From: Carnobacterium viridans
Lineage (GTDB): Bacteria; Bacillota; Bacilli; Lactobacillales; Carnobacteriaceae
Reading direction: 5' to 3'
NCBI RefSeq assembly: GCF_900102725.1
Contig: NZ_FNJW01000008.1
Span: 1,674,001 to 1,738,000, forward strand
DNA: 64,000 nucleotides
Positions 1 through 64,000 of the stretch are shown piece by piece. Position 1 is the first letter of the stretch; each line of letters opens with the position of its first letter. The position numbers and the translations under genes were made by a program. Under the pieces are notes generated by a model. It worked only from the letters and a program-made list of their open reading frames with translations, made no database searches and had not been told where the DNA came from.

Positions 1-22
1 TTATTTTGTATTTAACACCTAA

Positions 23-52
23 ATTCTAGCACTGTCAGTGAAAATAGTACAA
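23..52 (-). promoter_or_regulatory. Predicted promoter reading out of the left edge
   Basis: On the minus strand TTGTAC and TAGAAT are separated by 18 bases, a reasonable sigma-A promoter. It would transcribe a gene lying outside the window to the left. Nothing of that gene is visible. Confidence 0.45.
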
Positions 53-87
53 TGATATCGCTTAACTTATTGATGTTAGAATGCAAA

Positions 88-443
88 AAAAAAGACTCTT
101 CTTCAGATGGTGTTGATAGAAGAAAATAAAATTTCTTCTGGAATAGACTGTTTTGCTTGTGGAGAGCCATTGAATCCAATGCAAGCTACAAGCAAAACCT
201 ATTCCTCCAGAAATATCCTGTAACCAATTTAACTGGTTCTTCATTTTCTGGCTTTGATAAAGAAATTTCCTCCGGATTACGGGATAGCTTGCGGAGAGCA
301 ATGGGACCATTTTGAGCCGAAGAACGCGTCTCAAAACTTGCAAGCGTCAAACTTAACGTAGCGGCTAAAGCCGAACGATAAGTAATTCTCAATGCATCCT
401 CTTTCATGGCTGCAAGCTCCTCCTATTCCTCCGAAAATTTCTG
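88..443 (-). repeat. Degenerate tandem duplication in decayed, gene-free DNA
   Basis: No intact gene is supported in the first 587 bases. Two elements recur in the same order: aaatttcYtcYgga followed by gcttgYggagagc at 129-167 and 263-299, and caagc-N4-cctattcctcc at 189-209 and 413-433. The first pair is about 60 bp apart and the second about 150 bp, so this looks like an old unequal tandem duplication. Minus-strand reading gives related scraps (GGIGFACS and GGIGGACS; SPQA and IPEEI) spread over several frames. A weak hairpin with a T tract on the minus strand (about 88-135) ends the stretch. I infer a decayed small gene of unknown kind. Confidence 0.35.
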
Positions 444-539
444 GAATGTGTTAAAAAAAACTCAATTAATTACTGACCAACGTCAAATGTTGCTGAACCA
501 TTTAACTAAGCTATCAACACTAAGAAGTATAGAGCTTAA

Positions 540-580
540 ATAGAGCTTTAATTACTAAGGACCTAGCAAATAAAGCTCTT
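540..580 (-). terminator. Probable terminator of tyrS
   Basis: Just after the tyrS stop, agagcttta and taaagctct form a stem, with a nearly palindromic ctaggtccttag inside. The T tract is short, so it is a moderate candidate. Confidence 0.45.
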
Positions 581-587
581 ACTACTT

Positions 588-1853
588 TTAAACTAATTTA
601 ATTAAGAAATATTTTTTCTTTCCTTTACGAATCAGGATAAAGCGTTCATCAAATGAGTTTTCAGGTGTCACAATAGATTCAACGTCTGTAATTTTTTCGC
701 CGTTCATGGATAGAGCACCATTTTTGATGTCTTCGCGAGCTTGGCGTCTAGAAGGTTCAATACCAACTACATCAACTAACCATTCAACAATATTTCGTTC
801 TTCTTTTGAAGATTCGAAAGTAGGCATGTTTTTAAATCCTTCTTCGATTTGGTCAGCCGTTAAGCTTTTTACATCACCGGAAAAAAGAGCTGCAGTAATC
901 TTTTCAGCATCTTTTAAAGCTTGCTCGCCATGGACAAATAGAGTCATTTCGCTGGCTAACGTTTTTTGTGCTTCCCGTTTGTGCGGTTCAGTTGCTATTT
1001 TTTCACCTAAAACTTCAATTTTTTCTTTAGTTAAAAAAGTAAAATACTTCAAGTATTTAACCACATCACGGTCATCTTGATTTAACCAGAATTGGTAAAA
1101 TTCATAAGGAGTGGTTTTTTCTGGATCTAACCAAATAGCCCCACCAGCAGTTTTTCCAAATTTAGTTCCGTCCGCTTTTAACATTAATGGAATAGTCAAT
1201 CCATAGGCTTCAGCCTCAGAACCTTCTTGTTTACGAATGTATTCTAAACCAGCCGTAATATTTCCCCATTGGTCTGCGCCACCAATTTGTAATTGAACAT
1301 CTTCATGTTGGTACAAGTGTAAGAAATCGATTGATTGCAGAATTTGATAAGTAAATTCAGTAAATGAAATACCGGTTTCCAAACGACTAGCAACGATGTC
1401 TTTAGACAACATCGTGTTGACGTTGAAACTTTTCCCAATATTGCGTAAGAAATCGAGTAAAGAGATCTCTTTTGTCCAATCCAAATTGTTAACCATACGA
1501 ATAGATTTTTCATTTTTGCCTGCATCAAATAGTTTTTCCATTTGACGAGTTAATTTATCGACATTATGTTGAACTTGTTCGCTAGTCTGTAAAACACGTT
1601 CTTCAGATTTTCCACTTGGATCGCCGATTGAACCAGTTGCTCCACCAATAACGATGACGGGACGGTGACCGGCTAATTGAAATCTTTTCAAGATCATAAA
1701 TGGAATCAAGTGACCAATATGCATGCTATCACCAGTTGGGTCAACCCCACAGTATAATCCTACCTTTTTTTGATCAATTAATTTTTTTAAACCTGCTTCA
1801 TCTGTTTGTTGATTAATGGCATCGCGCCATTCTAGTTCATCAATAATGTTCAT
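588..1853 (-). CDS. tyrS: Tyrosyl-tRNA synthetase
   Basis: A cytoplasmic class I aminoacyl-tRNA synthetase that charges tRNA-Tyr with tyrosine. The 421 residues match the bacterial TyrRS length. The HIGH signature is intact at residues 45-48 and the second signature appears as KFGKT near residue 232, the usual TyrRS replacement for KMSKS. The C-terminal ~65 residues form the S4-like tRNA-binding domain and end in a KGKKKYF-type tail. The gene stands alone on the minus strand behind a complete T-box leader, so uncharged tRNA-Tyr should control its expression. Confidence 0.97.
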   Translation of the reverse strand: MNIIDELEWRDAINQQTDEAGLKKLIDQKKVGLYCGVDPTGDSMHIGHLIPFMILKRFQLAGHRPVIVIGGATGSIGDPSGKSEERVLQTSEQVQHNVDKLTRQMEKLFDAGKNEKSIRMVNNLDWTKEISLLDFLRNIGKSFNVNTMLSKDIVASRLETGISFTEFTYQILQSIDFLHLYQHEDVQLQIGGADQWGNITAGLEYIRKQEGSEAEAYGLTIPLMLKADGTKFGKTAGGAIWLDPEKTTPYEFYQFWLNQDDRDVVKYLKYFTFLTKEKIEVLGEKIATEPHKREAQKTLASEMTLFVHGEQALKDAEKITAALFSGDVKSLTADQIEEGFKNMPTFESSKEERNIVEWLVDVVGIEPSRRQAREDIKNGALSMNGEKITDVESIVTPENSFDERFILIRKGKKKYFLIKLV

Positions 1854-1889
1854 TGTTCCAGCTCCTTATATATGTATTTTGTGCATAAA

Positions 1890-2150
1890 AAAAGCCCGAT
1901 AAAAAAGAGTTATCTCTTTTTTATCGGGACGAAATTTTCCGTGTTACCACCCAAATTGCAGTCTGTTTTAAAGCAAAACAAGCCTACCACTCATTTACTG
2001 TAACGTAGTAATACGCTTGAGGTTAATCAAGTTACTCCAGAGTGTACTTCACAAAGTTGGTTTGTACCTATTTTCATCATCCATAGGCTTTCTATGAAAC
2101 AGGGACCAGATGCTACTATGCTCTTTCATCGTAAATTATTATGAGATTGT
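1890..2150 (-). promoter_or_regulatory. T-box leader of tyrS
   Basis: The minus strand carries the T-box core (gggtggtaacacgg, 1939-1952) followed by a strong terminator hairpin (arms 1895-1909 and 1914-1928, then a T7 tract) just before the tyrS ribosome binding site. Upstream sequence folds as stem I. A TAC triplet inside gaagtacactc (2044-2046) is a good tyrosine specifier candidate. In this family uncharged tRNA binds the specifier and T-box bulge and favours the antiterminator. The T-box assignment is secure; the exact specifier is inferred. Confidence 0.92.
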
Positions 2151-2154
2151 TATC

Positions 2155-2184
2155 AGTATAGATGAAGCAAAGACAATTTGTCAA
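2155..2184 (-). promoter_or_regulatory. tyrS promoter
   Basis: On the minus strand TTGACA (2179-2184) and TATACT (2155-2160) are 18 bases apart, placing transcription start near 2148, directly at the 5' end of the T-box leader. Confidence 0.7.
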
Positions 2185-2264
2185 TCTTGTTTTTGAATTT
2201 ATCTGCTTAGAAATCTTGAATCATTAAATAGTTGGTATACTTCACAGTAAAATTAAATTTTAAT

Positions 2265-2600
2265 TTACATAAACGAAAACATAATGATATAAGGTACGAA
2301 CAATAAATAGATATAAGACAAGAGAAGAAAGATCAATGAATGAAAAGGGCTTCTATTAAATTCTTTTATACAAAAAACGACACCAATAATAATTGCAGAT
2401 AACCAAAAGAAATCAAAAATGCCTCTACCAAAGAGTGAATCAAAAAGTCCTGTAAAAAAAATAATTAAACCGAGCGACAAATAGCATATACCCAAGGTCG
2501 AACCGACAAATGATTTTCTATCGTAGGTACTTTTTTCTGTCTTCCAATATTTAAAAATTCTATACATAAAAAAAAATGGAAAAAGGTAGTGCAGAGCCAA
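2265..2600 (-). CDS. Small hypothetical membrane protein, probable 5' frameshift
   Basis: A protein of about 110 residues with three to four hydrophobic segments; no family recognised. The longest open frame starts at a TTG (2600) without a ribosome binding site. A better start is the ATG at 2625, whose A is shared with the TGA of the upstream gene (TGATG coupling). That frame (MFTITKIMLGSALPF...) runs into a poly-A/T tract of nine (2568-2576) and stops two codons later. With eight bases it would read straight into MYRIFKYW and the rest of the protein. The gene is therefore either frameshifted or switched by slippage. The upstream membrane gene at 2625-2999 is its likely operon partner. Confidence 0.55.
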   Translation of the reverse strand: MALHYLFPFFFMYRIFKYWKTEKSTYDRKSFVGSTLGICYLSLGLIIFFTGLFDSLFGRGIFDFFWLSAIIIGVVFCIKEFNRSPFHSLIFLLLSYIYLLFVPYIIMFSFM

Positions 2601-2624
2601 GCATTATTTTGGTAATTGTAAACA

Positions 2625-2999
2625 TCAATTACCATCCCCATTAGTTACATTTTCTAAAGAGTGATCTTCCAAAATTTTATTTAAAGGTATGCTAAATAAA
2701 TAAGAACTCAAATGATTGAGCAATAATAAAAGAATTAAGTCATCTGTTTTTCTCTCGAATATAAGTCCTATAATGACTAAATAAATCAATACATCTAGAC
2801 TCCCGCTTAAATAAATTAGAAAGTTGAATTTAACTTGTTGTTGCTTCGAGAGATGGTCAATGTTATCTAAATCAGTAGGGAAGATAGTCCAGTAGGTTAC
2901 AAGTCTTGAGGAGTATTTACCACGTGAAACGTAAATAAAAGTGATTAATTTAATCAAGATAAAAAGAATCATACATGCAAGAATGAGTTGCTTAGACAT
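2625..2999 (-). CDS. Small hypothetical membrane protein
   Basis: 124 residues starting MSKQLILACM at the ATG at 2999, behind an AGAGGG ribosome binding site; a longer upstream in-frame start has no such support. One N-terminal membrane segment, a polar stretch (about residues 30-60), and two to three further hydrophobic segments are visible. No family recognised. Its stop overlaps the likely start of the next small membrane gene by one base, so the two are probably co-translated. The internal TTACCACGTGAAACG resembles the ParB-site core only weakly. Confidence 0.6.
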   Translation of the reverse strand: MSKQLILACMILFILIKLITFIYVSRGKYSSRLVTYWTIFPTDLDNIDHLSKQQQVKFNFLIYLSGSLDVLIYLVIIGLIFERKTDDLILLLLLNHLSSYLFSIPLNKILEDHSLENVTNGDGN

Positions 3000-3018
3000 A
3001 ATAACCCTCTTTTCAATT

Positions 3019-3572
3019 TTAAAGTTCGATCGATAAATTTTCCCAGAAATCTTTCCATTTTTTAGTTTGAATACGATCAATATAGATTGAATGAAATTTG
3101 CTACCTTGTTGGTAAAAGGGTGTGGGTTCTACCTTCATTTCAAATAAATCGTTTAGTCCATAGGGAGCCATGATTTCAAGCTTATCATGGTGACATCTTA
3201 CCGCTAGTGCAGTTGGAGTCTCTGGAAAATGAGCAACACCATCATAAGATGAAGTAAAAGGATCAAATCCACTTTTCGAATGCATACGAGCTTGATTTTT
3301 CACGGTCTAAGGCTGATTTGGAAGTAAACAACCTAAGTTTTTTCTAGTTCTTTTTCTATTTCCCATGATAGGTCTGAAGGATCAAAGTAAATGACGTCAA
3401 TATCAGTTACAGGAGTTGTAGTATTATGTAATTTATCCCAAACTTTGTTCCGTATGAGACCTGCACATACCCAACAATCGGTTAGATTTAATTCCTGAAC
3501 CGCTCTTAAAATGGATAAGAGGTAACTATCGTGTTTAATCATTTCTAATAATTGTTTTTCATAAGTAGTCAC
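3019..3572 (-). pseudogene. Nucleotidyltransferase-like (DUF925/PF06042-type) gene, disrupted
   Basis: Two minus-strand frames make one family-sized protein. The first 79 residues (3333-3572: MTTYEKQLLEMIKHD..., WVCAGLIRNKVWDKLH, TDIDVIYFD) carry the nucleotidyltransferase-type AG-x-IRN and DIDV motifs. The remaining 94 residues (from 3303: KNQARMH..., FETAL-type core, LNDLFEMKVEPTP) give the family's C-terminal half. The join is broken twice: a one-base shift at an A6 run near 3340, and an in-frame TAG at 3307-3309 where the family normally has Trp (QPW-TVKNQARMH). Two independent lesions argue for a true pseudogene rather than one sequencing error. Confidence 0.8.
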
Positions 3573-3692
3573 TGTTTTTTCCTACCTTATCATAGATTTT
3601 TGAAAATTAAATCTACGATGAAGAGTTTGGATTTAGTATAAAGTAAATTTCGACTATGATAAAGTGCTTATGTACAAATTTTATATCCAAAT

Positions 3693-3735
3693 ATAAGTCT
3701 TCTGACACTAGAATAAAATGTGTTAGAAGACTTAT
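3693..3735. terminator. 16-bp inverted repeat, probable terminator of map
   Basis: Arms 3693-3708 and 3720-3735 are complementary over 16 bases (ataagtcttctgacac). It lies 30 bases past the map stop. The tail on the minus strand is AT-rich but has no long T run, so the termination role is inferred. Confidence 0.5.
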
Positions 3736-3764
3736 TTCAATTTGTTTGAGATTAAAAAGATTCT

Positions 3765-4520
3765 TTATTGATCGTTTTGAGAAGTTAAAAGACGTGGGCC
3801 GTCTTTCGTAATCGCTAATGTATGTTCAAATTGACAGCTGAGGCCTCCATCTTTTGTTCGAGCAGTCCAACCGTTATCATCCATTTTTGATTTCCATGTT
3901 CCTGTGTTTACCATAGGCTCAATAGTAATGACCATGCCTTCTTTTAAGCGTAAGCCTTTACCTGCTTGTCCATAGGAAGGGACGTTCGGAGCTTCATGTA
4001 AGGTTGGCCCAACACCATGTCCTAAGAATTCTCGAACAATTGATAGGTTTTCACTTTCAACATAAGTTTGAATCGCATGACCGATATCTCCTATACGGTT
4101 ACCAGCTTGTGCCTGTTCAATACCTTTATACATAGCTTTTAGAGTAACTTCCATTAAATGGTCTTTCTCAGCAGTTGATTCTCCCACTACATAACTCCAG
4201 CAAGAATCTGATAAAGCACCCTTCAAATTAATAACCGTATCAACTTTGATCAAATCTCCATTTTTAAGAACTTCTTTTCTTGGGAAACCATGACAAATTT
4301 CATCGTTTATACTGATACATGTTGCATATTCATACCCTTCAAAACCAATTTGTTCCGGGATGGCATCATTCTCTAAGATAAATTTATGAGCGAATTCTTC
4401 AATATCCCAGCTCGTTATGCCAGGTTTAATAAAATCGCGTAAAGCAATATGCATATTTGCTAAGATGGTTCCAGATTCATCCATTGCATCGATTTCGCGT
4501 TGTGACTTTAATGTAATCAA
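3765..4520 (-). CDS. map: Type I methionine aminopeptidase
   Basis: Removes the N-terminal methionine from nascent proteins in the cytoplasm. The start is taken as TTG at 4520, seven bases from an AGAGGG ribosome binding site; this gives M-ITLKSQREIDAMD, the usual family start, and 251 residues. A longer open frame upstream has no family resemblance. The metal ligands of the pita-bread fold are all present: D94, D105 (in the SDSCW motif), H168 (LGHGVGP), E201 (ITIEPM) and E232 (CQFEHT), with H77 at the S1 pocket. It stands alone and points away from the PTS operon. Confidence 0.95.
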   Translation of the reverse strand: MITLKSQREIDAMDESGTILANMHIALRDFIKPGITSWDIEEFAHKFILENDAIPEQIGFEGYEYATCISINDEICHGFPRKEVLKNGDLIKVDTVINLKGALSDSCWSYVVGESTAEKDHLMEVTLKAMYKGIEQAQAGNRIGDIGHAIQTYVESENLSIVREFLGHGVGPTLHEAPNVPSYGQAGKGLRLKEGMVITIEPMVNTGTWKSKMDDNGWTARTKDGGLSCQFEHTLAITKDGPRLLTSQNDQ

Positions 4521-4753
4521 TTCATTCCCTCTTTTCTTTAAATCTAAATCTATACCTAATAGTATAAGTGTTTTCATTGAAAGATAAAAGAATTTATAGG
4601 CTTTATTAGTTATTAATGAATAAAACAATGTTGTCATTGATTAAAAGTAAGATAACAGGTTATAATTAGTAAGCATTTAAAAAGCTGATTCGGTATCTGG
4701 AAATAAAGGATATGGAACAAGAAATTTAATTTGCTCTTATAAGTATGCTAATG

Positions 4754-4771
4754 TGTTAAGAAAAGATAACA
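4754..4771. promoter_or_regulatory. Inverted repeat upstream of the beta-glucoside operon
   Basis: TGTTA-N8-TAACA lies in the leader of the PTS operon. It is a plausible operator for the RpiR-type regulator encoded downstream, but no second copy was found near that regulator. The rest of 4521-4914 holds no gene. Confidence 0.3.
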
Positions 4772-4817
4772 GTTGCAAAAAGATAGTTAGGTCAGATAAA
4801 AAGTAAAAATAATTAGT

Positions 4818-4863
4818 AAAACCAACAGCAACAGTCACCAATAAAGTTGCTGTTGGTTTTTTT
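4818..4863 (+). terminator. Strong intrinsic terminator in the PTS leader
   Basis: A 14-bp stem (aaaccaacagcaac and its complement, 4818-4831 and 4846-4859) is followed by a T8 tract. No plus-strand gene lies upstream, and the PTS start is only about 52 bases downstream. It is therefore either an attenuator of the operon or the end of a small leader RNA. Confidence 0.7.
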
Positions 4864-4914
4864 AGTGTTATCTTTTGCCGTCTTCAGGTGGAAAAATAAA
4901 AAGGAGTGAACAGA

Positions 4915-6780
4915 TTGGATTATAAAAAGACTGCTCAGCAAGTTCTAAGGTACGTTGGAGGGAAGGAAAACGTTTCTGAGTTAACACATTGTTTCACCCG
5001 GTTGCGGTTTATATTGAAGAACTCTGAGTTGCCTCAAAAAGATAAGCTCCTCAAAGTAGAAGGCGTGATTTCGGTTGTAGAAAGTAACGGTCAGTACCAA
5101 GTTGTTTTGGGAAATAAGGTAGAACAAGTTTATGAACAATTAGAAACGATGTTAAGTGATGTGCCAGAGTCAAAAAAAGAAACCCCCCATATTTCTCTAG
5201 GTAGTAAACTGTTAAACACGATTACAGCTATTTTTACACCAACGATTCCAGCAATTGCTGCATCGGGTATGTTAAAAGGGATTTTAGCAGTTGCATCAAT
5301 TGTAGCAACTACGTTTTATCAACTAGATATCAAAGAAAATGATACTTATGTTATATTAAATGCTGCTTCAGATGCACTTTTCTATTTCATGCCGATTATT
5401 TTAGGCTATGCGGCAGCTAAAGTGTTCAAAACGAATGAATATATCGCTATGATTATCGGTGCTACGCTTTGTTATCCTACAATTGTTGCTTTAATGACAG
5501 GGGAGACAGCAGTGTCCTTGTTTGGTTTAGGTATTACGAAAGCTAACTATGTCTCATCCGTTATTCCTATTATTATTGCTGTTTTTATACTATCTTATGT
5601 GCAACGTTTCTTAGAAAAAGTCATTCCAGAAGTCTTGAAAATAATTATGGTTCCTACATTATCTTTACTAGTTATGATTCCGACGACTTTGTTGGTATTC
5701 GGACCAATTGGAATCTATATCGGACAATTTATAAATTGGATTTATTATTATATTATGAATTTTAGCCCAATTTTATTAGGAGCATTTATTGGAGGCATTT
5801 GGTGTATATTGGTCATCTTCGGTGCTCATCGTGCTATTATCCCTATTGGAATAAATGATGTGGCACAAACAGGAAGACAAAACTTACTGGCATTTGCCGG
5901 TGCAGCCAACTTCTCTCAAGCTGGTGCGGCTTTAGGCGTTTTCTTGAAAACCAAAAATAAAAGCTTAAAAACAGTTGCAGCATCTGCTACTGTGACGGCT
6001 CTATTCGGTATCACGGAACCTGCTATTTATGGAGTGAATTTGCGTTTGAAAAAGCCAATGATCTATGCTGTTATCAGCGGTGCTGCAGGAGGAGCCTTGA
6101 TGGGTTGGGGTGGTTCTTACGGGATAGCTTTTGCTAATCAAGGTGTATTAACGATACCGGTTTATGCAGATGCGGGTACAAAAGCTTTTCTAAGCTATCT
6201 TATTGGTTGTAGCATAGCATTTTTTGGTGCCTGTGCACTGACAATGATTTTAGGGTTTAAAGATTTGCCAAGCGAAGATCAAGAAGTTGTAAAAAATGAT
6301 TCAGATGAACTGTCCATCTCAGATTATGACATAAAAGTTTTATCTCCTATAAAAGGACAAGTCATTCCGTTGTCAGAAGTAGAGGACGAAGTTTGTTCTT
6401 CGGGAGCATTGGGTAAAGGAATTGCAATTTATCCGGAAATAGGAGAAGTTCGTGCACCAATGGATTGTACAGTGTCGGCTCTATACCCAACGTTACATGC
6501 TATTAAATTAGTGTTAGATAATGGTATTGAAATGTTGATTCACATAGGAATCGATACGGTAGAATTAAAAGGAACACATTTTGAAAGTTTTGTATCTGTT
6601 GATGACCATGTTGAGAAAGGAAGTAAGATAGTTTCCTTTGATAGGGATGCTATTGTAGCTGCAGGTTACGATATAACAACTTCTTTGATTATTACGAATT
6701 CACCACAGTATCGAGCAATAGATTCAAGCAACCAACCTCAAGTCACGAATGAAGATAATTTATTATTTATTAAGCTATAG
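4915..6780 (+). CDS. bglP: Beta-glucoside PTS transporter, enzyme IIBCA
   Basis: Takes up and phosphorylates beta-glucosides with phosphate from HPr. The start is taken as TTG at 4915, five bases after AAGGAGTGA; the in-frame GTG at 4906 lies inside that ribosome binding site. Domain order is IIB (phospho-Cys26 in THCFTRLRF), IIC (about residues 85-455, multi-spanning, with GITEPAIYG near 365) and IIA (about 470-621, phospho-His543 in LIHIGIDTVEL). At 621 residues it has full family length. It lies 12 bases before the 6-phospho-beta-glucosidase gene, forming a transport-hydrolysis operon behind a leader terminator. The exact sugar (cellobiose, salicin, arbutin) cannot be read from sequence. 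Confidence 0.92.
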   Translation: MDYKKTAQQVLRYVGGKENVSELTHCFTRLRFILKNSELPQKDKLLKVEGVISVVESNGQYQVVLGNKVEQVYEQLETMLSDVPESKKETPHISLGSKLLNTITAIFTPTIPAIAASGMLKGILAVASIVATTFYQLDIKENDTYVILNAASDALFYFMPIILGYAAAKVFKTNEYIAMIIGATLCYPTIVALMTGETAVSLFGLGITKANYVSSVIPIIIAVFILSYVQRFLEKVIPEVLKIIMVPTLSLLVMIPTTLLVFGPIGIYIGQFINWIYYYIMNFSPILLGAFIGGIWCILVIFGAHRAIIPIGINDVAQTGRQNLLAFAGAANFSQAGAALGVFLKTKNKSLKTVAASATVTALFGITEPAIYGVNLRLKKPMIYAVISGAAGGALMGWGGSYGIAFANQGVLTIPVYADAGTKAFLSYLIGCSIAFFGACALTMILGFKDLPSEDQEVVKNDSDELSISDYDIKVLSPIKGQVIPLSEVEDEVCSSGALGKGIAIYPEIGEVRAPMDCTVSALYPTLHAIKLVLDNGIEMLIHIGIDTVELKGTHFESFVSVDDHVEKGSKIVSFDRDAIVAAGYDITTSLIITNSPQYRAIDSSNQPQVTNEDNLLFIKL

Positions 6781-6792
6781 GAGTGTATATCA

Positions 6793-8205
6793 ATGAAAAA
6801 ATTTAACGATGATTTTTTGTGGGGAGCTTCCTCATCAGCATTTCAAATTGAAGGTGCATGGGATGAAAATGGTAAAGGCATGTCTGTTGCTGATTACAAT
6901 TCTTTCCAAAGGTCAGCACTTCAAGCAGACACAAAAGTAGCCAGTGACTTTTATCATCATTTTGAAGAAGATATTAAGTTAATGAAAGAATTAGGCTTGA
7001 ATGTTTACCGTTTTTCTATATCATGGTCACGCATCATCCCTGATGGAGATGGAGAAGTGAACCAAGCAGGAGTCGATTTTTATAATCGTGTGATCGACTG
7101 TTTAGTGGAGCATGATATTCAACCGTTTATTACTTTGTATCATTTTGATTTACCCTTTGCCTTGGTCGAAAAGTACAATGGATGGGAAGGTAGGGAATGT
7201 GTCAATGCTTTCCAACGGTATGCGCAAGTTTGTTACCAAGCGTTTGGAGATCGTGTTAAAGACTGGCAAGTAACTAACGAACAAAACTTAATGATCAGAG
7301 TAAATGAGCGAATGAATATGTATCAAGTGGAACCAAAGGATGCAGAAAAAGTTCGTGCACAAATGGATTACCATATGTTCGTTGCTCATGCTTTAGCAAC
7401 CATTGATTGCCATAAAATGGTGGCAGGTGGTAAAATTGGTCCTTCTGTGTCTTCAACGATGACCTACGCAAGTTCAACTAAACCAGAAGATGTTTGGGCA
7501 GCAAGAATGAATGATAATTTTAAGACCAATTATGCTTTAGAAATGTATTGTTTTGGAGCCTATCCTGGTTATTATGAAAAATACTTACGAGATCTTGAAA
7601 TTTATCCTAAGACGTTACCTGAAGATCCAGAAATTTTAAAAGGTGCTAAACCAGACTTTATTGCTGTAAATTATTACCGCACATTAGTGGCAAGTTATCT
7701 ACCAGCTGATAAAATGCATCCAGTTGGAACAAAAGAGAAAGATATTGATTTTGACTTATATGGATATTTCAAAATTGAACCTAATCAGCACTTGAAAGCA
7801 TCGCAATATGGAGCTCAGATTGATCCAATGGGTCTACGTTTGGTTCTAAATGATTACTACCGTCAATACCGATTGCCCTTGATTATTACCGAAAATGGAT
7901 TGGGAACACCAGACGTCTTAACAGAAGATCAACAGGTTCATGATGACTATCGTATTGATTATATTCGTGATCATATTGCTGCTTGTCACGATGCGATTAA
8001 CGATGGTGTTGAATTATTCGGTTACTGTCCGTGGTCAGCAATCGATTTGCTAAGTTCACATCAAGGGTTTAAAAAACGGTATGGTTTTATTTACGTTAAT
8101 CGTGAAGACCATGACCTAAAGGATTTAAGTCGAATCAAAAAAGACAGTTTCTATTGGTATCAAGAAGTGATTCGAAATAATGGCTTATTAGCAGAAGAGA
8201 AGTAA
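6793..8205 (+). CDS. bglA: 6-phospho-beta-glucosidase (GH1)
   Basis: Cytoplasmic retaining glycosidase that hydrolyses the phosphorylated beta-glucosides delivered by the upstream PTS. The 470 residues show the GH1 N-terminal signature (FLWGASSSAFQIEGAW), the acid/base Glu163 in VTNEQN and the nucleophile Glu367 in ITENG. The S-x4-K-x-x-Y loop near the C terminus (SSHQGFKKRYG) marks enzymes acting on 6-phosphorylated substrates. It begins with ATG after TAGGAGTG and ends before a clear terminator. Confidence 0.93.
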   Translation: MKKFNDDFLWGASSSAFQIEGAWDENGKGMSVADYNSFQRSALQADTKVASDFYHHFEEDIKLMKELGLNVYRFSISWSRIIPDGDGEVNQAGVDFYNRVIDCLVEHDIQPFITLYHFDLPFALVEKYNGWEGRECVNAFQRYAQVCYQAFGDRVKDWQVTNEQNLMIRVNERMNMYQVEPKDAEKVRAQMDYHMFVAHALATIDCHKMVAGGKIGPSVSSTMTYASSTKPEDVWAARMNDNFKTNYALEMYCFGAYPGYYEKYLRDLEIYPKTLPEDPEILKGAKPDFIAVNYYRTLVASYLPADKMHPVGTKEKDIDFDLYGYFKIEPNQHLKASQYGAQIDPMGLRLVLNDYYRQYRLPLIITENGLGTPDVLTEDQQVHDDYRIDYIRDHIAACHDAINDGVELFGYCPWSAIDLLSSHQGFKKRYGFIYVNREDHDLKDLSRIKKDSFYWYQEVIRNNGLLAEEK

Positions 8206-8248
8206 AGTAAGTTATTAAGATTTTGAAGATTCTACAAGGTTGAACCAC

Positions 8249-8286
8249 AAAAAAATTCTACTGCTCTTAAGCGGTAGAATTTTTTT
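8249..8286 (+). terminator. Terminator of the beta-glucoside operon
   Basis: attctactgc (8255-8264) pairs with gcggtagaat (8271-8280) with one G-T wobble, extended by flanking A/T bases and followed by a T tract. Confidence 0.85.
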
Positions 8287-8324
8287 GAGTTTATTTTATG
8301 CAAAGGAACATAGATAGGAGGGAT

Positions 8325-8341
8325 TTGTTGCTTTGCAACAA
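8325..8341. promoter_or_regulatory. Inverted repeat upstream of the RpiR-type regulator
   Basis: TTGTTGC-TTT-GCAACAA is a perfect 7-bp inverted repeat about 65 bases before the regulator start. It could be an autoregulatory operator; this is inference from position only. Confidence 0.35.
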
Positions 8342-8403
8342 TAGAGCATATAGTAAATTAGAGTTAAATAGGATAGAATAATTTTATTAAGGAGTTGTTG
8401 ACA

Positions 8404-9273
8404 GTGTTGCAAATAGTGAATAAATTAAAAGACCAACATAACTTTACAAACACCGAAATAAGAATTGCCGATTATATTATTCAAAACATCACTAAGATTC
8501 CAACTATCTATATTGAAGATTTAGCAAAATTAACCTATACCTCTCACTCAACAATTATCCGTCTCTGTAAAAAAATCGGATATGATGGCTTTAGAAGTTT
8601 TAAACTTGCAATTTCGAGTGTCGTTTATAGTGAATTGCATTTGCCGGGTGAAGTAGATGCAAACTTCCCATTTAAACAAGAAGATTTAACCATGGATATA
8701 GCTAAGAATATGGCAGATCTAACTATTGATACGGTAAAAAAGACGTTAGCTCAATTAGATGAAGAACTATTACAATCGGTTGCAGAAATGCTGTACAACT
8801 CTGAGCGTATTTTTCTGTTTTCTCGTGGTGATTCACAAGTAAGAGCAAGAAGCTTTCAAAGTAAATTAATAAAAATTAACAAATTTGCTATTATATCTGA
8901 AGAATATGCAGATGTAGCTTGGAATGCATCTAACCTTACCCCAAATGATTGTGCTTTATTTTTATCTTATGGAGGAACTAGTCCGCATAATAATCGTATT
9001 CTGCAACATTTTTCTAATGAAAAGATTCCAACAATTTTGATAACAGGAAATTCGAACTCTGACTTGATTCAGTTAGCTACCAAAACAATCGTAGTCGTTC
9101 AAGAAGAATATGATTTTGTGAAAATTGGAACTTTTGCATCACAAGTTGCATTTGAATACATATTGAATACGCTCTATTCTATTCTATACGCAAAAGAATA
9201 CAGAGATAATCTAGAAAATTTGAAGAAAAAACAATTGTTGATTGAAAAGGGAATTTTGTCTGAAGAGATATAA
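8404..9273 (+). CDS. RpiR-family (HTH + SIS) transcriptional regulator
   Basis: The N-terminal ~75 residues form the HTH_6 domain (LTYTSHSTIIRLCKKIGYDGFRSFK). The C-terminal part (about 110-280) is a SIS sugar-phosphate-binding domain with the typical SRGDS and LSYGGTS loops. The start is ambiguous: AAGGAG (8389-8394) runs directly into TTG codons at 8395 and 8398, so GTG at 8404 (or TTG at 8407) has the best spacing. It follows the beta-glucoside operon and probably senses a sugar phosphate to control it. Its stop is three bases from that of the convergent oxidoreductase gene. Confidence 0.85.
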   Translation: MLQIVNKLKDQHNFTNTEIRIADYIIQNITKIPTIYIEDLAKLTYTSHSTIIRLCKKIGYDGFRSFKLAISSVVYSELHLPGEVDANFPFKQEDLTMDIAKNMADLTIDTVKKTLAQLDEELLQSVAEMLYNSERIFLFSRGDSQVRARSFQSKLIKINKFAIISEEYADVAWNASNLTPNDCALFLSYGGTSPHNNRILQHFSNEKIPTILITGNSNSDLIQLATKTIVVVQEEYDFVKIGTFASQVAFEYILNTLYSILYAKEYRDNLENLKKKQLLIEKGILSEEI

Positions 9274-9276
9274 AAA

Positions 9277-10254
9277 TCAACCTAATATTATACCAGCAGA
9301 TTTTAAACCTTTATCTACAACAGACATAACCATTTCGCTATGGTCCAAGTGTTGTGTCATAGCTTCAAAATCAGATTCTCTAATGATTCTTTCAAATTCA
9401 GTGAATTCTTCATACATCCGATGTGCATGAACTCTAGAATCAATTACTTCGCTCTTATTTTGATGGTCTATTATAGTAAATCGTTCGATAGTACTTGTTG
9501 GACCTTCAATAATAATGGCGCCCTTATCGCCTTGAATAATGGTTCGTATCGGAGCTGTAGAATCTTTAGCTCCTATACAGACTACTTTTTTATCCCCATA
9601 ATCAAGACTGAGTATGCCAGAAGTATCGATCCCTTTTTCAATATTTGCTAGGTAACTTACTTCTTTGGGTTCACCTAAAAGCCCCATAACAAAATGGATA
9701 TTATAAATATTAATATCCATCAAAGCTCCACCACCCATTTTAGGATTGAAAGTAGGCAATACCTCTCCCTTTTTGAATGCATCATACCTTGAAGAATATT
9801 GAGAGTAATTACATTCAATTAGTTTAATCGTTCCAATGTCCTTTAGTGATTCTTTTATTTTTCTATAATTGGTTAGATATTGATTGGTTATAGCTTCTAA
9901 CAACATGACTTTATTTTTTAAAGCAAGCTCTTTGAGTTCTTTCATTTCAACTAAATTTAAGGTAAATGGTTTTTCACAGATAACATTTTTTTTATTGAGG
10001 ATAGCTTGTTTAGCAAAAGAGAAATGCAAATGGTTGGGTAATGCAATATAAACAGTGTCTATGCTCTTATTTTCTAAGCAATCTTCATAATTCGTTAGGA
10101 CTTGACGGATTCCGTATTTACTTTTTAAATTCTTCATTTTATCTATACTTCTTTCAGTGCCCACAATTGCCTCTAACTGAATTTCAGGAACGTCACCAAT
10201 CATTGTTAAAAAATCATTCACTACCATTCCTGCACCTATAATCGCGAGTTTCAT
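9277..10254 (-). CDS. Gfo/Idh/MocA-family oxidoreductase
   Basis: An NAD(P)-dependent oxidoreductase of 325 residues. It starts with a Rossmann fold (MKLAIIGAGMVVNDF), carries the ICEKPF signature near residue 95, and has a C-terminal alpha/beta domain with the MGGGALMDINIYNIHFVMG segment typical of the glucose-fructose oxidoreductase type. It begins at ATG behind GAAGG. The second family member lies upstream on the same strand 51 bases away, so the two are probably co-transcribed. The substrate is likely a sugar or polyol but cannot be assigned; proximity to the beta-glucoside genes is only suggestive. Confidence 0.85.
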   Translation of the reverse strand: MKLAIIGAGMVVNDFLTMIGDVPEIQLEAIVGTERSIDKMKNLKSKYGIRQVLTNYEDCLENKSIDTVYIALPNHLHFSFAKQAILNKKNVICEKPFTLNLVEMKELKELALKNKVMLLEAITNQYLTNYRKIKESLKDIGTIKLIECNYSQYSSRYDAFKKGEVLPTFNPKMGGGALMDINIYNIHFVMGLLGEPKEVSYLANIEKGIDTSGILSLDYGDKKVVCIGAKDSTAPIRTIIQGDKGAIIIEGPTSTIERFTIIDHQNKSEVIDSRVHAHRMYEEFTEFERIIRESDFEAMTQHLDHSEMVMSVVDKGLKSAGIILG

Positions 10255-10305
10255 GATAAACCTTCTTTCCTAATAGAATACTATTTTTTTAAATGAATAG
10301 ATTAG

Positions 10306-11322
10306 TTAGTAGTTGATTTTTTGGATGCCTTCTTCGAGTATTTCCAATTGACGGATCGTTTCTTCATCTTTTACTAGTTTATCTTTTCCATTGATAATAG
10401 ATTCATGTAAACCTTTATAAACATAACTGTAATCCCCAATTTCTGAAACTACTTTTTCTTCATGATAGAGACCATCATCATCTACATAGGTCACGGTACC
10501 ATAATGATCTGGAGTATCTATACCAAAATCAGGATTAGTAGGCATATAGAATAATTTTAAATGTTCTTCTTGTCTGTCTTTCTCTTGTTTGATAAACATG
10601 CCTTTTTTACCATATAGAACAAAACTTGGTCGTTGTTTTATTCTGAAATAACTCGATTTAACCGAAACTTTTATTTTTGAATAGTAAAAGTCTAAGTCGA
10701 AATAATCATTCATTCGATCAGGCCCCAACAATTGTCTTACATCGTAGTGAATGGAATCAGGTTCTCCAAAGTAAGAAAGAACTTGATCAATTGTATGGCA
10801 TCCATGCCCATATAGATAACTTGAAGTGGCAGAAAATTCTTTAGCATTTTCTGGAACTTCTGGTCTGAAATAGTCATAATGCATTTCAACTTCTAGTAAT
10901 TCACCTATTATTCCACTTTCAATCACTTTTTGAGCTGTTAGAAAATCTGAATCGTAGCGTCTGTTTTGATAACATTGAACAAGTAATTTTTTTGATTTTG
11001 CTAGCTCAAATAGTTCTTTTGCTTCTTTAGCAGTTTCAGTAAAGGGTTTTTCAACAAGCACATTTTTTCCTTTTTCCAATGCTAATTTTGCAAATTCAAA
11101 ATGTAATGAACTTGGAAGACAAATTACAACTAATTGAATGTCTGGATCATTCCAAATCTCTTCTAAATTCGTAGTATAGTAGACTCCAGGAACCTTATCC
11201 CATGAGCTGTTTTCATGCCAAGAATAAATCGTTTTCACATGAATATTTTCTGCTTTTTGTGAAAAAGGTAAATGGTAACGATTTGTACTTTTCCCATTTC
11301 CAATATAAGCCATTGTTAACAT
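10306..11322 (-). CDS. Gfo/Idh/MocA-family oxidoreductase
   Basis: 338 residues, starting MLTMAYIGNGKSTNRYHLPF at an ATG behind AGGAGG (seven-base spacing). The Rossmann fold has the IGNGKSTNRYH variant of this family branch, the LVEKPFTET motif is near residue 92, and the C-terminal domain contains GHGCHTIDQVLSYFGEP with the expected active-site His. It belongs to the E. coli YhhX/YdgJ-like branch by appearance. It is the first gene of the two-oxidoreductase unit. The substrate is unknown. Confidence 0.85.
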   Translation of the reverse strand: MLTMAYIGNGKSTNRYHLPFSQKAENIHVKTIYSWHENSSWDKVPGVYYTTNLEEIWNDPDIQLVVICLPSSLHFEFAKLALEKGKNVLVEKPFTETAKEAKELFELAKSKKLLVQCYQNRRYDSDFLTAQKVIESGIIGELLEVEMHYDYFRPEVPENAKEFSATSSYLYGHGCHTIDQVLSYFGEPDSIHYDVRQLLGPDRMNDYFDLDFYYSKIKVSVKSSYFRIKQRPSFVLYGKKGMFIKQEKDRQEEHLKLFYMPTNPDFGIDTPDHYGTVTYVDDDGLYHEEKVVSEIGDYSYVYKGLHESIINGKDKLVKDEETIRQLEILEEGIQKINY

Positions 11323-11354
11323 AAAAAAACCTCCTAATAGTCTGTGTAATTAGA

Positions 11355-11507
11355 TTATATATGAAAACAATCAAAATAGGCTGTTATCCATTCATTCAGG
11401 TTCTGATGTTCTTTTTCTTCTAGACAACGTGATACAAACGGAACATTATGTTTAGTTAACAAGTTTTTATTTGAAAAGCAATGGAAGAAGGCTATGATTC
11501 CGTTTGC
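11355..11507 (-). pseudogene. Possible gene remnant ahead of the oxidoreductase pair
   Basis: The 344-base gap 11323-11666 has no intact gene. On the minus strand a 50-codon open stretch without a start codon ends about 30 bases before the oxidoreductase start (KHNVPFVSRCLEEKEHQ ... TAYFDCFHI). Its composition looks protein-like. On the plus strand a 19-codon piece (MEEGYDSVCLDAEKI, 11481) and another at about 11542-11600 also look protein-like but are out of frame with each other. I recognise no family. Confidence 0.25.
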
Positions 11508-11666
11508 TTAGATGCAGAAAAAATAACTACGTTTAAATAAAGATAGAATATTGCGTAATGTCAATGATGCTACTATTTTAGTAGCTGATAGAGTATCTTT
11601 AATTCTCTAAATAAAAAGATTCAAACTAATGGCATTAAATAAAGGTGAATGATTAAAAATAGAACA

Positions 11667-11840
11667 TTATTTTTCAAACAGGGAGTAGATAAAAAAAACT
11701 GAAATGAATACTACTATTAATAAAAGAGTACTTTTCCAACTTATAGCATCGTTTTTGTCAGAAGGGATTCCAAGTGTAAATCTTCTTGTCCCTTCAACTA
11801 AATTAATGATAGAACCATCTTTCTTTTTTCTCTTATTCAT
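11667..11840 (-). CDS. 57-residue single-pass membrane protein
   Basis: A short gene beginning MNKRKKKDGSIINL at ATG 11840 behind a good ribosome binding site (AGGAGGA, seven bases). The protein has a very basic N terminus (RKKK), a polar middle (about residues 8-36) and one strong transmembrane helix (about 37-53). It stops with TAA after SLFEK. About 64 bases upstream lies the first of the three 21-bp-spaced direct-repeat elements, with a TATATG -10 candidate between them. No family recognised. It might be a small regulatory, immunity or toxin-like membrane peptide; I cannot choose. Confidence 0.6.
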   Translation of the reverse strand: MNKRKKKDGSIINLVEGTRRFTLGIPSDKNDAISWKSTLLLIVVFISVFFIYSLFEK

Positions 11841-11892
11841 ATGCCGTCCTCCTATAAAATTTGTTTTACTTACATATAGTAGAAATTTAGTT

Positions 11893-11951
11893 GTTTTGGT
11901 GAATGTAAATTATTGGTTGCTAAATGTAAATCAAATCATGCATTACTTTTC
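11893..11951 (-). promoter_or_regulatory. Direct-repeat element, copy A
   Basis: Contains TGTAAAT at 11904-11910 and 11925-11931, exactly 21 bases apart, around ttggttgctaa, and ends in gcattactttt. It matches copies at 16901 and 23943. On the minus strand it precedes the 57-residue membrane protein gene, with TATATG 24 bases after the proximal repeat. Confidence 0.6.
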
Positions 11952-12000
11952 AACTATGCTAACTCATAAGTCGCATGTATTGATGTTAGATAGAGATAGT

Positions 12001-12564
12001 TTACTGAAAATCTTCAATAATTTCTGTAACTAAAATTTCTCCACCAATCAGTACTTCAGTGAGGTGGTTTTCAGCAGTAGAGCTCCAATATTTTTTTGCT
12101 TGATCGATTTTTTCTAAAAAAGAAGAATTTTCTAAAGACGGAAGTAATGCAGCATTTCCTTTGAAGATAGAGCCAGTAGTTTCTAGTTTGACAATTTGAA
12201 TAATATCTCTGTTATAGGATTCAAACAATTCTTTCCATTCAAGTACACCCTGTCGACTATCAGATCCATATAAGCATTCAAATCTTGAGGGAAGCAGGGG
12301 AAAGTATTCTAATCTAGTCATTTCTGTAATGACTTCTCTAATCGCTCTCGAAGTATGAGATAGAGAATCTTTTAAAAATGATAGGTCTTCATGTTCAATT
12401 GTTGAGTCTAAATGATTTAGTATTTTGTCCAAAGACTCATTTGATTTGCTTTTAAAATTATTGTCTAGGAAGAAGTAATATAATCTATTCTTATGTGTTT
12501 TATCGAAATTAATTTTTTGCCCGACATACATTGGTTTTCTTGTAACTAGATGGTAGTATTGCAA
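12001..12564 (-). CDS. DUF2441-like protein
   Basis: 187 residues, soluble. It opens with YYHLVTRKPMYVGQKINFD and has EYFPLLPSRFECLYGSDS followed by a W-x-x-x-F segment, which is the pattern I associate with DUF2441 (PF10386), a family of unknown function sometimes compared with ADP-ribosyltransferase-like folds. The start is TTG at 12564, nine bases after AAGGAGG. It is the last gene of a minus-strand run with two permease-like genes (28 bases from the preceding one). The family call is from memory of the motif and is moderate. Confidence 0.6.
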   Translation of the reverse strand: MQYYHLVTRKPMYVGQKINFDKTHKNRLYYFFLDNNFKSKSNESLDKILNHLDSTIEHEDLSFLKDSLSHTSRAIREVITEMTRLEYFPLLPSRFECLYGSDSRQGVLEWKELFESYNRDIIQIVKLETTGSIFKGNAALLPSLENSSFLEKIDQAKKYWSSTAENHLTEVLIGGEILVTEIIEDFQ

Positions 12565-12591
12565 ATTTTTTATACCTCCTTATTTATGTCA

Positions 12592-13416
12592 TTATTTATT
12601 TGAAATGAAAATATTGATTAGTTTAAATAACAGACTCATAAGCAAATACGGACTTAATAATAAAAGTAAATAACTGATAACAATTACTTGAGGGCTGTTG
12701 CTATTAGGAGGCATAATTTGTGTATTTCTTAAGCCGGTTAATAATCCTCCTGTGTTGAATTGAATTTCAATAAAAAGCATCACTGTGATCATTTCTAGAT
12801 AAATAAATTTCATGATATTTTCTAAAAAGGTTAGTAAATTTGGAATAACATAGGAAAAGAATAATTTATATTTAGGATACCCCAGTGATTTTGCGAAGAC
12901 AAAATAATTAGATTGATAAACATCTTTGATATACGGAGTCATGTATTTAATCAGAAAAATAATCGGGAAAATACTCAATATAACTAATGGAACAATTATC
13001 GCGGGTTCTCTGGGCGTACCAACTGTTTTAAACAGATAAATGGAAGTTTCTTTATAGATAACGACACTCATCCAGTGGACGAAAAAGACAATGCCAAGCA
13101 CAGGTAAACTCTCGATATCTTCTAAATACTTTATCACTCTCAATACCGTTTTACTCTTTAGTTTTGGAAAATAGTAACTATACACAAGTAGTGAAAATAA
13201 TGTTATGGCTAAACTAGCACTGATTAATTTTAACGTATAGTCACCGCTAGTTTGTTGATATATAACCAATAAATCAGATAAGTAACGATAGGTAAAAATT
13301 TGACTAATAGATTCTTTTACCATTTCGACTAATAAGTCTAGATTTCCCATGCCTAAAGGTAATGTATAGCTTAAACAAACAAGTAGAATGATACCTGCCG
13401 GTAAGGTAATAAGCAA
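12592..13416 (-). CDS. OppB-like permease subunit, orphan
   Basis: At least 274 residues with about six membrane segments. FVFAKSLGYPKYKLFFSYVIPN corresponds to the EAA loop of binding-protein-dependent permeases, where an ATPase would dock, and the following LLTFLENIM and GLLTGLRNT segments fit oligopeptide-type permeases. The start is uncertain: the in-frame TTG at 13416 has no ribosome binding site, and the frame upstream (INPYKEIIKQSILLITLPAG) has no ATG/GTG/TTG before a stop. Removing one C after the ATG at about 13452 would give a natural MKINPYKE start. No ATPase or binding protein lies nearby. Confidence 0.65.
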   Translation of the reverse strand: MLITLPAGIILLVCLSYTLPLGMGNLDLLVEMVKESISQIFTYRYLSDLLVIYQQTSGDYTLKLISASLAITLFSLLVYSYYFPKLKSKTVLRVIKYLEDIESLPVLGIVFFVHWMSVVIYKETSIYLFKTVGTPREPAIIVPLVILSIFPIIFLIKYMTPYIKDVYQSNYFVFAKSLGYPKYKLFFSYVIPNLLTFLENIMKFIYLEMITVMLFIEIQFNTGGLLTGLRNTQIMPPNSNSPQVIVISYLLLLLSPYLLMSLLFKLINIFISNK

Positions 13417-13438
13417 AATGGATTGCTTTATAATTTCT

Positions 13439-14380
13439 TTATATGGATTGATTTTGCATCCCTCCCGTTAAAGATCGCTTGATACCATTGAGCAAGAGAA
13501 TAAAGGCGCCATAAAAAGCTAACGGAATGAGCACCGTCCATGGAGTGCTAGCTAGTCGATTAATATTTTGGCCAATCAACCCGCTCCATTCGTTAGATAT
13601 GGTTGCCGTATATGTAGTGCTTGCATCTAACTGTGTTACTAAGGAACCCCCTAGATAGAGTTGAAAGTAAGCTAAATAAATAAAAAGAGATAAATTTTGT
13701 GTTAGGATTTTGAAAAACAAATTTAATGTAAGTTCTGTTAATTGTGGTTTAAAAGAATAGCTAATCATTCTAAACTTAGAACTCCCTAATGTCTGGCTAG
13801 CAAAGGCAAAATCTTGTTTGAAAAGAAAGTTTAATTCAGAATGATACAGTTTAACCAAATTAGGAATTCCTACAAGAAATAAAATGAATAATTGAATCAT
13901 CACAAATTTCAAATTAGCTGAAGGTTGGACATTATCGGTATTAAAGAATAAGGCATCAGAATAAGGGGCTATTAATAGCAACAATAAAAAAGGTTTAGGA
14001 ATTAATGTAAAAAGCTTGTCAAAATAAGAAAATAGAGGCAGCAAAATTTTTGATCCTAATTTATGAAGAGTTAGCATATTTATAAACAAACTACTTAATA
14101 TCTGAGCGATACTTAATAATAATCCAATAAAAAAAGTGTATTTAAATCCTTGTATGATTTTAGCAAAGATAGTAAACCCTATGATATCTGTACCAAATGG
14201 CAGAACTTCAAGAGGGGTGAAAGGTGGATACTTTACTTCTCCGTTTACTATAGTCTTTTCTACTCGGATCGTTAAAACTTTTGATAATAAGGGCTCGTAT
14301 AAACAACTAAGCAGTAAAAAAAATAACACGATTGAACACAATATCCACAATGGATTATTTTTATTTTTCAATGTTTTCAT
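13439..14380 (-). CDS. OppC-like permease subunit, orphan
   Basis: 313 residues. An N-terminal membrane anchor is followed by an extracellular stretch ending LPFGTDIIGFTIFAKIIQGFK, the counterpart of the LGTDxxGRD motif in OppC/DppC permeases. Five more membrane segments follow, with an EAA-like FAFASQTLGSSKFRMISY loop. The G-R-D of the motif is degenerate. It starts at ATG behind GGAGG with an unusually long spacer (about 12 bases). It is flanked by the 140-residue membrane gene and the OppB-like gene in one apparent operon with no ATPase, so its energy source or partner is unknown. Confidence 0.68.
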   Translation of the reverse strand: MKTLKNKNNPLWILCSIVLFFLLLSCLYEPLLSKVLTIRVEKTIVNGEVKYPPFTPLEVLPFGTDIIGFTIFAKIIQGFKYTFFIGLLLSIAQILSSLFINMLTLHKLGSKILLPLFSYFDKLFTLIPKPFLLLLLIAPYSDALFFNTDNVQPSANLKFVMIQLFILFLVGIPNLVKLYHSELNFLFKQDFAFASQTLGSSKFRMISYSFKPQLTELTLNLFFKILTQNLSLFIYLAYFQLYLGGSLVTQLDASTTYTATISNEWSGLIGQNINRLASTPWTVLIPLAFYGAFILLLNGIKRSLTGGMQNQSI

Positions 14381-14401
14381 TAAAAAAAATGGCCTCCATC
14401 T

Positions 14402-14824
14402 TTATTTTATTAATAACGGTTTATTTATTTTATTGTAAACAAGAGCGAATAGTAGAGTTCCTCCATAGTAGCCTGCGTACCAAGGGAAATCGTTCATTAT
14501 ATATATCGCTGCTACTGAAGTAGATAGAGGTAATATATTTGAAAACAAAGGTAAAATAGAAAGAGCTAAAAAGACTATAAAGTAGACAGTCAGCACTATA
14601 TAAAAGCTCTTAAATTTTGAAAATTTCAAAGAATATAAAGATAAAAAAATTAAAACAATTGCAATAACTAGAGGGAAAAGGATGTGTACTATGCGAATAA
14701 AACTAGTTACAGCAAGTGGATCTTTTGAAAGAAGGCCTTCAATTGACACTAGATAAACGTTGTAAAAGTAAATAAACAAAGCTGGTACAATAATAAATGT
14801 TAAATAAAATAGGGTTTTCTTCAT
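14402..14824 (-). CDS. Hypothetical four-helix membrane protein
   Basis: 140 residues starting at ATG behind TGGAGGAATTTT. Four hydrophobic segments are visible (about 5-25, 45-65, 75-98 and 113-131). No family recognised. It is the first gene of the minus-strand run that continues with the OppC-like, OppB-like and DUF2441-like genes (21-28 base gaps), so it may be a further subunit of that membrane system. It is divergent from the SulP gene. Confidence 0.6.
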   Translation of the reverse strand: MKKTLFYLTFIIVPALFIYFYNVYLVSIEGLLSKDPLAVTSFIRIVHILFPLVIAIVLIFLSLYSLKFSKFKSFYIVLTVYFIVFLALSILPLFSNILPLSTSVAAIYIMNDFPWYAGYYGGTLLFALVYNKINKPLLIK

Positions 14825-14981
14825 AAAATTCCTCCAAACAATTCATTAGATAACATTTCTTATTTTTTAATCTTGCTCTCATTATATAGTGCAGAAAAAA
14901 ATAGTAAAGTTTTTTATTTACTCATGTGTTAATATGTCTTATTGTGAGCTGTTTTGTTTAAGTTTGAGAAGGAAGGTATTT

Positions 14982-16415
14982 ATGCAAAAGTATAAAAATG
15001 AATGGTTTGGTAACATAAAAGGAGATATTTTAGCTGGAATTGTTGTTTGCTTAGCTTTATTTCCTGAAGTAATTGGTTTTATGTTAGTTGCTGGTGTGGA
15101 ACCTATTGTGGGTATTTATGCAACATTTTTTATCACAGCAACGGCTGCTTTTTTTGGAGGTCGTACTGGATTAATTTCAGCAGCTGCAGGATCAGTTGCA
15201 TTGGTGCTTGCTCATCTAGTTGCTGAGTACGGAGTAGAATATCTTTTCGCTGCAACAATTTTAGCCGGAATCATACAAGTTATATTAAGTTTATTTAAAG
15301 TAGGGAAATTAATGCGTTATATACCAAAGCCTGTTATGTTGGGTTTTTTAAATGGGTTAGGGATTATGATGTTCTTGTCTCAATTGGATCACTTCAAAGG
15401 GAACTCAGTTTTAATCGTACTTGGGATTATTGGAATTGCCATTATATTGTTAGCTCCCAAAGTAACAAAAAAAATTCCTGCACCGATTATATCAATTGTA
15501 GTCATTACTGCTCTTGTTTTAGGTTTAGAGTTGAACGTCCAATTGCTAGGTGATTTAGGGACTATTTCAAATGACCTACCTAAATTTGGTATTCCAAGTG
15601 TGCCTATGAATATAGAAACACTGAAAATTATTCTACCTACTGCACTTTCTGTTGCTATCGTCGGATTAGTAGAATCTTTATTGACAGCACAATTAGTGGA
15701 TGAATTGACGAATGAACCAAGTGATAAAAATCGTGAATCATTGAGTCAAGGTCTCGGAAACGTATTGTCTGGTTTCTTTGGTGGAATTGCTGGTTGCGGT
15801 ATGATCGGCCAAACGATCATTAATCTTAACTATGGGGGAATTGGTCGCTTAGCAACGTTCTTATCAGGTTTCTTCATGCTAATGTCAGTAGTATTATTTA
15901 ATAAAATAGTGGTTCAAATTCCTATTGTTGCTCTGGCAGCCGTAATGGTCGTTGTTGCCTATGAAACCATTGACTGGAGATCGGTTAAGCGATTAAATAT
16001 CATGCCTAAAAATGAAAGTTTTGTTATGCTCTTAACAGTTGGAATTGTTTTAGTTACACATAATCTAGCTTATGGTGTAGTTGCTGGAACTCTAGTAAGT
16101 GCTATTTTTGCAGCCTTTAGCATGACTCATTTCCAAGTAGAAAAAGGAACAGATAATGATGAGTATCATTATAAGGCACATGGGCATCTGTATTTCGCAT
16201 CAGCTGAAAAATTTTTAGACTTTTTTGTACATGACTTTGAACACGAAGGTGAGCTAATTATCGATGTTAGTGCAATGACTTTGTGGGATTCTACAGCTGT
16301 TGAAGCTATTGATAAATTGATTAGTAAAAATAAAGAATCCGGTTTAACTTTTATTCATGCGAACAAACAAAGCAAAGAATTATTTAAGAAGAACACAAAA
16401 CACAAGATAAAATAA
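14982..16415 (+). CDS. SulP-family anion transporter with STAS domain
   Basis: An inner-membrane transporter, probably for sulfate, bicarbonate or a related anion. The start is the ATG at 14982 behind GAAGGAAGG, giving 477 residues (MQKYKNEWFGNIKGDILAGIVV); longer upstream readings have no ribosome binding site. About 10-12 membrane segments span residues 20-385, with the SulP signature region GDILAGIVVCLALFPEVIG at the start and the SQGLGNVLSGFFGGIAGCG segment. The C-terminal ~80 residues form a STAS domain (LIIDVSAMTLWDSTAVEAID), which regulates transport in this family. The substrate is not determinable. Confidence 0.88.
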   Translation: MQKYKNEWFGNIKGDILAGIVVCLALFPEVIGFMLVAGVEPIVGIYATFFITATAAFFGGRTGLISAAAGSVALVLAHLVAEYGVEYLFAATILAGIIQVILSLFKVGKLMRYIPKPVMLGFLNGLGIMMFLSQLDHFKGNSVLIVLGIIGIAIILLAPKVTKKIPAPIISIVVITALVLGLELNVQLLGDLGTISNDLPKFGIPSVPMNIETLKIILPTALSVAIVGLVESLLTAQLVDELTNEPSDKNRESLSQGLGNVLSGFFGGIAGCGMIGQTIINLNYGGIGRLATFLSGFFMLMSVVLFNKIVVQIPIVALAAVMVVVAYETIDWRSVKRLNIMPKNESFVMLLTVGIVLVTHNLAYGVVAGTLVSAIFAAFSMTHFQVEKGTDNDEYHYKAHGHLYFASAEKFLDFFVHDFEHEGELIIDVSAMTLWDSTAVEAIDKLISKNKESGLTFIHANKQSKELFKKNTKHKIK

Positions 16416-16416
16416 T

Positions 16417-16470
16417 AGATATAGCCATTTCGTACATAATCATGTATGCAATGGCTATATCTTTCTTTTT
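16417..16470 (+). terminator. Terminator of the SulP gene
   Basis: agatatagccatt (16417-16429) pairs perfectly with 16450-16462, followed by a T-rich tail. Confidence 0.85.
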
Positions 16471-16510
16471 TAAATATATTTAAATCTTGGAATTTGTAAA
16501 CTATCTTTTG

Positions 16511-16837
16511 TTATTCTGATGTTCTATCTTTATATAAAATAATATTAATGATATTAAGTGTAATCGTTACAATAAGGAGTATCGCTGAAATCCAATTTAA
16601 AGTGAAAGTTGTGTCCATGAGTGCAGTCCAATCTTGAATAGTGACTAAATAATTAGTGTAATAAATTTGAAACCATAAGGCAATTGCACAAAACCCCATA
16701 CTCAATACAATGGTAGTTGATTGGCTATCTCTTCTTTTTTTATGACGCATAATACTAAAGACGGGGATAAACCAAGCAATTAAACCAAAAACTAGACTGC
16801 CTAAAGTAAGCCAGCCGTAACCAAGTAAATTAAACAT
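16511..16837 (-). CDS. Conserved small membrane protein
   Basis: 108 residues; ATG at 16837 is preferred over the in-frame GTG three bases earlier because it is six bases from AAAGGAG. Three hydrophobic segments (about 8-28, 45-62, 78-100) are separated by a basic loop (RHKKRRDSQS). Proteins of this appearance (MFNLLGYGWLTLGS..., YYTNYLVTIQDWTALMDT) occur in lactic acid bacteria and are sometimes labelled cytochrome c oxidase subunit without evidence; I assign no function. Direct-repeat copy B lies about 65 bases upstream. Confidence 0.7.
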   Translation of the reverse strand: MFNLLGYGWLTLGSLVFGLIAWFIPVFSIMRHKKRRDSQSTTIVLSMGFCAIALWFQIYYTNYLVTIQDWTALMDTTFTLNWISAILLIVTITLNIINIILYKDRTSE

Positions 16838-16900
16838 CACAATCTCCTTTCAAGTCTCTTATATTATAACCTATAAATAAGGTGATTCCTTCTTTTTTTA

Positions 16901-16955
16901 GTGGATGTAAACCATTGGTTGCTAATTGTAAACTAATGGATGTGTTACTTTTGGA
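16901..16955 (-). promoter_or_regulatory. Direct-repeat element, copy B
   Basis: TGTAAAC occurs at 16906-16912 and 16927-16933, 21 bases apart, flanked by the same ccattggttgctaa and tgttactttt blocks as copies A and C. On the minus strand it lies upstream of the 108-residue membrane protein gene, with TATAAT (ggttataat, about 16864-16869) between them. Confidence 0.65.
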
Positions 16956-17012
16956 AGCTTTTTAAAAAACTAGAGCCCTTTTTACATTCAAGATATCATT
17001 CCAAGTATGAAA

Positions 17013-17375
17013 TTATAACTCTTCTATAGGGAGGTTCATACCTTTCCATCCCTCAAGAGCTCCTGACAGTTCGTATGCTTCAAAACCGGCAGATAACAGA
17101 ATAAGAAGAGCTTCTTTCCCTAGTATAGTTCCACCTGTCCAATCATATACAACGTAAGTTTTGCTTTTATCTAATGTATCCAATTGACTCTTTAAGTCTT
17201 TAGCTGGGATTTCAATTGAGCCTAAAATTTTATCTTTTTTTATTGCTGAGGGAGCATTTCGTACATCTAATACGATATAAGGAGAGTTTTCTTCTTGCGT
17301 TGAATTTAACACTGTGTGATGGCTAATATAAAGACTTAAAAAGGTTTCTAATAATTCTATTTTATTTCTTTTCAT
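17013..17375 (-). CDS. Rhodanese-like protein lacking the catalytic cysteine
   Basis: 120 residues forming one rhodanese domain. YIVLDVRNAPSAIKKDKILGSIEIPA gives the CH2A-type region and LLSAGFEAYELSGALEGWKG the family C terminus. The active-site loop reads YDWTGGTILGKEAL, so the usual cysteine is Asp, and the whole protein contains no cysteine. It cannot act as a thiosulfate sulfurtransferase and may instead bind a ligand or partner. Its start overlaps the end of the marR gene by 14 bases, so translation is coupled. The close partnership suggests a sensory or accessory role beside the regulator. Confidence 0.8.
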   Translation of the reverse strand: MKRNKIELLETFLSLYISHHTVLNSTQEENSPYIVLDVRNAPSAIKKDKILGSIEIPAKDLKSQLDTLDKSKTYVVYDWTGGTILGKEALLILLSAGFEAYELSGALEGWKGMNLPIEEL

Positions 17376-17904
17376 TACTATTTAGCTCCATTTCATTTTG
17401 CATTTTCTTCGTTCCTAATTTTACTTTGTTTAACAATCGAACAAGTTCTGTTTGTTCTGCTGTATCCAATGTTGACAATAGTATTGATATAGCATGATAA
17501 TTATTAGGTAAAAACCTTTCCAGTAACGCTTTCCCTTCAGTTGTCAACTGAATTATGACAACTCTTTTATCACGCGATGAAGATTTCTTAATGATCCACT
17601 GACTTCTTTCCAAACCTTTGATAACTTTCGTAATAGTTGCACGAGTAGACCCTAACTTTTCAGATAAGATTGAAGGTAGAAGCTGATGACTAGGTTCATT
17701 GTAAAGAAACATAAGGATAATAAACTTGGTTTCTGTTAATCCGTAACGTTCAAGTAAACTATCATATTGTTTTTGCATTTCTCTATAGGTCCATTGAATA
17801 TCTAAAAACAAAGTAACAAAGGACTCATTTGCTTCTGGAAAGGTTTTTTTCAGTGTTTCTAATCGTTCTTTAGTAGGTCTGTCAGTGAAATTATATTCAA
17901 CCAA
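17362..17904 (-). CDS. MarR-family transcriptional regulator
   Basis: 180 residues with a winged helix-turn-helix at about 50-120 (TETKFIILMFLYNEP, LSEKLGSTRATITKVIKGLERSQWI, and a wing SSRDKRVVIIQLTTEGK). The start is TTG at 17904, six to seven bases from GGGAG. It sits 12 bases downstream of a perfect 14-bp inverted repeat and should repress its own operon with the rhodanese-like gene. No cysteines or metal-binding pattern for a known signal stand out; the ligand is unknown. Confidence 0.88.
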   Translation of the reverse strand: MVEYNFTDRPTKERLETLKKTFPEANESFVTLFLDIQWTYREMQKQYDSLLERYGLTETKFIILMFLYNEPSHQLLPSILSEKLGSTRATITKVIKGLERSQWIIKKSSSRDKRVVIIQLTTEGKALLERFLPNNYHAISILLSTLDTAEQTELVRLLNKVKLGTKKMQNEMELNSNEKK

Positions 17905-17916
17905 AATAATCTCCCT

Positions 17917-17948
17917 CTCAAAGTAATTAGCTGGCTAATTACTTTGAG
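17917..17948. promoter_or_regulatory. Perfect inverted repeat, likely MarR operator
   Basis: ctcaaagtaattag (17917-17930) and its exact complement (17935-17948) flank a ctgg spacer. It lies immediately upstream of the MarR start and overlaps the expected promoter, as is typical of autoregulated MarR operators. Confidence 0.75.
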
Positions 17949-18114
17949 TTTACATTACTTTTTTTAAGTTGTCAATTACAGATAATCTTAAACATTAGAG
18001 TACTTTACTATAGTAATTTAAGTACCTAGAAAAGCAATTTTTAATTCAATCACTCAACAAGATAGTATGAATGAACTATTATTTTCTTAATTACCCAATA
18101 TAAATAACAATAAA

Positions 18115-18140
18115 AAGAACCTTGTTTTAATAAGGTTCTT
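18115..18140 (-). terminator. Terminator for minus-strand transcription
   Basis: aagaacctt (18115-18123) pairs with aaggttctt (18132-18140), and on the minus strand a T5 tract follows. It lies directly after a 21-codon frame (18139-18204, MISSDRYKEEEFLKALKKIVN) that has no clear ribosome binding site; this could be a tiny gene, a gene remnant or the end of a small RNA. The rest of 17949-18288 shows no gene. Confidence 0.5.
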
Positions 18141-18288
18141 AATTCACTATTTTTTTTAGTGCTTTTAAAAATTCTTCTTCTTTATACCGATCACTACTAA
18201 TCATTTTCTTTTACTGTTTTTTAACTAAAGAAGTTTCTCTTAGTCTCAGTATTTGGTTTATCTAGTGTAACTAATGTTTATTTATGCT

Positions 18289-18317
18289 TTGAGTATATAA
18301 ATACTTCTCTGTATATA
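18289..18317 (+). promoter_or_regulatory. Promoter of the rsbQ-like operon
   Basis: TTGAGT (18289-18294) and TATATA (18312-18317) are 17 bases apart, about 48 bases before the proposed ATA start. Confidence 0.5.
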
Positions 18318-18364
18318 GTATGATTGAAGCTAGAAATAAGTGATATTGTGAGAGGTGGATTACT

Positions 18365-19165
18365 ATAAACGTCGATTTTTATAAGCGTCATAATCTAAAC
18401 ATTATTGGTTCTGGAAAAAAAATAATTTTATTTATCCATGGGTTTGCTTCAAGTCAACAAACATGGCAATGGATTACGCCAGCATTTGAGCGTACACATA
18501 CTCTGATTCTAGTAGATTTAGTCGGTTCAGGAAATTCAGATTTACAAGCATACAAGGAAGAACGCTATTCTTCGTTAATGGGGCATGCAGATGATTTGAT
18601 TGCACTTTGTGATGCATTAGAGCTGCAAGAGATTACTATTTTTGGGCATTCTGTTGGTGGAACTATTGGACTTTTACTAGCAAAAAAACGACCTGATTTA
18701 GTGCAACAAGTGATAATGATTGGTGCATCACCAAGATATTTAAATGATTTACCGAGTTATCATGGAGGATTTGAACGCGAAGATGTTGCTCAAATTCTTG
18801 AGATGATGGAACTTAATTATGTAGGATGGGCAAGTCATCTGTCTTCGGTTGCATTGCCTGCTTCTGAAGGTGAAAGTCAAACAAAATATGTAGAAGCAAG
18901 CTTCTTATCTAGCAATCCTAAAGTTACATATCAATTTCTTGAAATGACATTGTTAGTAGATTACCGTGATATTCTCAAAGAAGTTACAACAGACACTGTG
19001 ATTATCCAGTGTTCAGATGATAGCTTTGTACCTATAGAAGTAGCTGAATATATGGTCAATGAAATTAAAGGTAGTACTTTACATATTTTATCTTCGAAAG
19101 GACATTATCCGCATGTTAGCAATCCCGAAGAAACGGTAAAAGCCATTAAGCTTAGTTTAAAATAG
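18365..19165 (+). CDS. rsbQ: RsbQ-like alpha/beta hydrolase
   Basis: Related to B. subtilis RsbQ, which works with the PAS domain of RsbP in energy-stress sensing. The first ATG-initiated frame (18578) would cut off a third of the fold; the frame is open further up to ATA at 18365, eight bases after AGGTGG, giving INVDFYKRHNLNIIGSGKK and 266 residues (RsbQ is about 269). From there the triad falls at Ser96 (GHSVGG), Asp219 (QCSDDS) and His247 (KGHYPH), the same numbers I know for RsbQ. RYLNDLPSYHGGFE and ILEMMELNYVGWA are close RsbQ-type lid segments. The non-canonical ATA start is odd and may limit expression. The PAS-GGDEF gene follows by 11 bases. Confidence 0.88.
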   Translation: MNVDFYKRHNLNIIGSGKKIILFIHGFASSQQTWQWITPAFERTHTLILVDLVGSGNSDLQAYKEERYSSLMGHADDLIALCDALELQEITIFGHSVGGTIGLLLAKKRPDLVQQVIMIGASPRYLNDLPSYHGGFEREDVAQILEMMELNYVGWASHLSSVALPASEGESQTKYVEASFLSSNPKVTYQFLEMTLLVDYRDILKEVTTDTVIIQCSDDSFVPIEVAEYMVNEIKGSTLHILSSKGHYPHVSNPEETVKAIKLSLK

Positions 19166-19176
19166 GAGGTTGTATA

Positions 19177-20106
19177 ATGTATGATAAAATTTGGCAGCAG
19201 GCAATTATCCCTCTTGTGACACTTAATTTTGGTGGGGATATCCTTGCAGTCAATGATACATTTGTAAAATTAGTTGGCTATTCAGCTGATGAACTAGTTG
19301 GTCAACATTTTGAAATGGTTATGGATAATGGAGCCAGATTTTTCTTCAACTCTATGCTTTATCCAAAACTAAGGATGGAAAAAGAGATTCAAGAAATCTA
19401 TATTTCAATTCGAACAAGTACACAAGAAGTAAGGTATGTGATGTTTAATGCACAAATAACTGAACCAGAGCATACGATCATTTGTTTTATTGTACCTGTT
19501 GCTCAACGGATGGAGTATATGAAGGAAATTCGTTCCATTAATAAAGCTCTTGAAGAGACCTTAAAAGAAAAAACACGCCTACATGAAGAGCTCATAATTT
19601 CGAATCAAACTTTGAAGCATTATGCAGAAAAAGATTGGTTAACTAAGTTGTATAATAGAAGAGTTTTTTTAATGAAAATAGAGAAGATATATGAAGAATA
19701 CCAACAGGGTGGTCGTGTATTTTCAATTTGTATTCTTGATGTGGATAATTTTAAGCAAGTTAATGATCAATATGGTCATCATGTTGGTGATGAAGTATTA
19801 ATTGGCCTAGCTAATGAAATGAGAGGGTTCTTTGATTCCTCATGTACGTTAGCACGGTTTGGAGGCGAAGAATTCATTATCCTTTTACCGGATCAAGATA
19901 AGACTGCAGCTTATAAAAAAGCCGATCTTTTTCGCAAGAGAGTGAAAAGTCAGAGATGGCAGGGAGTTTCTATTACAATTAGTTTGGGCGTTAATATGGT
20001 TTCTTATCCAAGCGAAATTAGCGATATCATTGTTGGGGCTGATCGTTCTCTTTATAAAGCAAAAAGAAATGGTCGTGATCAAGTAGTACTGGTAGATGAT
20101 CTTTAA
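19177..20106 (+). CDS. PAS-GGDEF diguanylate cyclase with RsbP-like input domain
   Basis: 309 residues, no membrane segment. The N-terminal PAS domain (about 1-115; LAVNDTFVKLVGYSADELVGQ) carries an RFFFNSMLYPKL...EIQEIYISIRT stretch that strongly recalls the RsbP PAS domain. A coiled-coil linker (about 115-150) leads to a GGDEF domain (about 150-305) with DWLTKLYNRR, DVDNFKQVND, and active-site GGEEF at 229-233, so cyclase activity is expected. The RxxD inhibition site is absent (DSSC at that place). ATG follows TAGGAGG. The pairing with the RsbQ-like gene suggests a hydrolase-dependent sensor making c-di-GMP. Confidence 0.9.
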   Translation: MYDKIWQQAIIPLVTLNFGGDILAVNDTFVKLVGYSADELVGQHFEMVMDNGARFFFNSMLYPKLRMEKEIQEIYISIRTSTQEVRYVMFNAQITEPEHTIICFIVPVAQRMEYMKEIRSINKALEETLKEKTRLHEELIISNQTLKHYAEKDWLTKLYNRRVFLMKIEKIYEEYQQGGRVFSICILDVDNFKQVNDQYGHHVGDEVLIGLANEMRGFFDSSCTLARFGGEEFIILLPDQDKTAAYKKADLFRKRVKSQRWQGVSITISLGVNMVSYPSEISDIIVGADRSLYKAKRNGRDQVVLVDDL

Positions 20107-20158
20107 AAATAGGAGCTCTTCGTTAAATAATTTGATTAATTAAATTTAATACCTAGAT

Positions 20159-20195
20159 AAAACAACGTAACTGAGGCATCTTACGTTGTTTTAAA
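20159..20195. terminator. Terminator after the PAS-GGDEF gene
   Basis: aaaacaacgtaa (20159-20170) pairs with ttacgttgtttt (20181-20192). T-rich tails exist on both strands, so it may serve both directions. Confidence 0.8.
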
Positions 20196-20203
20196 GGTAT
20201 AAA

Positions 20204-21484
<1,281 letters not shown>

Positions 21485-21488
21485 TTAT

Positions 21489-22322
21489 ATGGTTGTCGAA
21501 CAGCTTGAAATGCATCTCTCTTTTCAAGGAGAGCAACGCAAATACCGTCATTTTTCCAAAGTATTAAATTGTGATATGGTATTTAGCCTGTACTTGCCGC
21601 CGTTGTATGAAGAAAAGAAATTATCGCTTATTTGGTGGTTATCAGGATTGACTTGTACAGATGATAATTTTAGTCAAAAAAGCGGCTTTCAAAAAACTGC
21701 TGCGGATCAGGCAGTTGCCGTGATTATTCCGGATACTTCTCCACGGGGGGAAAATGTACCGGACGATGAAGGTTGGGACTTAGGTAAAGGTGCAAGCTTT
21801 TATCTAAATGCCACAGAAAATCCGTGGGTTGAGAATTATCAAATGCATACGTATCTAACAGAAGAACTTCCTCAAATAGTGCATAGTTTGATTCCACATT
21901 TTTCAGGAAAAGAAAGCATTATGGGACACTCAATGGGTGGACATGGAGCAATCATGATGGGATTAAAAGAACCGGGACGATTTGCTTCCATTTCAGCGTT
22001 CGCACCAATTTTAAATCCCGCAAAAGTACCTTGGGGTAAAAAAGCATTTACAGCTTATTTAGGTTCAGATGAATCTTCATGGCAAGAATGGGATTCTACA
22101 AGCTTGATTGAACAAGCAGAAAAAGTTCCGCCTATTTTAATCACACAAGGTACATCTGATAATTTTTATGATGTGCAATTGCAAGAAAGTGAATTTTTAA
22201 AAGCAGCAGGAGATAAACCTGTTTTTTATCAGTCAGAAAAAGGATACGATCATAGTTACTTTACAATTGCGACTTTTATAGAAGAGCATATCCAATTTCA
22301 TGTGAATGAATTAAAAAAATAA
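21489..22322 (+). CDS. fghA: S-formylglutathione hydrolase
   Basis: Esterase-D-type serine hydrolase that releases formate and thiol from S-formylglutathione. The start is the ATG at 21489 after GAGGAGTG, giving 277 residues; the in-frame start 15 bases upstream would overlap the dehydrogenase. Family blocks: LPPLYEE, WWLSGLTCTDDNFSQKSG, DTSPRGENVPDDEGWDLGKGASFY, the nucleophile Ser148 in MGHSMGGHGA, and a C-terminal QGTSDNFYD ... YDHSYFTI containing the Asp and His. It completes the frmA pathway and ends before a very strong terminator. Confidence 0.95.
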   Translation: MVVEQLEMHLSFQGEQRKYRHFSKVLNCDMVFSLYLPPLYEEKKLSLIWWLSGLTCTDDNFSQKSGFQKTAADQAVAVIIPDTSPRGENVPDDEGWDLGKGASFYLNATENPWVENYQMHTYLTEELPQIVHSLIPHFSGKESIMGHSMGGHGAIMMGLKEPGRFASISAFAPILNPAKVPWGKKAFTAYLGSDESSWQEWDSTSLIEQAEKVPPILITQGTSDNFYDVQLQESEFLKAAGDKPVFYQSEKGYDHSYFTIATFIEEHIQFHVNELKK

Positions 22323-22423
22323 AGAAATGGCTAATGAGTATAAAATAGGTAATTTTGTTGCATCTATTTACTATGGTCAATTATTTAAACATTAATAGAC
22401 TACCTCAATGTAAGAGGGAAATA

Positions 22424-22475
22424 CAAAACACCTTATAGCTGGCGTACTTTAGTACGCCAGCTATAAGGTGTTTTT
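22424..22475. terminator. Long bidirectional terminator
   Basis: Arms 22428-22447 and 22452-22471 are perfectly complementary over 20 bases (acaccttatagctggcgtac) with further A/T pairing outside. It separates the convergent fghA and AI-2E-family genes. Confidence 0.9.
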
Positions 22476-22596
22476 AAAAATAAAAAAATGTCCAATAATA
22501 AATTTTTTATTTTTTCTAGTAGAATTAATAGCGATATACCTACACTTAATGAAATAAGAACTACGATCTTTGTACTAAATAAAAGAAATTCAATTA

Positions 22597-23682
22597 TTAA
22601 TGTTTTTCTTCAGCAATTTGAGTATTTTTAATATAAATAACTATTGTTTTAATTACAGCAAAAGCGGGAACTCCGAAAATAATCCCTATAATTCCCAGCA
22701 TTTTCCCAGCTACTAATAAAATGATAATAATTGTTAAGGGATGAATAGCTAATGATTTTCCAACAAATTTCGGTGTCAGAAAGTTAGCATCAAGTTGTTG
22801 AACGACTAATACGATTAAGGCGACCAATAAAGCAGTTGTTGGAGAGATCGTTAAGGCGACTAGAATAGCTGGTACAGCGCCAATGAAAGGACCGATATAA
22901 GGTATAAGGTTAGTAAATCCATTAACAATTGCCAATAATAAGGTGTAAGGTAATCCAATTATTAAAAAGCCAAAGTATATCAAAACAGCAACAACGATAC
23001 TTGCTAAGCCTTTTCCACTGATGTAAGCAGTAATCACAATGTTAGTCTGATGAAGCAATTCAAAGACATGTTTTTGATATTTGTTGGGAAATAAATGAGT
23101 CACAGCCAATTGTAATTTTTCACCATCACGGAACATATAAAAGAGAACAATTGGTACCGTGATTAATACGATTGTTAAATTAGCGATAGCTCCAATGATA
23201 GAACTAATACTGGTAGTGAAACTAGATAAGATAGTTTTGGAAAAAGCATCAAGTGAAAGATTTAGCTGATTTAAAGTTTCGTCTAAATCAACATTATTAA
23301 ATGGAGAGAGTAATGCTATGTCTTTCGTTTGAATCTCAATATCTGAGAGAATAGCAGGACTATTAGCAACTAAATCGGATAGTTGGTTCATCAAGATGGG
23401 GAAAGTTTTAATAATAAAAATAGTAGCTCCCCCAAGAAATAGAAACATTACTAAAATAATAGCATAGCTGCGTTTGATTTTGAATTTTTGCATTACGCTA
23501 ATCAAAGGGTTCAACAAGTAAAATAAGAATCCAGCGCTTAAAATAGGAATAAAAAGTGTCGAAAATAGGACAAATAGTGGTTGGAAAACAAAGCTAATCT
23601 TAGTTGCATAGTAAATAATTAACACCATTGCTAATACCCATAGTGTCCATAATAACAATTTTGAATGTTTAAGATGTTTCAT
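22597..23682 (-). CDS. AI-2E family (UPF0118) transporter
   Basis: 361 residues, about seven to eight membrane segments: two near the N terminus, a soluble stretch (about 90-150), then a C-terminal bundle with the family segment GFTNLIPYIGPFIGAVPAILVAL and NFLTPKFVGKSLAIHPL. Family members export AI-2 in E. coli (TqsA) or act as sodium-driven antiporters; which applies here is unknown. It begins at ATG behind GAAGGAG. A stretch of 373 bases without a gene lies upstream (23683-24055), holding direct-repeat copy C and nothing else I can support. Confidence 0.88.
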   Translation of the reverse strand: MKHLKHSKLLLWTLWVLAMVLIIYYATKISFVFQPLFVLFSTLFIPILSAGFLFYLLNPLISVMQKFKIKRSYAIILVMFLFLGGATIFIIKTFPILMNQLSDLVANSPAILSDIEIQTKDIALLSPFNNVDLDETLNQLNLSLDAFSKTILSSFTTSISSIIGAIANLTIVLITVPIVLFYMFRDGEKLQLAVTHLFPNKYQKHVFELLHQTNIVITAYISGKGLASIVVAVLIYFGFLIIGLPYTLLLAIVNGFTNLIPYIGPFIGAVPAILVALTISPTTALLVALIVLVVQQLDANFLTPKFVGKSLAIHPLTIIIILLVAGKMLGIIGIIFGVPAFAVIKTIVIYIKNTQIAEEKH

Positions 23683-23942
23683 AAAAAAATAATCTCCTTC
23701 TTGTAGGTCTGTTTAATTTATTTATGTTGTTAGATAAGATTGAATCTTACAAGGAATTGAAAATAACCAAGAAAGAAACGTTACTGATCATTAATAATGT
23801 AAACACTTTGAGATTTCATTTGAATGCAATAACTGCTAGTCTCATAATAACATATCTATTACTGTAAATTGAGCAAAGCTAAAACTATAAATAGCCTCTT
23901 ATTTTAAAAACTAGAAAAACAGACTTAAATGACCTATTTTTA

Positions 23943-23999
23943 TTAGATGTAAACAGTTGGTTGCTAAATGTAAACCAATGGGTGCGTTACTTTCCAATC
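23943..23999. promoter_or_regulatory. Direct-repeat element, copy C
   Basis: TGTAAAC occurs at 23948-23954 and 23969-23975, 21 bases apart, in the same 55-base context as copies A and B. It could serve the plus-strand gene at 24056 (TTACTT and TAATAA follow 18 bases apart) or the minus-strand transporter 266 bases away; unlike A and B, no small minus-strand gene follows. Confidence 0.6.
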
Positions 24000-24055
24000 A
24001 AAATTAGAGATAATAAATTGGAAAAATGTATTATTCATTATGTGAGGAGAAACTT

Positions 24056-24520
24056 ATGGAATACTTTACTGAAGAAAAACACGATATTGAAGGTTACAGG
24101 AATAATTTAAAATGTTTAGATACAGTACTCGATGCTAATACTTATAATTTTTTATTAAACACATCATTTCATGATAGTTTGATATGTGAAATAAAAGTAT
24201 TAAACGACTATGTTCCCGAAGTACCTGATGACTCCCAAAAAAGTATAGTAACTGTTTCGGCTAAAATAAAGTACTGGGATGATACTTTATATGAGTTATT
24301 ATGGAAAGATGTTACGGTATATTCTTTTGACTTTGATATTTCTAGAAGTAAAGTAGTTGAAACCCAAAAAATATTGTTCAATCGAGGGTTAGATGAATGG
24401 TCACTTGATGAATTAACTTTAATAAAGAATGATCGCTTAAAACATGAAATTATTTTTTTCTCACAAGCAATGATGATAATAGAATGCGGTGATTTTTCTA
24501 TTAAGCTTCTTGATGACTAA
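24056..24520 (+). CDS. Hypothetical soluble protein
   Basis: 154 residues starting MEYFTEEKHDIEGY at ATG 24056 behind TGAGGAGA; the in-frame ATG at 24026 lacks a ribosome binding site. Acidic, no membrane segment or signal peptide. A pattern of alternating hydrophobics (FHDSLICEIKVL, VTVSAKIKYWDD, VTVYSFDFDIS, HEIIFFSQAMMIIEC) suggests a beta-sandwich resembling small immunity-type or uncharacterised DUF proteins, but I recognise no family. It lies downstream of repeat copy C and upstream of two more unknown genes. Confidence 0.6.
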   Translation: MEYFTEEKHDIEGYRNNLKCLDTVLDANTYNFLLNTSFHDSLICEIKVLNDYVPEVPDDSQKSIVTVSAKIKYWDDTLYELLWKDVTVYSFDFDISRSKVVETQKILFNRGLDEWSLDELTLIKNDRLKHEIIFFSQAMMIIECGDFSIKLLDD

Positions 24521-24623
24521 GAAATTAGTTGCTTATTATAGATTTAATGAATAGGATTATATTAAAAAAAGCCTTTTAAATAAATTTAACGAAGGCTAAT
24601 AATTAAAGAAAGTAGGAGATTTA

Positions 24624-24824
24624 ATGGGTTTTTGGTATTTTTTAATATTATTTATAGGAGTTGCTTTGCTTGTAGCGGGTGGGTTAAAGAAAGGTGTTTC
24701 ACGTGAAGTTAAACTTGTCATAATATTATTTATTTTTGGCAGTTTACTTGTTTTAATGTCACTCTTTATGTTTTTACCCGGTAGTGCTGAAGTTGTTTCT
24801 CAACTTTTAAATATGAATGAATAA
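24624..24824 (+). CDS. Hypothetical small membrane protein
   Basis: 66 residues starting at ATG after TAGGAG, with two transmembrane helices (about 2-20 and 30-52) joined by a basic loop (KKGVSREVK). No family recognised. It precedes the 169-residue anchored protein by 18 bases and is probably co-transcribed. The codons for KGVSRE contain tgtttcacgtgaa, the core of a ParB-type parS site. Confidence 0.6.
   Translation: MGFWYFLILFIGVALLVAGGLKKGVSREVKLVIILFIFGSLLVLMSLFMFLPGSAEVVSQLLNMNE
24695..24710. other. parS-like site, weaker
   Basis: TGTTTCACGTGAAgtt matches the first 13 of 16 bases of the Firmicutes parS consensus TGTTTCACGTGAAACA. It lies inside a coding region, as several true parS sites do. 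Confidence 0.3.
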
Positions 24825-24842
24825 ACTAAGGAGATAAGGTCA

Positions 24843-25352
24843 ATGAAAAAAAAGATTTTTTATTGGATCCTTTTTATTTTAGTGGGAGTCATTTTGGTTT
24901 TTACGAGGATTGACCTACTTTATGAAGAGGCTGCTGTGACTAGCCCTTTTAATAATCAAGTAAAGGTAATAACTGTTCCGCAACATCCAATATATGAATA
25001 TGTAAAAGTTAGTAAAACAGTTCAATATATTTCCGGTTATGCAGGTAATCAACCAAATCAAGGAACTAAATTTTCAATAGGAGACGGTTTCCGTTGGAGT
25101 GAAGAAAATGAAGCTCAGGTCACTACAAGAAGTGCACAATATCTATTTGGTAGTATTGATCCATTGGGTAGCATTTTTGTAAAGGTTCCAAATGAAACGG
25201 ATTATTTTAAACTAAAAGTAACAGAAGGTAATGAAGTAACTAAGACAGCTGTATACGTAAAGTCGGAAACTGATGATAATAAAAGGTTTCTCTACTATCT
25301 TTATCCATCATCTTTATACAGCCTTGCATTTACACCTGTAATAGTGCATTAA
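24843..25352 (+). CDS. Hypothetical membrane-anchored extracytoplasmic protein
   Basis: 169 residues with an N-terminal signal-anchor (KKKIFYWILFILVGVILVF) and no lipobox cysteine, so the remaining ~140 residues should lie outside the membrane. The outer part is rich in beta-type alternation (QVKVITVPQHPIYEYVKV, GSIFVKVPNETDYFKLKV). No family recognised. It starts at ATG behind AAGGAG and ends before a strong terminator, closing the three-gene unknown group. Confidence 0.6.
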   Translation: MKKKIFYWILFILVGVILVFTRIDLLYEEAAVTSPFNNQVKVITVPQHPIYEYVKVSKTVQYISGYAGNQPNQGTKFSIGDGFRWSEENEAQVTTRSAQYLFGSIDPLGSIFVKVPNETDYFKLKVTEGNEVTKTAVYVKSETDDNKRFLYYLYPSSLYSLAFTPVIVH

Positions 25353-25423
25353 TGTCCTTAAAATTATGAGGTAAATACTCATAAAAATAGTAATCAAGTA
25401 CGAAAATAAGGGTATGGAAGAAT

Positions 25424-25463
25424 AAAAGAGGTTTGGACATATTATTATGTCCAAACCTCTTTG
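25424..25463. terminator. Bidirectional terminator
   Basis: aaagaggtttggacat (25425-25440) pairs perfectly with 25447-25462. It sits between convergent genes. Confidence 0.85.
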
Positions 25464-25534
25464 CTTATACCTTTTAACTTAATAAGAGATATAAAATATT
25501 CAGTTCCTACTTATGTTAACATTACAATGGAGAT

Positions 25535-26434
25535 TTAACTGGCTTCGTTTTTACCTAACTGGTAAATACCATAATAACAAAGGATCAATAGTACTAAACC
25601 TACTAAAGCGAACGGCAATGCATGAGAGGTCTGTAAATCATTTAGTGCATTTGTATTGTACAAAATAGCAAATGGGGAAGCAATCACTAAACCTAAGATT
25701 CCACTGTAAGTTACTGAACTATAATGTTCGAATAAGAATTCTATCGCTTTGCTAATCAAAAAGATACCAATCAAAACGCCTAAACCAAAGACAAACAGAA
25801 GGATAAAATTAGGCAATAGGGACTCCATATCCCCTGTTCGTAAAGCAGATATAAATATTGTTATAGTGTTGATGATTAAATAATAATAACCTAAGACCAT
25901 TAAAATTAACGACCCGCTTACTCCCGGAATGACCATCGTTGCTGATGCAATAATCCCAATTATGAATAACTTGATTAAACTTAATGGATCTAATTGAATG
26001 GCTGTTAAAGAGGTTCCTGATCCTTGAAGTAACGGGAGTATAATAACAACTAATGCAAACATGAGAACAAAAGCAATAATATGACTAATCGATAATGTCT
26101 GTTTTTGTTTCTTTAACCCATTTTGAAAAGATTTCCATAAACCTGGAATACCACCTAAAATTAAGCCTATAAAAGCTAAGGCAGTTGGCAAAGTATATGA
26201 GCTCAATAAGAACTCAATAGTATAGGTAAACGCAACTATTCCGACAACGGCCCCTATTAATATAGGAACTAATGTTTTTAAACTATCTTTCCAATTTTTA
26301 AATAAATGACTAATTGATGAAATTAATCGATCGTAAATATCCAACGAGACAGCCATCGTTCCTCCACTTACACCGGGAATAATATTGGCTATTCCTATAA
26401 TAATGCCTTTTAGAAAATCTATTAAATATCCCAT
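25535..26434 (-). CDS. DUF368 protein (PopT-type polyprenyl-phosphate transporter)
   Basis: A membrane protein of 299 residues with about eight to nine hydrophobic segments. The DUF368 signature is clear: KGIIIGIANIIPGVSGGTMA near the N terminus and ASATMVIPGVSGSLILMVLGYY in the middle, an internal duplication. Members were recently assigned to recycling undecaprenyl phosphate across the membrane. The start is the ATG at 26434, seven bases from AAGGAG; an ATG six bases earlier is too close and the longer reading has no support. Stands alone, convergent with the 169-residue gene. Confidence 0.88.
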   Translation of the reverse strand: MGYLIDFLKGIIIGIANIIPGVSGGTMAVSLDIYDRLISSISHLFKNWKDSLKTLVPILIGAVVGIVAFTYTIEFLLSSYTLPTALAFIGLILGGIPGLWKSFQNGLKKQKQTLSISHIIAFVLMFALVVIILPLLQGSGTSLTAIQLDPLSLIKLFIIGIIASATMVIPGVSGSLILMVLGYYYLIINTITIFISALRTGDMESLLPNFILLFVFGLGVLIGIFLISKAIEFLFEHYSSVTYSGILGLVIASPFAILYNTNALNDLQTSHALPFALVGLVLLILCYYGIYQLGKNEAS

Positions 26435-26580
26435 TTTCATACTCCTTTTTCTTGGTTTATATAAATATAACTCCACCAACTTTACCAAATTTATTCCTTC
26501 TCGTATATATTTTTTCTATTATCTGGTATTGATATAAGTATTTAATACGGACAATACGTTTATAAATTCTAATATTTCGT

Positions 26581-26606
26581 CCTAATTGTGCAGTTGCACA
26601 ATTAGG
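26581..26606. promoter_or_regulatory. Perfect 12-bp inverted repeat upstream of the glycerate operon
   Basis: cctaattgtgca-gt-tgcacaattagg lies about 40 bases before the TATAAT of the glycerate operon. It could be the CdaR-type activator's site or a weak terminator; the position favours an operator. Confidence 0.45.
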
Positions 26607-26645
26607 TTTGTTAACCTGACAATAGCTTTTTCTGGTAATGAAAAA

Positions 26646-26664
26646 TATAATGTAAGCGCACACA
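26646..26664 (+). promoter_or_regulatory. -10 element and catabolite-response (cre) site
   Basis: TATAAT at 26646-26651 runs into TGTAAGCGCACACA (26651-26664), a full match to the TGNAANCGN4CA cre consensus. CcpA binding just past the -10 would repress the operon when preferred sugars are present. Confidence 0.6.
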
Positions 26665-26688
26665 GATTAAGTTGGGGGATGTTTAAAG

Positions 26689-27981
26689 ATGTTAGATAGT
26701 ACGATTCCATGGTTTGCAGCAATTATTGGATTGATTGTTGCAATTGTACTGATATTGAAAAAGTTCAATCCAGTATATTCTTTATTTTTTGGAGCCATCG
26801 TTGGTTGTTTAGTAGGTGGGGCTTCCTTGGTGAGTACTATTGATATTCAAATCAGTGGTACACAAAGTGTTATTGGAACCGCTATCCGCGTTCTGGCTGC
26901 GGGAATGCTTGCGGGTGTAATGATGGAATCTGGAGCGGCAGAATCCATTGCTAATGCGATTGTAACGAAACTTGGAGATAAGAAAGCTATCTTATCATTA
27001 GCTCTTTCGACAATGATCATAACGGCTGTAGAAGTATTTATTCCAGTAGCAGTTCTAATTGTTGCACCAATTGCATTATCAGTTGGAAAACAAACAGGGA
27101 TTAGTAAGATTGCTTTATTAACGGCCTTATCTGGTGGAGGGAAAGCAGGAAATATTATTTCTCCTAATCCAAATACGATTGCAGCAGCAGATGGTTTTGG
27201 CTTGAATTTGAGCAGTGTGATGTTAGCTGGATTTATTCCTGCTTTATTCGGACTTGCAACAGCTGTTATTGTGGCCAATCTAATTAAAAGTAAAGGTGAA
27301 ATGGTAAGAGATAGGGATATTCTTAAAAAAGAAGCAAAAGAATTAATGGCATTGGGAAAAGCGTTGATTGCGCCGATACTTTCAATTGTTCTTTTATTGA
27401 TTAACCCAATTGGAACCCTACTAAAAATAGAGGTCCTCACAAATTTAAAAATTGATGCTTTATATATTCTTCCTTTTGCTTCAGTCGTAGGAACGATTGC
27501 AATGGGACATGCGAACAAAATTAGTGAATACGCTTCTTCAGGAATTAAACGGGTAACAGATACGGTACTTATTTTGATTGGAGCTGGTGCAATTGCAGGA
27601 TTGATATCTGCTTCTGATTTATCTGTACAAGTTGTGAAATTAATTGACACGATAGGTATTTCTGGAACATTCTTAGCGCCAATTTCAGGTATTTTGATGG
27701 GATTAGCTGTAGGATCAACATCTACTGCTGTTATATTGGCTACTGGATCATTTGGACAAGCTATTCTAGATACAGGAACTTCTTCTTTAGCAGCATCTGT
27801 AATGGTTCACACAGGATCAATCGTTATTGATAGTGTTCCTCAAGGGAATTATTTCCATATTAGTGCAAATAGTATGAACATGACGATAAAAGAAAGATTG
27901 AAGGTTATTCCTTACGAGATGTGTGTAGGTGGGGCAATGACTGTAGTTGCAACTATTTTGTATGGATTTATTCTTAACTAA
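26689..27981 (+). CDS. GntP-family permease, probable glycerate transporter
   Basis: 430 residues with about 12 membrane segments. GGGKAGNIISPNPNTIAAADGFGLNL and GSTSTAVILATGSFGQAILDTGTS are typical of GntP-type gluconate/organic-acid permeases. The glycerate kinase gene follows 23 bases later and a CdaR-type regulator after that, so the substrate is most likely D-glycerate or a related sugar acid. It starts at ATG behind a weak GGGGGA site, downstream of the cre site. Confidence 0.85.
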   Translation: MLDSTIPWFAAIIGLIVAIVLILKKFNPVYSLFFGAIVGCLVGGASLVSTIDIQISGTQSVIGTAIRVLAAGMLAGVMMESGAAESIANAIVTKLGDKKAILSLALSTMIITAVEVFIPVAVLIVAPIALSVGKQTGISKIALLTALSGGGKAGNIISPNPNTIAAADGFGLNLSSVMLAGFIPALFGLATAVIVANLIKSKGEMVRDRDILKKEAKELMALGKALIAPILSIVLLLINPIGTLLKIEVLTNLKIDALYILPFASVVGTIAMGHANKISEYASSGIKRVTDTVLILIGAGAIAGLISASDLSVQVVKLIDTIGISGTFLAPISGILMGLAVGSTSTAVILATGSFGQAILDTGTSSLAASVMVHTGSIVIDSVPQGNYFHISANSMNMTIKERLKVIPYEMCVGGAMTVVATILYGFILN

Positions 27982-28004
27982 TTAAGGGAAAAGAGGCAAA
28001 TATA

Positions 28005-29156
28005 ATGGTAAAAAGATTTGTTGTTGCACCAGATTCGTTCAAGGAAAGTATGAGCGCAAAAGAAGCCTGTGAAGCGATGGCTAGAGGAATCAAAAAAGTA
28101 TTTAAGGATGCAGAAATCAGTCTTGTTCCAATGGCTGATGGAGGCGAAGGAACGGTTGATTCATTAGTGGATGCAACAAAAGGAAGGCGAATCAATGTTG
28201 AAGTGTCTGGTCCGATTCCTGAGGGAAAAGTAACGGCCTACTTTGGTATTTTAGGCGATAATAAAACGGCTGTCATTGAAATGGCAAAAGCAAATGGGAT
28301 AGAATTATTACCAAAAGAGCGTCGAAACCCATTGATCACTTCTACGTATGGTACTGGAGAATTGATTAAAGCGGCTCTAGATCACGGTGTAGAAAAAATC
28401 ATTATCGGAATTGGCGGTAGTGTAACGAATGATGGCGGGGCTGGGATGGCCGAAGCATTGGGTGTGAAGTTTTTAGACGGAAACGGACAATCGATTCCTC
28501 AAGGAGGAGGTTCTTTAAATCAATTAGTATCAATCGATACTGCTGAATTAGATCCTCGAATAAAAGAAATCGAAATTGAAGTGGCTAGCGATGTTACAAA
28601 CCCATTGACTGGAGAGCATGGGGCTGCTCATGTATTTGGTCCTCAAAAAGGAGCTACTCCAGAAATGGTGGAACAATTAGACTCTAATTTAAAACACTAC
28701 GCGCATATCATTCAAAAAGATGTTCAAAAATCTATTGAACATCTACCAGGGGCTGGAGCAGCAGGTGGGCTAGGCGCTGGTTTGTTAGCCTTTACAAATG
28801 CCACACTACGACCTGGAATTGATATAGTCATTGAGATCAATCAATTAGAGGAACAGATTGCTGAAGCTGATTTTATTTTTACTGGTGAAGGTGGCATGGA
28901 TTTTCAAACTAAATTCGGAAAAGCGCCATATGGGGTCGCAAAAGTTGCGAAACAGTATCAAAAACCTGTCTTTGCTTGTGCTGGTTATATTGGAAAAGAT
29001 GTTGAGGTGCTATATGATGAGGGGATAACGGCTATTTTTGGGATTCTCTCAAAAGCCAAATCAATTGACGAAGCTTTGAAGAATGGCGAATCAAATCTAG
29101 AACGAACATGTGAAAATATTGCTCGAATCTTATTCTTAACCAGTGAACAGAAATAA
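28005..29156 (+). CDS. glxK: Glycerate kinase (GarK/GlxK type)
   Basis: Phosphorylates glycerate with ATP, feeding it into lower glycolysis. The 383 residues match the family length, with VAPDSFKESMSAKEACEAMARG at the start, PMADGGEGTVDSLVDAT, GGSVTNDGGAGMAEALGVKF and GAGAAGGLGAGLLAF as family blocks. Starts at ATG after GGGAAAAGAGG. Second gene of the permease-kinase-regulator unit; whether the product is 2- or 3-phosphoglycerate is not visible. Confidence 0.93.
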   Translation: MVKRFVVAPDSFKESMSAKEACEAMARGIKKVFKDAEISLVPMADGGEGTVDSLVDATKGRRINVEVSGPIPEGKVTAYFGILGDNKTAVIEMAKANGIELLPKERRNPLITSTYGTGELIKAALDHGVEKIIIGIGGSVTNDGGAGMAEALGVKFLDGNGQSIPQGGGSLNQLVSIDTAELDPRIKEIEIEVASDVTNPLTGEHGAAHVFGPQKGATPEMVEQLDSNLKHYAHIIQKDVQKSIEHLPGAGAAGGLGAGLLAFTNATLRPGIDIVIEINQLEEQIAEADFIFTGEGGMDFQTKFGKAPYGVAKVAKQYQKPVFACAGYIGKDVEVLYDEGITAIFGILSKAKSIDEALKNGESNLERTCENIARILFLTSEQK

Positions 29157-29227
29157 GCCTCATCTATTTTAGGAGATAAACTTGATATTTTAAGTTTATA
29201 AGAAGATACTTTAACTTAGAAGATAAG

Positions 29228-29267
29228 AAAAAACAGTTTAGGATGTATCATTCTAAACTGTTTTTTG
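29228..29267 (+). terminator. Terminator between glycerate kinase and regulator
   Basis: aaaaaacagtttagga pairs with ttctaaactgtttttt across a short loop, followed by T residues. The regulator therefore probably has limited read-through or its own promoter. Confidence 0.8.
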
Positions 29268-29291
29268 TATAGAAAAGGTGGCAGAAGTAAC

Positions 29292-30290
29292 GTGTTAACG
29301 AATAGTCAGGCTAGTCTAATCGTCAGTAAACTTATGGAAGATATTCCTTACAATATCAATATTATGAATGAATTAGGTATTATTATTGCAAGTGGTGACA
29401 GTAATCGTATTGGAACTTCTCATAGAGCAGCTGAACGAGCAATCAAAGAAAAGAAGATCATAGAGGTTTACCGAGATACGCATTTAGAGAAAAAAGGGAC
29501 AAATGAGCCTATAATCTATGAAGGCACTATCATTGGAGTAGTCGGAATTACAGGCGACCCTAATGAAGTTCGTCCATTCACAAAAATTGTTAAAACGGTT
29601 TCGCTACTCCTTATTGAAGAATTGAATATTTATAAACAAAAAGAAGAGAATAGAGTGGCAAAGAATAACCTTTTGAAACAAATTATCCGGTCAGAAGGGA
29701 TGTATACAGAATCGTTAAAAAAAGAAGCAAATGAAAAATACGATTTAGAATTGGGGCAACCTTATTATGGTGTTTTTGCTGAAAAGAAGGAAATACTGAG
29801 AGCAATTGCGTCTAAGAAAGAATTGTTTGAATGGTCTGGAGGTTTTATTATTTTTGTGGAAACCATTGATTCATTAAAAACAACTACTAAAGAATTTGTT
29901 GTTGTGAGTTCTAGTGAAAAAAATATCGGTCAAATTCTTCAAGATATCAAACAGACATATGCAATACTCTCTTTTTTAAACACAAAGAAAGATGGAGTCA
30001 ATAAAACAGATAGCTGCTATTTAGCCAATTTATTCTCATCTTCTCTTCCTCCTAACCAAGAACTGTTGAATAAGATAAAGGAAGTGGCACCGGAATATGT
30101 AGAAACACTCATTAGTTTCGCGCAAAATAATAAAAGCATCAGTGATACTTCGCTAGAACTTCATATCCATAGAAATACATTGAATTATAGAATCCAAAAA
30201 ATTGAAGAATTAACTGGAAAAAATCCTCGAGTTTGGTATGAATTATGGGAGTTGTTTTATCATTTTGCTTATTTCTCTCTAAATAATTAA
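29292..30290 (+). CDS. CdaR-family sugar-diacid/glycerate regulator
   Basis: 332 residues from GTG at 29292, spaced from AAAGGTGG; the earlier in-frame start lies inside the terminator tail. The N-terminal ~130 residues form the sugar-diacid recognition domain (IVSKLMEDIPYNINIMNELGIIIASGD...RIGTSHRAAERAI). The C terminus is a PucR/CdaR-type HTH (ISDTSLELHIHRNTLNYRIQKIEELTGKNPR). Such proteins activate glycerate, glucarate or galactarate genes on binding the acid, so it likely activates the upstream permease-kinase operon. Confidence 0.88.
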   Translation: MLTNSQASLIVSKLMEDIPYNINIMNELGIIIASGDSNRIGTSHRAAERAIKEKKIIEVYRDTHLEKKGTNEPIIYEGTIIGVVGITGDPNEVRPFTKIVKTVSLLLIEELNIYKQKEENRVAKNNLLKQIIRSEGMYTESLKKEANEKYDLELGQPYYGVFAEKKEILRAIASKKELFEWSGGFIIFVETIDSLKTTTKEFVVVSSSEKNIGQILQDIKQTYAILSFLNTKKDGVNKTDSCYLANLFSSSLPPNQELLNKIKEVAPEYVETLISFAQNNKSISDTSLELHIHRNTLNYRIQKIEELTGKNPRVWYELWELFYHFAYFSLNN

Positions 30291-30383
30291 AAATTATAGT
30301 TGTAGTAGTCCTTGTATAACTCTACTAAGTTTTATAGATGGTATACTATAAGTGATAAAAAATAGTACTAGGAGGGTGCATAA

Positions 30384-30818
30384 ATGATCACAGGAGTTGA
30401 AATTGATTTTGTTGTAAAAGATAGTAAAGCAGCTTTGGAAGAGTACAGCTCCATTTTTGAGGTTGTAATAGTTGAGGCAACAGATTTTAAAGTAGGAAAC
30501 AACGAAGCAGTTTTCACAATTTATGGTACTCGTTTCCACATGCTCGATGAAAATCCTGAATACCAATTGTTTGCACCAAAAGAAGATAGTAACCAATCAT
30601 TTTGGTTTAATGTAGTGGTACCCAATATTCAAGTAGTATTTGATAAAGCAGTTGCTGCAGGAGCAACAGTTATTCAACCAATTACAAAAATGGAGGAAAT
30701 GGGTATTTCAAATGCAATGTTTTTAGACAGCTTTGGTTATGTTTGGATGCTGCACGAAATCCATCAAGAAGTATCTTTTGAAGATCGTGTGAAAATATTA
30801 AGCGAAGATTTTGAATAA
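30384..30818 (+). CDS. VOC (glyoxalase/PhnB-like) family protein
   Basis: 144 residues made of two beta-alpha-beta-beta-beta modules (ITGVEIDFVVKDSKAALEEYSSIF... and FWFNVVVPNIQVVFDKAVAAGATVIQPITKMEEMG...FLDSFGYVWMLHEI). The layout is that of PhnB-like/glyoxalase-superfamily proteins; the metal-ligand positions are not clearly conserved, so the function is open. It starts at ATG behind TAGGAGGG. A TGGTATACT -10 lies at about 30339-30347. Confidence 0.8.
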   Translation: MITGVEIDFVVKDSKAALEEYSSIFEVVIVEATDFKVGNNEAVFTIYGTRFHMLDENPEYQLFAPKEDSNQSFWFNVVVPNIQVVFDKAVAAGATVIQPITKMEEMGISNAMFLDSFGYVWMLHEIHQEVSFEDRVKILSEDFE

Positions 30819-30934
30819 GAACTAATTTCTACAAAAAAACGTAGAATAACTTGTGAGATTTGGTTTTTTAACTAATCTAATAGGGTATTCTTATCTTTGT
30901 TTCGTTTTTTTTAAAATGATTTCCACAGTAGCTA

Positions 30935-30975
30935 ACCCGTGTGTATAGAAATAATACCCGTGTTTCTTTATAATG
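30935..30975 (+). promoter_or_regulatory. Direct repeat abutting a -10 element
   Basis: ACCCGTGT occurs at 30935-30942 and 30956-30963, 21 bases apart, and TATAAT (30970-30975) follows six bases later. No -35 element is evident, so these repeats may be the binding site of an activator of the flavin monooxygenase gene. Confidence 0.4.
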
Positions 30976-31081
30976 ATGAACAAGGGAACAAAAATAACTC
31001 TTACTGTGGCAAAAAAAGTTAGACAGATACGAGTTAAAAGTGATTACAAAAGTGTTAGGATAATGAAGGAGTGGAAAAGTA

Positions 31082-32080
31082 GTGAGATTAAGTGTCTTAG
31101 ATCAAGCACCTATTACAAGTGGAAATACAGCTGCAGATGCTTTAGCAAAAGCTGAAGAACTAGCTATTTTAGCGGATGAATTAGGGTACACACGTATGTG
31201 GATGGCAGAGCACCATGGAACAAATGGTTTTGCAAGTTCAGCTCCTGAAATCACTGCAGCTCATTTAGCGGCAAAAACAAAAAATATTCGAATCGGCACA
31301 GGTGGAGTCATGATGATGCATTATTCACCTTTGAAATTAGCGGAAGTTTTTAAAACGTTAAGTGCTTTTTCGCCAGGACGAATCGATTTTGGAGTAGGTC
31401 GTGCTCCAGGTGGCGATAATAATTCTATTTATGCTCTATCAGAAGGTCGTCAGCCGATGTTGGACAATATGTATGAAAAATTCGATACCGCATTAAAATT
31501 AATCAATGATGAAGTACCTGAAGAACGAATATACACCCGAACAATTGCTACTCCTTCACATATTCAGTTGCCTGAAGCTTGGCTACTTGGTTCGAGCGGC
31601 AGCAGTGCGCGGAAGGCAGCCCAAATGGGAGTAGGTTATTCGTTTGCTCAATTCTTTATGGGTGGAATGACAAAAGATATCTTGGATGAATACAAAGTTA
31701 ATTTTCAACCCTCTGCATTTATGGACAAACCATACATCAATGTAGCGTATCTTGTTACAACAGCTGAAACTAGAGAAGAAGCAGAATATGAAGCTAAACC
31801 ACAAGATATTGCACGTCTATTGATGAGAAAAGGCCAGATGGGTCAATTGTTGACGCCTGAAGAAGCACAATATTATCCTTTAACCGAAATTGATCAATTA
31901 ACAATAAAACAAGGACGTGAATTGCATTTAGTAGGTACACCAAAAGAAATCGCTGCAAAATTATTAGAAGATCAAGAAAAATATGGTTTTGATGAAGCGA
32001 TGATCTGCAGTATTCCCCATTCACAAGAAAAACGCTTAGATGTGTATCGTTTATTAGCCAAAGAATTACTAAACAAATAA
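31082..32080 (+). CDS. LLM-class (luciferase-like) flavin monooxygenase
   Basis: 332 residues from GTG behind AAGGAGTGG. The N terminus RLSVLDQAPITSGNTAADAL and AEHHGTNGFASSAPEI, followed by RIGTGGVMMMHYSPLKLAEVFKTL and FGVGRAPGGD, are characteristic of the luciferase-like subgroup typified by YwcH/YhbW. These bind FMN and use reduced flavin, but most have no known substrate. Stands alone between a promoter with direct repeats and a clear terminator. Confidence 0.88.
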   Translation: MRLSVLDQAPITSGNTAADALAKAEELAILADELGYTRMWMAEHHGTNGFASSAPEITAAHLAAKTKNIRIGTGGVMMMHYSPLKLAEVFKTLSAFSPGRIDFGVGRAPGGDNNSIYALSEGRQPMLDNMYEKFDTALKLINDEVPEERIYTRTIATPSHIQLPEAWLLGSSGSSARKAAQMGVGYSFAQFFMGGMTKDILDEYKVNFQPSAFMDKPYINVAYLVTTAETREEAEYEAKPQDIARLLMRKGQMGQLLTPEEAQYYPLTEIDQLTIKQGRELHLVGTPKEIAAKLLEDQEKYGFDEAMICSIPHSQEKRLDVYRLLAKELLNK

Positions 32081-32090
32081 TAAATCACCT

Positions 32091-32136
32091 CCACTTCCAA
32101 CCAAGGAATAGTCATTGGTTGGAAGTGGTTTTTTTA
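32091..32136 (+). terminator. Terminator of the flavin monooxygenase gene
   Basis: ccacttccaaccaa (32091-32104) pairs perfectly with 32115-32128, followed by a T7 run. Confidence 0.9.
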
Positions 32137-32264
32137 TTTTTTAATAAAATAATGAGAAAAATGATAAAATTTTAATGGTGTTTAAGTAGAGTAACTAAAG
32201 GCTTTTTAGTCTTTTTGTATTAAGTCCATGTGAGAAAATGTTACATGATTAAGGTAAATGTTAA

Positions 32265-32293
32265 TTGATTTCTCATAAATGTGTATTTATACT
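32265..32293 (+). promoter_or_regulatory. Promoter of the glutamine-type ABC operon
   Basis: TTGATT (32265-32270) and TATACT (32288-32293) are 17 bases apart. The leader contains an 8-bp hairpin (ttaagcag/ctgcttaa, 32300-32330) without a T run. A wider repeat TGAGAAA...TTTCTCA (32231-32277) spans the -35. Confidence 0.6.
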
Positions 32294-32378
32294 ATTGATT
32301 TAAGCAGCAAGAAAGACCTCGCCTGCTTAAAAAATTACTGATTACCATCAATGTTTTTGTAAAGGAGATGATACAGAG

Positions 32379-33101
32379 TTGATCAAGCTACAGAATGTAA
32401 ATAAATATTTCGGCGACCATCATGTACTAAAAGATGTTAATTTAGAGGTGGCTGAAGGTGAAAAAGTCGTTATCATAGGCCCTTCTGGTTCTGGAAAAAG
32501 TACCACAGTTAGATGCATGAATTTTCTTGAGGAACCTACGACAGGAGAAGTCTATATAGATGGCAATCAAATAACAGAAAAAAACAAATTAGAGATGGTA
32601 CGAAATTCTTCTGCAATGGTCTTTCAACAGTTTAATCTTTATCCGCATATGACGGTGTTAGGAAATCTGACAATTGGTCCTATGAAATTACAGAATAAAT
32701 CAAAAAAAGAAGCAGAAGAACTAGCTTATCGGTATCTAGATATCGTAGGTTTACGAGAAAAAGCAACAGCATACCCTTCAACACTCTCAGGAGGTCAACA
32801 GCAAAGAGTCGCTATTGCCAGGTCGCTCTGTTCTGAAAAGAAAATCATTCTATTCGATGAACCTACATCTGCTTTAGATCCAGAGACGGTTCAAGAAGTA
32901 TTGGACGTGATGATTAAGTTATCAAGCATGAATATTACAATGGTCGTTGTGACCCATGAAATGGGTTTTGCTAAACAAGTAGCAGATCGTGTCATTTTTA
33001 TGGATAATGGAACCATTTTAGAAGTAGGACCGCCAGAACACTTTTTTGAAAACCCAACTCATGAAAGAACAAAAGAATTTTTAAGCAAAATTTTAAGATA
33101 A
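32379..33101 (+). CDS. glnQ: Polar amino acid (glutamine-type) ABC transporter ATP-binding protein
   Basis: 240 residues from TTG, seven to eight bases after AAAGGAGATGA. Walker [10 protein letters not shown] (34-42), Q-loop [17 protein letters not shown], signature LSGGQQQR, Walker [13 protein letters not shown] and the switch His in [16 protein letters not shown] are all intact and typical of GlnQ/HisP. First gene of a four-gene operon with a binding protein and two permeases that energises uptake of a polar amino acid, probably glutamine or glutamate. Confidence 0.94.
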
Positions 33102-33132
33102 AAAATAAGGATATCCTGAGGAGGAAAAATAA

Positions 33133-33957
33133 ATGAAAAAAAGAAACTTATTAGCAACAGTTATTTTATCTAGTGTATTATTTTTAGGTGCTTGTTCTTC
33201 AGATGAAGGTTCAAAAACAGAAGCAGACACACCAAAAGGATCGGATCAAGTAACAATTGAATCAATCAAAGAAGCCGGCGTTTTAAAAGTAGGAGTAAAA
33301 GAAGACGTTCCAAACTTTGGGCTGAAGAATACAGATACAGGAGAAATAGAAGGATTTGAAATTGATATTGCTAAAAAGATAGCTGAAGATATTTTAGGCG
33401 ATCCGGATGCCATTGAGTTAACGCCGGTTACAGCCAAAACACGGGGTCCATTATTGGATAATGGCGAAGTTGATATGGTTATTGCTACTTTTACAGTTAC
33501 TGAAGAGCGTAAAGAAACCTATAATTTCTCAGATGCGTATTATGAAGATGCAGTTGGCTTATTAGTGAAAAAAGACAAAAACTATGAAGGGTTAAAAGAT
33601 ATGGATGGAGCTAATGTAGGTGTGGCACAAAGTTCTACAACATCAGAAGCCATCGCTTCAGAAGCTGAACAATATGATATCACATTGGACTTTTCAGAAT
33701 ATGCTACTTATCCAGAAATTAAAGCAGCGTTAGACTCAGGCCGCGTAGATGCATTTAGTGTAGACAGATCTATTTTGGCTGGCTATTTAGATGATTCAAC
33801 TGAAATCTTACCAGATCGTTTCGCAATGCAAGATTATGGAATTGCAACGAAGAAAACAAATACGGAGTTAGCAGAGCATGTAAATGAGTTGATCACTACT
33901 TGGGGAGAAGATGATACTCTTAATGGATTGGTTACAGAGTGGGGATTGAGTGAATAA
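33133..33957 (+). CDS. glnH: Amino acid ABC transporter substrate-binding lipoprotein
   Basis: 274 residues. A signal peptide ends in the lipobox LFLGAC-SSDEG, so the mature protein is lipid-anchored outside the membrane. The SBP_bac_3 fold follows: AGVLKVGVKEDVPNFGLKNTDTGEIEGFEIDIAKKIAEDIL, then VDMVIATFTVTEERKETYNFSDAYYED and VGVAQSSTTSEAI. The conserved Arg of amino acid binding appears in TEERKE. Its stop TAA shares one base with the ATG of the first permease. Confidence 0.93.
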   Translation: MKKRNLLATVILSSVLFLGACSSDEGSKTEADTPKGSDQVTIESIKEAGVLKVGVKEDVPNFGLKNTDTGEIEGFEIDIAKKIAEDILGDPDAIELTPVTAKTRGPLLDNGEVDMVIATFTVTEERKETYNFSDAYYEDAVGLLVKKDKNYEGLKDMDGANVGVAQSSTTSEAIASEAEQYDITLDFSEYATYPEIKAALDSGRVDAFSVDRSILAGYLDDSTEILPDRFAMQDYGIATKKTNTELAEHVNELITTWGEDDTLNGLVTEWGLSE

Positions 33958-34667
33958 TGAAAAGTACAAATCCATTCGCTCTTTGGAGATGGGAGGACCT
34001 ATTTCAAAACCTTGATAATTTTAGTTCTGGATTTTTAAGAACACTCCAAGTGGCCATCTTAGCATTAGTTTTGTCTTTGGTAATCGGAATCGTGATCGGA
34101 ATACTGTCAACTGCCCTCAATTTCATTCTACGTTCGATCGCACGAGTATATGTCGAAATTTTTCAAAACATCCCTCTTGTTATTCAAATCTTCTTTATGT
34201 ATAACGGATTAGCAATGGCAGGATTGGTCTTGAGCGAGTTTACGATTGGGGTAGTAGGGGTTGGTTTGTATCATGGAGCTTATATTGGCGAAGTAGTACG
34301 CGCGGGTATTTTATCTGTTCCTAAAGGTCAGCAAGAAGCTGCGTATGCACAGGGATTCAGCTATACACAAACTATGCGCTACATCATATTGCCTCAAATG
34401 GTTAAGGGTATTTTGCCTCCGTTAACCAATCAAGCGGTCAATTTAATAAAAAATACTTCTGTATTGGCTATTATAGCAGGAGCAGACTTAATGTATGCAG
34501 CAGACTCTTATGCTTCATTTAGCTTGAATTACGGACCGTCTTATGTGATTGCAGGATTGCTTTACTTCATTCTCTGTTTCCCACTGGCTACGTTCTCAAG
34601 AAAATACGAAGAGAAACTAAAAAAGAATGATTCCTTAGTTGTGAATATTCCGGAGGTGATGGAATGA
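33957..34667 (+). CDS. Amino acid ABC transporter permease
   Basis: 236 residues, about five membrane segments, HisM/GlnP type. The EAA loop EAAYAQGFSYTQTMRYIILPQMVKGILPP docks the ATPase. Its start overlaps the stop of the binding-protein gene (TAATG) and its end overlaps the second permease by four bases (ATGA), so all are translationally coupled. Confidence 0.92.
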   Translation: MKSTNPFALWRWEDLFQNLDNFSSGFLRTLQVAILALVLSLVIGIVIGILSTALNFILRSIARVYVEIFQNIPLVIQIFFMYNGLAMAGLVLSEFTIGVVGVGLYHGAYIGEVVRAGILSVPKGQQEAAYAQGFSYTQTMRYIILPQMVKGILPPLTNQAVNLIKNTSVLAIIAGADLMYAADSYASFSLNYGPSYVIAGLLYFILCFPLATFSRKYEEKLKKNDSLVVNIPEVME

Positions 34668-35323
34668 TAAACTCCATACAAACCGTTTTTACGCGGCCTA
34701 ATGTATTGTTCTTGTTAGATGGGTTAAAGACTACTTTGTTGATTTCTTTATGTGTGGTGATTCTTTCAATTGTGTTTGGAACATTCTTAGGGTTGGTCAG
34801 AAACTATGAAAAGATGTTTTTCGGGAAAATAGCTGGATTTTACATCGAATTATTCCGTAATACCCCATTATTACTATGGATGCTCGGTTGTGCTTTCTTG
34901 ATACCAGGAAGTACGATAGTAGTGAAAGCCTCCATAGCACTGTTTCTTTATACAGCTGCAGTAGTAGCAGAAATTGTGCGTGGCGGATTAAACTCGATAC
35001 CGAAAGGACAATTTGAAGCTGCTCATTCTCAAGGATTTTCATTTTTTCAAACATTAGTGTATATCATTTTGCCGCAAACCTTCAAAAAAATCATTCCTTC
35101 TTTATTGTCGCAAGTGATTACAACTATTAAAGATACGTCATTTCTTGCTGGACTAGGAATCATGGAATTTACACGAAGTGGCCAAGTTATTTTAGGAAAA
35201 GTAACAAAAACTTCTGAAGTGTTTTTGATTTATGGTTTCTTAGCAGTTGTTTATTTTATTATTTGCTTCGCATTGTCGGTTTTAGTAAGGAACTGGCATA
35301 AAAAAAATTCTGAAAATGTATAG
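34664..35323 (+). CDS. Amino acid ABC transporter permease
   Basis: 219 residues, second HisM/GlnP-type subunit, with five membrane segments and the EAA loop FEAAHSQGFSFFQTLVYIILPQTFKKIIPS. It pairs with the preceding permease as a heterodimer. GGAGGTG lies seven bases before the ATG inside the previous gene. It ends before a bidirectional terminator. Confidence 0.92.
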   Translation: MINSIQTVFTRPNVLFLLDGLKTTLLISLCVVILSIVFGTFLGLVRNYEKMFFGKIAGFYIELFRNTPLLLWMLGCAFLIPGSTIVVKASIALFLYTAAVVAEIVRGGLNSIPKGQFEAAHSQGFSFFQTLVYIILPQTFKKIIPSLLSQVITTIKDTSFLAGLGIMEFTRSGQVILGKVTKTSEVFLIYGFLAVVYFIICFALSVLVRNWHKKNSENV

Positions 35324-35345
35324 TTCATATAGTTTAGAAAACAGG

Positions 35346-35377
35346 AAAAACGGACTCTTAATGGGTCCGTTTTTTTG
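35346..35377. terminator. Bidirectional terminator
   Basis: aaaaacggac and gtccgttttt pair, with T runs on both strands. It separates the ABC operon from the convergent DUF72 gene. Confidence 0.85.
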
Positions 35378-35387
35378 TATAAAAATA

Positions 35388-36242
35388 TTACAAATCTTCC
35401 TCAAATAAATTCAATTCGGTTTGTTGTGGAGCGAGATGGTCAAAAGTAAGCTGTAATTTTTTTTGCAATTGTTTCGCATTTTTCGCGGCGTGACCACCAG
35501 AGTTATTGTTAAAAATAACGGCAACTTCTTTTGATTCTTTTTCTAATTGGCGAATAAGGGTTGCGAAATCATCTAATTCAGAAGAACTATAATCATAAAG
35601 CGTCCGTTTTTCCCGCCAATTGGGTCCACTGGCATCTAACCAACCTTCATAGTTTTGGCCATGCAGGCGAAACAGAGTGAGTTCGTCGTTGGTCCCATTG
35701 ACAATTAAAGGAACGCTATTTCCAGGGGTCTGAGGTTGATCGACAACAGTGTGAATAAAGTGTTCTTCTGTTAAAAAAGCCAATGTGTTTTCTTTATTCG
35801 TGTCACTGTACCAGCTAGAGTGACGAAATTCGATTGCGATGGGTAATTCACCCATGTACTGACGGACTTTTCTTAAATACTGAACGTGTTCTTTTGTACA
35901 ATCAAAATAAGGTGGAAACTGAAATAGAAAAGTTTTGATTCGATTCGTTGTGATCATAGGTTCAAAAATTGCAATGTAATGTTCGAACATTTGCTCTTCA
36001 GTCGGGAAAAACTTCAGCCAATCTTTGTGTAACGTCATCGCCTGAAAAGCTTTAGGGATAAACTGAAAAGCGGCTGGTGTTTTTTCTATCCATGAAAAAA
36101 TATTTTTAGCAGGAGGAATAGCATAAAAGCTAGTATCCAATTCTACAAATGGAAAATGGGAACAGTAATCTTCCAAGCGTTTCGATTTTCGAACGGTCAG
36201 TAAGTCATGATCAGACCAACCTGTCAAACCAATAGAAATCAT
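35388..36242 (-). CDS. DUF72 family protein (YunF/YecE-like)
   Basis: 284 residues from ATG at 36242 behind AAGGAGTC; a longer reading upstream has no site. A TIM-barrel-like family with ISIGLTGWSDHDLL at the start, the FPFVELDTSFYAIPP block, FLFQFPPYFDCTKEHVQYLRKV and PIAIEFRHSSWY, then FRLHGQNYEGWL and VAVIFNNNSGGHAAKNAKQL. Function is unknown in all members. Stands alone. Confidence 0.9.
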   Translation of the reverse strand: MISIGLTGWSDHDLLTVRKSKRLEDYCSHFPFVELDTSFYAIPPAKNIFSWIEKTPAAFQFIPKAFQAMTLHKDWLKFFPTEEQMFEHYIAIFEPMITTNRIKTFLFQFPPYFDCTKEHVQYLRKVRQYMGELPIAIEFRHSSWYSDTNKENTLAFLTEEHFIHTVVDQPQTPGNSVPLIVNGTNDELTLFRLHGQNYEGWLDASGPNWREKRTLYDYSSSELDDFATLIRQLEKESKEVAVIFNNNSGGHAAKNAKQLQKKLQLTFDHLAPQQTELNLFEEDL

Positions 36243-36389
36243 TGTGACTCCTTCTTTCTTGAATAATAAATCATTAGCCTTATTGTACCGCAACCGTTAT
36301 TATTAAGGAAAGTAAAAGCTTTTTATAAAATGTTTCACTTAAATGGTTAGAAAGAAACACAAGAGAAATAGATTAAATAACATATAAAA

Positions 36390-36405
36390 TGTTTCACGCG
36401 AAACA
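36390..36405. other. parS-like ParB binding site
   Basis: TGTTTCACGCGAAACA differs from the Firmicutes parS consensus TGTTTCACGTGAAACA at one base. It is intergenic and close to the metS-tilS block that lies near oriC in bacilli, which fits a centromere site. Confidence 0.5.
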
Positions 36406-36477
36406 ATTTGTTTCACTGCAATCGCTACAAAATAAAAACGGCAATAATTGAATTTAAAAATCAGAGGAGCATTTAAA

Positions 36478-37317
36478 ATGTATAAACTTATATTTTTTGA
36501 CATTGACGGAACATTATTGACAGATAAAAAAAGAATTCCAGATTCTGCTAGACAAGCCATTCAAGATTTGAAAAAAAAGGGTATCCTACCGGTTATTGCT
36601 ACTGGAAGAGCGCCATTTAGAATTGACGAAATTCTAGCATCATTAGATATTCAGACACATATCACATTAAACGGACAGTATGTTGTGCATAAGGGTGAAG
36701 TGATTCATCAAAATCCATTGTCGGTTGATTCTGTTAAACGACTGGCACTAGCTGCGGAAACAAATAAGCAACGCATAGCATTTTGTGGAAGCGATGAAAT
36801 ATTAGGGACATCTATGGTTACTTTTGGACAAAAAGGATTATTGAAAAAAATGATTCAGCGAGTTCCGATAGCGCCACCTAAAAAAGTGATGAAATTGCTT
36901 ATGCGCTATGTAGGCTCTTCTAAAAGAGTGAAGCCGATTTTGCCACATTACTATGAAGACCGAACTATTTACCAATGCATCATCCATACAACAGAAGAGT
37001 ATGATGCTTTTTACCAAGAAGCGTTTCCAGATTGTCATTTCACACGATGGAATCCCTATTCAGTAGATGTAATCTCGAAAGGAATGTCTAAAGCAGTAGG
37101 CATTCAAAAGTTGATCGAACATGTAGGTATCGATATAAGTGAAACCGTTGCATTTGGAGATGGATTGAATGATATTGAAATGTTGCAAGCAGTAGCCATG
37201 GGAATAGCAATGGAAAATGGACGTACAGAGTTGAAAGAAATTGCAGATGACATTACAGCATCTCCAGAAAATCATGGTATTTTAAAAGGATTGCAAAAAT
37301 TGAATTTAGTGCCGTAA
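36478..37317 (+). CDS. Cof-type HAD-superfamily hydrolase
   Basis: 279 residues from ATG at 36478 behind AGAGGAGC. HAD motif I is FFDIDGTLLTDKK (nucleophile Asp in DxD), motif II VIATGRAP, motif III the Lys in SKGMSKAVG, and motif IV FGDGLNDIEML. The large C2B cap between them places it among sugar-phosphate or FMN/pyridoxal-phosphate phosphatases; the substrate is unknown. It precedes metS but a separate promoter lies between. Confidence 0.9.
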   Translation: MYKLIFFDIDGTLLTDKKRIPDSARQAIQDLKKKGILPVIATGRAPFRIDEILASLDIQTHITLNGQYVVHKGEVIHQNPLSVDSVKRLALAAETNKQRIAFCGSDEILGTSMVTFGQKGLLKKMIQRVPIAPPKKVMKLLMRYVGSSKRVKPILPHYYEDRTIYQCIIHTTEEYDAFYQEAFPDCHFTRWNPYSVDVISKGMSKAVGIQKLIEHVGIDISETVAFGDGLNDIEMLQAVAMGIAMENGRTELKEIADDITASPENHGILKGLQKLNLVP

Positions 37318-37396
37318 AAAGTCTTAAGAATATCATATAAAACTTTAGTTAAGATATAAAGAAATCATTCGCAATTTCCTATTTTCAGTAGTTTTC

Positions 37397-37407
37397 TGTG
37401 GTATACT
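37397..37407 (+). promoter_or_regulatory. Extended -10 promoter of metS
   Basis: TGTGGTATACT, with no good -35. The same 11-mer occurs at the veg and pth promoters. The ~130-base leader contains a short agtag/ctact hairpin just before the ribosome binding site; no T-box or SAM motif was recognised. Confidence 0.55.
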
Positions 37408-37513
37408 ATTTCAGAAAGCTTTTGAGAAAAATCAATTTAAATAAAAAAGCACCCTACTCATTTGTTATCTAAACGTACCTTCTTTTCTAAAAGAGTGTTT
37501 GATAGATGGTTAG

Positions 37514-39574
<2,061 letters not shown>

Positions 39575-39591
39575 AATCCTATAAAACGAAT

Positions 39592-39625
39592 ACCCTGCTG
39601 GAAACTCATTTAGCAGGGTGTTTCT
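39592..39625 (+). terminator. Weak terminator after metS
   Basis: accctgct (39592-39599) pairs with agcagggt (39612-39619); the T tract is interrupted, so read-through into tatD is likely. Confidence 0.55.
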
Positions 39626-39654
39626 GTTAAATAAGAACAAGAAAGGACGATACG

Positions 39655-40422
39655 ATGTTGTTTGATACGCATACACATATTAATGCAGAAGAATTTGATC
39701 ATGAAGTTCCAGAAACTGTACAGCGCGCACTTGAAAGTGATGTGAGTAAAATGGCTGTAGTAGGGTTTGATACTGAAACGATCGAAAAGTCGTTAGCTTT
39801 AAGTAAGGAATACAAAGAAATTTATAGTATTATTGGTTGGCACCCTACTGAAAGCTATTTGTATACTGAACAAATTGAAGAGAAATTGTACCATCAATTG
39901 CAATTACCAAAAGTTGTGGCTATGGGAGAGATGGGCTTGGATTATCACTGGGACACTTCTCCAAAAGATGTTCAAAAGGATGTCTTTCATAGACAAATGC
40001 AAATTGCCCGAGAGCTGAACATGCCTATTAGTATTCATATGAGAGATTCAATTGAAGATACGTATAAAATCCTGAAAAAAGAACATGTTGAAGATATTGG
40101 CGGTATTATGCACAGTTTTAGTGGCGATACATTATGGATGGAACGTTTCTTAGACTTAGGCATGCACATTTCTGTAAGTGGTGTTATCACGTTTAAAAAT
40201 GCGCCTGAAGTAAGAGAAGTAGCTAAAGCTGCGCCGTTTGATAAATTATTGATTGAAACAGATGCACCTTACTTAGCTCCCATGCCTTATAGAGGAAAAC
40301 GTAACGAACCGGCTTATGTGAGGTTTGTAGCGGAAGAAGTGGCTAAGCAGAGAGGCATTAGTTATGAAGAAGTGGCTCAACAAACCATGCAAAATGCCAA
40401 TCGCTTGTTTAGGTTAGCTTAA
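39655..40422 (+). CDS. tatD: TatD-family metal-dependent DNase/hydrolase
   Basis: 255 residues. HTHIN at the N terminus, GWHPTES, GEMGLDYHWD, SIHMRDS and LIETDAPYLAP supply the metal-ligand His/Glu/Asp set of the TatD fold. Family members have 3'-5' exonuclease or deoxyribonuclease activity. ATG follows GAAAGGACG. Its last base is the first base of the rnmV start (TAATG), so the two are coupled, as in B. subtilis (yabD-rnmV-rsmA). Confidence 0.94.
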   Translation: MLFDTHTHINAEEFDHEVPETVQRALESDVSKMAVVGFDTETIEKSLALSKEYKEIYSIIGWHPTESYLYTEQIEEKLYHQLQLPKVVAMGEMGLDYHWDTSPKDVQKDVFHRQMQIARELNMPISIHMRDSIEDTYKILKKEHVEDIGGIMHSFSGDTLWMERFLDLGMHISVSGVITFKNAPEVREVAKAAPFDKLLIETDAPYLAPMPYRGKRNEPAYVRFVAEEVAKQRGISYEEVAQQTMQNANRLFRLA

Positions 40423-40988
40423 TGGAAAAAATAAAAGAAATTATAGTTGTTGAGGGCCGCGATGATACAAGACGTATTTTGGAATCGGTTGAAGCAGACA
40501 CGATTGAAACGAATGGTTCAGCTATTGACGAAGAAACGTTGAAATTAATAAGAAAAGCCCACGAAACAAGAGGTGTTATTGTTTTTACAGATCCTGACTT
40601 TCCGGGTGAAAAAATCCGGAAAATCATTTCGCAAGCTGTTCCCGGAGTGAAACACGCTTTTTTGACAAAAGATGAGGCTAGAGCAAAGGGTAAGGGCAGC
40701 TTAGGTATTGAACATGCTTCACCTGAAGCGATACGCACAGCACTATCAAAGTGTTACACCGAAACCATAGCTAAAGAGTCGCTCATCTCACAAGAATTGT
40801 TAATGGATGCTGGCTTGATTATGGGGCCTTTTGCTCGAAAGAGACGAACAAAACTGGGTGAAAAACTTAATATTGGTTACACTAATGGAAAACAACTTCA
40901 AAAGAGATTGCAAATGTTTCAAATCTCACCTGAAGAAGTTGTAACAGTGATGCAACAAATTTTGGAGGAAGAAAATGACAACACGTAA
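40422..40988 (+). CDS. rnmV: Ribonuclease M5 (5S rRNA maturation)
   Basis: 188 residues with a Toprim domain: IIVVEGRDDTRRI carries the catalytic Glu and VFTDPDFPGEKIRK the DxD. It trims 5S rRNA precursors together with ribosomal protein L18 in bacilli. Coupled to tatD (one-base overlap) and to rsmA (14-base overlap). Confidence 0.94.
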   Translation: MEKIKEIIVVEGRDDTRRILESVEADTIETNGSAIDEETLKLIRKAHETRGVIVFTDPDFPGEKIRKIISQAVPGVKHAFLTKDEARAKGKGSLGIEHASPEAIRTALSKCYTETIAKESLISQELLMDAGLIMGPFARKRRTKLGEKLNIGYTNGKQLQKRLQMFQISPEEVVTVMQQILEEENDNT

Positions 40989-41862
40989 AGATATTGCAAC
41001 CCCATCAAGAACCAAAGAAATAATGGAGAAATACGGTTTTTCAGTAAAGAAAAGTTTAGGCCAAAATTTTATTGTGGATCCTAACATTTTAAGCAACATT
41101 GTAGCAGTAGCTAATATCGATAAAAATACAAATGTTATTGAAGTTGGTCCTGGAATAGGCGCTTTAACGGAACATCTTGCAAGAGCGAGTAAGGAAGTTA
41201 TTGCTTTTGAAATTGATAATCGTTTACTACCAGTATTAGCGGATACCTTAAGTCCGTATGAGAATGTTTCAATTGTTCATAGTGATGTGTTGAAAATCAA
41301 TTTACAAAAAACCTTGCCAGAAATGATCGATTTAGAGGAACCTTTAGTTGTAGTAGCTAATTTACCTTACTACATTACAACACCTATTATTATGCATTTT
41401 TTAGAGACACCTGTTCGAATCGATGGTTTAACGATCATGATGCAAAAGGAAGTAGCCGAAAGAATAACAGCTGCTCCCGGCAGCAAAGCTTATGGATCGT
41501 TGTCTATTGCTATTCAGTATTATATGGAAGCTGAAGTCGCTTTTATTGTTCCTAAGACAGTCTTTGTACCTCAACCAAATGTTGACTCTGCTATTATTAA
41601 GCTAACAAGAAGAGAGACACCAAGTGTAATAGTTAAGAATGAAAAGTCTTTTTTTGCACTTGTTCGTTCGGCTTTTGTGCAAAGACGGAAAACACTTTGG
41701 AATAATTTATTGATCAGATACGGCAAAGAAGAAACTACTAGAGAAAAATTAACCCAAGCATTAGAAGTCGCAGGCATTGATCCAAAGCGTCGTGGGGAAA
41801 CATTAAACTTAGAAGAATTCGCCCGTTTATCAGATGCAATCGATGAAATTGTATTAAAATAA
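40975..41862 (+). CDS. rsmA: 16S rRNA dimethyladenosine transferase (KsgA)
   Basis: 295 residues. Dimethylates two adjacent adenosines near the 3' end of 16S rRNA using SAM. Motifs: KKSLGQNFIVD, the SAM loop VIEVGPGIGALTEHLA, and the catalytic VVANLPYYITTPII. The C-terminal helical domain has the ALVRSAFVQRRKTLWNNL segment. GGAGGAA lies before the ATG within rnmV. Confidence 0.96.
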   Translation: MTTRKDIATPSRTKEIMEKYGFSVKKSLGQNFIVDPNILSNIVAVANIDKNTNVIEVGPGIGALTEHLARASKEVIAFEIDNRLLPVLADTLSPYENVSIVHSDVLKINLQKTLPEMIDLEEPLVVVANLPYYITTPIIMHFLETPVRIDGLTIMMQKEVAERITAAPGSKAYGSLSIAIQYYMEAEVAFIVPKTVFVPQPNVDSAIIKLTRRETPSVIVKNEKSFFALVRSAFVQRRKTLWNNLLIRYGKEETTREKLTQALEVAGIDPKRRGETLNLEEFARLSDAIDEIVLK

Positions 41863-41942
41863 GATTAATTTTTATTAACTTTAAAGAGCTAGGTCAGTTG
41901 TACCAATGGTTTTTGAAGTTGATAATATGAGAGAATTATTAT

Positions 41943-41999
41943 TTGTACCAAAGGTTTCCTTGTGGTATACTTGTAAAATTTCATTCTGTATGGTATAAT
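41943..41999 (+). promoter_or_regulatory. Tandem promoters of veg
   Basis: P1 is TTGTAC-17-TATACT (41943-41971) and P2 is TTGTAA-17-TATAAT (41971-41999). The last T of the P1 -10 is the first T of the P2 -35. Both have TGG before the -10. The B. subtilis veg promoter is also very strong. Confidence 0.75.
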
Positions 42000-42025
42000 G
42001 GCATCAGACGAGTGAGGTGAATCTG

Positions 42026-42283
42026 ATGCCAAGTACATTAGCAGACATTAAAGAAAGCTTAGATGATCATTTAGGTAAAAAGATTATGTTGACCGCGCAA
42101 GCTGGTCGTAAGAAAAAAACCGAACGCAAAGGTATTTTAGCAGACACATATCATTCTGTGTTTGTGGTTGAGCTAGACCAAGATGAAAATGCATTTGAAC
42201 GTGTCTCATATAGTTATACAGATGTTTTAACTCAATCTGTAGAAATTGAATTTATTGAAGAAGAAAAACGTCAATTAGCTTAA
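42026..42283 (+). CDS. veg: Veg family protein
   Basis: 85 residues from ATG at 42026 behind GAGGTGAA; the in-frame GTG nine bases earlier lies in the ribosome binding site. [38 protein letters not shown] and the [14 protein letters not shown] terminus are typical. In B. subtilis Veg promotes biofilm matrix expression; its role in lactic acid bacteria is not settled. Same place after rsmA as in bacilli. Confidence 0.93.
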
Positions 42284-42310
42284 TTATTAAAAGAGAATAG
42301 AAAACAGTTG

Positions 42311-42337
42311 ACGAGCTATAAATTGCTCGTTTTTTTG
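42311..42337 (+). terminator. Terminator of veg
   Basis: acgagc (42311-42316) pairs with gctcgt (42325-42330), followed by T7. Confidence 0.8.
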
Positions 42338-42386
42338 TACCATCAAAAGAGAATTGATATTTTTTTAGTGTGGGGGATTATTAAAA

Positions 42387-42782
42387 ATGGGGAATATTCA
42401 TCATATAGAATTAAACGTTTCTGATTTAGAAAACTCTATTGGTTTTTGGGGCTGGTTTTTAGAGGAATTAGGCTACCAACCTTTTCAAGTTTGGGATGAA
42501 GGAAGAAGCTGGAAAAAAGAGGAATCGTATTTAGTATTTGTTCAAACAAAAGAACAGTTTATTTCTGAAGGTTACCATAGAGGACGTACAGGTCTGAATC
42601 ATTTAGCATTTCAGGCAAAGTCCCGGCAGCAAGTAGACAATCTAGCAAAAAAACTAGAAGAAAAAGGGATTAAAATTTTGTATAAAGACCAACACCCATT
42701 TGCTGGTGGAAAACAACATTATGCAGTGTTTTTTGAAGATCCAGATAGAATTAAAGTAGAATTTGTAGCCCCTATTACATAG
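42387..42782 (+). CDS. VOC (glyoxalase-superfamily) protein
   Basis: 131 residues, one VOC domain of two modules. IHHIELNVSDLENSIGFWGWFLEELGY holds a first metal-ligand His, TGLNHLAFQAKSRQQVDNLAKKLEEKGI a second, and FFEDPDRIKVEFVAP the C-terminal Glu. The metal site therefore looks intact, unlike the VOC protein at 30384. Substrate unknown. It is inserted between veg and ispE, where bacilli have sspF. Confidence 0.85.
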   Translation: MGNIHHIELNVSDLENSIGFWGWFLEELGYQPFQVWDEGRSWKKEESYLVFVQTKEQFISEGYHRGRTGLNHLAFQAKSRQQVDNLAKKLEEKGIKILYKDQHPFAGGKQHYAVFFEDPDRIKVEFVAPIT

Positions 42783-42787
42783 AAAAA

Positions 42788-42825
42788 GAAAAGAACTGAG
42801 ACGAAATGTTTCAGTTCTTTTTTTA
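42788..42825 (+). terminator. Terminator of the VOC gene
   Basis: aagaactga (42791-42799) pairs with tcagttctt (42811-42819), followed by T residues. Confidence 0.8.
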
Positions 42826-42989
42826 TTGATCTAAGTAGTTTATGTGTAATTAACCTATTAATAAGTCAATAACTTGCCTTTTTTTTAATATTTAAATTAA
42901 ATTATGACTTTCATGCTTTTCAAATGTTTTTATTTAAGCTAGTATGTTCTACAGACAATACAAATACTGAGGAAAGGAGTGAAATGTAA

Positions 42990-43841
42990 ATGGAGATCAT
43001 AGAAAAGGCTCCTGCTAAAATTAATTTAAGTTTAGATGTTTTGCATAAAAGAGAAGATGGTTACCATGAAATGAAGATGGTAATGACTTCAGTTGATTTG
43101 GCAGATCGCATAGTGCTAAAAACAATTGAAGGAGATCGAATTGTTATTCACTCAACTAATGGTTTTTTGCCCTTAGACCAAAGAAATCATGCTTATAAAG
43201 CAGCAAAGTTGTTAAAAGATACCTACCATATTGAAAAAGGCGTCGATATTACTATAGAAAAAAATATTCCAATCGCTGCTGGTTTAGCCGGTGGTAGCAG
43301 TGATGCGGCTGCTACTTTAAGAGGACTGAATCGTTTGTGGAATTTAAAGTTAACAAAAGAGGAGCTAGCTACTCTAGGAGAAGAAATTGGTTCAGATGTA
43401 CCTTATTGTATTTATGGTGGAACCGCGTATGCTACAGGTCGTGGTGAAAAAATTCAACAAATAAAAGATATCCCTCAGTGCTGGGTAGTGTTAGTTAAGC
43501 CTAAAAAAGGCATATCGACCTGGACTGTTTTTGAAAATCTTTCATTTGAACAATTGGTTCATCCGGAAATCCCTCAGATGTTGACTGCTATTGAAGCCGA
43601 TGATTACAGCCAAATGGTTAATAGTACTGGTAATGCCTTAGAAACTGTATCAGCTGTAAAGCAACCCGATATTAAGCGAATCAAAAAGAAGATGATTCAA
43701 TTTGGAGCAGATGCTGCTTTGATGAGCGGTAGTGGCCCTACAATTTATGCTTTATGTAAGAAGTATTCTAAAGCTCAGCGAGTGTATAATGGCTTAAAAG
43801 GATTTTGTAATGAAGTTTACTTAGTGCGAACACTAAAATAA
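42990..43841 (+). CDS. ispE: 4-diphosphocytidyl-2-C-methyl-D-erythritol kinase
   Basis: GHMP kinase of the MEP isoprenoid pathway. 283 residues: KAPAKINLSLDVLHKREDGYHEM, the ATP-binding PIAAGLAGGSSDAAATLRGL, and LMSGSGPTIYALC near the C terminus. ATG follows AAAGGAGTG. Many lactic acid bacteria use the mevalonate pathway, so an intact MEP gene here is informative; no other isoprenoid gene is in the window. Confidence 0.95.
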   Translation: MEIIEKAPAKINLSLDVLHKREDGYHEMKMVMTSVDLADRIVLKTIEGDRIVIHSTNGFLPLDQRNHAYKAAKLLKDTYHIEKGVDITIEKNIPIAAGLAGGSSDAAATLRGLNRLWNLKLTKEELATLGEEIGSDVPYCIYGGTAYATGRGEKIQQIKDIPQCWVVLVKPKKGISTWTVFENLSFEQLVHPEIPQMLTAIEADDYSQMVNSTGNALETVSAVKQPDIKRIKKKMIQFGADAALMSGSGPTIYALCKKYSKAQRVYNGLKGFCNEVYLVRTLK

Positions 43842-43858
43842 ACTAAAAAAATGAAGTT

Positions 43859-43912
43859 CAAAGATGTGAAAATCTCTCTTATTTTGATAAGAGAAGTTCA
43901 TGTCTTTTTTTC
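43859..43912 (+). terminator. Terminator of ispE
   Basis: tctctta-ttttga-taagaga forms the inner stem with outer aagatgtga/tcatgtctt pairing, followed by a T7 tract. Confidence 0.75.
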
Positions 43913-43958
43913 TTGACGCGCAATGTAGATAATGATAAGCTACATAAGGAATTTCAAA

Positions 43959-43973
43959 TAGTAATGATTACGA
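43959..43973. promoter_or_regulatory. Zur-like box upstream of adcA
   Basis: TAGTAATGATTACGA matches the Zur consensus TCGTAATnATTACGA except at one base. It lies about 70 bases before adcA, so zinc repression by a Fur-family Zur is likely; the streptococcal AdcR motif was not found. Confidence 0.6.
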
Positions 43974-44044
43974 TTTGAAGAAGAGAGCTAACTAAAAAGC
44001 AGCCAATTTAAGTATTAGATGAATATAAAGGAGATATGTGTTCG

Positions 44045-44989
44045 ATGAATAAGAAAAAGAGAATCGTGTTAATGACACTAGCATCTATAATGATGCTGCT
44101 AGTAATAGGGTGTGGAAATCAGGAAAGCACACAACAAGGAACAGATAAATTAAATGTAGTGACAACTTTCTATCCAATGTATGACTTTACAAAGAATGTT
44201 GCTGGAGATGAAGCTGAAGTAACCTTATTATTAGAAGCCGGGACAGATACTCATGGTTATGAACCGAGTGCAAAAGAAGTTGCCGCTATTTCAGATGCGG
44301 ATGTATTTGTTTACAATAGTGAGGAAATGGAAGTATGGGTTTCAAGTGTTTTAGAGAGTATAAATACAGAAAATACAGTGATTGTTAATGCAAGTGAAGG
44401 CATTTCATTTTTGGAATCAACAGAAGAAGATCATCATGACGAAAATGAAGAAGAAGGCCATCACCATGAAGTTGATCCTCATATTTGGTTAGATCCTGTG
44501 CTTGCTCAAGAGGAAGTAACGACTATCAAAGAAGGATTGGTTGCTGCAGATCCAGAAAACGAAGAAATATATGAAACAAATGCAACTCAGTACAATGAAA
44601 AGTTACAGGCACTGGATCAAGAGTTTACTAATGCCTTTAGTGACGCAACGAGTCGTGTTTTTGTGACTCAACATGCAGCTTTTGCGTACTTAGCGAATCG
44701 CTATGATCTGGAACAAGTTTCAATTGCTGGAATTTCAACCGAAGAAGAACCAAGCCCCGCTAAATTGGCTGAATTACAAGATTATATAAATGCGAATGAT
44801 ATCCATTACATTTACTATGCAGAAACATCTTCTAGCAAAATTGCAGAAACACTCGCTAATGAAACAGGTACAGAGTTAGAAATTTTAAATCCAATTGAAG
44901 GCATTACAACTGAGGATCAAGAAAAAGGGACAGACTATATTCAATTAATGAAAAATAATCTAGCTGCGCTTCAAAAAAGTATTCATTAA
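44045..44989 (+). CDS. adcA: Zinc ABC transporter substrate-binding lipoprotein
   Basis: 314 residues from ATG at 44045; an in-frame ATG nine bases earlier is too close to AAAGGAG. A signal peptide ends in the lipobox LLVIGC-GNQ. The cluster A-1 zinc-binding fold has [27 protein letters not shown], an acidic His-rich loop ([22 protein letters not shown], about 120-141) and [17 protein letters not shown]. No C-terminal ZinT domain, unlike streptococcal AdcA. The permease and ATPase follow. Confidence 0.94.
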
Positions 44990-45041
44990 GGAAATGGGTG
45001 TAATAAACCTTTCCTATAGACAAAAGAAAGAAGGGGTATTC

Positions 45042-45749
45042 ATGCATTACGTTGAAGTAAAGGACTTATCTTTTTATTATGATGAAGAACCGGTTTTGGA
45101 AAACATTTCTTTTACGGTTGATCCAGGCGAATTTGTTATGCTGACAGGAGAAAATGGTGCGGCAAAATCTACGTTATTGCGCAATATTTTAGGTTTGCTG
45201 CAACCAACGAAAGGAACGGCTAAAATTTCTGCTGTAAATAAAAGAAATGAACCTTTAGCAATTGGCTACATTCCACAACAAGTGGCCTCATTTAATGCTG
45301 GTTTTCCTAGTACGGTATTGGAGTTGGTTCGATCCGGTCGTTACCAAAGAGGAAAATGGTTCAAGCGTTTAGATGCAGAAGACCATATACATGTTGAACG
45401 CTCATTGAAATCAGTTGGTATGTGGGATTTACGCCATAAAAAAATTGGAGAACTTTCTGGGGGACAAAAGCAGCGTATTTCGTTAGCCCGTATTTTTGCT
45501 ACAGATCCAGATTTATTTGTTTTAGATGAACCCACCACTGGTATGGATCTAGACTCCAGAACAGAGTTTTACGAATTATTAAAACACAATAGTGAATTTC
45601 ATGGCAAAGGTATTCTAATGGTAACGCATGATCATGAAGACATAAAAAAATATGCGGATAGACATATTCAGCTTATCCGAAAGGAGGATTCACCATGGAG
45701 ATGTTTTTCTATGGATTCATGCAGCGAGCATTCCAATCTGCATTCTTAA
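45042..45749 (+). CDS. adcC: Zinc ABC transporter ATP-binding protein
   Basis: 235 residues from ATG at 45042 behind AAGAAGGGG; the longer reading from 44994 lacks a good site. The P-loop is GENGAAKST (36-44), with Ala in place of the usual Gly, as I know from AdcC proteins. The LSGGQKQR signature and [12 protein letters not shown] are intact. The last ~18 codons overlap the start of adcB by 55 bases, more than usual, but the WRCFS ending is normal for the family. Confidence 0.92.
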
Positions 45750-46525
45750 TTGCTGTTATTGCCCCTATTCTAGGATTATTTTTAGTTCTTAGAAGGCAAT
45801 CATTGATGGCAGACACATTATCGCACATTTCTTTAGCTGGGATTGCGTTAGGATTATTTTTAAATATCAATCCAACCTTTATGACTTTAGTTGTCGTAGT
45901 GATTGCAGCTGTAATCATTGAGTATCTAAGTATGCTGTACAAGTCTTATTCAGAAATTTCTATCGCTATCTTAATGTCTGCTGGAATGTCCGTAGCACTT
46001 GTTTTAATGAGTTTGAGTAGTGGTGGATCCACGACTACTATTCAACAATACTTGTTTGGTTCAATTGTGACGATCAGTCAACAACAGATTTACTTGTTAG
46101 TGGCCCTATTTGTCATTGTTGTGGGTTTGTTTTTAGTCTTTCGTAGACCAATGTATGTGTTAACCTTTGATGAAGATACTGCTTTTACAGCGGGTTTACC
46201 AGCACGGATGATGTCAATTCTTTTTAATGTAATCACGGGAGTTACTATTGCAGTTGTCATGCCTATTGCAGGAGCTTTACTAGTATCAGCTATTATGATT
46301 CTGCCAGCAGCTATTGCTATGCGCATTAGTAAAAGTTTTTATTGGGTCATTCTTGCAGGCATTCTTGTAGGTATCGTAGGAATGTTTTCAGGTTTAACGG
46401 TCTCCTATCAATGGGGCACTCCACCAGGCGCGACGATTACCTTAGTATTTATCGTTATTTTTATCCTTACAACAGGAACAATGAAAATCGTGCAGCAGAT
46501 GAAATACAAAAAAAGCCGTTCTTAA
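45695..46525 (+). CDS. adcB: Zinc ABC transporter permease
   Basis: 276 residues, about eight membrane segments of the ABC-3 family: [76 protein letters not shown] lies eight bases after AAAGGAGG, inside the end of adcC. Completes the zinc uptake system. Confidence 0.94.
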
Positions 46526-46541
46526 GGAATAGAAAATAGGC

Positions 46542-46576
46542 AAAAGGATTGAGAATTTTCTTGGTCCTTTTTTTTT
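46542..46576 (+). terminator. Terminator of the adc operon
   Basis: aaaaggattgag pairs with cttggtcctttt using G-T wobbles, followed by a T8 run. Confidence 0.7.
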
Positions 46577-46599
46577 CGCAAATTAAAAGAAAGTGAATG

Positions 46600-46650
46600 C
46601 GAAGGTTCGTGTTTTTTTTTATGAGAAAACCTTAACAAAAACGAATGTTT
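46600..46650 (+). promoter_or_regulatory. Possible PurR boxes upstream of purR
   Basis: CGAAGGTTCG (46600-46609) and AACGAATGTT (46640-46649) each contain the CGAA core of PurBoxes in opposite orientation. The fit to AWWWCCGAACWWT is poor, so this is a weak call based on autoregulation known in bacilli. Confidence 0.3.
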
Positions 46651-46766
46651 TTATAATAATACTTAAAAAGCTACCTTTTTATATGAAAAACACGTATAAT
46701 GATGTTTGATAGAACTAATGACCTGGCAAAACCTAATAAAATGAAACTATAGAAAAGGTGAAAATA

Positions 46767-47585
46767 ATGAAAATAAAAAGAAGTGAACGATTGATCGACA
46801 TAACGCGTTATATGCTGGAGAGACCGCATACGTTAGTGTCACTTACCTATTTTGCGAACCGCTACGACTCTGCTAAATCTTCTATTAGTGAAGATTTAAG
46901 TATAGTGAAAAAAACATTTAGAGAACGAGGCACAGGAACTTTGGAAACAGTCCCTGGAGCAGCAGGAGGGGTGCGCTACATACCCGAAATTGCAGCAGAT
47001 GAAGCTGAAGAATTTGTAAAAGAAATGTGTGAACGTTTATCTGAATCAGATCGGCTACTACCAGGCGGCTACGTTTATTTATCTGATTTACTTGGACAAC
47101 CAAGTGTTTTACGTCAAGTCGGGAAAATTATTGCAACGAAGTATTTAGAACAACCGATTGATGCTGTAATGACAGTGGCGACAAAAGGGGTTCCAATTGC
47201 TCAAGCAGTATCAACATACTTGAATGTACCATTTGTTATTGTGCGTAGGGATTCTAAAATAACAGAAGGTTCTACTGTAAGTGTGAATTATGTTTCTGGA
47301 TCGTCTGATCGTGTTGAAAAGATGGAATTATCTAAACGCAGCTTAAAACGTGGATCTCGAGTATTGATTGTAGATGACTTCATGAAAGGCGGCGGTACGG
47401 TTAACGGTATGAAGAGCTTGATTGAAGAATTTGAAGCTGAGCTGGTGGGCATCACAGTTTTTGCTGAATCTACTTTTAGTGGTAATAGAATGGTAGATGA
47501 GTATACGTCTCTTTTATGTGTAGACGATGTGAATGTTCGCGAAAAAACAATTCATGTACAACCAGGAAACTATTTTACCAACTAA
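46767..47585 (+). CDS. purR: Purine operon repressor
   Basis: 272 residues from ATG at 46767; GTG at 46758 lies inside AAAGGTG. An N-terminal winged-helix DNA-binding domain (about 1-75; KSSISEDLSIVKKTFRERGTG) precedes a PRTase-type domain with the PRPP loop VLIVDDFMKGGGTVNGM. In bacilli and lactococci PRPP controls its DNA binding. Position after the isoprenoid/zinc genes and before glmU matches the bacillar order. Confidence 0.95.
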   Translation: MKIKRSERLIDITRYMLERPHTLVSLTYFANRYDSAKSSISEDLSIVKKTFRERGTGTLETVPGAAGGVRYIPEIAADEAEEFVKEMCERLSESDRLLPGGYVYLSDLLGQPSVLRQVGKIIATKYLEQPIDAVMTVATKGVPIAQAVSTYLNVPFVIVRRDSKITEGSTVSVNYVSGSSDRVEKMELSKRSLKRGSRVLIVDDFMKGGGTVNGMKSLIEEFEAELVGITVFAESTFSGNRMVDEYTSLLCVDDVNVREKTIHVQPGNYFTN

Positions 47586-47590
47586 AGAAT

Positions 47591-47636
47591 AGCGAGGATA
47601 AAGGTGAGTCTAGTACCTTTGTTCTCGCTATTTTTA
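47591..47636 (+). terminator. Terminator of purR
   Basis: agcgaggataaaggt pairs with acctttgttctcgct (one wobble region), followed by T5. Confidence 0.8.
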
Positions 47637-47702
47637 ATTGGTTTTTTATTTCTTATTTTTTACTTGTAACAGAAGTGTAAGCTATCTCATATATATTACT
47701 TC

Positions 47703-47731
47703 TTGAAAACTGATTATGTATAAGCTATCAT
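47703..47731 (+). promoter_or_regulatory. Promoter of glmU
   Basis: TTGAAA (47703-47708) and TATCAT (47726-47731) are 17 bases apart, about 90 bases before the glmU start. Confidence 0.55.
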
Positions 47732-47821
47732 AAAATAGGAGACTTTGTAGTAAAAAGTCTTAGCTTAATTAAACTAAAATGAACAATAAAAAAAGAACAA
47801 AATAAGATAGGAGTTTATATA

Positions 47822-49189
47822 ATGCCACAACGTTATGCAGTGATATTAGCAGCAGGACAAGGTTCAAGAATGAAATCTAAGTTATACAAAGTGTTGCACC
47901 CGGTTGCAGGTAAACCAATGGTTGGACATGTAGTAAGTCAAGTTGAAGCTATAGGCGCAGATAAAATCGTAACGATTGTTGGAGTGGGCGCTGAGAAAGT
48001 AAAAGATTATCTTGGCTCGCGTTCTGAATACGCTATTCAATCTGAACAGTTGGGAACGGGACATGCTGTTATCCAGGCTGAAGAATTATTAAAAGACAAA
48101 GAAGGAACGACATTGGTTATTTGTGGAGATACACCGCTATTAACTGCTGAAACGTTAACGCATTTATTTGATAATCATCAAGAGCAAGGAGCAAAAGCAA
48201 CTATTTTAACGGCACATGCAGAAAATCCTACTGGATATGGTCGAGTGATTCGTAATGAACTAGGAAATGTCGAGAAAATAGTGGAACAAAAAGATGCGAG
48301 TTCAGAAGAATTACAAGTACAAGAAATCAATACTGGAACCTATTGTTTTGATAATCAATTATTATTTGACGCTCTTAAACAAGTTGGGAATGATAATGTT
48401 CAAGGGGAGTACTACTTACCAGATGTAATTGAGATATTAAAAAAACAAGAATACGTCGTTTCGGCTTATAAAATGGATAACGAAGAAGAAGCGTTAGGTG
48501 TAAATGATCGGATTGCTTTAGCTGAAGCAACAAGATTAATGCGAAGCCGTATCAATAAAAAACATATGCAAAATGGGGTTACTTTTATTGACCCGGCAAC
48601 AACGTATATTGATAGTGACGTAGAAATTGGTTTGGATACAGTTATAGAAGCAGGTGTTAGCCTTAAAGGGACTACCACTATTGGAGAAGATTGTTTTATT
48701 GGTTCAAATTCTGAAGTTTCAAATAGCAAAATCGGGAACAATGTTCGTGTAACAAGTTCCACTATCAAAGATTCTGAGATGTCTGCTAATAGCAATATTG
48801 GACCTTACAGTCATTTGCGTCCAAATAGCAAAATTGGAAATTCTGTTCATATTGGAAACTTTGTTGAAATCAAAAATGCGACAATTGCGGAAGATACTAA
48901 AGTAGGTCATTTAACGTATATTGGTGATGCTGATTTAGGGAAAAATATTAATGTAGGTTGCGGGACTATTTTTGTTAATTATGATGGAAAAAACAAACAT
49001 CGTACAACTGTTGGAGATAATGTGTTTGTAGGCTGTAATGCTAACTTGATTGCACCTATCACAATTGAAGAGAATGTTTACATTGCTGCGGGTTCAACGA
49101 TAACTAAAGATGTTCCTACTGAATCACTTGCGATTGCACGGACTCGTCAAGAGAATAAACTGAACTATTTTGACCGTTTGTCACATTAA
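47822..49189 (+). CDS. glmU: Bifunctional UDP-GlcNAc pyrophosphorylase / GlcN-1-P acetyltransferase
   Basis: 455 residues. The N-terminal uridyltransferase domain starts [15 protein letters not shown], and the C-terminal half is a left-handed beta-helix of hexapeptide repeats ending with [25 protein letters not shown]. Makes UDP-GlcNAc for peptidoglycan and teichoic acid synthesis. ATG after ATAGGAG. Followed by prs as in bacilli; spoVG, which lies between purR and glmU there, is missing. Confidence 0.96.
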
Positions 49190-49294
49190 AAGTTGAATAA
49201 AAACTCTTTAAATACTTGATTTTTAGGTGAGAAGTATCTACTATTAATATGATATGTAGTAAATAATTTGTAAATAAAGAAAGTGGAGGTCACT

Positions 49295-50284
49295 ATGTCA
49301 GAACATTATTTTGATCCAAAGTTAAAGATTTTTGCGTTAAACTCTAATAAGCCATTAGCAGAAAAAATTGCCAAATCGGTTGGAGTAGAATTAGGAAAAC
49401 TATCTGTGGATCAATTCAGCGATGGAGAAATTAGAATCAATATTGAAGAAAGTATTCGTGGAGCTCATGTTTATATCATTCAATCAACATCAAGACCTGT
49501 AAATGATAATTTAATGGAATTATTGATTATGATTGATGCTTTAAAACGTGCCAGTGCAGCAACGGTTAATATCGTTATGCCTTATTATGGTTATGCAAGA
49601 CAAGACCGTAAAGCTCGTTCTAGAGAACCCATCACTGCGAAACTTGTTGCTAATATGATTACAGCTGCTGGAGCTGATCGCATGCTGACACTAGACTTAC
49701 ACGCTGCTCAAATTCAAGGCTTTTTCAATATGCCTGTTGATCACTTGGTAGGTGCCCCTCTTTTAGCAAGTTATTTCTTATCAAAAGGAATCGCTACGGA
49801 AGCAGAAGACGTAGTTGTTGTTTCGCCAGATCATGGTGGCGTAACTCGTGCACGTAAATTAGCTGAGTTCTTAAAAGCTCCAATTGCTATTATTGACAAA
49901 CGTCGTCCTAAAGCAAATGTGGCGGAAGTGATGAACATCATTGGCAACGTAAAAGGTAAAAAATGTATTTTAATTGATGATATGATCGATACTGCAGGAA
50001 CCATTACGTTAGCTGCCCAAGCTCTTTCTGAAGCTGGAGCTACAGAAGTTTATGCCTGCTGTACACATCCTGTTTTATCAGGTCCAGCCATTGAACGCAT
50101 TCAAAATTCAGTGATCAAACAATTGATTGTTACGGATTCAATTTATCTTCCTGAAGATAAAAAAATTGATAAGATTGTTGAAGTAAGTGTCAGCAATCTA
50201 TTGGGTAGTGCTATTATGCGTATCCATGAAAACAAGTCTGTTAGTCCGTTATTTGAAGCAAAATATACAGGTGTAGTAGAATAA
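49295..50284 (+). CDS. prs: Ribose-phosphate pyrophosphokinase
   Basis: Makes PRPP from ribose 5-phosphate and ATP. 329 residues from ATG at 49295 behind GTGGAGGT. Conserved blocks: [50 protein letters not shown] and the PRPP loop [13 protein letters not shown]. The ribosomal protein gene ctc that follows prs in B. subtilis is absent. Confidence 0.96.
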
Positions 50285-50320
50285 GTTAGCCTATTCTTAT
50301 AATCAAATGAATTGAAGAAA

Positions 50321-50358
50321 TGTGATAAGGAAAAAGAAGTTTTCTTATCACATTTTTT
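50321..50358 (+). terminator. Terminator of prs
   Basis: tgtgataaggaaaa pairs with ttttcttatcaca, followed by T6. Confidence 0.85.
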
Positions 50359-50464
50359 GATGTAAAAGACAGAGTTAACTAGATTAATCTAAAACTACTT
50401 CAAGTACACTATCCTTAACGCAGTAGCTTCTTAGTAAAAATTCAGAGAAGTGGAGTCAAAAGAT

Positions 50465-50896
50465 ATGAAAAAATTTAAAGATCATTTAGAATTGGTTCGT
50501 CCTTTTGATGGTATAATTATTATCCTATTATTATTAGGATCATTTATACCACTTGTCATCTTTGGTCAGTCTACAAAAAATCTAGATGAAAATAGCTCTA
50601 TTTATGCTGTAGTATCTATTGATGGTGAACCAGTTAAAGAAATAGAATTAACAGAAAATACCCCCCAAGAATCATTTACTTTTTATCCAGCAGAAGGACA
50701 ATACAATATTGTTGAAGTTGATGGAACAAAAATTCGTAATAAAGAAGACAATAGCCCAGATCAAATTGCTGTGAAAACAGGTTGGATCAGTAAACCTGGT
50801 GAAACGGCAATATGCTTGCCACATAAATTGATTATTGAAATCAAAGCCAAAGATGATTCGAATGAAACGGATGATGATGTGATTATTCCGCTTTAA
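50465..50896 (+). CDS. NusG domain II-containing membrane-anchored protein
   Basis: 143 residues from ATG at 50465 behind GTGGAG. One membrane helix (about 17-38; IIIILLLLGSFIPLVIF) is followed by an outer domain of the NusG_II type (IYAVVSIDGEPVKEIELTENTPQESFTFYPAEGQYNIVEVDGTKIR...CLPHKLIIEI). Such proteins are common beside heptaprenyl or FMN-related genes in Firmicutes but their role is unknown. It stands between prs and the M20 peptidase with its own terminator. Confidence 0.8.
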   Translation: MKKFKDHLELVRPFDGIIIILLLLGSFIPLVIFGQSTKNLDENSSIYAVVSIDGEPVKEIELTENTPQESFTFYPAEGQYNIVEVDGTKIRNKEDNSPDQIAVKTGWISKPGETAICLPHKLIIEIKAKDDSNETDDDVIIPL

Positions 50897-50903
50897 CGAA
50901 AAT

Positions 50904-50945
50904 GGTTCACAACGACTAGATAATAGTCGTTGTGAACTATTTTTT
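50904..50945 (+). terminator. Terminator of the NusG_II gene
   Basis: gttcacaacgacta (50905-50918) pairs perfectly with 50924-50937, followed by a T-rich tail. Confidence 0.88.
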
Positions 50946-51085
50946 ATGCATTTAAAAAGTTTTTATGTATATTAACTGTATATAATTAAGTTTAACTGTA
51001 TTAATTTGCAATTTAATGCGTGTAGAAGTATACTATACGCATTATCTAATAGTTTAAAAACTTAAAAGTGAAAAGGAGTTTGGGT

Positions 51086-52423
51086 ATGGATTCTATGATT
51101 AAAGAAGTACATAAAACAGAAAGTCTTTTGGCTTTGCAGAAATTGATTGCTATACCATCTGTGAATACTTCAGATGGTATGACAAACCCACCTTTTGGAA
51201 AAGCGATTGAAGATTGTTTGACAGAAGCATTAGTGATTTGCGAAGAATTGGGAATGACCACCTATCATGATCCAGCGGGTTTTTACGGTTACGCTGATTA
51301 TGGTCAAGGAGAAGAATTGGTAGGAATCCTTTGTCATTTGGATGTGGTACCAGAAGGAAATTTAACTTTATGGAAAACTAATCCTTTTGAAGGTGTAGTG
51401 AAGGATGGCGTTATCTATGGTCGTGGAAGTCAAGACGATAAAGGTCCTACAATTGCTGCCTTATATGCATTTAAAGCAGTGGTTGATGCAGAATTAACCT
51501 TTAATAAACGAATCCGATTTATTTTTGGTACAGATGAAGAGACCCTTTGGCGTTGTATGGATCAGTACAACTTGAACGAAGAAGCACCGACAATGGGCTT
51601 TGTTCCTGATGGTGTCTTTCCTTTAACTTACGCAGAAAAAGGGTTGCTACAGGCTAAGTTAATAGGGCCTGGAAGTAACAATCTTGCTTTACATTGCGGT
51701 GAAGCATCAAATGTTGTTCCGGGAAAAGCGAGTTATACCGGTCAAGATGCAAACGAAATTGCCGAAACGCTAAAAGAATTAGGAATAGATTATGTACTAG
51801 CTAATCAAATGATTACTGTAAATGGAAAAGCGGTTCATGCAAGTACAGCCGAACTGGGAATTAATGCTATAAATAAACTAGCTCAAGGTTTAGCCGCTCA
51901 TTACACTCATCCGGTAATAAATTTTCTAGCAGAAAAAGTTGCAAATGAAACAAATGGCTTTAGTATCTGTGGAGAAGTTAAAGACGCATTAACTGGAGAA
52001 TTAACGTTTAATGTAGGGAGTGTTCACATAGATGAAGCAAGTTCTGAGATTGTTTTAGACTTGCGAATTCCTGTCAAGTACACAATAGAAGGCATAGCTT
52101 CACTAGTGGAGAAAACAGCCAATGAATACAAATTGGTTTATGAGGAATATGATGCTGTTCCATCATTGTATATTCCGAAAGAAAGTCCGCTCGTTCAAAC
52201 GTTAATGGCTATCTATCGTGATAAAACAGGCGACTTATCTGAACCAACTACTAGTGGCGGAGCAACTTATGCTCGGAAAATGACCAATATGGTAGCTTTT
52301 GGTGCTCACTTCCCGTATACAAAAAGCCTAGCTCATCAAGAGAATGAAGGTATGAAGTTAGAAGAGTTGTATTTAGCGATGGACATTTATGCAGAAACAA
52401 TTGCTCAATTATGTTGTAAATAA
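51086..52423 (+). CDS. M20-family dipeptidase (PepV/Sapep-like)
   Basis: 445 residues from ATG at 51086, eight bases from AAAAGGAG. Metal ligands are all present: CHLDVVPEG (His, Asp), GRGSQDDKGP (Asp), GTDEET (Glu pair), and HQENEGM (His) near the C terminus. The lid domain lies about 180-370. Family members cleave dipeptides, including beta-Ala dipeptides, in the cytoplasm of lactic acid bacteria. Confidence 0.9.
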   Translation: MDSMIKEVHKTESLLALQKLIAIPSVNTSDGMTNPPFGKAIEDCLTEALVICEELGMTTYHDPAGFYGYADYGQGEELVGILCHLDVVPEGNLTLWKTNPFEGVVKDGVIYGRGSQDDKGPTIAALYAFKAVVDAELTFNKRIRFIFGTDEETLWRCMDQYNLNEEAPTMGFVPDGVFPLTYAEKGLLQAKLIGPGSNNLALHCGEASNVVPGKASYTGQDANEIAETLKELGIDYVLANQMITVNGKAVHASTAELGINAINKLAQGLAAHYTHPVINFLAEKVANETNGFSICGEVKDALTGELTFNVGSVHIDEASSEIVLDLRIPVKYTIEGIASLVEKTANEYKLVYEEYDAVPSLYIPKESPLVQTLMAIYRDKTGDLSEPTTSGGATYARKMTNMVAFGAHFPYTKSLAHQENEGMKLEELYLAMDIYAETIAQLCCK

Positions 52424-52428
52424 AAATA

Positions 52429-52473
52429 AAAAGGAACGGAGTCGAGAAAAATTCTCAACTCCGTTCCTTTTAT
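52429..52473. terminator. Bidirectional terminator between dipeptidase and ldh
   Basis: aaaaggaacggagt pairs with actccgttcctttt, with an inner gag/ctc stem. It serves both convergent genes. Confidence 0.9.
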
Positions 52474-52482
52474 TAATAAAGA

Positions 52483-53457
52483 TTAGTTTTCTTTTTCCAA
52501 AGCTTCAAATGCATCGGCAGTAATTTTTTTTAATGTAGATGCAGATAAATTCATTTTGTCCATTTCAGAATCATTTAGTGGAATCTCGATAACGCGTTGG
52601 ATTCCCTGTCTGTTAATGATTGCTGGAGCACCAATGAATACATCATTTTGTCCATATTCACCGTTTAAGTGAACTGAAAGAGGCAACACAGCATTTTCAT
52701 CATTGAAGATAGCTTTTGTAATCCGAGCAAGTGACACAGCAATACCGTAGAACGTAGCACCCTTTTTCTGAATAATATTGTAAGCAGAATCTCTTACGCT
52801 AAAGAATACATCAACAAGAGCTTTTTCGTCAGTCTCTGGATTATCTTTGATCCACTCATTGATGCTTAGTCCAGCAATGTTTGCATGAGACCATACTGGG
52901 AACTCTGTATCTCCGTGTTCGCCTAAAATATAACTATGAACGTTACGTGTATCAACGCCTGTTAATTCAGCGATAGCTTGACGGAAACGAGCGGTATCCA
53001 GTGAAGTACCTGATCCAATTACGCGGCTCTTAGGAAGTCCAGAAAATTTCCAAGTTGCATAAGTCAATATATCTACAGGATTTGTTGCTACTAAGAAGAT
53101 ACCATCAAAGCCACTATCCATTACTTGACCAACTAAGCTTTTGAAAATTCTTAGGTTTTTTTGTACTAAGTCTAATCGAGTTTCACCTGGCTTTTGAGCT
53201 GCACCAGCTGTAATTACAACGATATCTGCGTCATGGCAGTCGCTATAACTTGCTGAGTAGATTTTTTTAGGAGAAGTAAATACTAAAGCATCTGATAAAT
53301 CAATAGCATCTCCTTCTGTTTTGTTTGTATCGATATCGATGATTCCTAATTCTTGAGCAATATTTTGAGTTACTAGGGCAAAGGCATAACTAGAACCAAC
53401 TGCTCCATCTCCAATTAAAATTACTTTTTGGTGGTCTTTTACTTCTTGTTTAGTCAT
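52483..53457 (-). CDS. ldh: L-lactate dehydrogenase
   Basis: Reduces pyruvate to L-lactate and regenerates NAD+. 324 residues: [17 protein letters not shown] (NAD fold), [17 protein letters not shown] with the substrate Arg, [27 protein letters not shown] and the catalytic His in [18 protein letters not shown] after AAAGGAG. It is inserted on the opposite strand between prs and pth. The 641 bases upstream (53458-54098) contain no gene. Confidence 0.96.
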
Positions 53458-53658
53458 GATGCAACAAACTCCTTTATAAATATTATTCTTACTAAAGATA
53501 GTGTAACACTTAACAAACTTTTTGTAAATCGAAATTTAAAAAATAAACAAAACTAACAGAAACTGATTAATAGGCTTTTTTTTCGAAAAAATTATGTGAA
53601 AAAAATCTATTTGTTTACATAAATCAGGTTCAAATGTCTAGGTTTATTAATTAAAGCG

Positions 53659-53668
53659 TTCGGCCGAA
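53659..53668. promoter_or_regulatory. Palindrome in the ldh-pth intergenic region
   Basis: TTCGGCCGAA is a perfect GC-rich palindrome in very AT-rich DNA, about 200 bases upstream of ldh. A second small hairpin (cgaaagt/actttcg) lies at 53685-53707. No known Rex or cre site was seen. The rest of 53458-54098 holds the pth leader, whose 5' UTR has short hairpins (acgaa/ttcgt; tccatt/aatgga). Confidence 0.3.
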
Positions 53669-53953
53669 ACAAATAGTAGAAAAACGAAAGTCTTTTGTAT
53701 ACTTTCGCTTACATCATATAACTAAAGTGTAGTATTTCAAAGCAAAAAGTGATGAATAGATGATAATTTGAAAATAAAAAGATTAAATTCATTGAATTTT
53801 TTTTAAAAAACCAATGGTAGTAAGAGAGATAGGGCAATAATAATGGCCGAACGATCAGTACGTAATAGAATGAGAGAATGAAAATTTTGATGGGAAAGTC
53901 TGTAAGTCTTTTGAAAAGATTTAGACATAAAGATTAGAGAAAACCCATAGAAC

Positions 53954-53964
53954 TGTGGTATACT
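53954..53964 (+). promoter_or_regulatory. Extended -10 promoter of pth
   Basis: TGTGGTATACT, identical to the metS and veg P1 -10 regions, about 135 bases before pth. Confidence 0.55.
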
Positions 53965-54098
53965 ATATGAAATTGTTACTGGACGAATTTTTTTCGTGCG
54001 GCGCTTTTTTGCGTAAAAAATGCTTAGTATCCATTGAATGGATAAAAAGAATGGATAAAAAAAGAAATGTGAAATAATCAACTGGAGTGTACTAAATA

Positions 54099-54674
54099 AT
54101 GAAAATGATAGTTGGCTTGGGAAACCCTGGCGCAAAATATAAAAACACAAAACACAATATTGGTTTTATTGCAGTGGATGAATTTGCGATTCAGCACAAA
54201 ATGGAGTTTAGTAAAACGAAATTTGAATCACTGTATGCAGAAGCGTTTGTTGGAACTGAAAAAGTTCTTTTAGTAAAACCGCAAACATTTATGAATGATT
54301 CGGGAAGAGCTGTTCGTCAGTTAATGGATTATTTTAATGTGGAAGTAAAGGACTTAGTTATTATTTATGATGATTTAGATTTGCCTGTTGGAAAATTACG
54401 CTTGCGTCAAAAAGGTAGTGCAGGCGGACACAATGGGATTAAGAGTATTATTCAACACATAGATACAGCAGACTTCAACCGTATTCGAATTGGAATCGAT
54501 CGTCCAGTGGGGAAACAAACTGTTGTACAGCATGTATTAAGTGGTTTTCCTAAAAGTCAGCACGAAGAACTGTTGATTACGATCAAGGATAGTGTAGCAG
54601 CGCTAGAGTATTGGATAGAAGGACATCCGTTTTTAGAAGTTATGAATCAATTTAATAAAAAAAAGAACGCATAA
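54099..54674 (+). CDS. pth: Peptidyl-tRNA hydrolase
   Basis: Releases tRNA from stalled peptidyl-tRNA. 191 residues: MKMIVGLGNPGAKYKNTKHNIGF contains Asn9 and catalytic His19; KPQTFMNDSG and VIYDDLDLPVGKLRLRQKGSAGGHNGIKSI complete the active site. Upstream of mfd as in bacilli (spoVC-mfd). Confidence 0.96.
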   Translation: MKMIVGLGNPGAKYKNTKHNIGFIAVDEFAIQHKMEFSKTKFESLYAEAFVGTEKVLLVKPQTFMNDSGRAVRQLMDYFNVEVKDLVIIYDDLDLPVGKLRLRQKGSAGGHNGIKSIIQHIDTADFNRIRIGIDRPVGKQTVVQHVLSGFPKSQHEELLITIKDSVAALEYWIEGHPFLEVMNQFNKKKNA

Positions 54675-54703
54675 AAAACAGAAAATGTGAAACTAAAAAA
54701 AGT

Positions 54704-54735
54704 AGTGAAGCCCAGAAAATTCTGAGCTTCTTTTG
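54704..54735 (+). terminator. Weak terminator after pth
   Basis: gaagc-cagaa/ttctg-gcttc type stem with one mismatch and a short T4 tract. Confidence 0.55.
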
Positions 54736-54790
54736 TTCAGTTTAATGATCTGTTTGTAAATAAAAAAATAGATTGGAAGGAGCTCTTACA

Positions 54791-57700
54791 GTGGGAGATA
54801 TAAAAAAAATACTAGCTGATGCGCCTGATGTTAAAGCTTTGCTAGATCAACTAGAGCAACATCAATCACAATTGATAACAGGATTATCTGGTTCAGCAAG
54901 AACGTTAGTCCTGAGTACGTTAGTAGCAGAAAAGAAAAAGCCATTTATTATTGTGACGCATAATTTATTTCATGCCAATCAGTTGATGGAAGATTTTGCA
55001 GATTGGGTACCTGAAGACCGACTACATCTTTTTCCGGTTGATGAAATGATCTATGCAGAAATGTCTGTAGCTTCACCTGAGGCAAGAGCTGAACGAGTAG
55101 CAACATTAGATTTTTTGTTATCTGAAAAATTTGGTGTTGTGATTGTACCTCTTGCGGGTGTGCGTAAATTATTGCCGCCAAAAGAAATATGGCAGGCCGC
55201 ACAATTTACAATCAAACAAGGAGGGGAACTGGATTTAACTCATTTATCTCAGCGATTAGTAGATATGGGCTATACTCGCCAACAATTAGTGAATAGTCCT
55301 GGTGAATTTAGTATTCGCGGTGGAATTGTCGATATTTATTCTTTAACCGAAGAATTTCCAATTCGGATTGACTTGTTTGATACTGAAATTGATTCGTTGC
55401 GTTATTTTGATGCTGCTACACAACGTTCCATTCAAACAATTGAAAAAGCAACTATTCTTCCCGCAACAGATACCGTTTATACCAAAGAACAATTAACGGC
55501 TGCAGCACCTAAATTTAGTAAAGCTGTCGAAAGAAATCTGAGCTTAATACAAGATGCTTCCGAAAAACAAACGTTTATCAAGCAAATGACACCTATTTCA
55601 GATGCTTTCCAAAAAGGTGAACCAATTGATGAATTAACGATGTTTACAGATTTTATTTATCCTGAAAAAAATAGTGTATTGGATTACATGAGTAAAAAAG
55701 GAATTGTTGTGATGGATGAGTATCCTAGGATAATGGATACTGATCGTCGGTTAAGTGAAGAAGAAGCGGAATGGGTAATTAGTAAACTGAGTGAGCGACG
55801 CATTTTGCAAAATCAAGTCTTTTCAAATAATTTTCGTGATCAATTAAAAGCATTAAACACGAGTATCTTATACTTTGCAGTTTTTCAAAAAGGAATGGGA
55901 AATACTCGGTTTAATCACATTCATGCTTTTCAATATCGGAATATGCAGCAGTTTTTTGGTCAAATGCCGTTACTTAAAACAGAGATGGATCGTTGGATAA
56001 AACAAAAAAATACGATTATCATTATGGTGCCAAATACTGATCGAGCTAAAAAAGTACATCAAACGTTCAAAGATTTTGAAATTACGAGTAAAATAGTCAA
56101 GCCTGCTAGGCTTGAACTTGAAAAAGTGCAAATCGTTGAAGGGTATGTTCAGTCAGGTTTTGAGATGCCGACAGATAAACTGGTAGTCATTACCGAACGA
56201 GAGCTATTCAATAAAGTCACTAAGAAAACTGCTAGACGCCAAACACTATCCAATGCAGAACGGTTGAAAAGTTACAGCGAACTGAATCCTGGGGATTACG
56301 TTGTCCATGTTAATCACGGGATTGGGAAATATACGGGAATGGAAACTCTTGAAATTGATGGCATTCATCAAGATTATATGTCGATCATTTATAAAGATGA
56401 TGCGAAATTATTTATTCCTGTAACTCAACTTAATTTACTGCAAAAATATGTTTCTTCCGAAGCGAAAACGCCAAGAGTTAATAAATTAGGCGGAACAGAA
56501 TGGGCTAAAACAAAGAAAAAAGTGGCGACTAAAATTGAAGACATCGCGGATGAACTCATTGAGCTATACGCTGCCCGAGAACAAGAAGTAGGGTATGCAT
56601 TTTCTCCAGATGATGCCTATCAAGAGGAATTTGAGAATGCTTTTCCGTATACAGAAACAGATGATCAATTGCGTAGTACTGCTGAGATCAAACATGATAT
56701 GGAACAGAAAAAACCAATGGATCGTTTACTCGTTGGTGATGTTGGATATGGTAAAACAGAAGTAGCAATGCGGGCAATTTTTAAAGCTGTTCAAGAAGGA
56801 AAACAAGCAGCCTTTTTAGTGCCAACAACTATTTTAGCGCAACAGCACTATGAAACGATGCTGCAACGCTTTGCTGATTTTCCGATTGAGATTGGTTTAT
56901 TGAGTCGTTTCCGAACAAAAAAACAGCAGAATGAAACGATAGCAGGTCTAAAAAAAGGACAAGTTGATATTGTGGTCGGAACACACCGTATTTTATCAAA
57001 AGATATTGAATTTCAAGATATCGGTTTACTGATAGTAGATGAAGAACAACGATTTGGTGTGAAGCATAAAGAGAAATTAAAACAGTTAAAAGCGCAAGTG
57101 GATGTCCTAACCTTAACTGCAACACCTATTCCACGAACGCTTCATATGTCTATGCTAGGTGTAAGAGACTTATCTGTTATCGAAACTCCACCTGCAAATC
57201 GTTATCCGGTTCAGACATATGTAATGGAACAAAATCTAGGAGCAATACGTGAAGCTGTTGAACGAGAAATGGCACGTGGCGGACAAGTCTTTTATTTATA
57301 TAATCGAGTAGCCACGATTGAGAAAAAAGTAGATGAACTACAACAGTTGATTCCAGACGCGAGAATCGGCTATGCCCATGGGCAAATGACAGAAGGACAA
57401 CTTGAGAACACGTTGCTGCAATTTATTGAAGGGGAATACGACATGTTAGTCACCACTACGATCATTGAGACTGGTGTCGATATGCCCAATGTAAATACGT
57501 TGTTTGTAGAGAATGCAGATCATATGGGATTATCACAATTGTACCAATTGCGCGGTCGCGTAGGTAGAAGTAATCGTGTTGCATATGCCTACTTCTTGTA
57601 TCAGCCAAATAAAGTGCTAAATGAAGTCAGCGAAAAAAGATTACAAGCGATTAAAGATTTTACTGAACTAGGCTCAGGATTTAAAATCGCCATGCGTGAC

Positions 57701-58312
57701 TTATCGATTCGTGGTGCTGGAAACCTATTGGGAGCACAGCAACATGGGTTTATTGATTCAGTTGGATTTGATTTGTATTCAGAGATGTTAAGTGAAGCAG
57801 TAGCTCGTAAACGAGGGATAGACGCGAAAGAAGAAAAAACGCAAGTTGAAATTGATTTAGGAATCAACGCTTATCTACCAGGTACGTATATAGAAGATGA
57901 ACGTCAAAAAATTGAAATTTACAAACGTATCCGAGAATTGAGATCACACGAACAATATGTAGAACTACAGGATGATTTAATTGATCGTTTTGGGGAGTAC
58001 GCAGATGAAGTAGCAGACTTGTTAACGATTGGATTAATCAAAATGTACGGTGAACGTGCACTGATAGAAACAATCAAACGAACAGACGATGAAGTCGAGT
58101 TAACATTTTCTATTGTAGGTACTCAGTCGTTGCCTGCAGAAGAAGTGTTTAGATCGTTAAGTGAAGTGCCTTTAAGAGCAAATGTAGCTGTCAAGAAAGA
58201 CCGTTTGATGGTTACGCTACAACTGAAAAAAGAACCAACCTACCAATGGTTGGGATATATTGAAAAGTTTGCCCAAAATATCGTTAGCTATCGTTTAAAA
58301 GAGGCTGACTAA
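54791..58312 (+). CDS. mfd: Transcription-repair coupling factor
   Basis: DNA translocase that removes stalled RNA polymerase and recruits UvrA. 1173 residues from GTG at 54791, eight bases from AAGGAG; TTG at 54773 is upstream of that site. Order: UvrB-homology domains (about 1-350), RNA-polymerase interaction domain ([31 protein letters not shown], about 490), RecG-like helicase with Walker A [9 protein letters not shown] (about 649) and [27 protein letters not shown], and the C-terminal TRCF domain. Confidence 0.96.
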   Translation: [1173 protein letters not shown]

Positions 58313-58373
58313 TCTTTGGCCATAAAAAGAATCGCAAATTGCTGATCTAAATCATATAAGTGAGGGCAGAAAA

Positions 58374-59960
58374 TTGGGAAATCAACAAATGAAAAAAATG
58401 ATGAATGGGGCGATCATTCTATCGGTAGCGGCTTTTATTGCCAAAATCTTAAGTGCCGTTTACCGTGTTCCTTTTCAAAATATGGTTGGGAATTCAGGAT
58501 TTTATGTTTATCAACAAATCTATCCGATATACGGCATTGCAATGACTATAGCTTTAAGTGGATTTCCAATCTTCTTATCCAAGTTAGTCGCTGAAACGTC
58601 TACAGTGGAGGAACGGAAAAGTCTCTTGAAAAAATCGTTTATTTTATTAAGCACTCTTTCGGGACTCTTTTTCTTAGGTATTTATTTTTCAGCGGAGTTG
58701 ATGGCGAATTGGATGGGCGATGCTAATTTAGAACCGATTATTCAAACCGTTTCGTGGTTGTTTTTGTTAATCCCGTTTTTAGCGGTCAGTCGGGGTTATT
58801 TCCAAGGAACCTTTCGTATGCTGCCAACAGCTATTTCTCAAGTGGGAGAACAATTTGTACGTGTGGCGGTGATCTTAATTGCCGCTTATGTGTATACGCG
58901 CAGTCAATGGGATGAGTACCAAATGGGAACCATTGCTATGAGTAGTTCTTGGATAGCGGGTCTAGTCGCTTGCATTATTTTAGGTGCAGCCCTGTTTAAG
59001 CAACGGTCTTACCTGTCGGAGAGAAGCACAGAAGTAGGTTCAATTCCTGAAACAGTTCATTACGCAAGTGTTGCAAAACGGTTTGCTACAGAAGGTGTCA
59101 CGATGTGTTTGCTGAGTGCTTTACTCATTCTTATGCAGTTGATCGATTCGTTTACACTTTATAATGGATTAGTAGAAAATGGATTGAGTTCTTTTGAGGC
59201 GAAAAATTTAAAAGGGATCTATGACCGTGGTCAGCCACTTGTCCAATTAGGGATGGTAGTCGCTACTGCTTTTTCTGCAAGTTGGATTCCTTTACTGAGT
59301 CAATCATTTGCCCAACAGAATAGAAAAACGTTTATTCGCACAGGAAAATCATTAATGCGGATAACAGCAACCTTTGCTATGGCAGCGACTACCGGTATTA
59401 TTGTATTGATGCCGTATTTAAATTTAGTGTTATTTGGCGATACTGATGGAAGTTTGGTGTTGAGCGTATACAGCATATCCATTTTTTTAACATCATTAAT
59501 TGGAGCTTATAATGCTATTTTTCAAAGTCAAAATAAACATCAAGTAGCTTTAATCGGCTTACTGATTGGATTAGGCATAAAAATAGGATTGAATGAGTGG
59601 CTCGTTGAACAATTTGGAACACTTGGCTCAAGTGGAGCAACGATAATCGGTTTATTGGTTATCTTAATGATTATGTGGTGGGATTTACCTAAAGAAATAA
59701 AGGAAAGTTTAACGGAAAAAAGTTTTGGATGGAAATTGCTGTTCAGTTGTGGTGTAATGGCTATTATAGTATGGTTCGAGATGAAATGGTTTGGAAATAG
59801 TGCCTTAATAGAAGAGAATCGGTTAGCCGCTTTTGGTTACACAGTACTAGGTGGCGTTACAGGTATTGGGGTCTTTTTATGGCTAATGATAAAACTTAGC
59901 GTGTTGACGATTCGTGAATGGTTGTCTCTTCCGTTTGGTAAAAAAATGTTAAGAAAGTAG
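58374..59960 (+). CDS. MATE/MurJ-like polysaccharide flippase (YabM type)
   Basis: 528 residues, about 14 membrane segments of the MVF/Wzx fold: GAIILSVAAFIAKILSAVYRVPFQNMVGNSGFYVYQQIYPIYGIAMTIALSGFP. It resembles B. subtilis YabM and SpoVB, putative lipid-linked sugar flippases for the cell wall. The start is TTG at 58374, about eight bases after GTGAGGG; ATG at 58389 is the alternative. Lies between mfd and yabN as in bacilli, with spoVT lost. Confidence 0.88.
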   Translation: MGNQQMKKMMNGAIILSVAAFIAKILSAVYRVPFQNMVGNSGFYVYQQIYPIYGIAMTIALSGFPIFLSKLVAETSTVEERKSLLKKSFILLSTLSGLFFLGIYFSAELMANWMGDANLEPIIQTVSWLFLLIPFLAVSRGYFQGTFRMLPTAISQVGEQFVRVAVILIAAYVYTRSQWDEYQMGTIAMSSSWIAGLVACIILGAALFKQRSYLSERSTEVGSIPETVHYASVAKRFATEGVTMCLLSALLILMQLIDSFTLYNGLVENGLSSFEAKNLKGIYDRGQPLVQLGMVVATAFSASWIPLLSQSFAQQNRKTFIRTGKSLMRITATFAMAATTGIIVLMPYLNLVLFGDTDGSLVLSVYSISIFLTSLIGAYNAIFQSQNKHQVALIGLLIGLGIKIGLNEWLVEQFGTLGSSGATIIGLLVILMIMWWDLPKEIKESLTEKSFGWKLLFSCGVMAIIVWFEMKWFGNSALIEENRLAAFGYTVLGGVTGIGVFLWLMIKLSVLTIREWLSLPFGKKMLRK

Positions 59961-59970
59961 GCGGAACTGA

Positions 59971-61023
59971 ATGGGGAAAATTAAAGTGGTTGGACTTGGT
60001 CCGGGAGACATTGAACAGCTTCCTTTTGGAGTGTATCAATTGTTGAAGAAAGAACAGCCGTTGTATTTGCGAACTAAGTTGCATCCAGTTGTGAAAGATT
60101 TAGAGCAAGAAGGGCTGGTTTTTCAATCATTTGATGCAATTTATGAAGGGAACGATCAATTCGAAGATGTTTATAAGACCATTGTTAAAGAATTGCTAAC
60201 AGCAGCTCAAAAAGAAGATATTATTTATGCTGTTCCAGGACATCCAATGGTAGCTGAAAAGTCCGTTCAATTGTTATTGGAAAATGAATCAGGTATTTCA
60301 ATTGAGATCAAAGGTGGGAAAAGTTTCTTAGACGATCTTTTTCAAGCAGTCAAAATTGATCCAGTTGAAGGATTTCAATTGGTTGATGCATTAAGCTTAA
60401 ATCAAGATCAATTGGAAGCCAGTCAGCATATTATTGTTATGCAAGTTTTCAATGAATATATTGCAAGTGAGGTAAAATTAACTTTAATGGAGAAGTACCC
60501 TGACGAACATTTAGTAGCGTTAGTTCATGAAGCAGGGGGCAAGAATGAAAAAATAGAATGGTTGCCCTTATTTGAACTGGATCGCATGGAAGGTGTTCAT
60601 AATTTAACATCGTTATACGTTCCTCCATTAGCAGTAGATGAACGAACAAAATCATTTCAGACTGTCCAGTATTATATGGATGCTATTACAGGAGAAAATG
60701 GTGATGCTTGGATAAAAGAACAAAATCATGAGACTTTAGTTGCTTATATGGAAGAAGAAGTGCTGGAATTTAAAGCAGCAGTTGAAAATGATGATATTGA
60801 TAATATGGTAGAAGAGTTAGGCGATGTTTTGATGCAAGTACTCTACCACACAAATTTTGGCGAGCAGACAGGATATTTTTCATTTGAAGAAGTGATTGAG
60901 ACTTTAAATAAAAAACTTCGTCGCCGTCACCCACACGTTTTTGATGGTGTTAAAGCAGAAACACCAGAAGAAGTCGACGCAATTTGGCAAAAAATAAAAG
61001 CAGAAGAAAAGAGGAACAAATAA
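59971..61023 (+). CDS. yabN: Tetrapyrrole methylase-like / MazG fusion (YabN)
   Basis: 350 residues. The N-terminal half has the tetrapyrrole methylase fold ([41 protein letters not shown]). The C-terminal ~110 residues are a MazG nucleotide pyrophosphohydrolase domain ([19 protein letters not shown]...[15 protein letters not shown]), with the ExxE and ExxD metal ligands. It is shorter than B. subtilis YabN (about 489) but both domains look complete. Its stop overlaps the next start by one base. Confidence 0.9.
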
Positions 61024-61292
61024 TGAGATTAGATAAATTTTTGAAAGTATCTCGCATCATTAAACGACGTACGATTGCAAAAGAAGTAGCAGATAAAGGC
61101 CGTATTCAAATTAATGGTATACCGGCTAAATCTTCTTCAGATGTAAAAGTAGGAGATGAATTAACGATCTCATTTGGAAATAAAACATTAGTCGTTAAAA
61201 TTGATAAAATTGTTGAGACAACTAAAAAGGATGAATCAAAAGAAATGTTTAGTATTGTTAGTGAAACGTATAGAGAAGAACCGACTAACTAA
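61023..61292 (+). CDS. rqcP: S4-domain ribosome quality-control protein RqcP
   Basis: 89 residues from ATG at 61023 (TAATG overlap with yabN). A single S4 domain: [49 protein letters not shown]. The homologue YabO/RqcP helps RqcH add alanine tails to peptides stalled on 50S subunits. Gene order yabN-yabO-divIC is conserved, lacking only the sporulation genes yabP and yabQ. Confidence 0.93.
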
Positions 61293-61369
61293 GTCTATGA
61301 AAATGATTTAACCAACGTCCCTTTTAGATGGTATAGCTAAAAAACAGTTAGTGTATTTTAGCTGATAGA

Positions 61370-61399
61370 TAGACAAAGTAACTGCTTTCTTGCTATAAT
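61370..61399 (+). promoter_or_regulatory. Promoter of divIC
   Basis: TAGACA (61370-61375) and TATAAT (61394-61399) are 18 bases apart. A preceding agctaaaa/ttttagct hairpin (61335-61363) may weakly terminate the rqcP transcript. Confidence 0.6.
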
Positions 61400-61436
61400 C
61401 ATTTCATAAAGTGAGAATAGAAGGTGAATCGTTTTT

Positions 61437-61850
61437 ATGAAGAAAGAAAACCAAACAAAAGTGGCTAAGTTAACGAATGAATATACACATAATAAAACAC
61501 TTCAGGCTCTTCGAGAACGCAAACACAAACGTCATATGCGTAGAAGAATCGCTGGCATTCTTGCTATCAGCTGTTTCTTTGTTTCAGGATTTGCCATCAA
61601 TATATGGTCAAATACTCAAACAATCTCTCAAATGGAGCAGGAAAAAAAAGAAGCTCAAAACGAACTAAAGCTAGTTGAAAAAGAACAAGAAAATTTAAAT
61701 AATCAAATTAAAAAGTTAGAAGATGAAGATTATGTTGCTAAAGTAGCCCGTAGTCAGTATTATTTATCTGAAGAGAATGAAATTATTTTTAGTTTACCTG
61801 AAGACAATGCAGCTAATGAAATTGAAAAAACACCGAATTCTGAAGAATAA
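61437..61850 (+). CDS. divIC: Cell division protein DivIC (FtsB-like)
   Basis: 137 residues. A basic cytoplasmic N terminus (RERKHKRHMRRR), one membrane helix (about 39-57), then an extracellular coiled coil (SQMEQEKKEAQNELKLVEKEQENLNNQIKKL) and a conserved YVAKVARSQYYLSEENEIIFSLP segment. Forms a divisome complex with FtsL and DivIB. Starts at ATG after AGAAGGTG. Confidence 0.93.
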   Translation: MKKENQTKVAKLTNEYTHNKTLQALRERKHKRHMRRRIAGILAISCFFVSGFAINIWSNTQTISQMEQEKKEAQNELKLVEKEQENLNNQIKKLEDEDYVAKVARSQYYLSEENEIIFSLPEDNAANEIEKTPNSEE

Positions 61851-61975
61851 CCAAACTAATAAATAAGAATCGTTTAGTAGAGTGATTTTAGGTTCAATAA
61901 ATTAAATAATCGTTTTATGTCACAAGATAACATGGTATAATAACCGTACAAGTTTTAAGGAGGAAGCAATTTTAT

Positions 61976-62473
61976 ATGTCGATTGAAGTTGGAGAAAAAG
62001 TTACAGGTACTGTTTCAGGAATTACAAATTTTGGTGCGTTCATCGATTTAGGTGATAGAAAAACAGGGTTAGTTCACATTAGTGAAGTTTCAGATAGCTT
62101 TATTAAGGATATCAAAGACGTGTTAAAAGTAGGAGAACAAGTTACTGTTAAAGTAATGTCCATTGGAGATGACGGTAAAATTGGCCTTTCTATTAGACGT
62201 GCTGTAGATAAACCGGTTGAAACAACTGCTCCATCTCGCGAAAGAACTAGCAGCAGTAGTAGCAGTTACCAAGGGCGTCGCGAAAGCAGCAGCCCAAGTC
62301 GCAGTAGTACTGGTTACCAAAAAACAGACCGAGGATCAAGAAATGCGGGTCCGAAGAAAGAAGATTTTGATTCATTGATGAGTTCATTCTTAAAAGACAG
62401 TGATGATCGCTTAACTTCTCTTAAACGTAACACAGAAGGAAAACGCGGCGGACGCGGCGGGCGTCGTAACTAA
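61976..62473 (+). CDS. yabR: S1 RNA-binding domain protein (YabR type)
   Basis: 165 residues. An S1 OB-fold at 1-75 (VGEKVTGTVSGITNFGAFIDLGDRKTGLVHISEVSDSFIKDIKDVLKVGEQVTVKVMSI) and a disordered Ser/Arg-rich linker (about 85-125), ending in a basic Arg-Gly tail (KRGGRGGRRN). ATG after AAGGAGGAA; a TATAAT preceded by TGG lies about 45 bases upstream. The long Ser/Arg linker is low-complexity DNA and could vary in length between strains. Confidence 0.9.
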   Translation: MSIEVGEKVTGTVSGITNFGAFIDLGDRKTGLVHISEVSDSFIKDIKDVLKVGEQVTVKVMSIGDDGKIGLSIRRAVDKPVETTAPSRERTSSSSSSYQGRRESSSPSRSSTGYQKTDRGSRNAGPKKEDFDSLMSSFLKDSDDRLTSLKRNTEGKRGGRGGRRN

Positions 62474-62483
62474 AAAAATGCTG

Positions 62484-62511
62484 AAGGATAAGGAAACTTA
62501 TCCTTTTTTAT
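62484..62511 (+). terminator. Terminator of yabR
   Basis: aaggataag (62484-62492) pairs with cttatcctt (62497-62505) across a GAAA tetraloop, followed by T residues. Confidence 0.85.
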
Positions 62512-62584
62512 GTTGTATTCAAGAGAGTTGAGTCTATCTAGTAATCACGAGAATAACCAGATTGAACGTAAAGGAGCAGTTAAA

Positions 62585-63994
62585 ATGGATATGTATTTTG
62601 ATTTTTTAGAGCGTTGTCAAAACAACCTCTATTGGAAGTCGACGGATCGTTTGCTGTTAGCTGTATCTGGTGGCGTTGATTCTATGGTATTAGTAGATTT
62701 GATTCAGCGATTACCAGATGTCATCAGACCTTGGTTTGGAGTTGTCCATGTAAACCACCAATTAAGACAAGCTTCTATAGAAGAAGAAAAATTTCTTTCT
62801 GAGTACTGTGCGACTAATAGAATTCCATTTTTTTTAAAAAGATGGCCTGTGAGGGAACATCCGATTGAAGGAGTAGAGGCAGCAGCTAGAGAGTTTAGAT
62901 ATGCTTTTTTTCATGAAGTACTGAAAGAACAGCAAGCTACGCATCTGCTTACTGGGCATCATAAGGATGATCAAATGGAAACTATTTTAATGAGGCTGGT
63001 CCGTGGTGGTCAATTAGAAAGTATTGCAGGAATAAAAAAGAATCGAAACTTTTACGGGAAACGACTAACTCGACCATTGTTAGATTATAGTAAAAAAATA
63101 CTCTACCAGTATAGCCAAGAACGGTCATTATCTTTTTATGAAGATGAGTCAAATGACAGCTTGGAGTACACAAGAAATCGTTACAGGCATCAAATCATTC
63201 CATTGCTAAAAAAAGAAAATAAGCAAGTATTGACTCATTTCTCGGATTTTTCATCTGATTTGCAAGATGTGATCATACTAGCTAAAAAGGAAATTGAAAA
63301 CCAAGCATCAACTGTCTGCTTTCAAAAAGGGCCCTTTTGTTGGGAATTGGATGTACCCTTATTTTTAACCTTTGAACCTGCAATGAAACGTCAAGTAATG
63401 CAGATTGTATTTAACAGCCTATTTCATAAAGAAGTTAGTGAAGTTGGCAGAAAACATCAAGTACAGATAATTGATTTAATTGAAAAAGATAAGCCAAATA
63501 GTCAACTGAACTTACCTGGAAATTGGATCGGTCAAAAAATATATCATAAATTTTACTTTTTTAAAGAAGATGAACAAGAGGTTGCTACTAAAAAAATACA
63601 AGATACTTATCCATTGAATCTAGGGGAGTGGTTATCTCTATCCAATGGTGGAAGGCTAGGTCTATTTGAAGCTACGAAAGAATCAGTAGATACAGATCAT
63701 ACAAAAAAAGTTGTTTGGTTAAATCCAGAAAGTATTCAGTTACCCTTACAGGTTAGGAATCGAAAGCCGGGAGACCGCATGACGTTAAAAGGATTAGAAA
63801 CCGGGAGCAAAAAAATTAAGGATTTGTTTATTGATCAAAAAATCCCGCGAAATAAACGAGAAGAAGCCGTTTTAGTAACAGATAGTAATGAAGAAATTAT
63901 TTGGTTAATAGAATATAAGGAATCAAGATTGTCTATTGAGCCAGAAACTGATAAAATACATTACATACTCATTTATGAAAGTAAATATGAGTAG
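62585..63994 (+). CDS. tilS: tRNA(Ile)-lysidine synthetase
   Basis: Converts C34 of the tRNA-Ile CAU anticodon to lysidine. 469 residues from ATG at 62585 behind AAAGGAG; the 25 extra upstream codons come from the terminator region. The PP-loop is AVSGGVDSM (26-34), followed by LLTGHHKDDQMETILMRLVRGG and ENES-type Asn/Glu positions. The C-terminal region includes the RNRKPGDRM and KIKDLFIDQKIPRNKRE motif of the TilS C domain. The gene is complete; hpt and ftsH would be expected next, beyond the window. Confidence 0.95.
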   Translation: MDMYFDFLERCQNNLYWKSTDRLLLAVSGGVDSMVLVDLIQRLPDVIRPWFGVVHVNHQLRQASIEEEKFLSEYCATNRIPFFLKRWPVREHPIEGVEAAAREFRYAFFHEVLKEQQATHLLTGHHKDDQMETILMRLVRGGQLESIAGIKKNRNFYGKRLTRPLLDYSKKILYQYSQERSLSFYEDESNDSLEYTRNRYRHQIIPLLKKENKQVLTHFSDFSSDLQDVIILAKKEIENQASTVCFQKGPFCWELDVPLFLTFEPAMKRQVMQIVFNSLFHKEVSEVGRKHQVQIIDLIEKDKPNSQLNLPGNWIGQKIYHKFYFFKEDEQEVATKKIQDTYPLNLGEWLSLSNGGRLGLFEATKESVDTDHTKKVVWLNPESIQLPLQVRNRKPGDRMTLKGLETGSKKIKDLFIDQKIPRNKREEAVLVTDSNEEIIWLIEYKESRLSIEPETDKIHYILIYESKYE

Positions 63995-64000
63995 ACGTAA

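Follow-up and report, generated by a model that had tools for sequence, protein, structure and literature searches.

The adjacency of an alpha/beta hydrolase gene and a gene for a PAS-coiled coil-GGDEF protein in Carnobacterium viridans raises the question of whether the two form a signalling module, whether such a module has been described before, and in what state it is found in this strain. Both genes lie in the stretch of 64,000 nucleotides that was analysed as a whole (hereafter the window) and were found where the initial annotation had placed them, the hydrolase stop and the ATG of the PAS-GGDEF gene being separated by 11 bases. The features that the text refers to are as follows.

18350..18358, plus strand: Shine-Dalgarno-like stretch GAGAGGTGG ahead of the hydrolase (sequence, predicted 16S pairing)
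18365..19165, plus strand: RsbQ-type alpha/beta hydrolase, 266 codons and stop (phmmer, Foldseek)
18365..18367, plus strand: ATA codon at the hydrolase start position (ATG at the aligned codon in the related loci L003 and L005)
18650-18652, 19019-19021 and 19103-19105, plus strand: codons of the hydrolase triad S96, D219 and H247, numbered from 18365
19177..20106, plus strand: PAS-coiled coil-GGDEF protein, 309 aa (Pfam PAS 1.4e-7, GGDEF 1e-35)
19177..19512, plus strand: RsbP-type PAS domain, residues 1-112 (Pfam, alignment A1, AlphaFold model with mean pLDDT 92)
19498..19629, plus strand: long signalling helix spanning residues 108-151 (AlphaFold model, by DSSP)
19630..20082, plus strand: GGDEF domain with GGEEF at 19861-19875, RxxD absent (Pfam, alignment, motif check)

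The hydrolase and its PAS-GGDEF neighbour

The best match of the hydrolase among solved structures is B. subtilis RsbQ (1wom; 238.5 bits, E 7.2e-70 by phmmer), followed by Olei00960 (196.6 bits) and then by the plant D14/KAI2 proteins. Esterases outside this group reach 59.2 bits at best (E 4e-15 or weaker), so that the protein is nearer to RsbQ than to generic esterases, as had been supposed. Its predicted model (pLDDT 92.9) also has 1wom as best Foldseek match (TM 0.93), the alignment with RsbQ over residues 8-263 is free of indels, and the proposed triad S96/D219/H247, counted from 18365, is invariant in all 37 aligned hydrolases. It is a divergent RsbQ, scoring 238.5 bits against RsbQ versus 307 bits for a locus of the same family (L004). 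No named hydrolase family in NCBIfam rose above its cut-off among the best 25 of 34 matches, and the hydrolases of plasmid records were all distant (865 of 865 under 60% identity). With plant D14/KAI2 it shares the fold and the catalytic triad (rmsd 1.3-2.4 Å among the matches listed), but in a midpoint-rooted tree that included three plant receptors it falls on the bacterial RsbQ side with 100/100 support, the program warning that long branches meet there. An F-box partner is not known from bacteria.

The partner model (pLDDT 92, pTM 0.61) comprises a PAS fold, the helix of residues 108-151 and a GGDEF domain, their mutual arrangement being uncertain because of the pTM value. The first Foldseek match was a LOV-activated diguanylate cyclase (8c05), which likewise consists of a PAS-type domain, a helix and a GGDEF domain but lacks a hydrolase partner, and since the TM score over the whole chain is just 0.49 its domain arrangement is not matched by that of the window protein. 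LOV domains bind flavin. The PAS stretch RFFFNSMLYPKL...EIYISIRT noted in the initial annotation is present; the domain closes with ...IICFIVPVAQRMEYMKEIR and has no DIT motif at its end. The GGEEF site is intact within a GGDEF fold (Pfam 1e-35; Foldseek matches to cyclases), and RxxD is missing at the inhibition-site position, as had been noted; the same is true of 12 of the 35 GGDEF partners checked, including 7 of 7 checked in the order.

Nine residues of the RsbP PAS domain tested in 2011 (C10, L13, L48, Q53, F55, C56, Y59, E72 and P86) correspond in the window to I, V, M, R, F, F, M, E and Y, respectively. The numbering was verified by eye against L097, which has a hydrolase with 88.7% identity to RsbQ. 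The kind of residue is retained at six positions, with F55 and E72 unchanged, and not at the other three (C10 to I, Y59 to M and P86 to Y). In B. subtilis RsbP, the Y59A substitution lowers RsbQ binding (PMC3183031, in part).

Co-occurrence of the two genes and the published module

Conservation of the pair is the evidence that bears most directly on whether the genes belong together. Across 395 sampled genomes of the order, the hydrolase is found in 8 (E 1e-40 or better), and an independent search placed an RsbP-type PAS domain in the same 8; the genes are adjacent in all 8, every partner being a PAS-GGDEF protein (that of L009 with a frame break). At the level of the class, 48 of 398 sampled genomes hold 52 hydrolase places, all of which were inspected, and directly downstream of 47 is an RsbP-like PAS gene, in 38 cases with GGDEF as read from translations. 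Thirty of the 52 places (L002, L010-L038) have PAS-GGDEF partners, which include one with a frame break (L038) and one running off the locus past its GGEEF site (L036), while the other 22 (L090-L111) comprise 8 further PAS-GGDEF partners read from translations, 3 PAS-phosphatases (L097, L106, L107), 2 PAS-histidine kinases (L102, L104), 4 PAS proteins with a coil and no recognised output domain (L090, L095, L096, L109) and 5 STAS proteins with no PAS gene (L103, L105, L108, L110, L111). The neighbourhood is thus conserved in relatives. Neither of the two refuting outcomes named in the initial annotation that can be judged by computation, a hydrolase no nearer to RsbQ than to generic esterases and the lack of a conserved neighbourhood, is borne out.

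Pfam found GGDEF in all 21 members of alignment A1. Its check of 10 of the 14 non-GGDEF partners (all except L096, L105, L107 and L108) confirmed the output domain in 7 of the 7 that have one, namely SpoIIE in L097 and L106, a kinase in L102 and L104, and STAS in L103, L110 and L111. As to the coil-only partners, the PAS matches of L090 and L109 stayed below the cut-off and L095 had none; in L102 and L104 Pfam detected the second PAS domain only, the first having been read by eye. Around other alpha/beta hydrolases of the same family, no PAS or GGDEF match lay within about 1.5 kb in any of 27 control loci, these being the ones with loci among the 34 places listed. The five STAS genes directly follow RsbQ-type hydrolases of one genus (g137), and we take their products to be RsbR-like. 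A STAS output is not among the three outputs of the 2011 paper (PMC3183031, in part), and the RsbQ passages of PMC9847131 and PMC7522486 make no mention of one next to RsbQ. The two histidine kinase partners occur in the window's own class, probably Gram-positive, and the available text of the 2011 paper gives kinases for Gram-negatives.

Whether the pairing had been described before was a question left by the initial annotation, and the answer is in print: Nadezhdin, Brody and Price reported 45 adjacent RsbQ/RsbP-PAS pairs in 2011 (PMC3183031, in part), with phosphatase, kinase and diguanylate cyclase outputs, the cyclases occurring in both Gram lineages, Gram-positives included. That work also showed an F55-dependent RsbQ-RsbP contact in B. 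subtilis and gave the module's ligand as unknown; none is named in the available text of later papers. PMC12143880 (in part) again describes coupling to GGDEF, and presents a predicted 2RsbP/2RsbQ complex. We found no report of a tested cyclase-linked RsbQ pair in the accessible portion of the open literature on RsbQ/RsbP with GGDEF. With the cyclase-output modules of the 2011 paper (in part) the window pair shares gene order, an RsbQ-type hydrolase, an N-terminal RsbP-type PAS domain without a DIT motif, a helical linker and a GGDEF output.

We consider it probable that the pair is a member of this published sensing module, with a diguanylate cyclase as output. The kinship with RsbQ and the RsbP PAS domain and the cyclase output, both proposed in the initial annotation, hold on sequence, fold, trees and identical occurrence in the sampled order. 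The module reading is further backed by purifying selection on the hydrolase frame (dN/dS about 0.09 versus L003), dS being 1.7 and near saturation. Points against it are the three differing PAS residues, the divergence of the hydrolase from RsbQ, and the ATA start described below. That the two genes are mere neighbours, or are co-transcribed for some other reason and do not interact, would fit the five class loci whose RsbQ-type hydrolase lacks an adjacent PAS gene; it is very hard to reconcile with the identical occurrence pattern across 395 genomes, a gene order conserved in two separate lineages, the 0 of 27 control loci and the interaction shown in B. subtilis (PMC3183031, in part), and we regard it as highly improbable.

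From the B. subtilis RsbQ-RsbP work we infer that the hydrolase may gate the cyclase. By analogy, it would bind or convert a small hydrophobic molecule and touch the F-alpha helix of the PAS domain, and the change would be relayed through the coiled coil so as to align two GGDEF domains, whereupon c-di-GMP would be made. The B. subtilis pair, which serves the energy-stress branch of sigma-B, and the window pair are alike in an indel-free hydrolase with the same triad and in a related PAS domain, whereas the output is GGDEF in the window and a PPM phosphatase in B. subtilis, and the window genome has no SigBFG match above the cut-off (the control was above it in 1 of 14). A sigma-B output in this genome looks unlikely. 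Within the module reading, the hydrolase could itself perceive the ligand, as D14/KAI2 do in plants, so that binding is enough to alter the PAS contact and no product is delivered (Model 2 of the 2011 paper). The common fold, D14/KAI2 being next in similarity, and the retained triad speak for such a receptor, but an enzyme that makes or delivers the PAS ligand (Model 1) fits equally well, and we hold the receptor version to be possible while leaning slightly away from it. For the module as a whole, the search for a ligand would be easier with such a small pair, read out simply as c-di-GMP in a genome with few GGDEF and EAL proteins, than within the sigma-B network.

Output history, start codon and lineage

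The initial annotation had the input domain "now" driving GGDEF, a switch from phosphatase to cyclase that may be the wrong way round. GGDEF is the output at 38 of the 52 class places, and in a 48-row tree, built from 46 loci, RsbQ and a plant KAI2 as outgroup after removal of L006 and 12 near-identical rows, the hydrolases with phosphatase partners, RsbQ included, form a starred group nested in a larger starred group in which kinase, coil-only and a single GGDEF partner also occur; at least 5 output changes are needed. This suggests that GGDEF is the older output in the class and the phosphatase a nested minority, with a root that rests on one long plant branch and a sample of one genome per species. 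The survey likewise suggests that outputs in the class are more commonly cyclases than phosphatases.

The hydrolase start is where this strain departs from its relatives. The hydrolase frame has an upstream stop at 18341, is open from 18344 to 19165, and contains no ATG, GTG or TTG between that stop and 18578; a start at 18578 would lose residues 1-71, the conserved HGF stretch among them. The codon at 18365, on which the initial annotation does not comment, is ATA, 7 bases after GAGGTG, and predicted pairing with an assumed 16S 3' end is -11.3 kcal/mol for the hydrolase leader, close to the -11.4 of the PAS-GGDEF gene. In the first set of loci, 35 of the 36 other hydrolases have an ATG at the aligned position or no more than two codons from it; the remaining one (L006), its frame cut by a stop further in, likewise reads ATG at the aligned position. 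Because of the aligned ATG in relatives, the ATA is most simply read as a G-to-A start-codon change or a sequence error. The hydrolase in this strain probably starts at ATA, with reduced production, and the start codon leaves its production in doubt. The ATA is the single feature that distinguishes this copy of the module, also from the 2011 cyclase-output modules (PMC3183031, in part).

A module decaying in this strain, its hydrolase largely silenced by the change from ATG to ATA and its PAS-GGDEF protein left partnerless, has some appeal: both sister loci (L003, L005) keep the ATG, no other common in-frame start occurs before 18578, three more of the 37 loci in the first set show visible damage (L006, L009, L038), and five other searched genomes of the genus have no hydrolase. 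Against this stand an otherwise intact hydrolase reading frame, a dN about equal to L005 (0.221) and L003 (0.216), the strong Shine-Dalgarno stretch, and a report that in S. aureus AUA starts drive reporter expression at about 10% of the AUG level, with one instance of up to 30% (PMC13009471, in part). We judge decay unlikely, and keep the cyclase-output module as the preferred reading. The three broken copies, in which a stop interrupts the hydrolase (L006) or a frame break the PAS-GGDEF gene (L009, L038), could reflect decay or sequence error.

The window's lineage is distinct in another way. The window locus (L002), L003 and L005 (families f1, f1 and f2) form a fully supported clade with a long stem in both the hydrolase tree (computed without L006) and the PAS-GGDEF tree (without L009), and the other order members, of which each tree includes four of five, group together elsewhere. 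From the two separate tree positions, acquisition of the module by the order seems to have happened two or more times. Unlike the 2011 cyclase-output modules (PMC3183031, in part), the clade no longer has the PCG signature (C10) in its PAS domain and has Y59 and P86 changed. In all three of its members, 19 of 102 conserved hydrolase residues are replaced, conserved meaning shared by 90% or more of 33 other hydrolases; the replacement counts left out L006 for the hydrolase and L009 for the partner, L038 being outside the partner alignment. The PAS domain changed more than the GGDEF domain (7 of 22 versus 4 of 45, p = 0.03, uncorrected for three tests), and the hydrolase did not differ significantly from GGDEF (p = 0.22). 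Pocket remodelling was tried as well: 7 of 24 conserved binding-site positions, mapped by eye to the D14 binding-site list in the available text of PMC3436726, are replaced (p = 0.11), and no enrichment is claimed. That this lineage re-tuned its input side (hydrolase and PAS contact residues) to another ligand while keeping the cyclase, and that hydrolase dose is in addition low here through the AUA start, perhaps tied to nutrient or initiation-factor state, is a compound reading that we consider quite unlikely.

Genomic surroundings

Two gene pairs, MarR-rhodanese and RsbQ-PAS-GGDEF, occupy the interval between the sulphate permease and formaldehyde dehydrogenase genes (window 16955-20253). 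The relative G013 retains the flanking genes with other genes between them, and in two others (G010, G011) they are adjacent with the order rearranged; the comparison covered these three relatives. The pair is thus located in a variable site of the genus. Recent foreign origin was considered on composition and set aside: the pair has G+C contents of 35.2 and 34.6%, versus a mean of 36.5 (sd 2.4) for 30 ORFs, and being near the other genes it makes composition uninformative on origin. Genes similar to the pair's neighbours occur on a Vagococcus plasmid, and formaldehyde dehydrogenase and fghA genes 78% identical to those of the window are found on a Klebsiella grimontii plasmid (CP079755.1, H17), possibly as contamination. 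A second formaldehyde dehydrogenase copy (G000:C8:1375925-1377037, L084) is 90% identical, with one TAA in the matched span, and copies in three other genomes of the genus were likewise flagged with TAA.

The genome encodes three GGDEF proteins, of which L041 is degenerate at the signature and L040 adjoins the sole EAL gene found, so that two of the GGDEF proteins look intact and a single EAL protein accompanies them. A search of the genome for PilZ domains gave none (the control matched in 5 of 14), and a search for the c-di-GMP-I riboswitch gave no match in the genome, the control also having matched nowhere. A partial SpoIIE-type phosphatase match is present at G000:C8:133869-134102 (L114; 25.5 bits versus a cut-off of 25). 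Elsewhere in the window, a T-box leader lies at 1922-2138 on the minus strand (Rfam RF00230, 114.6 bits), and an inverted repeat at 17917-17948, whose stem has 14 pairs and which lies on the promoter side of MarR, is a possible operator or terminator.
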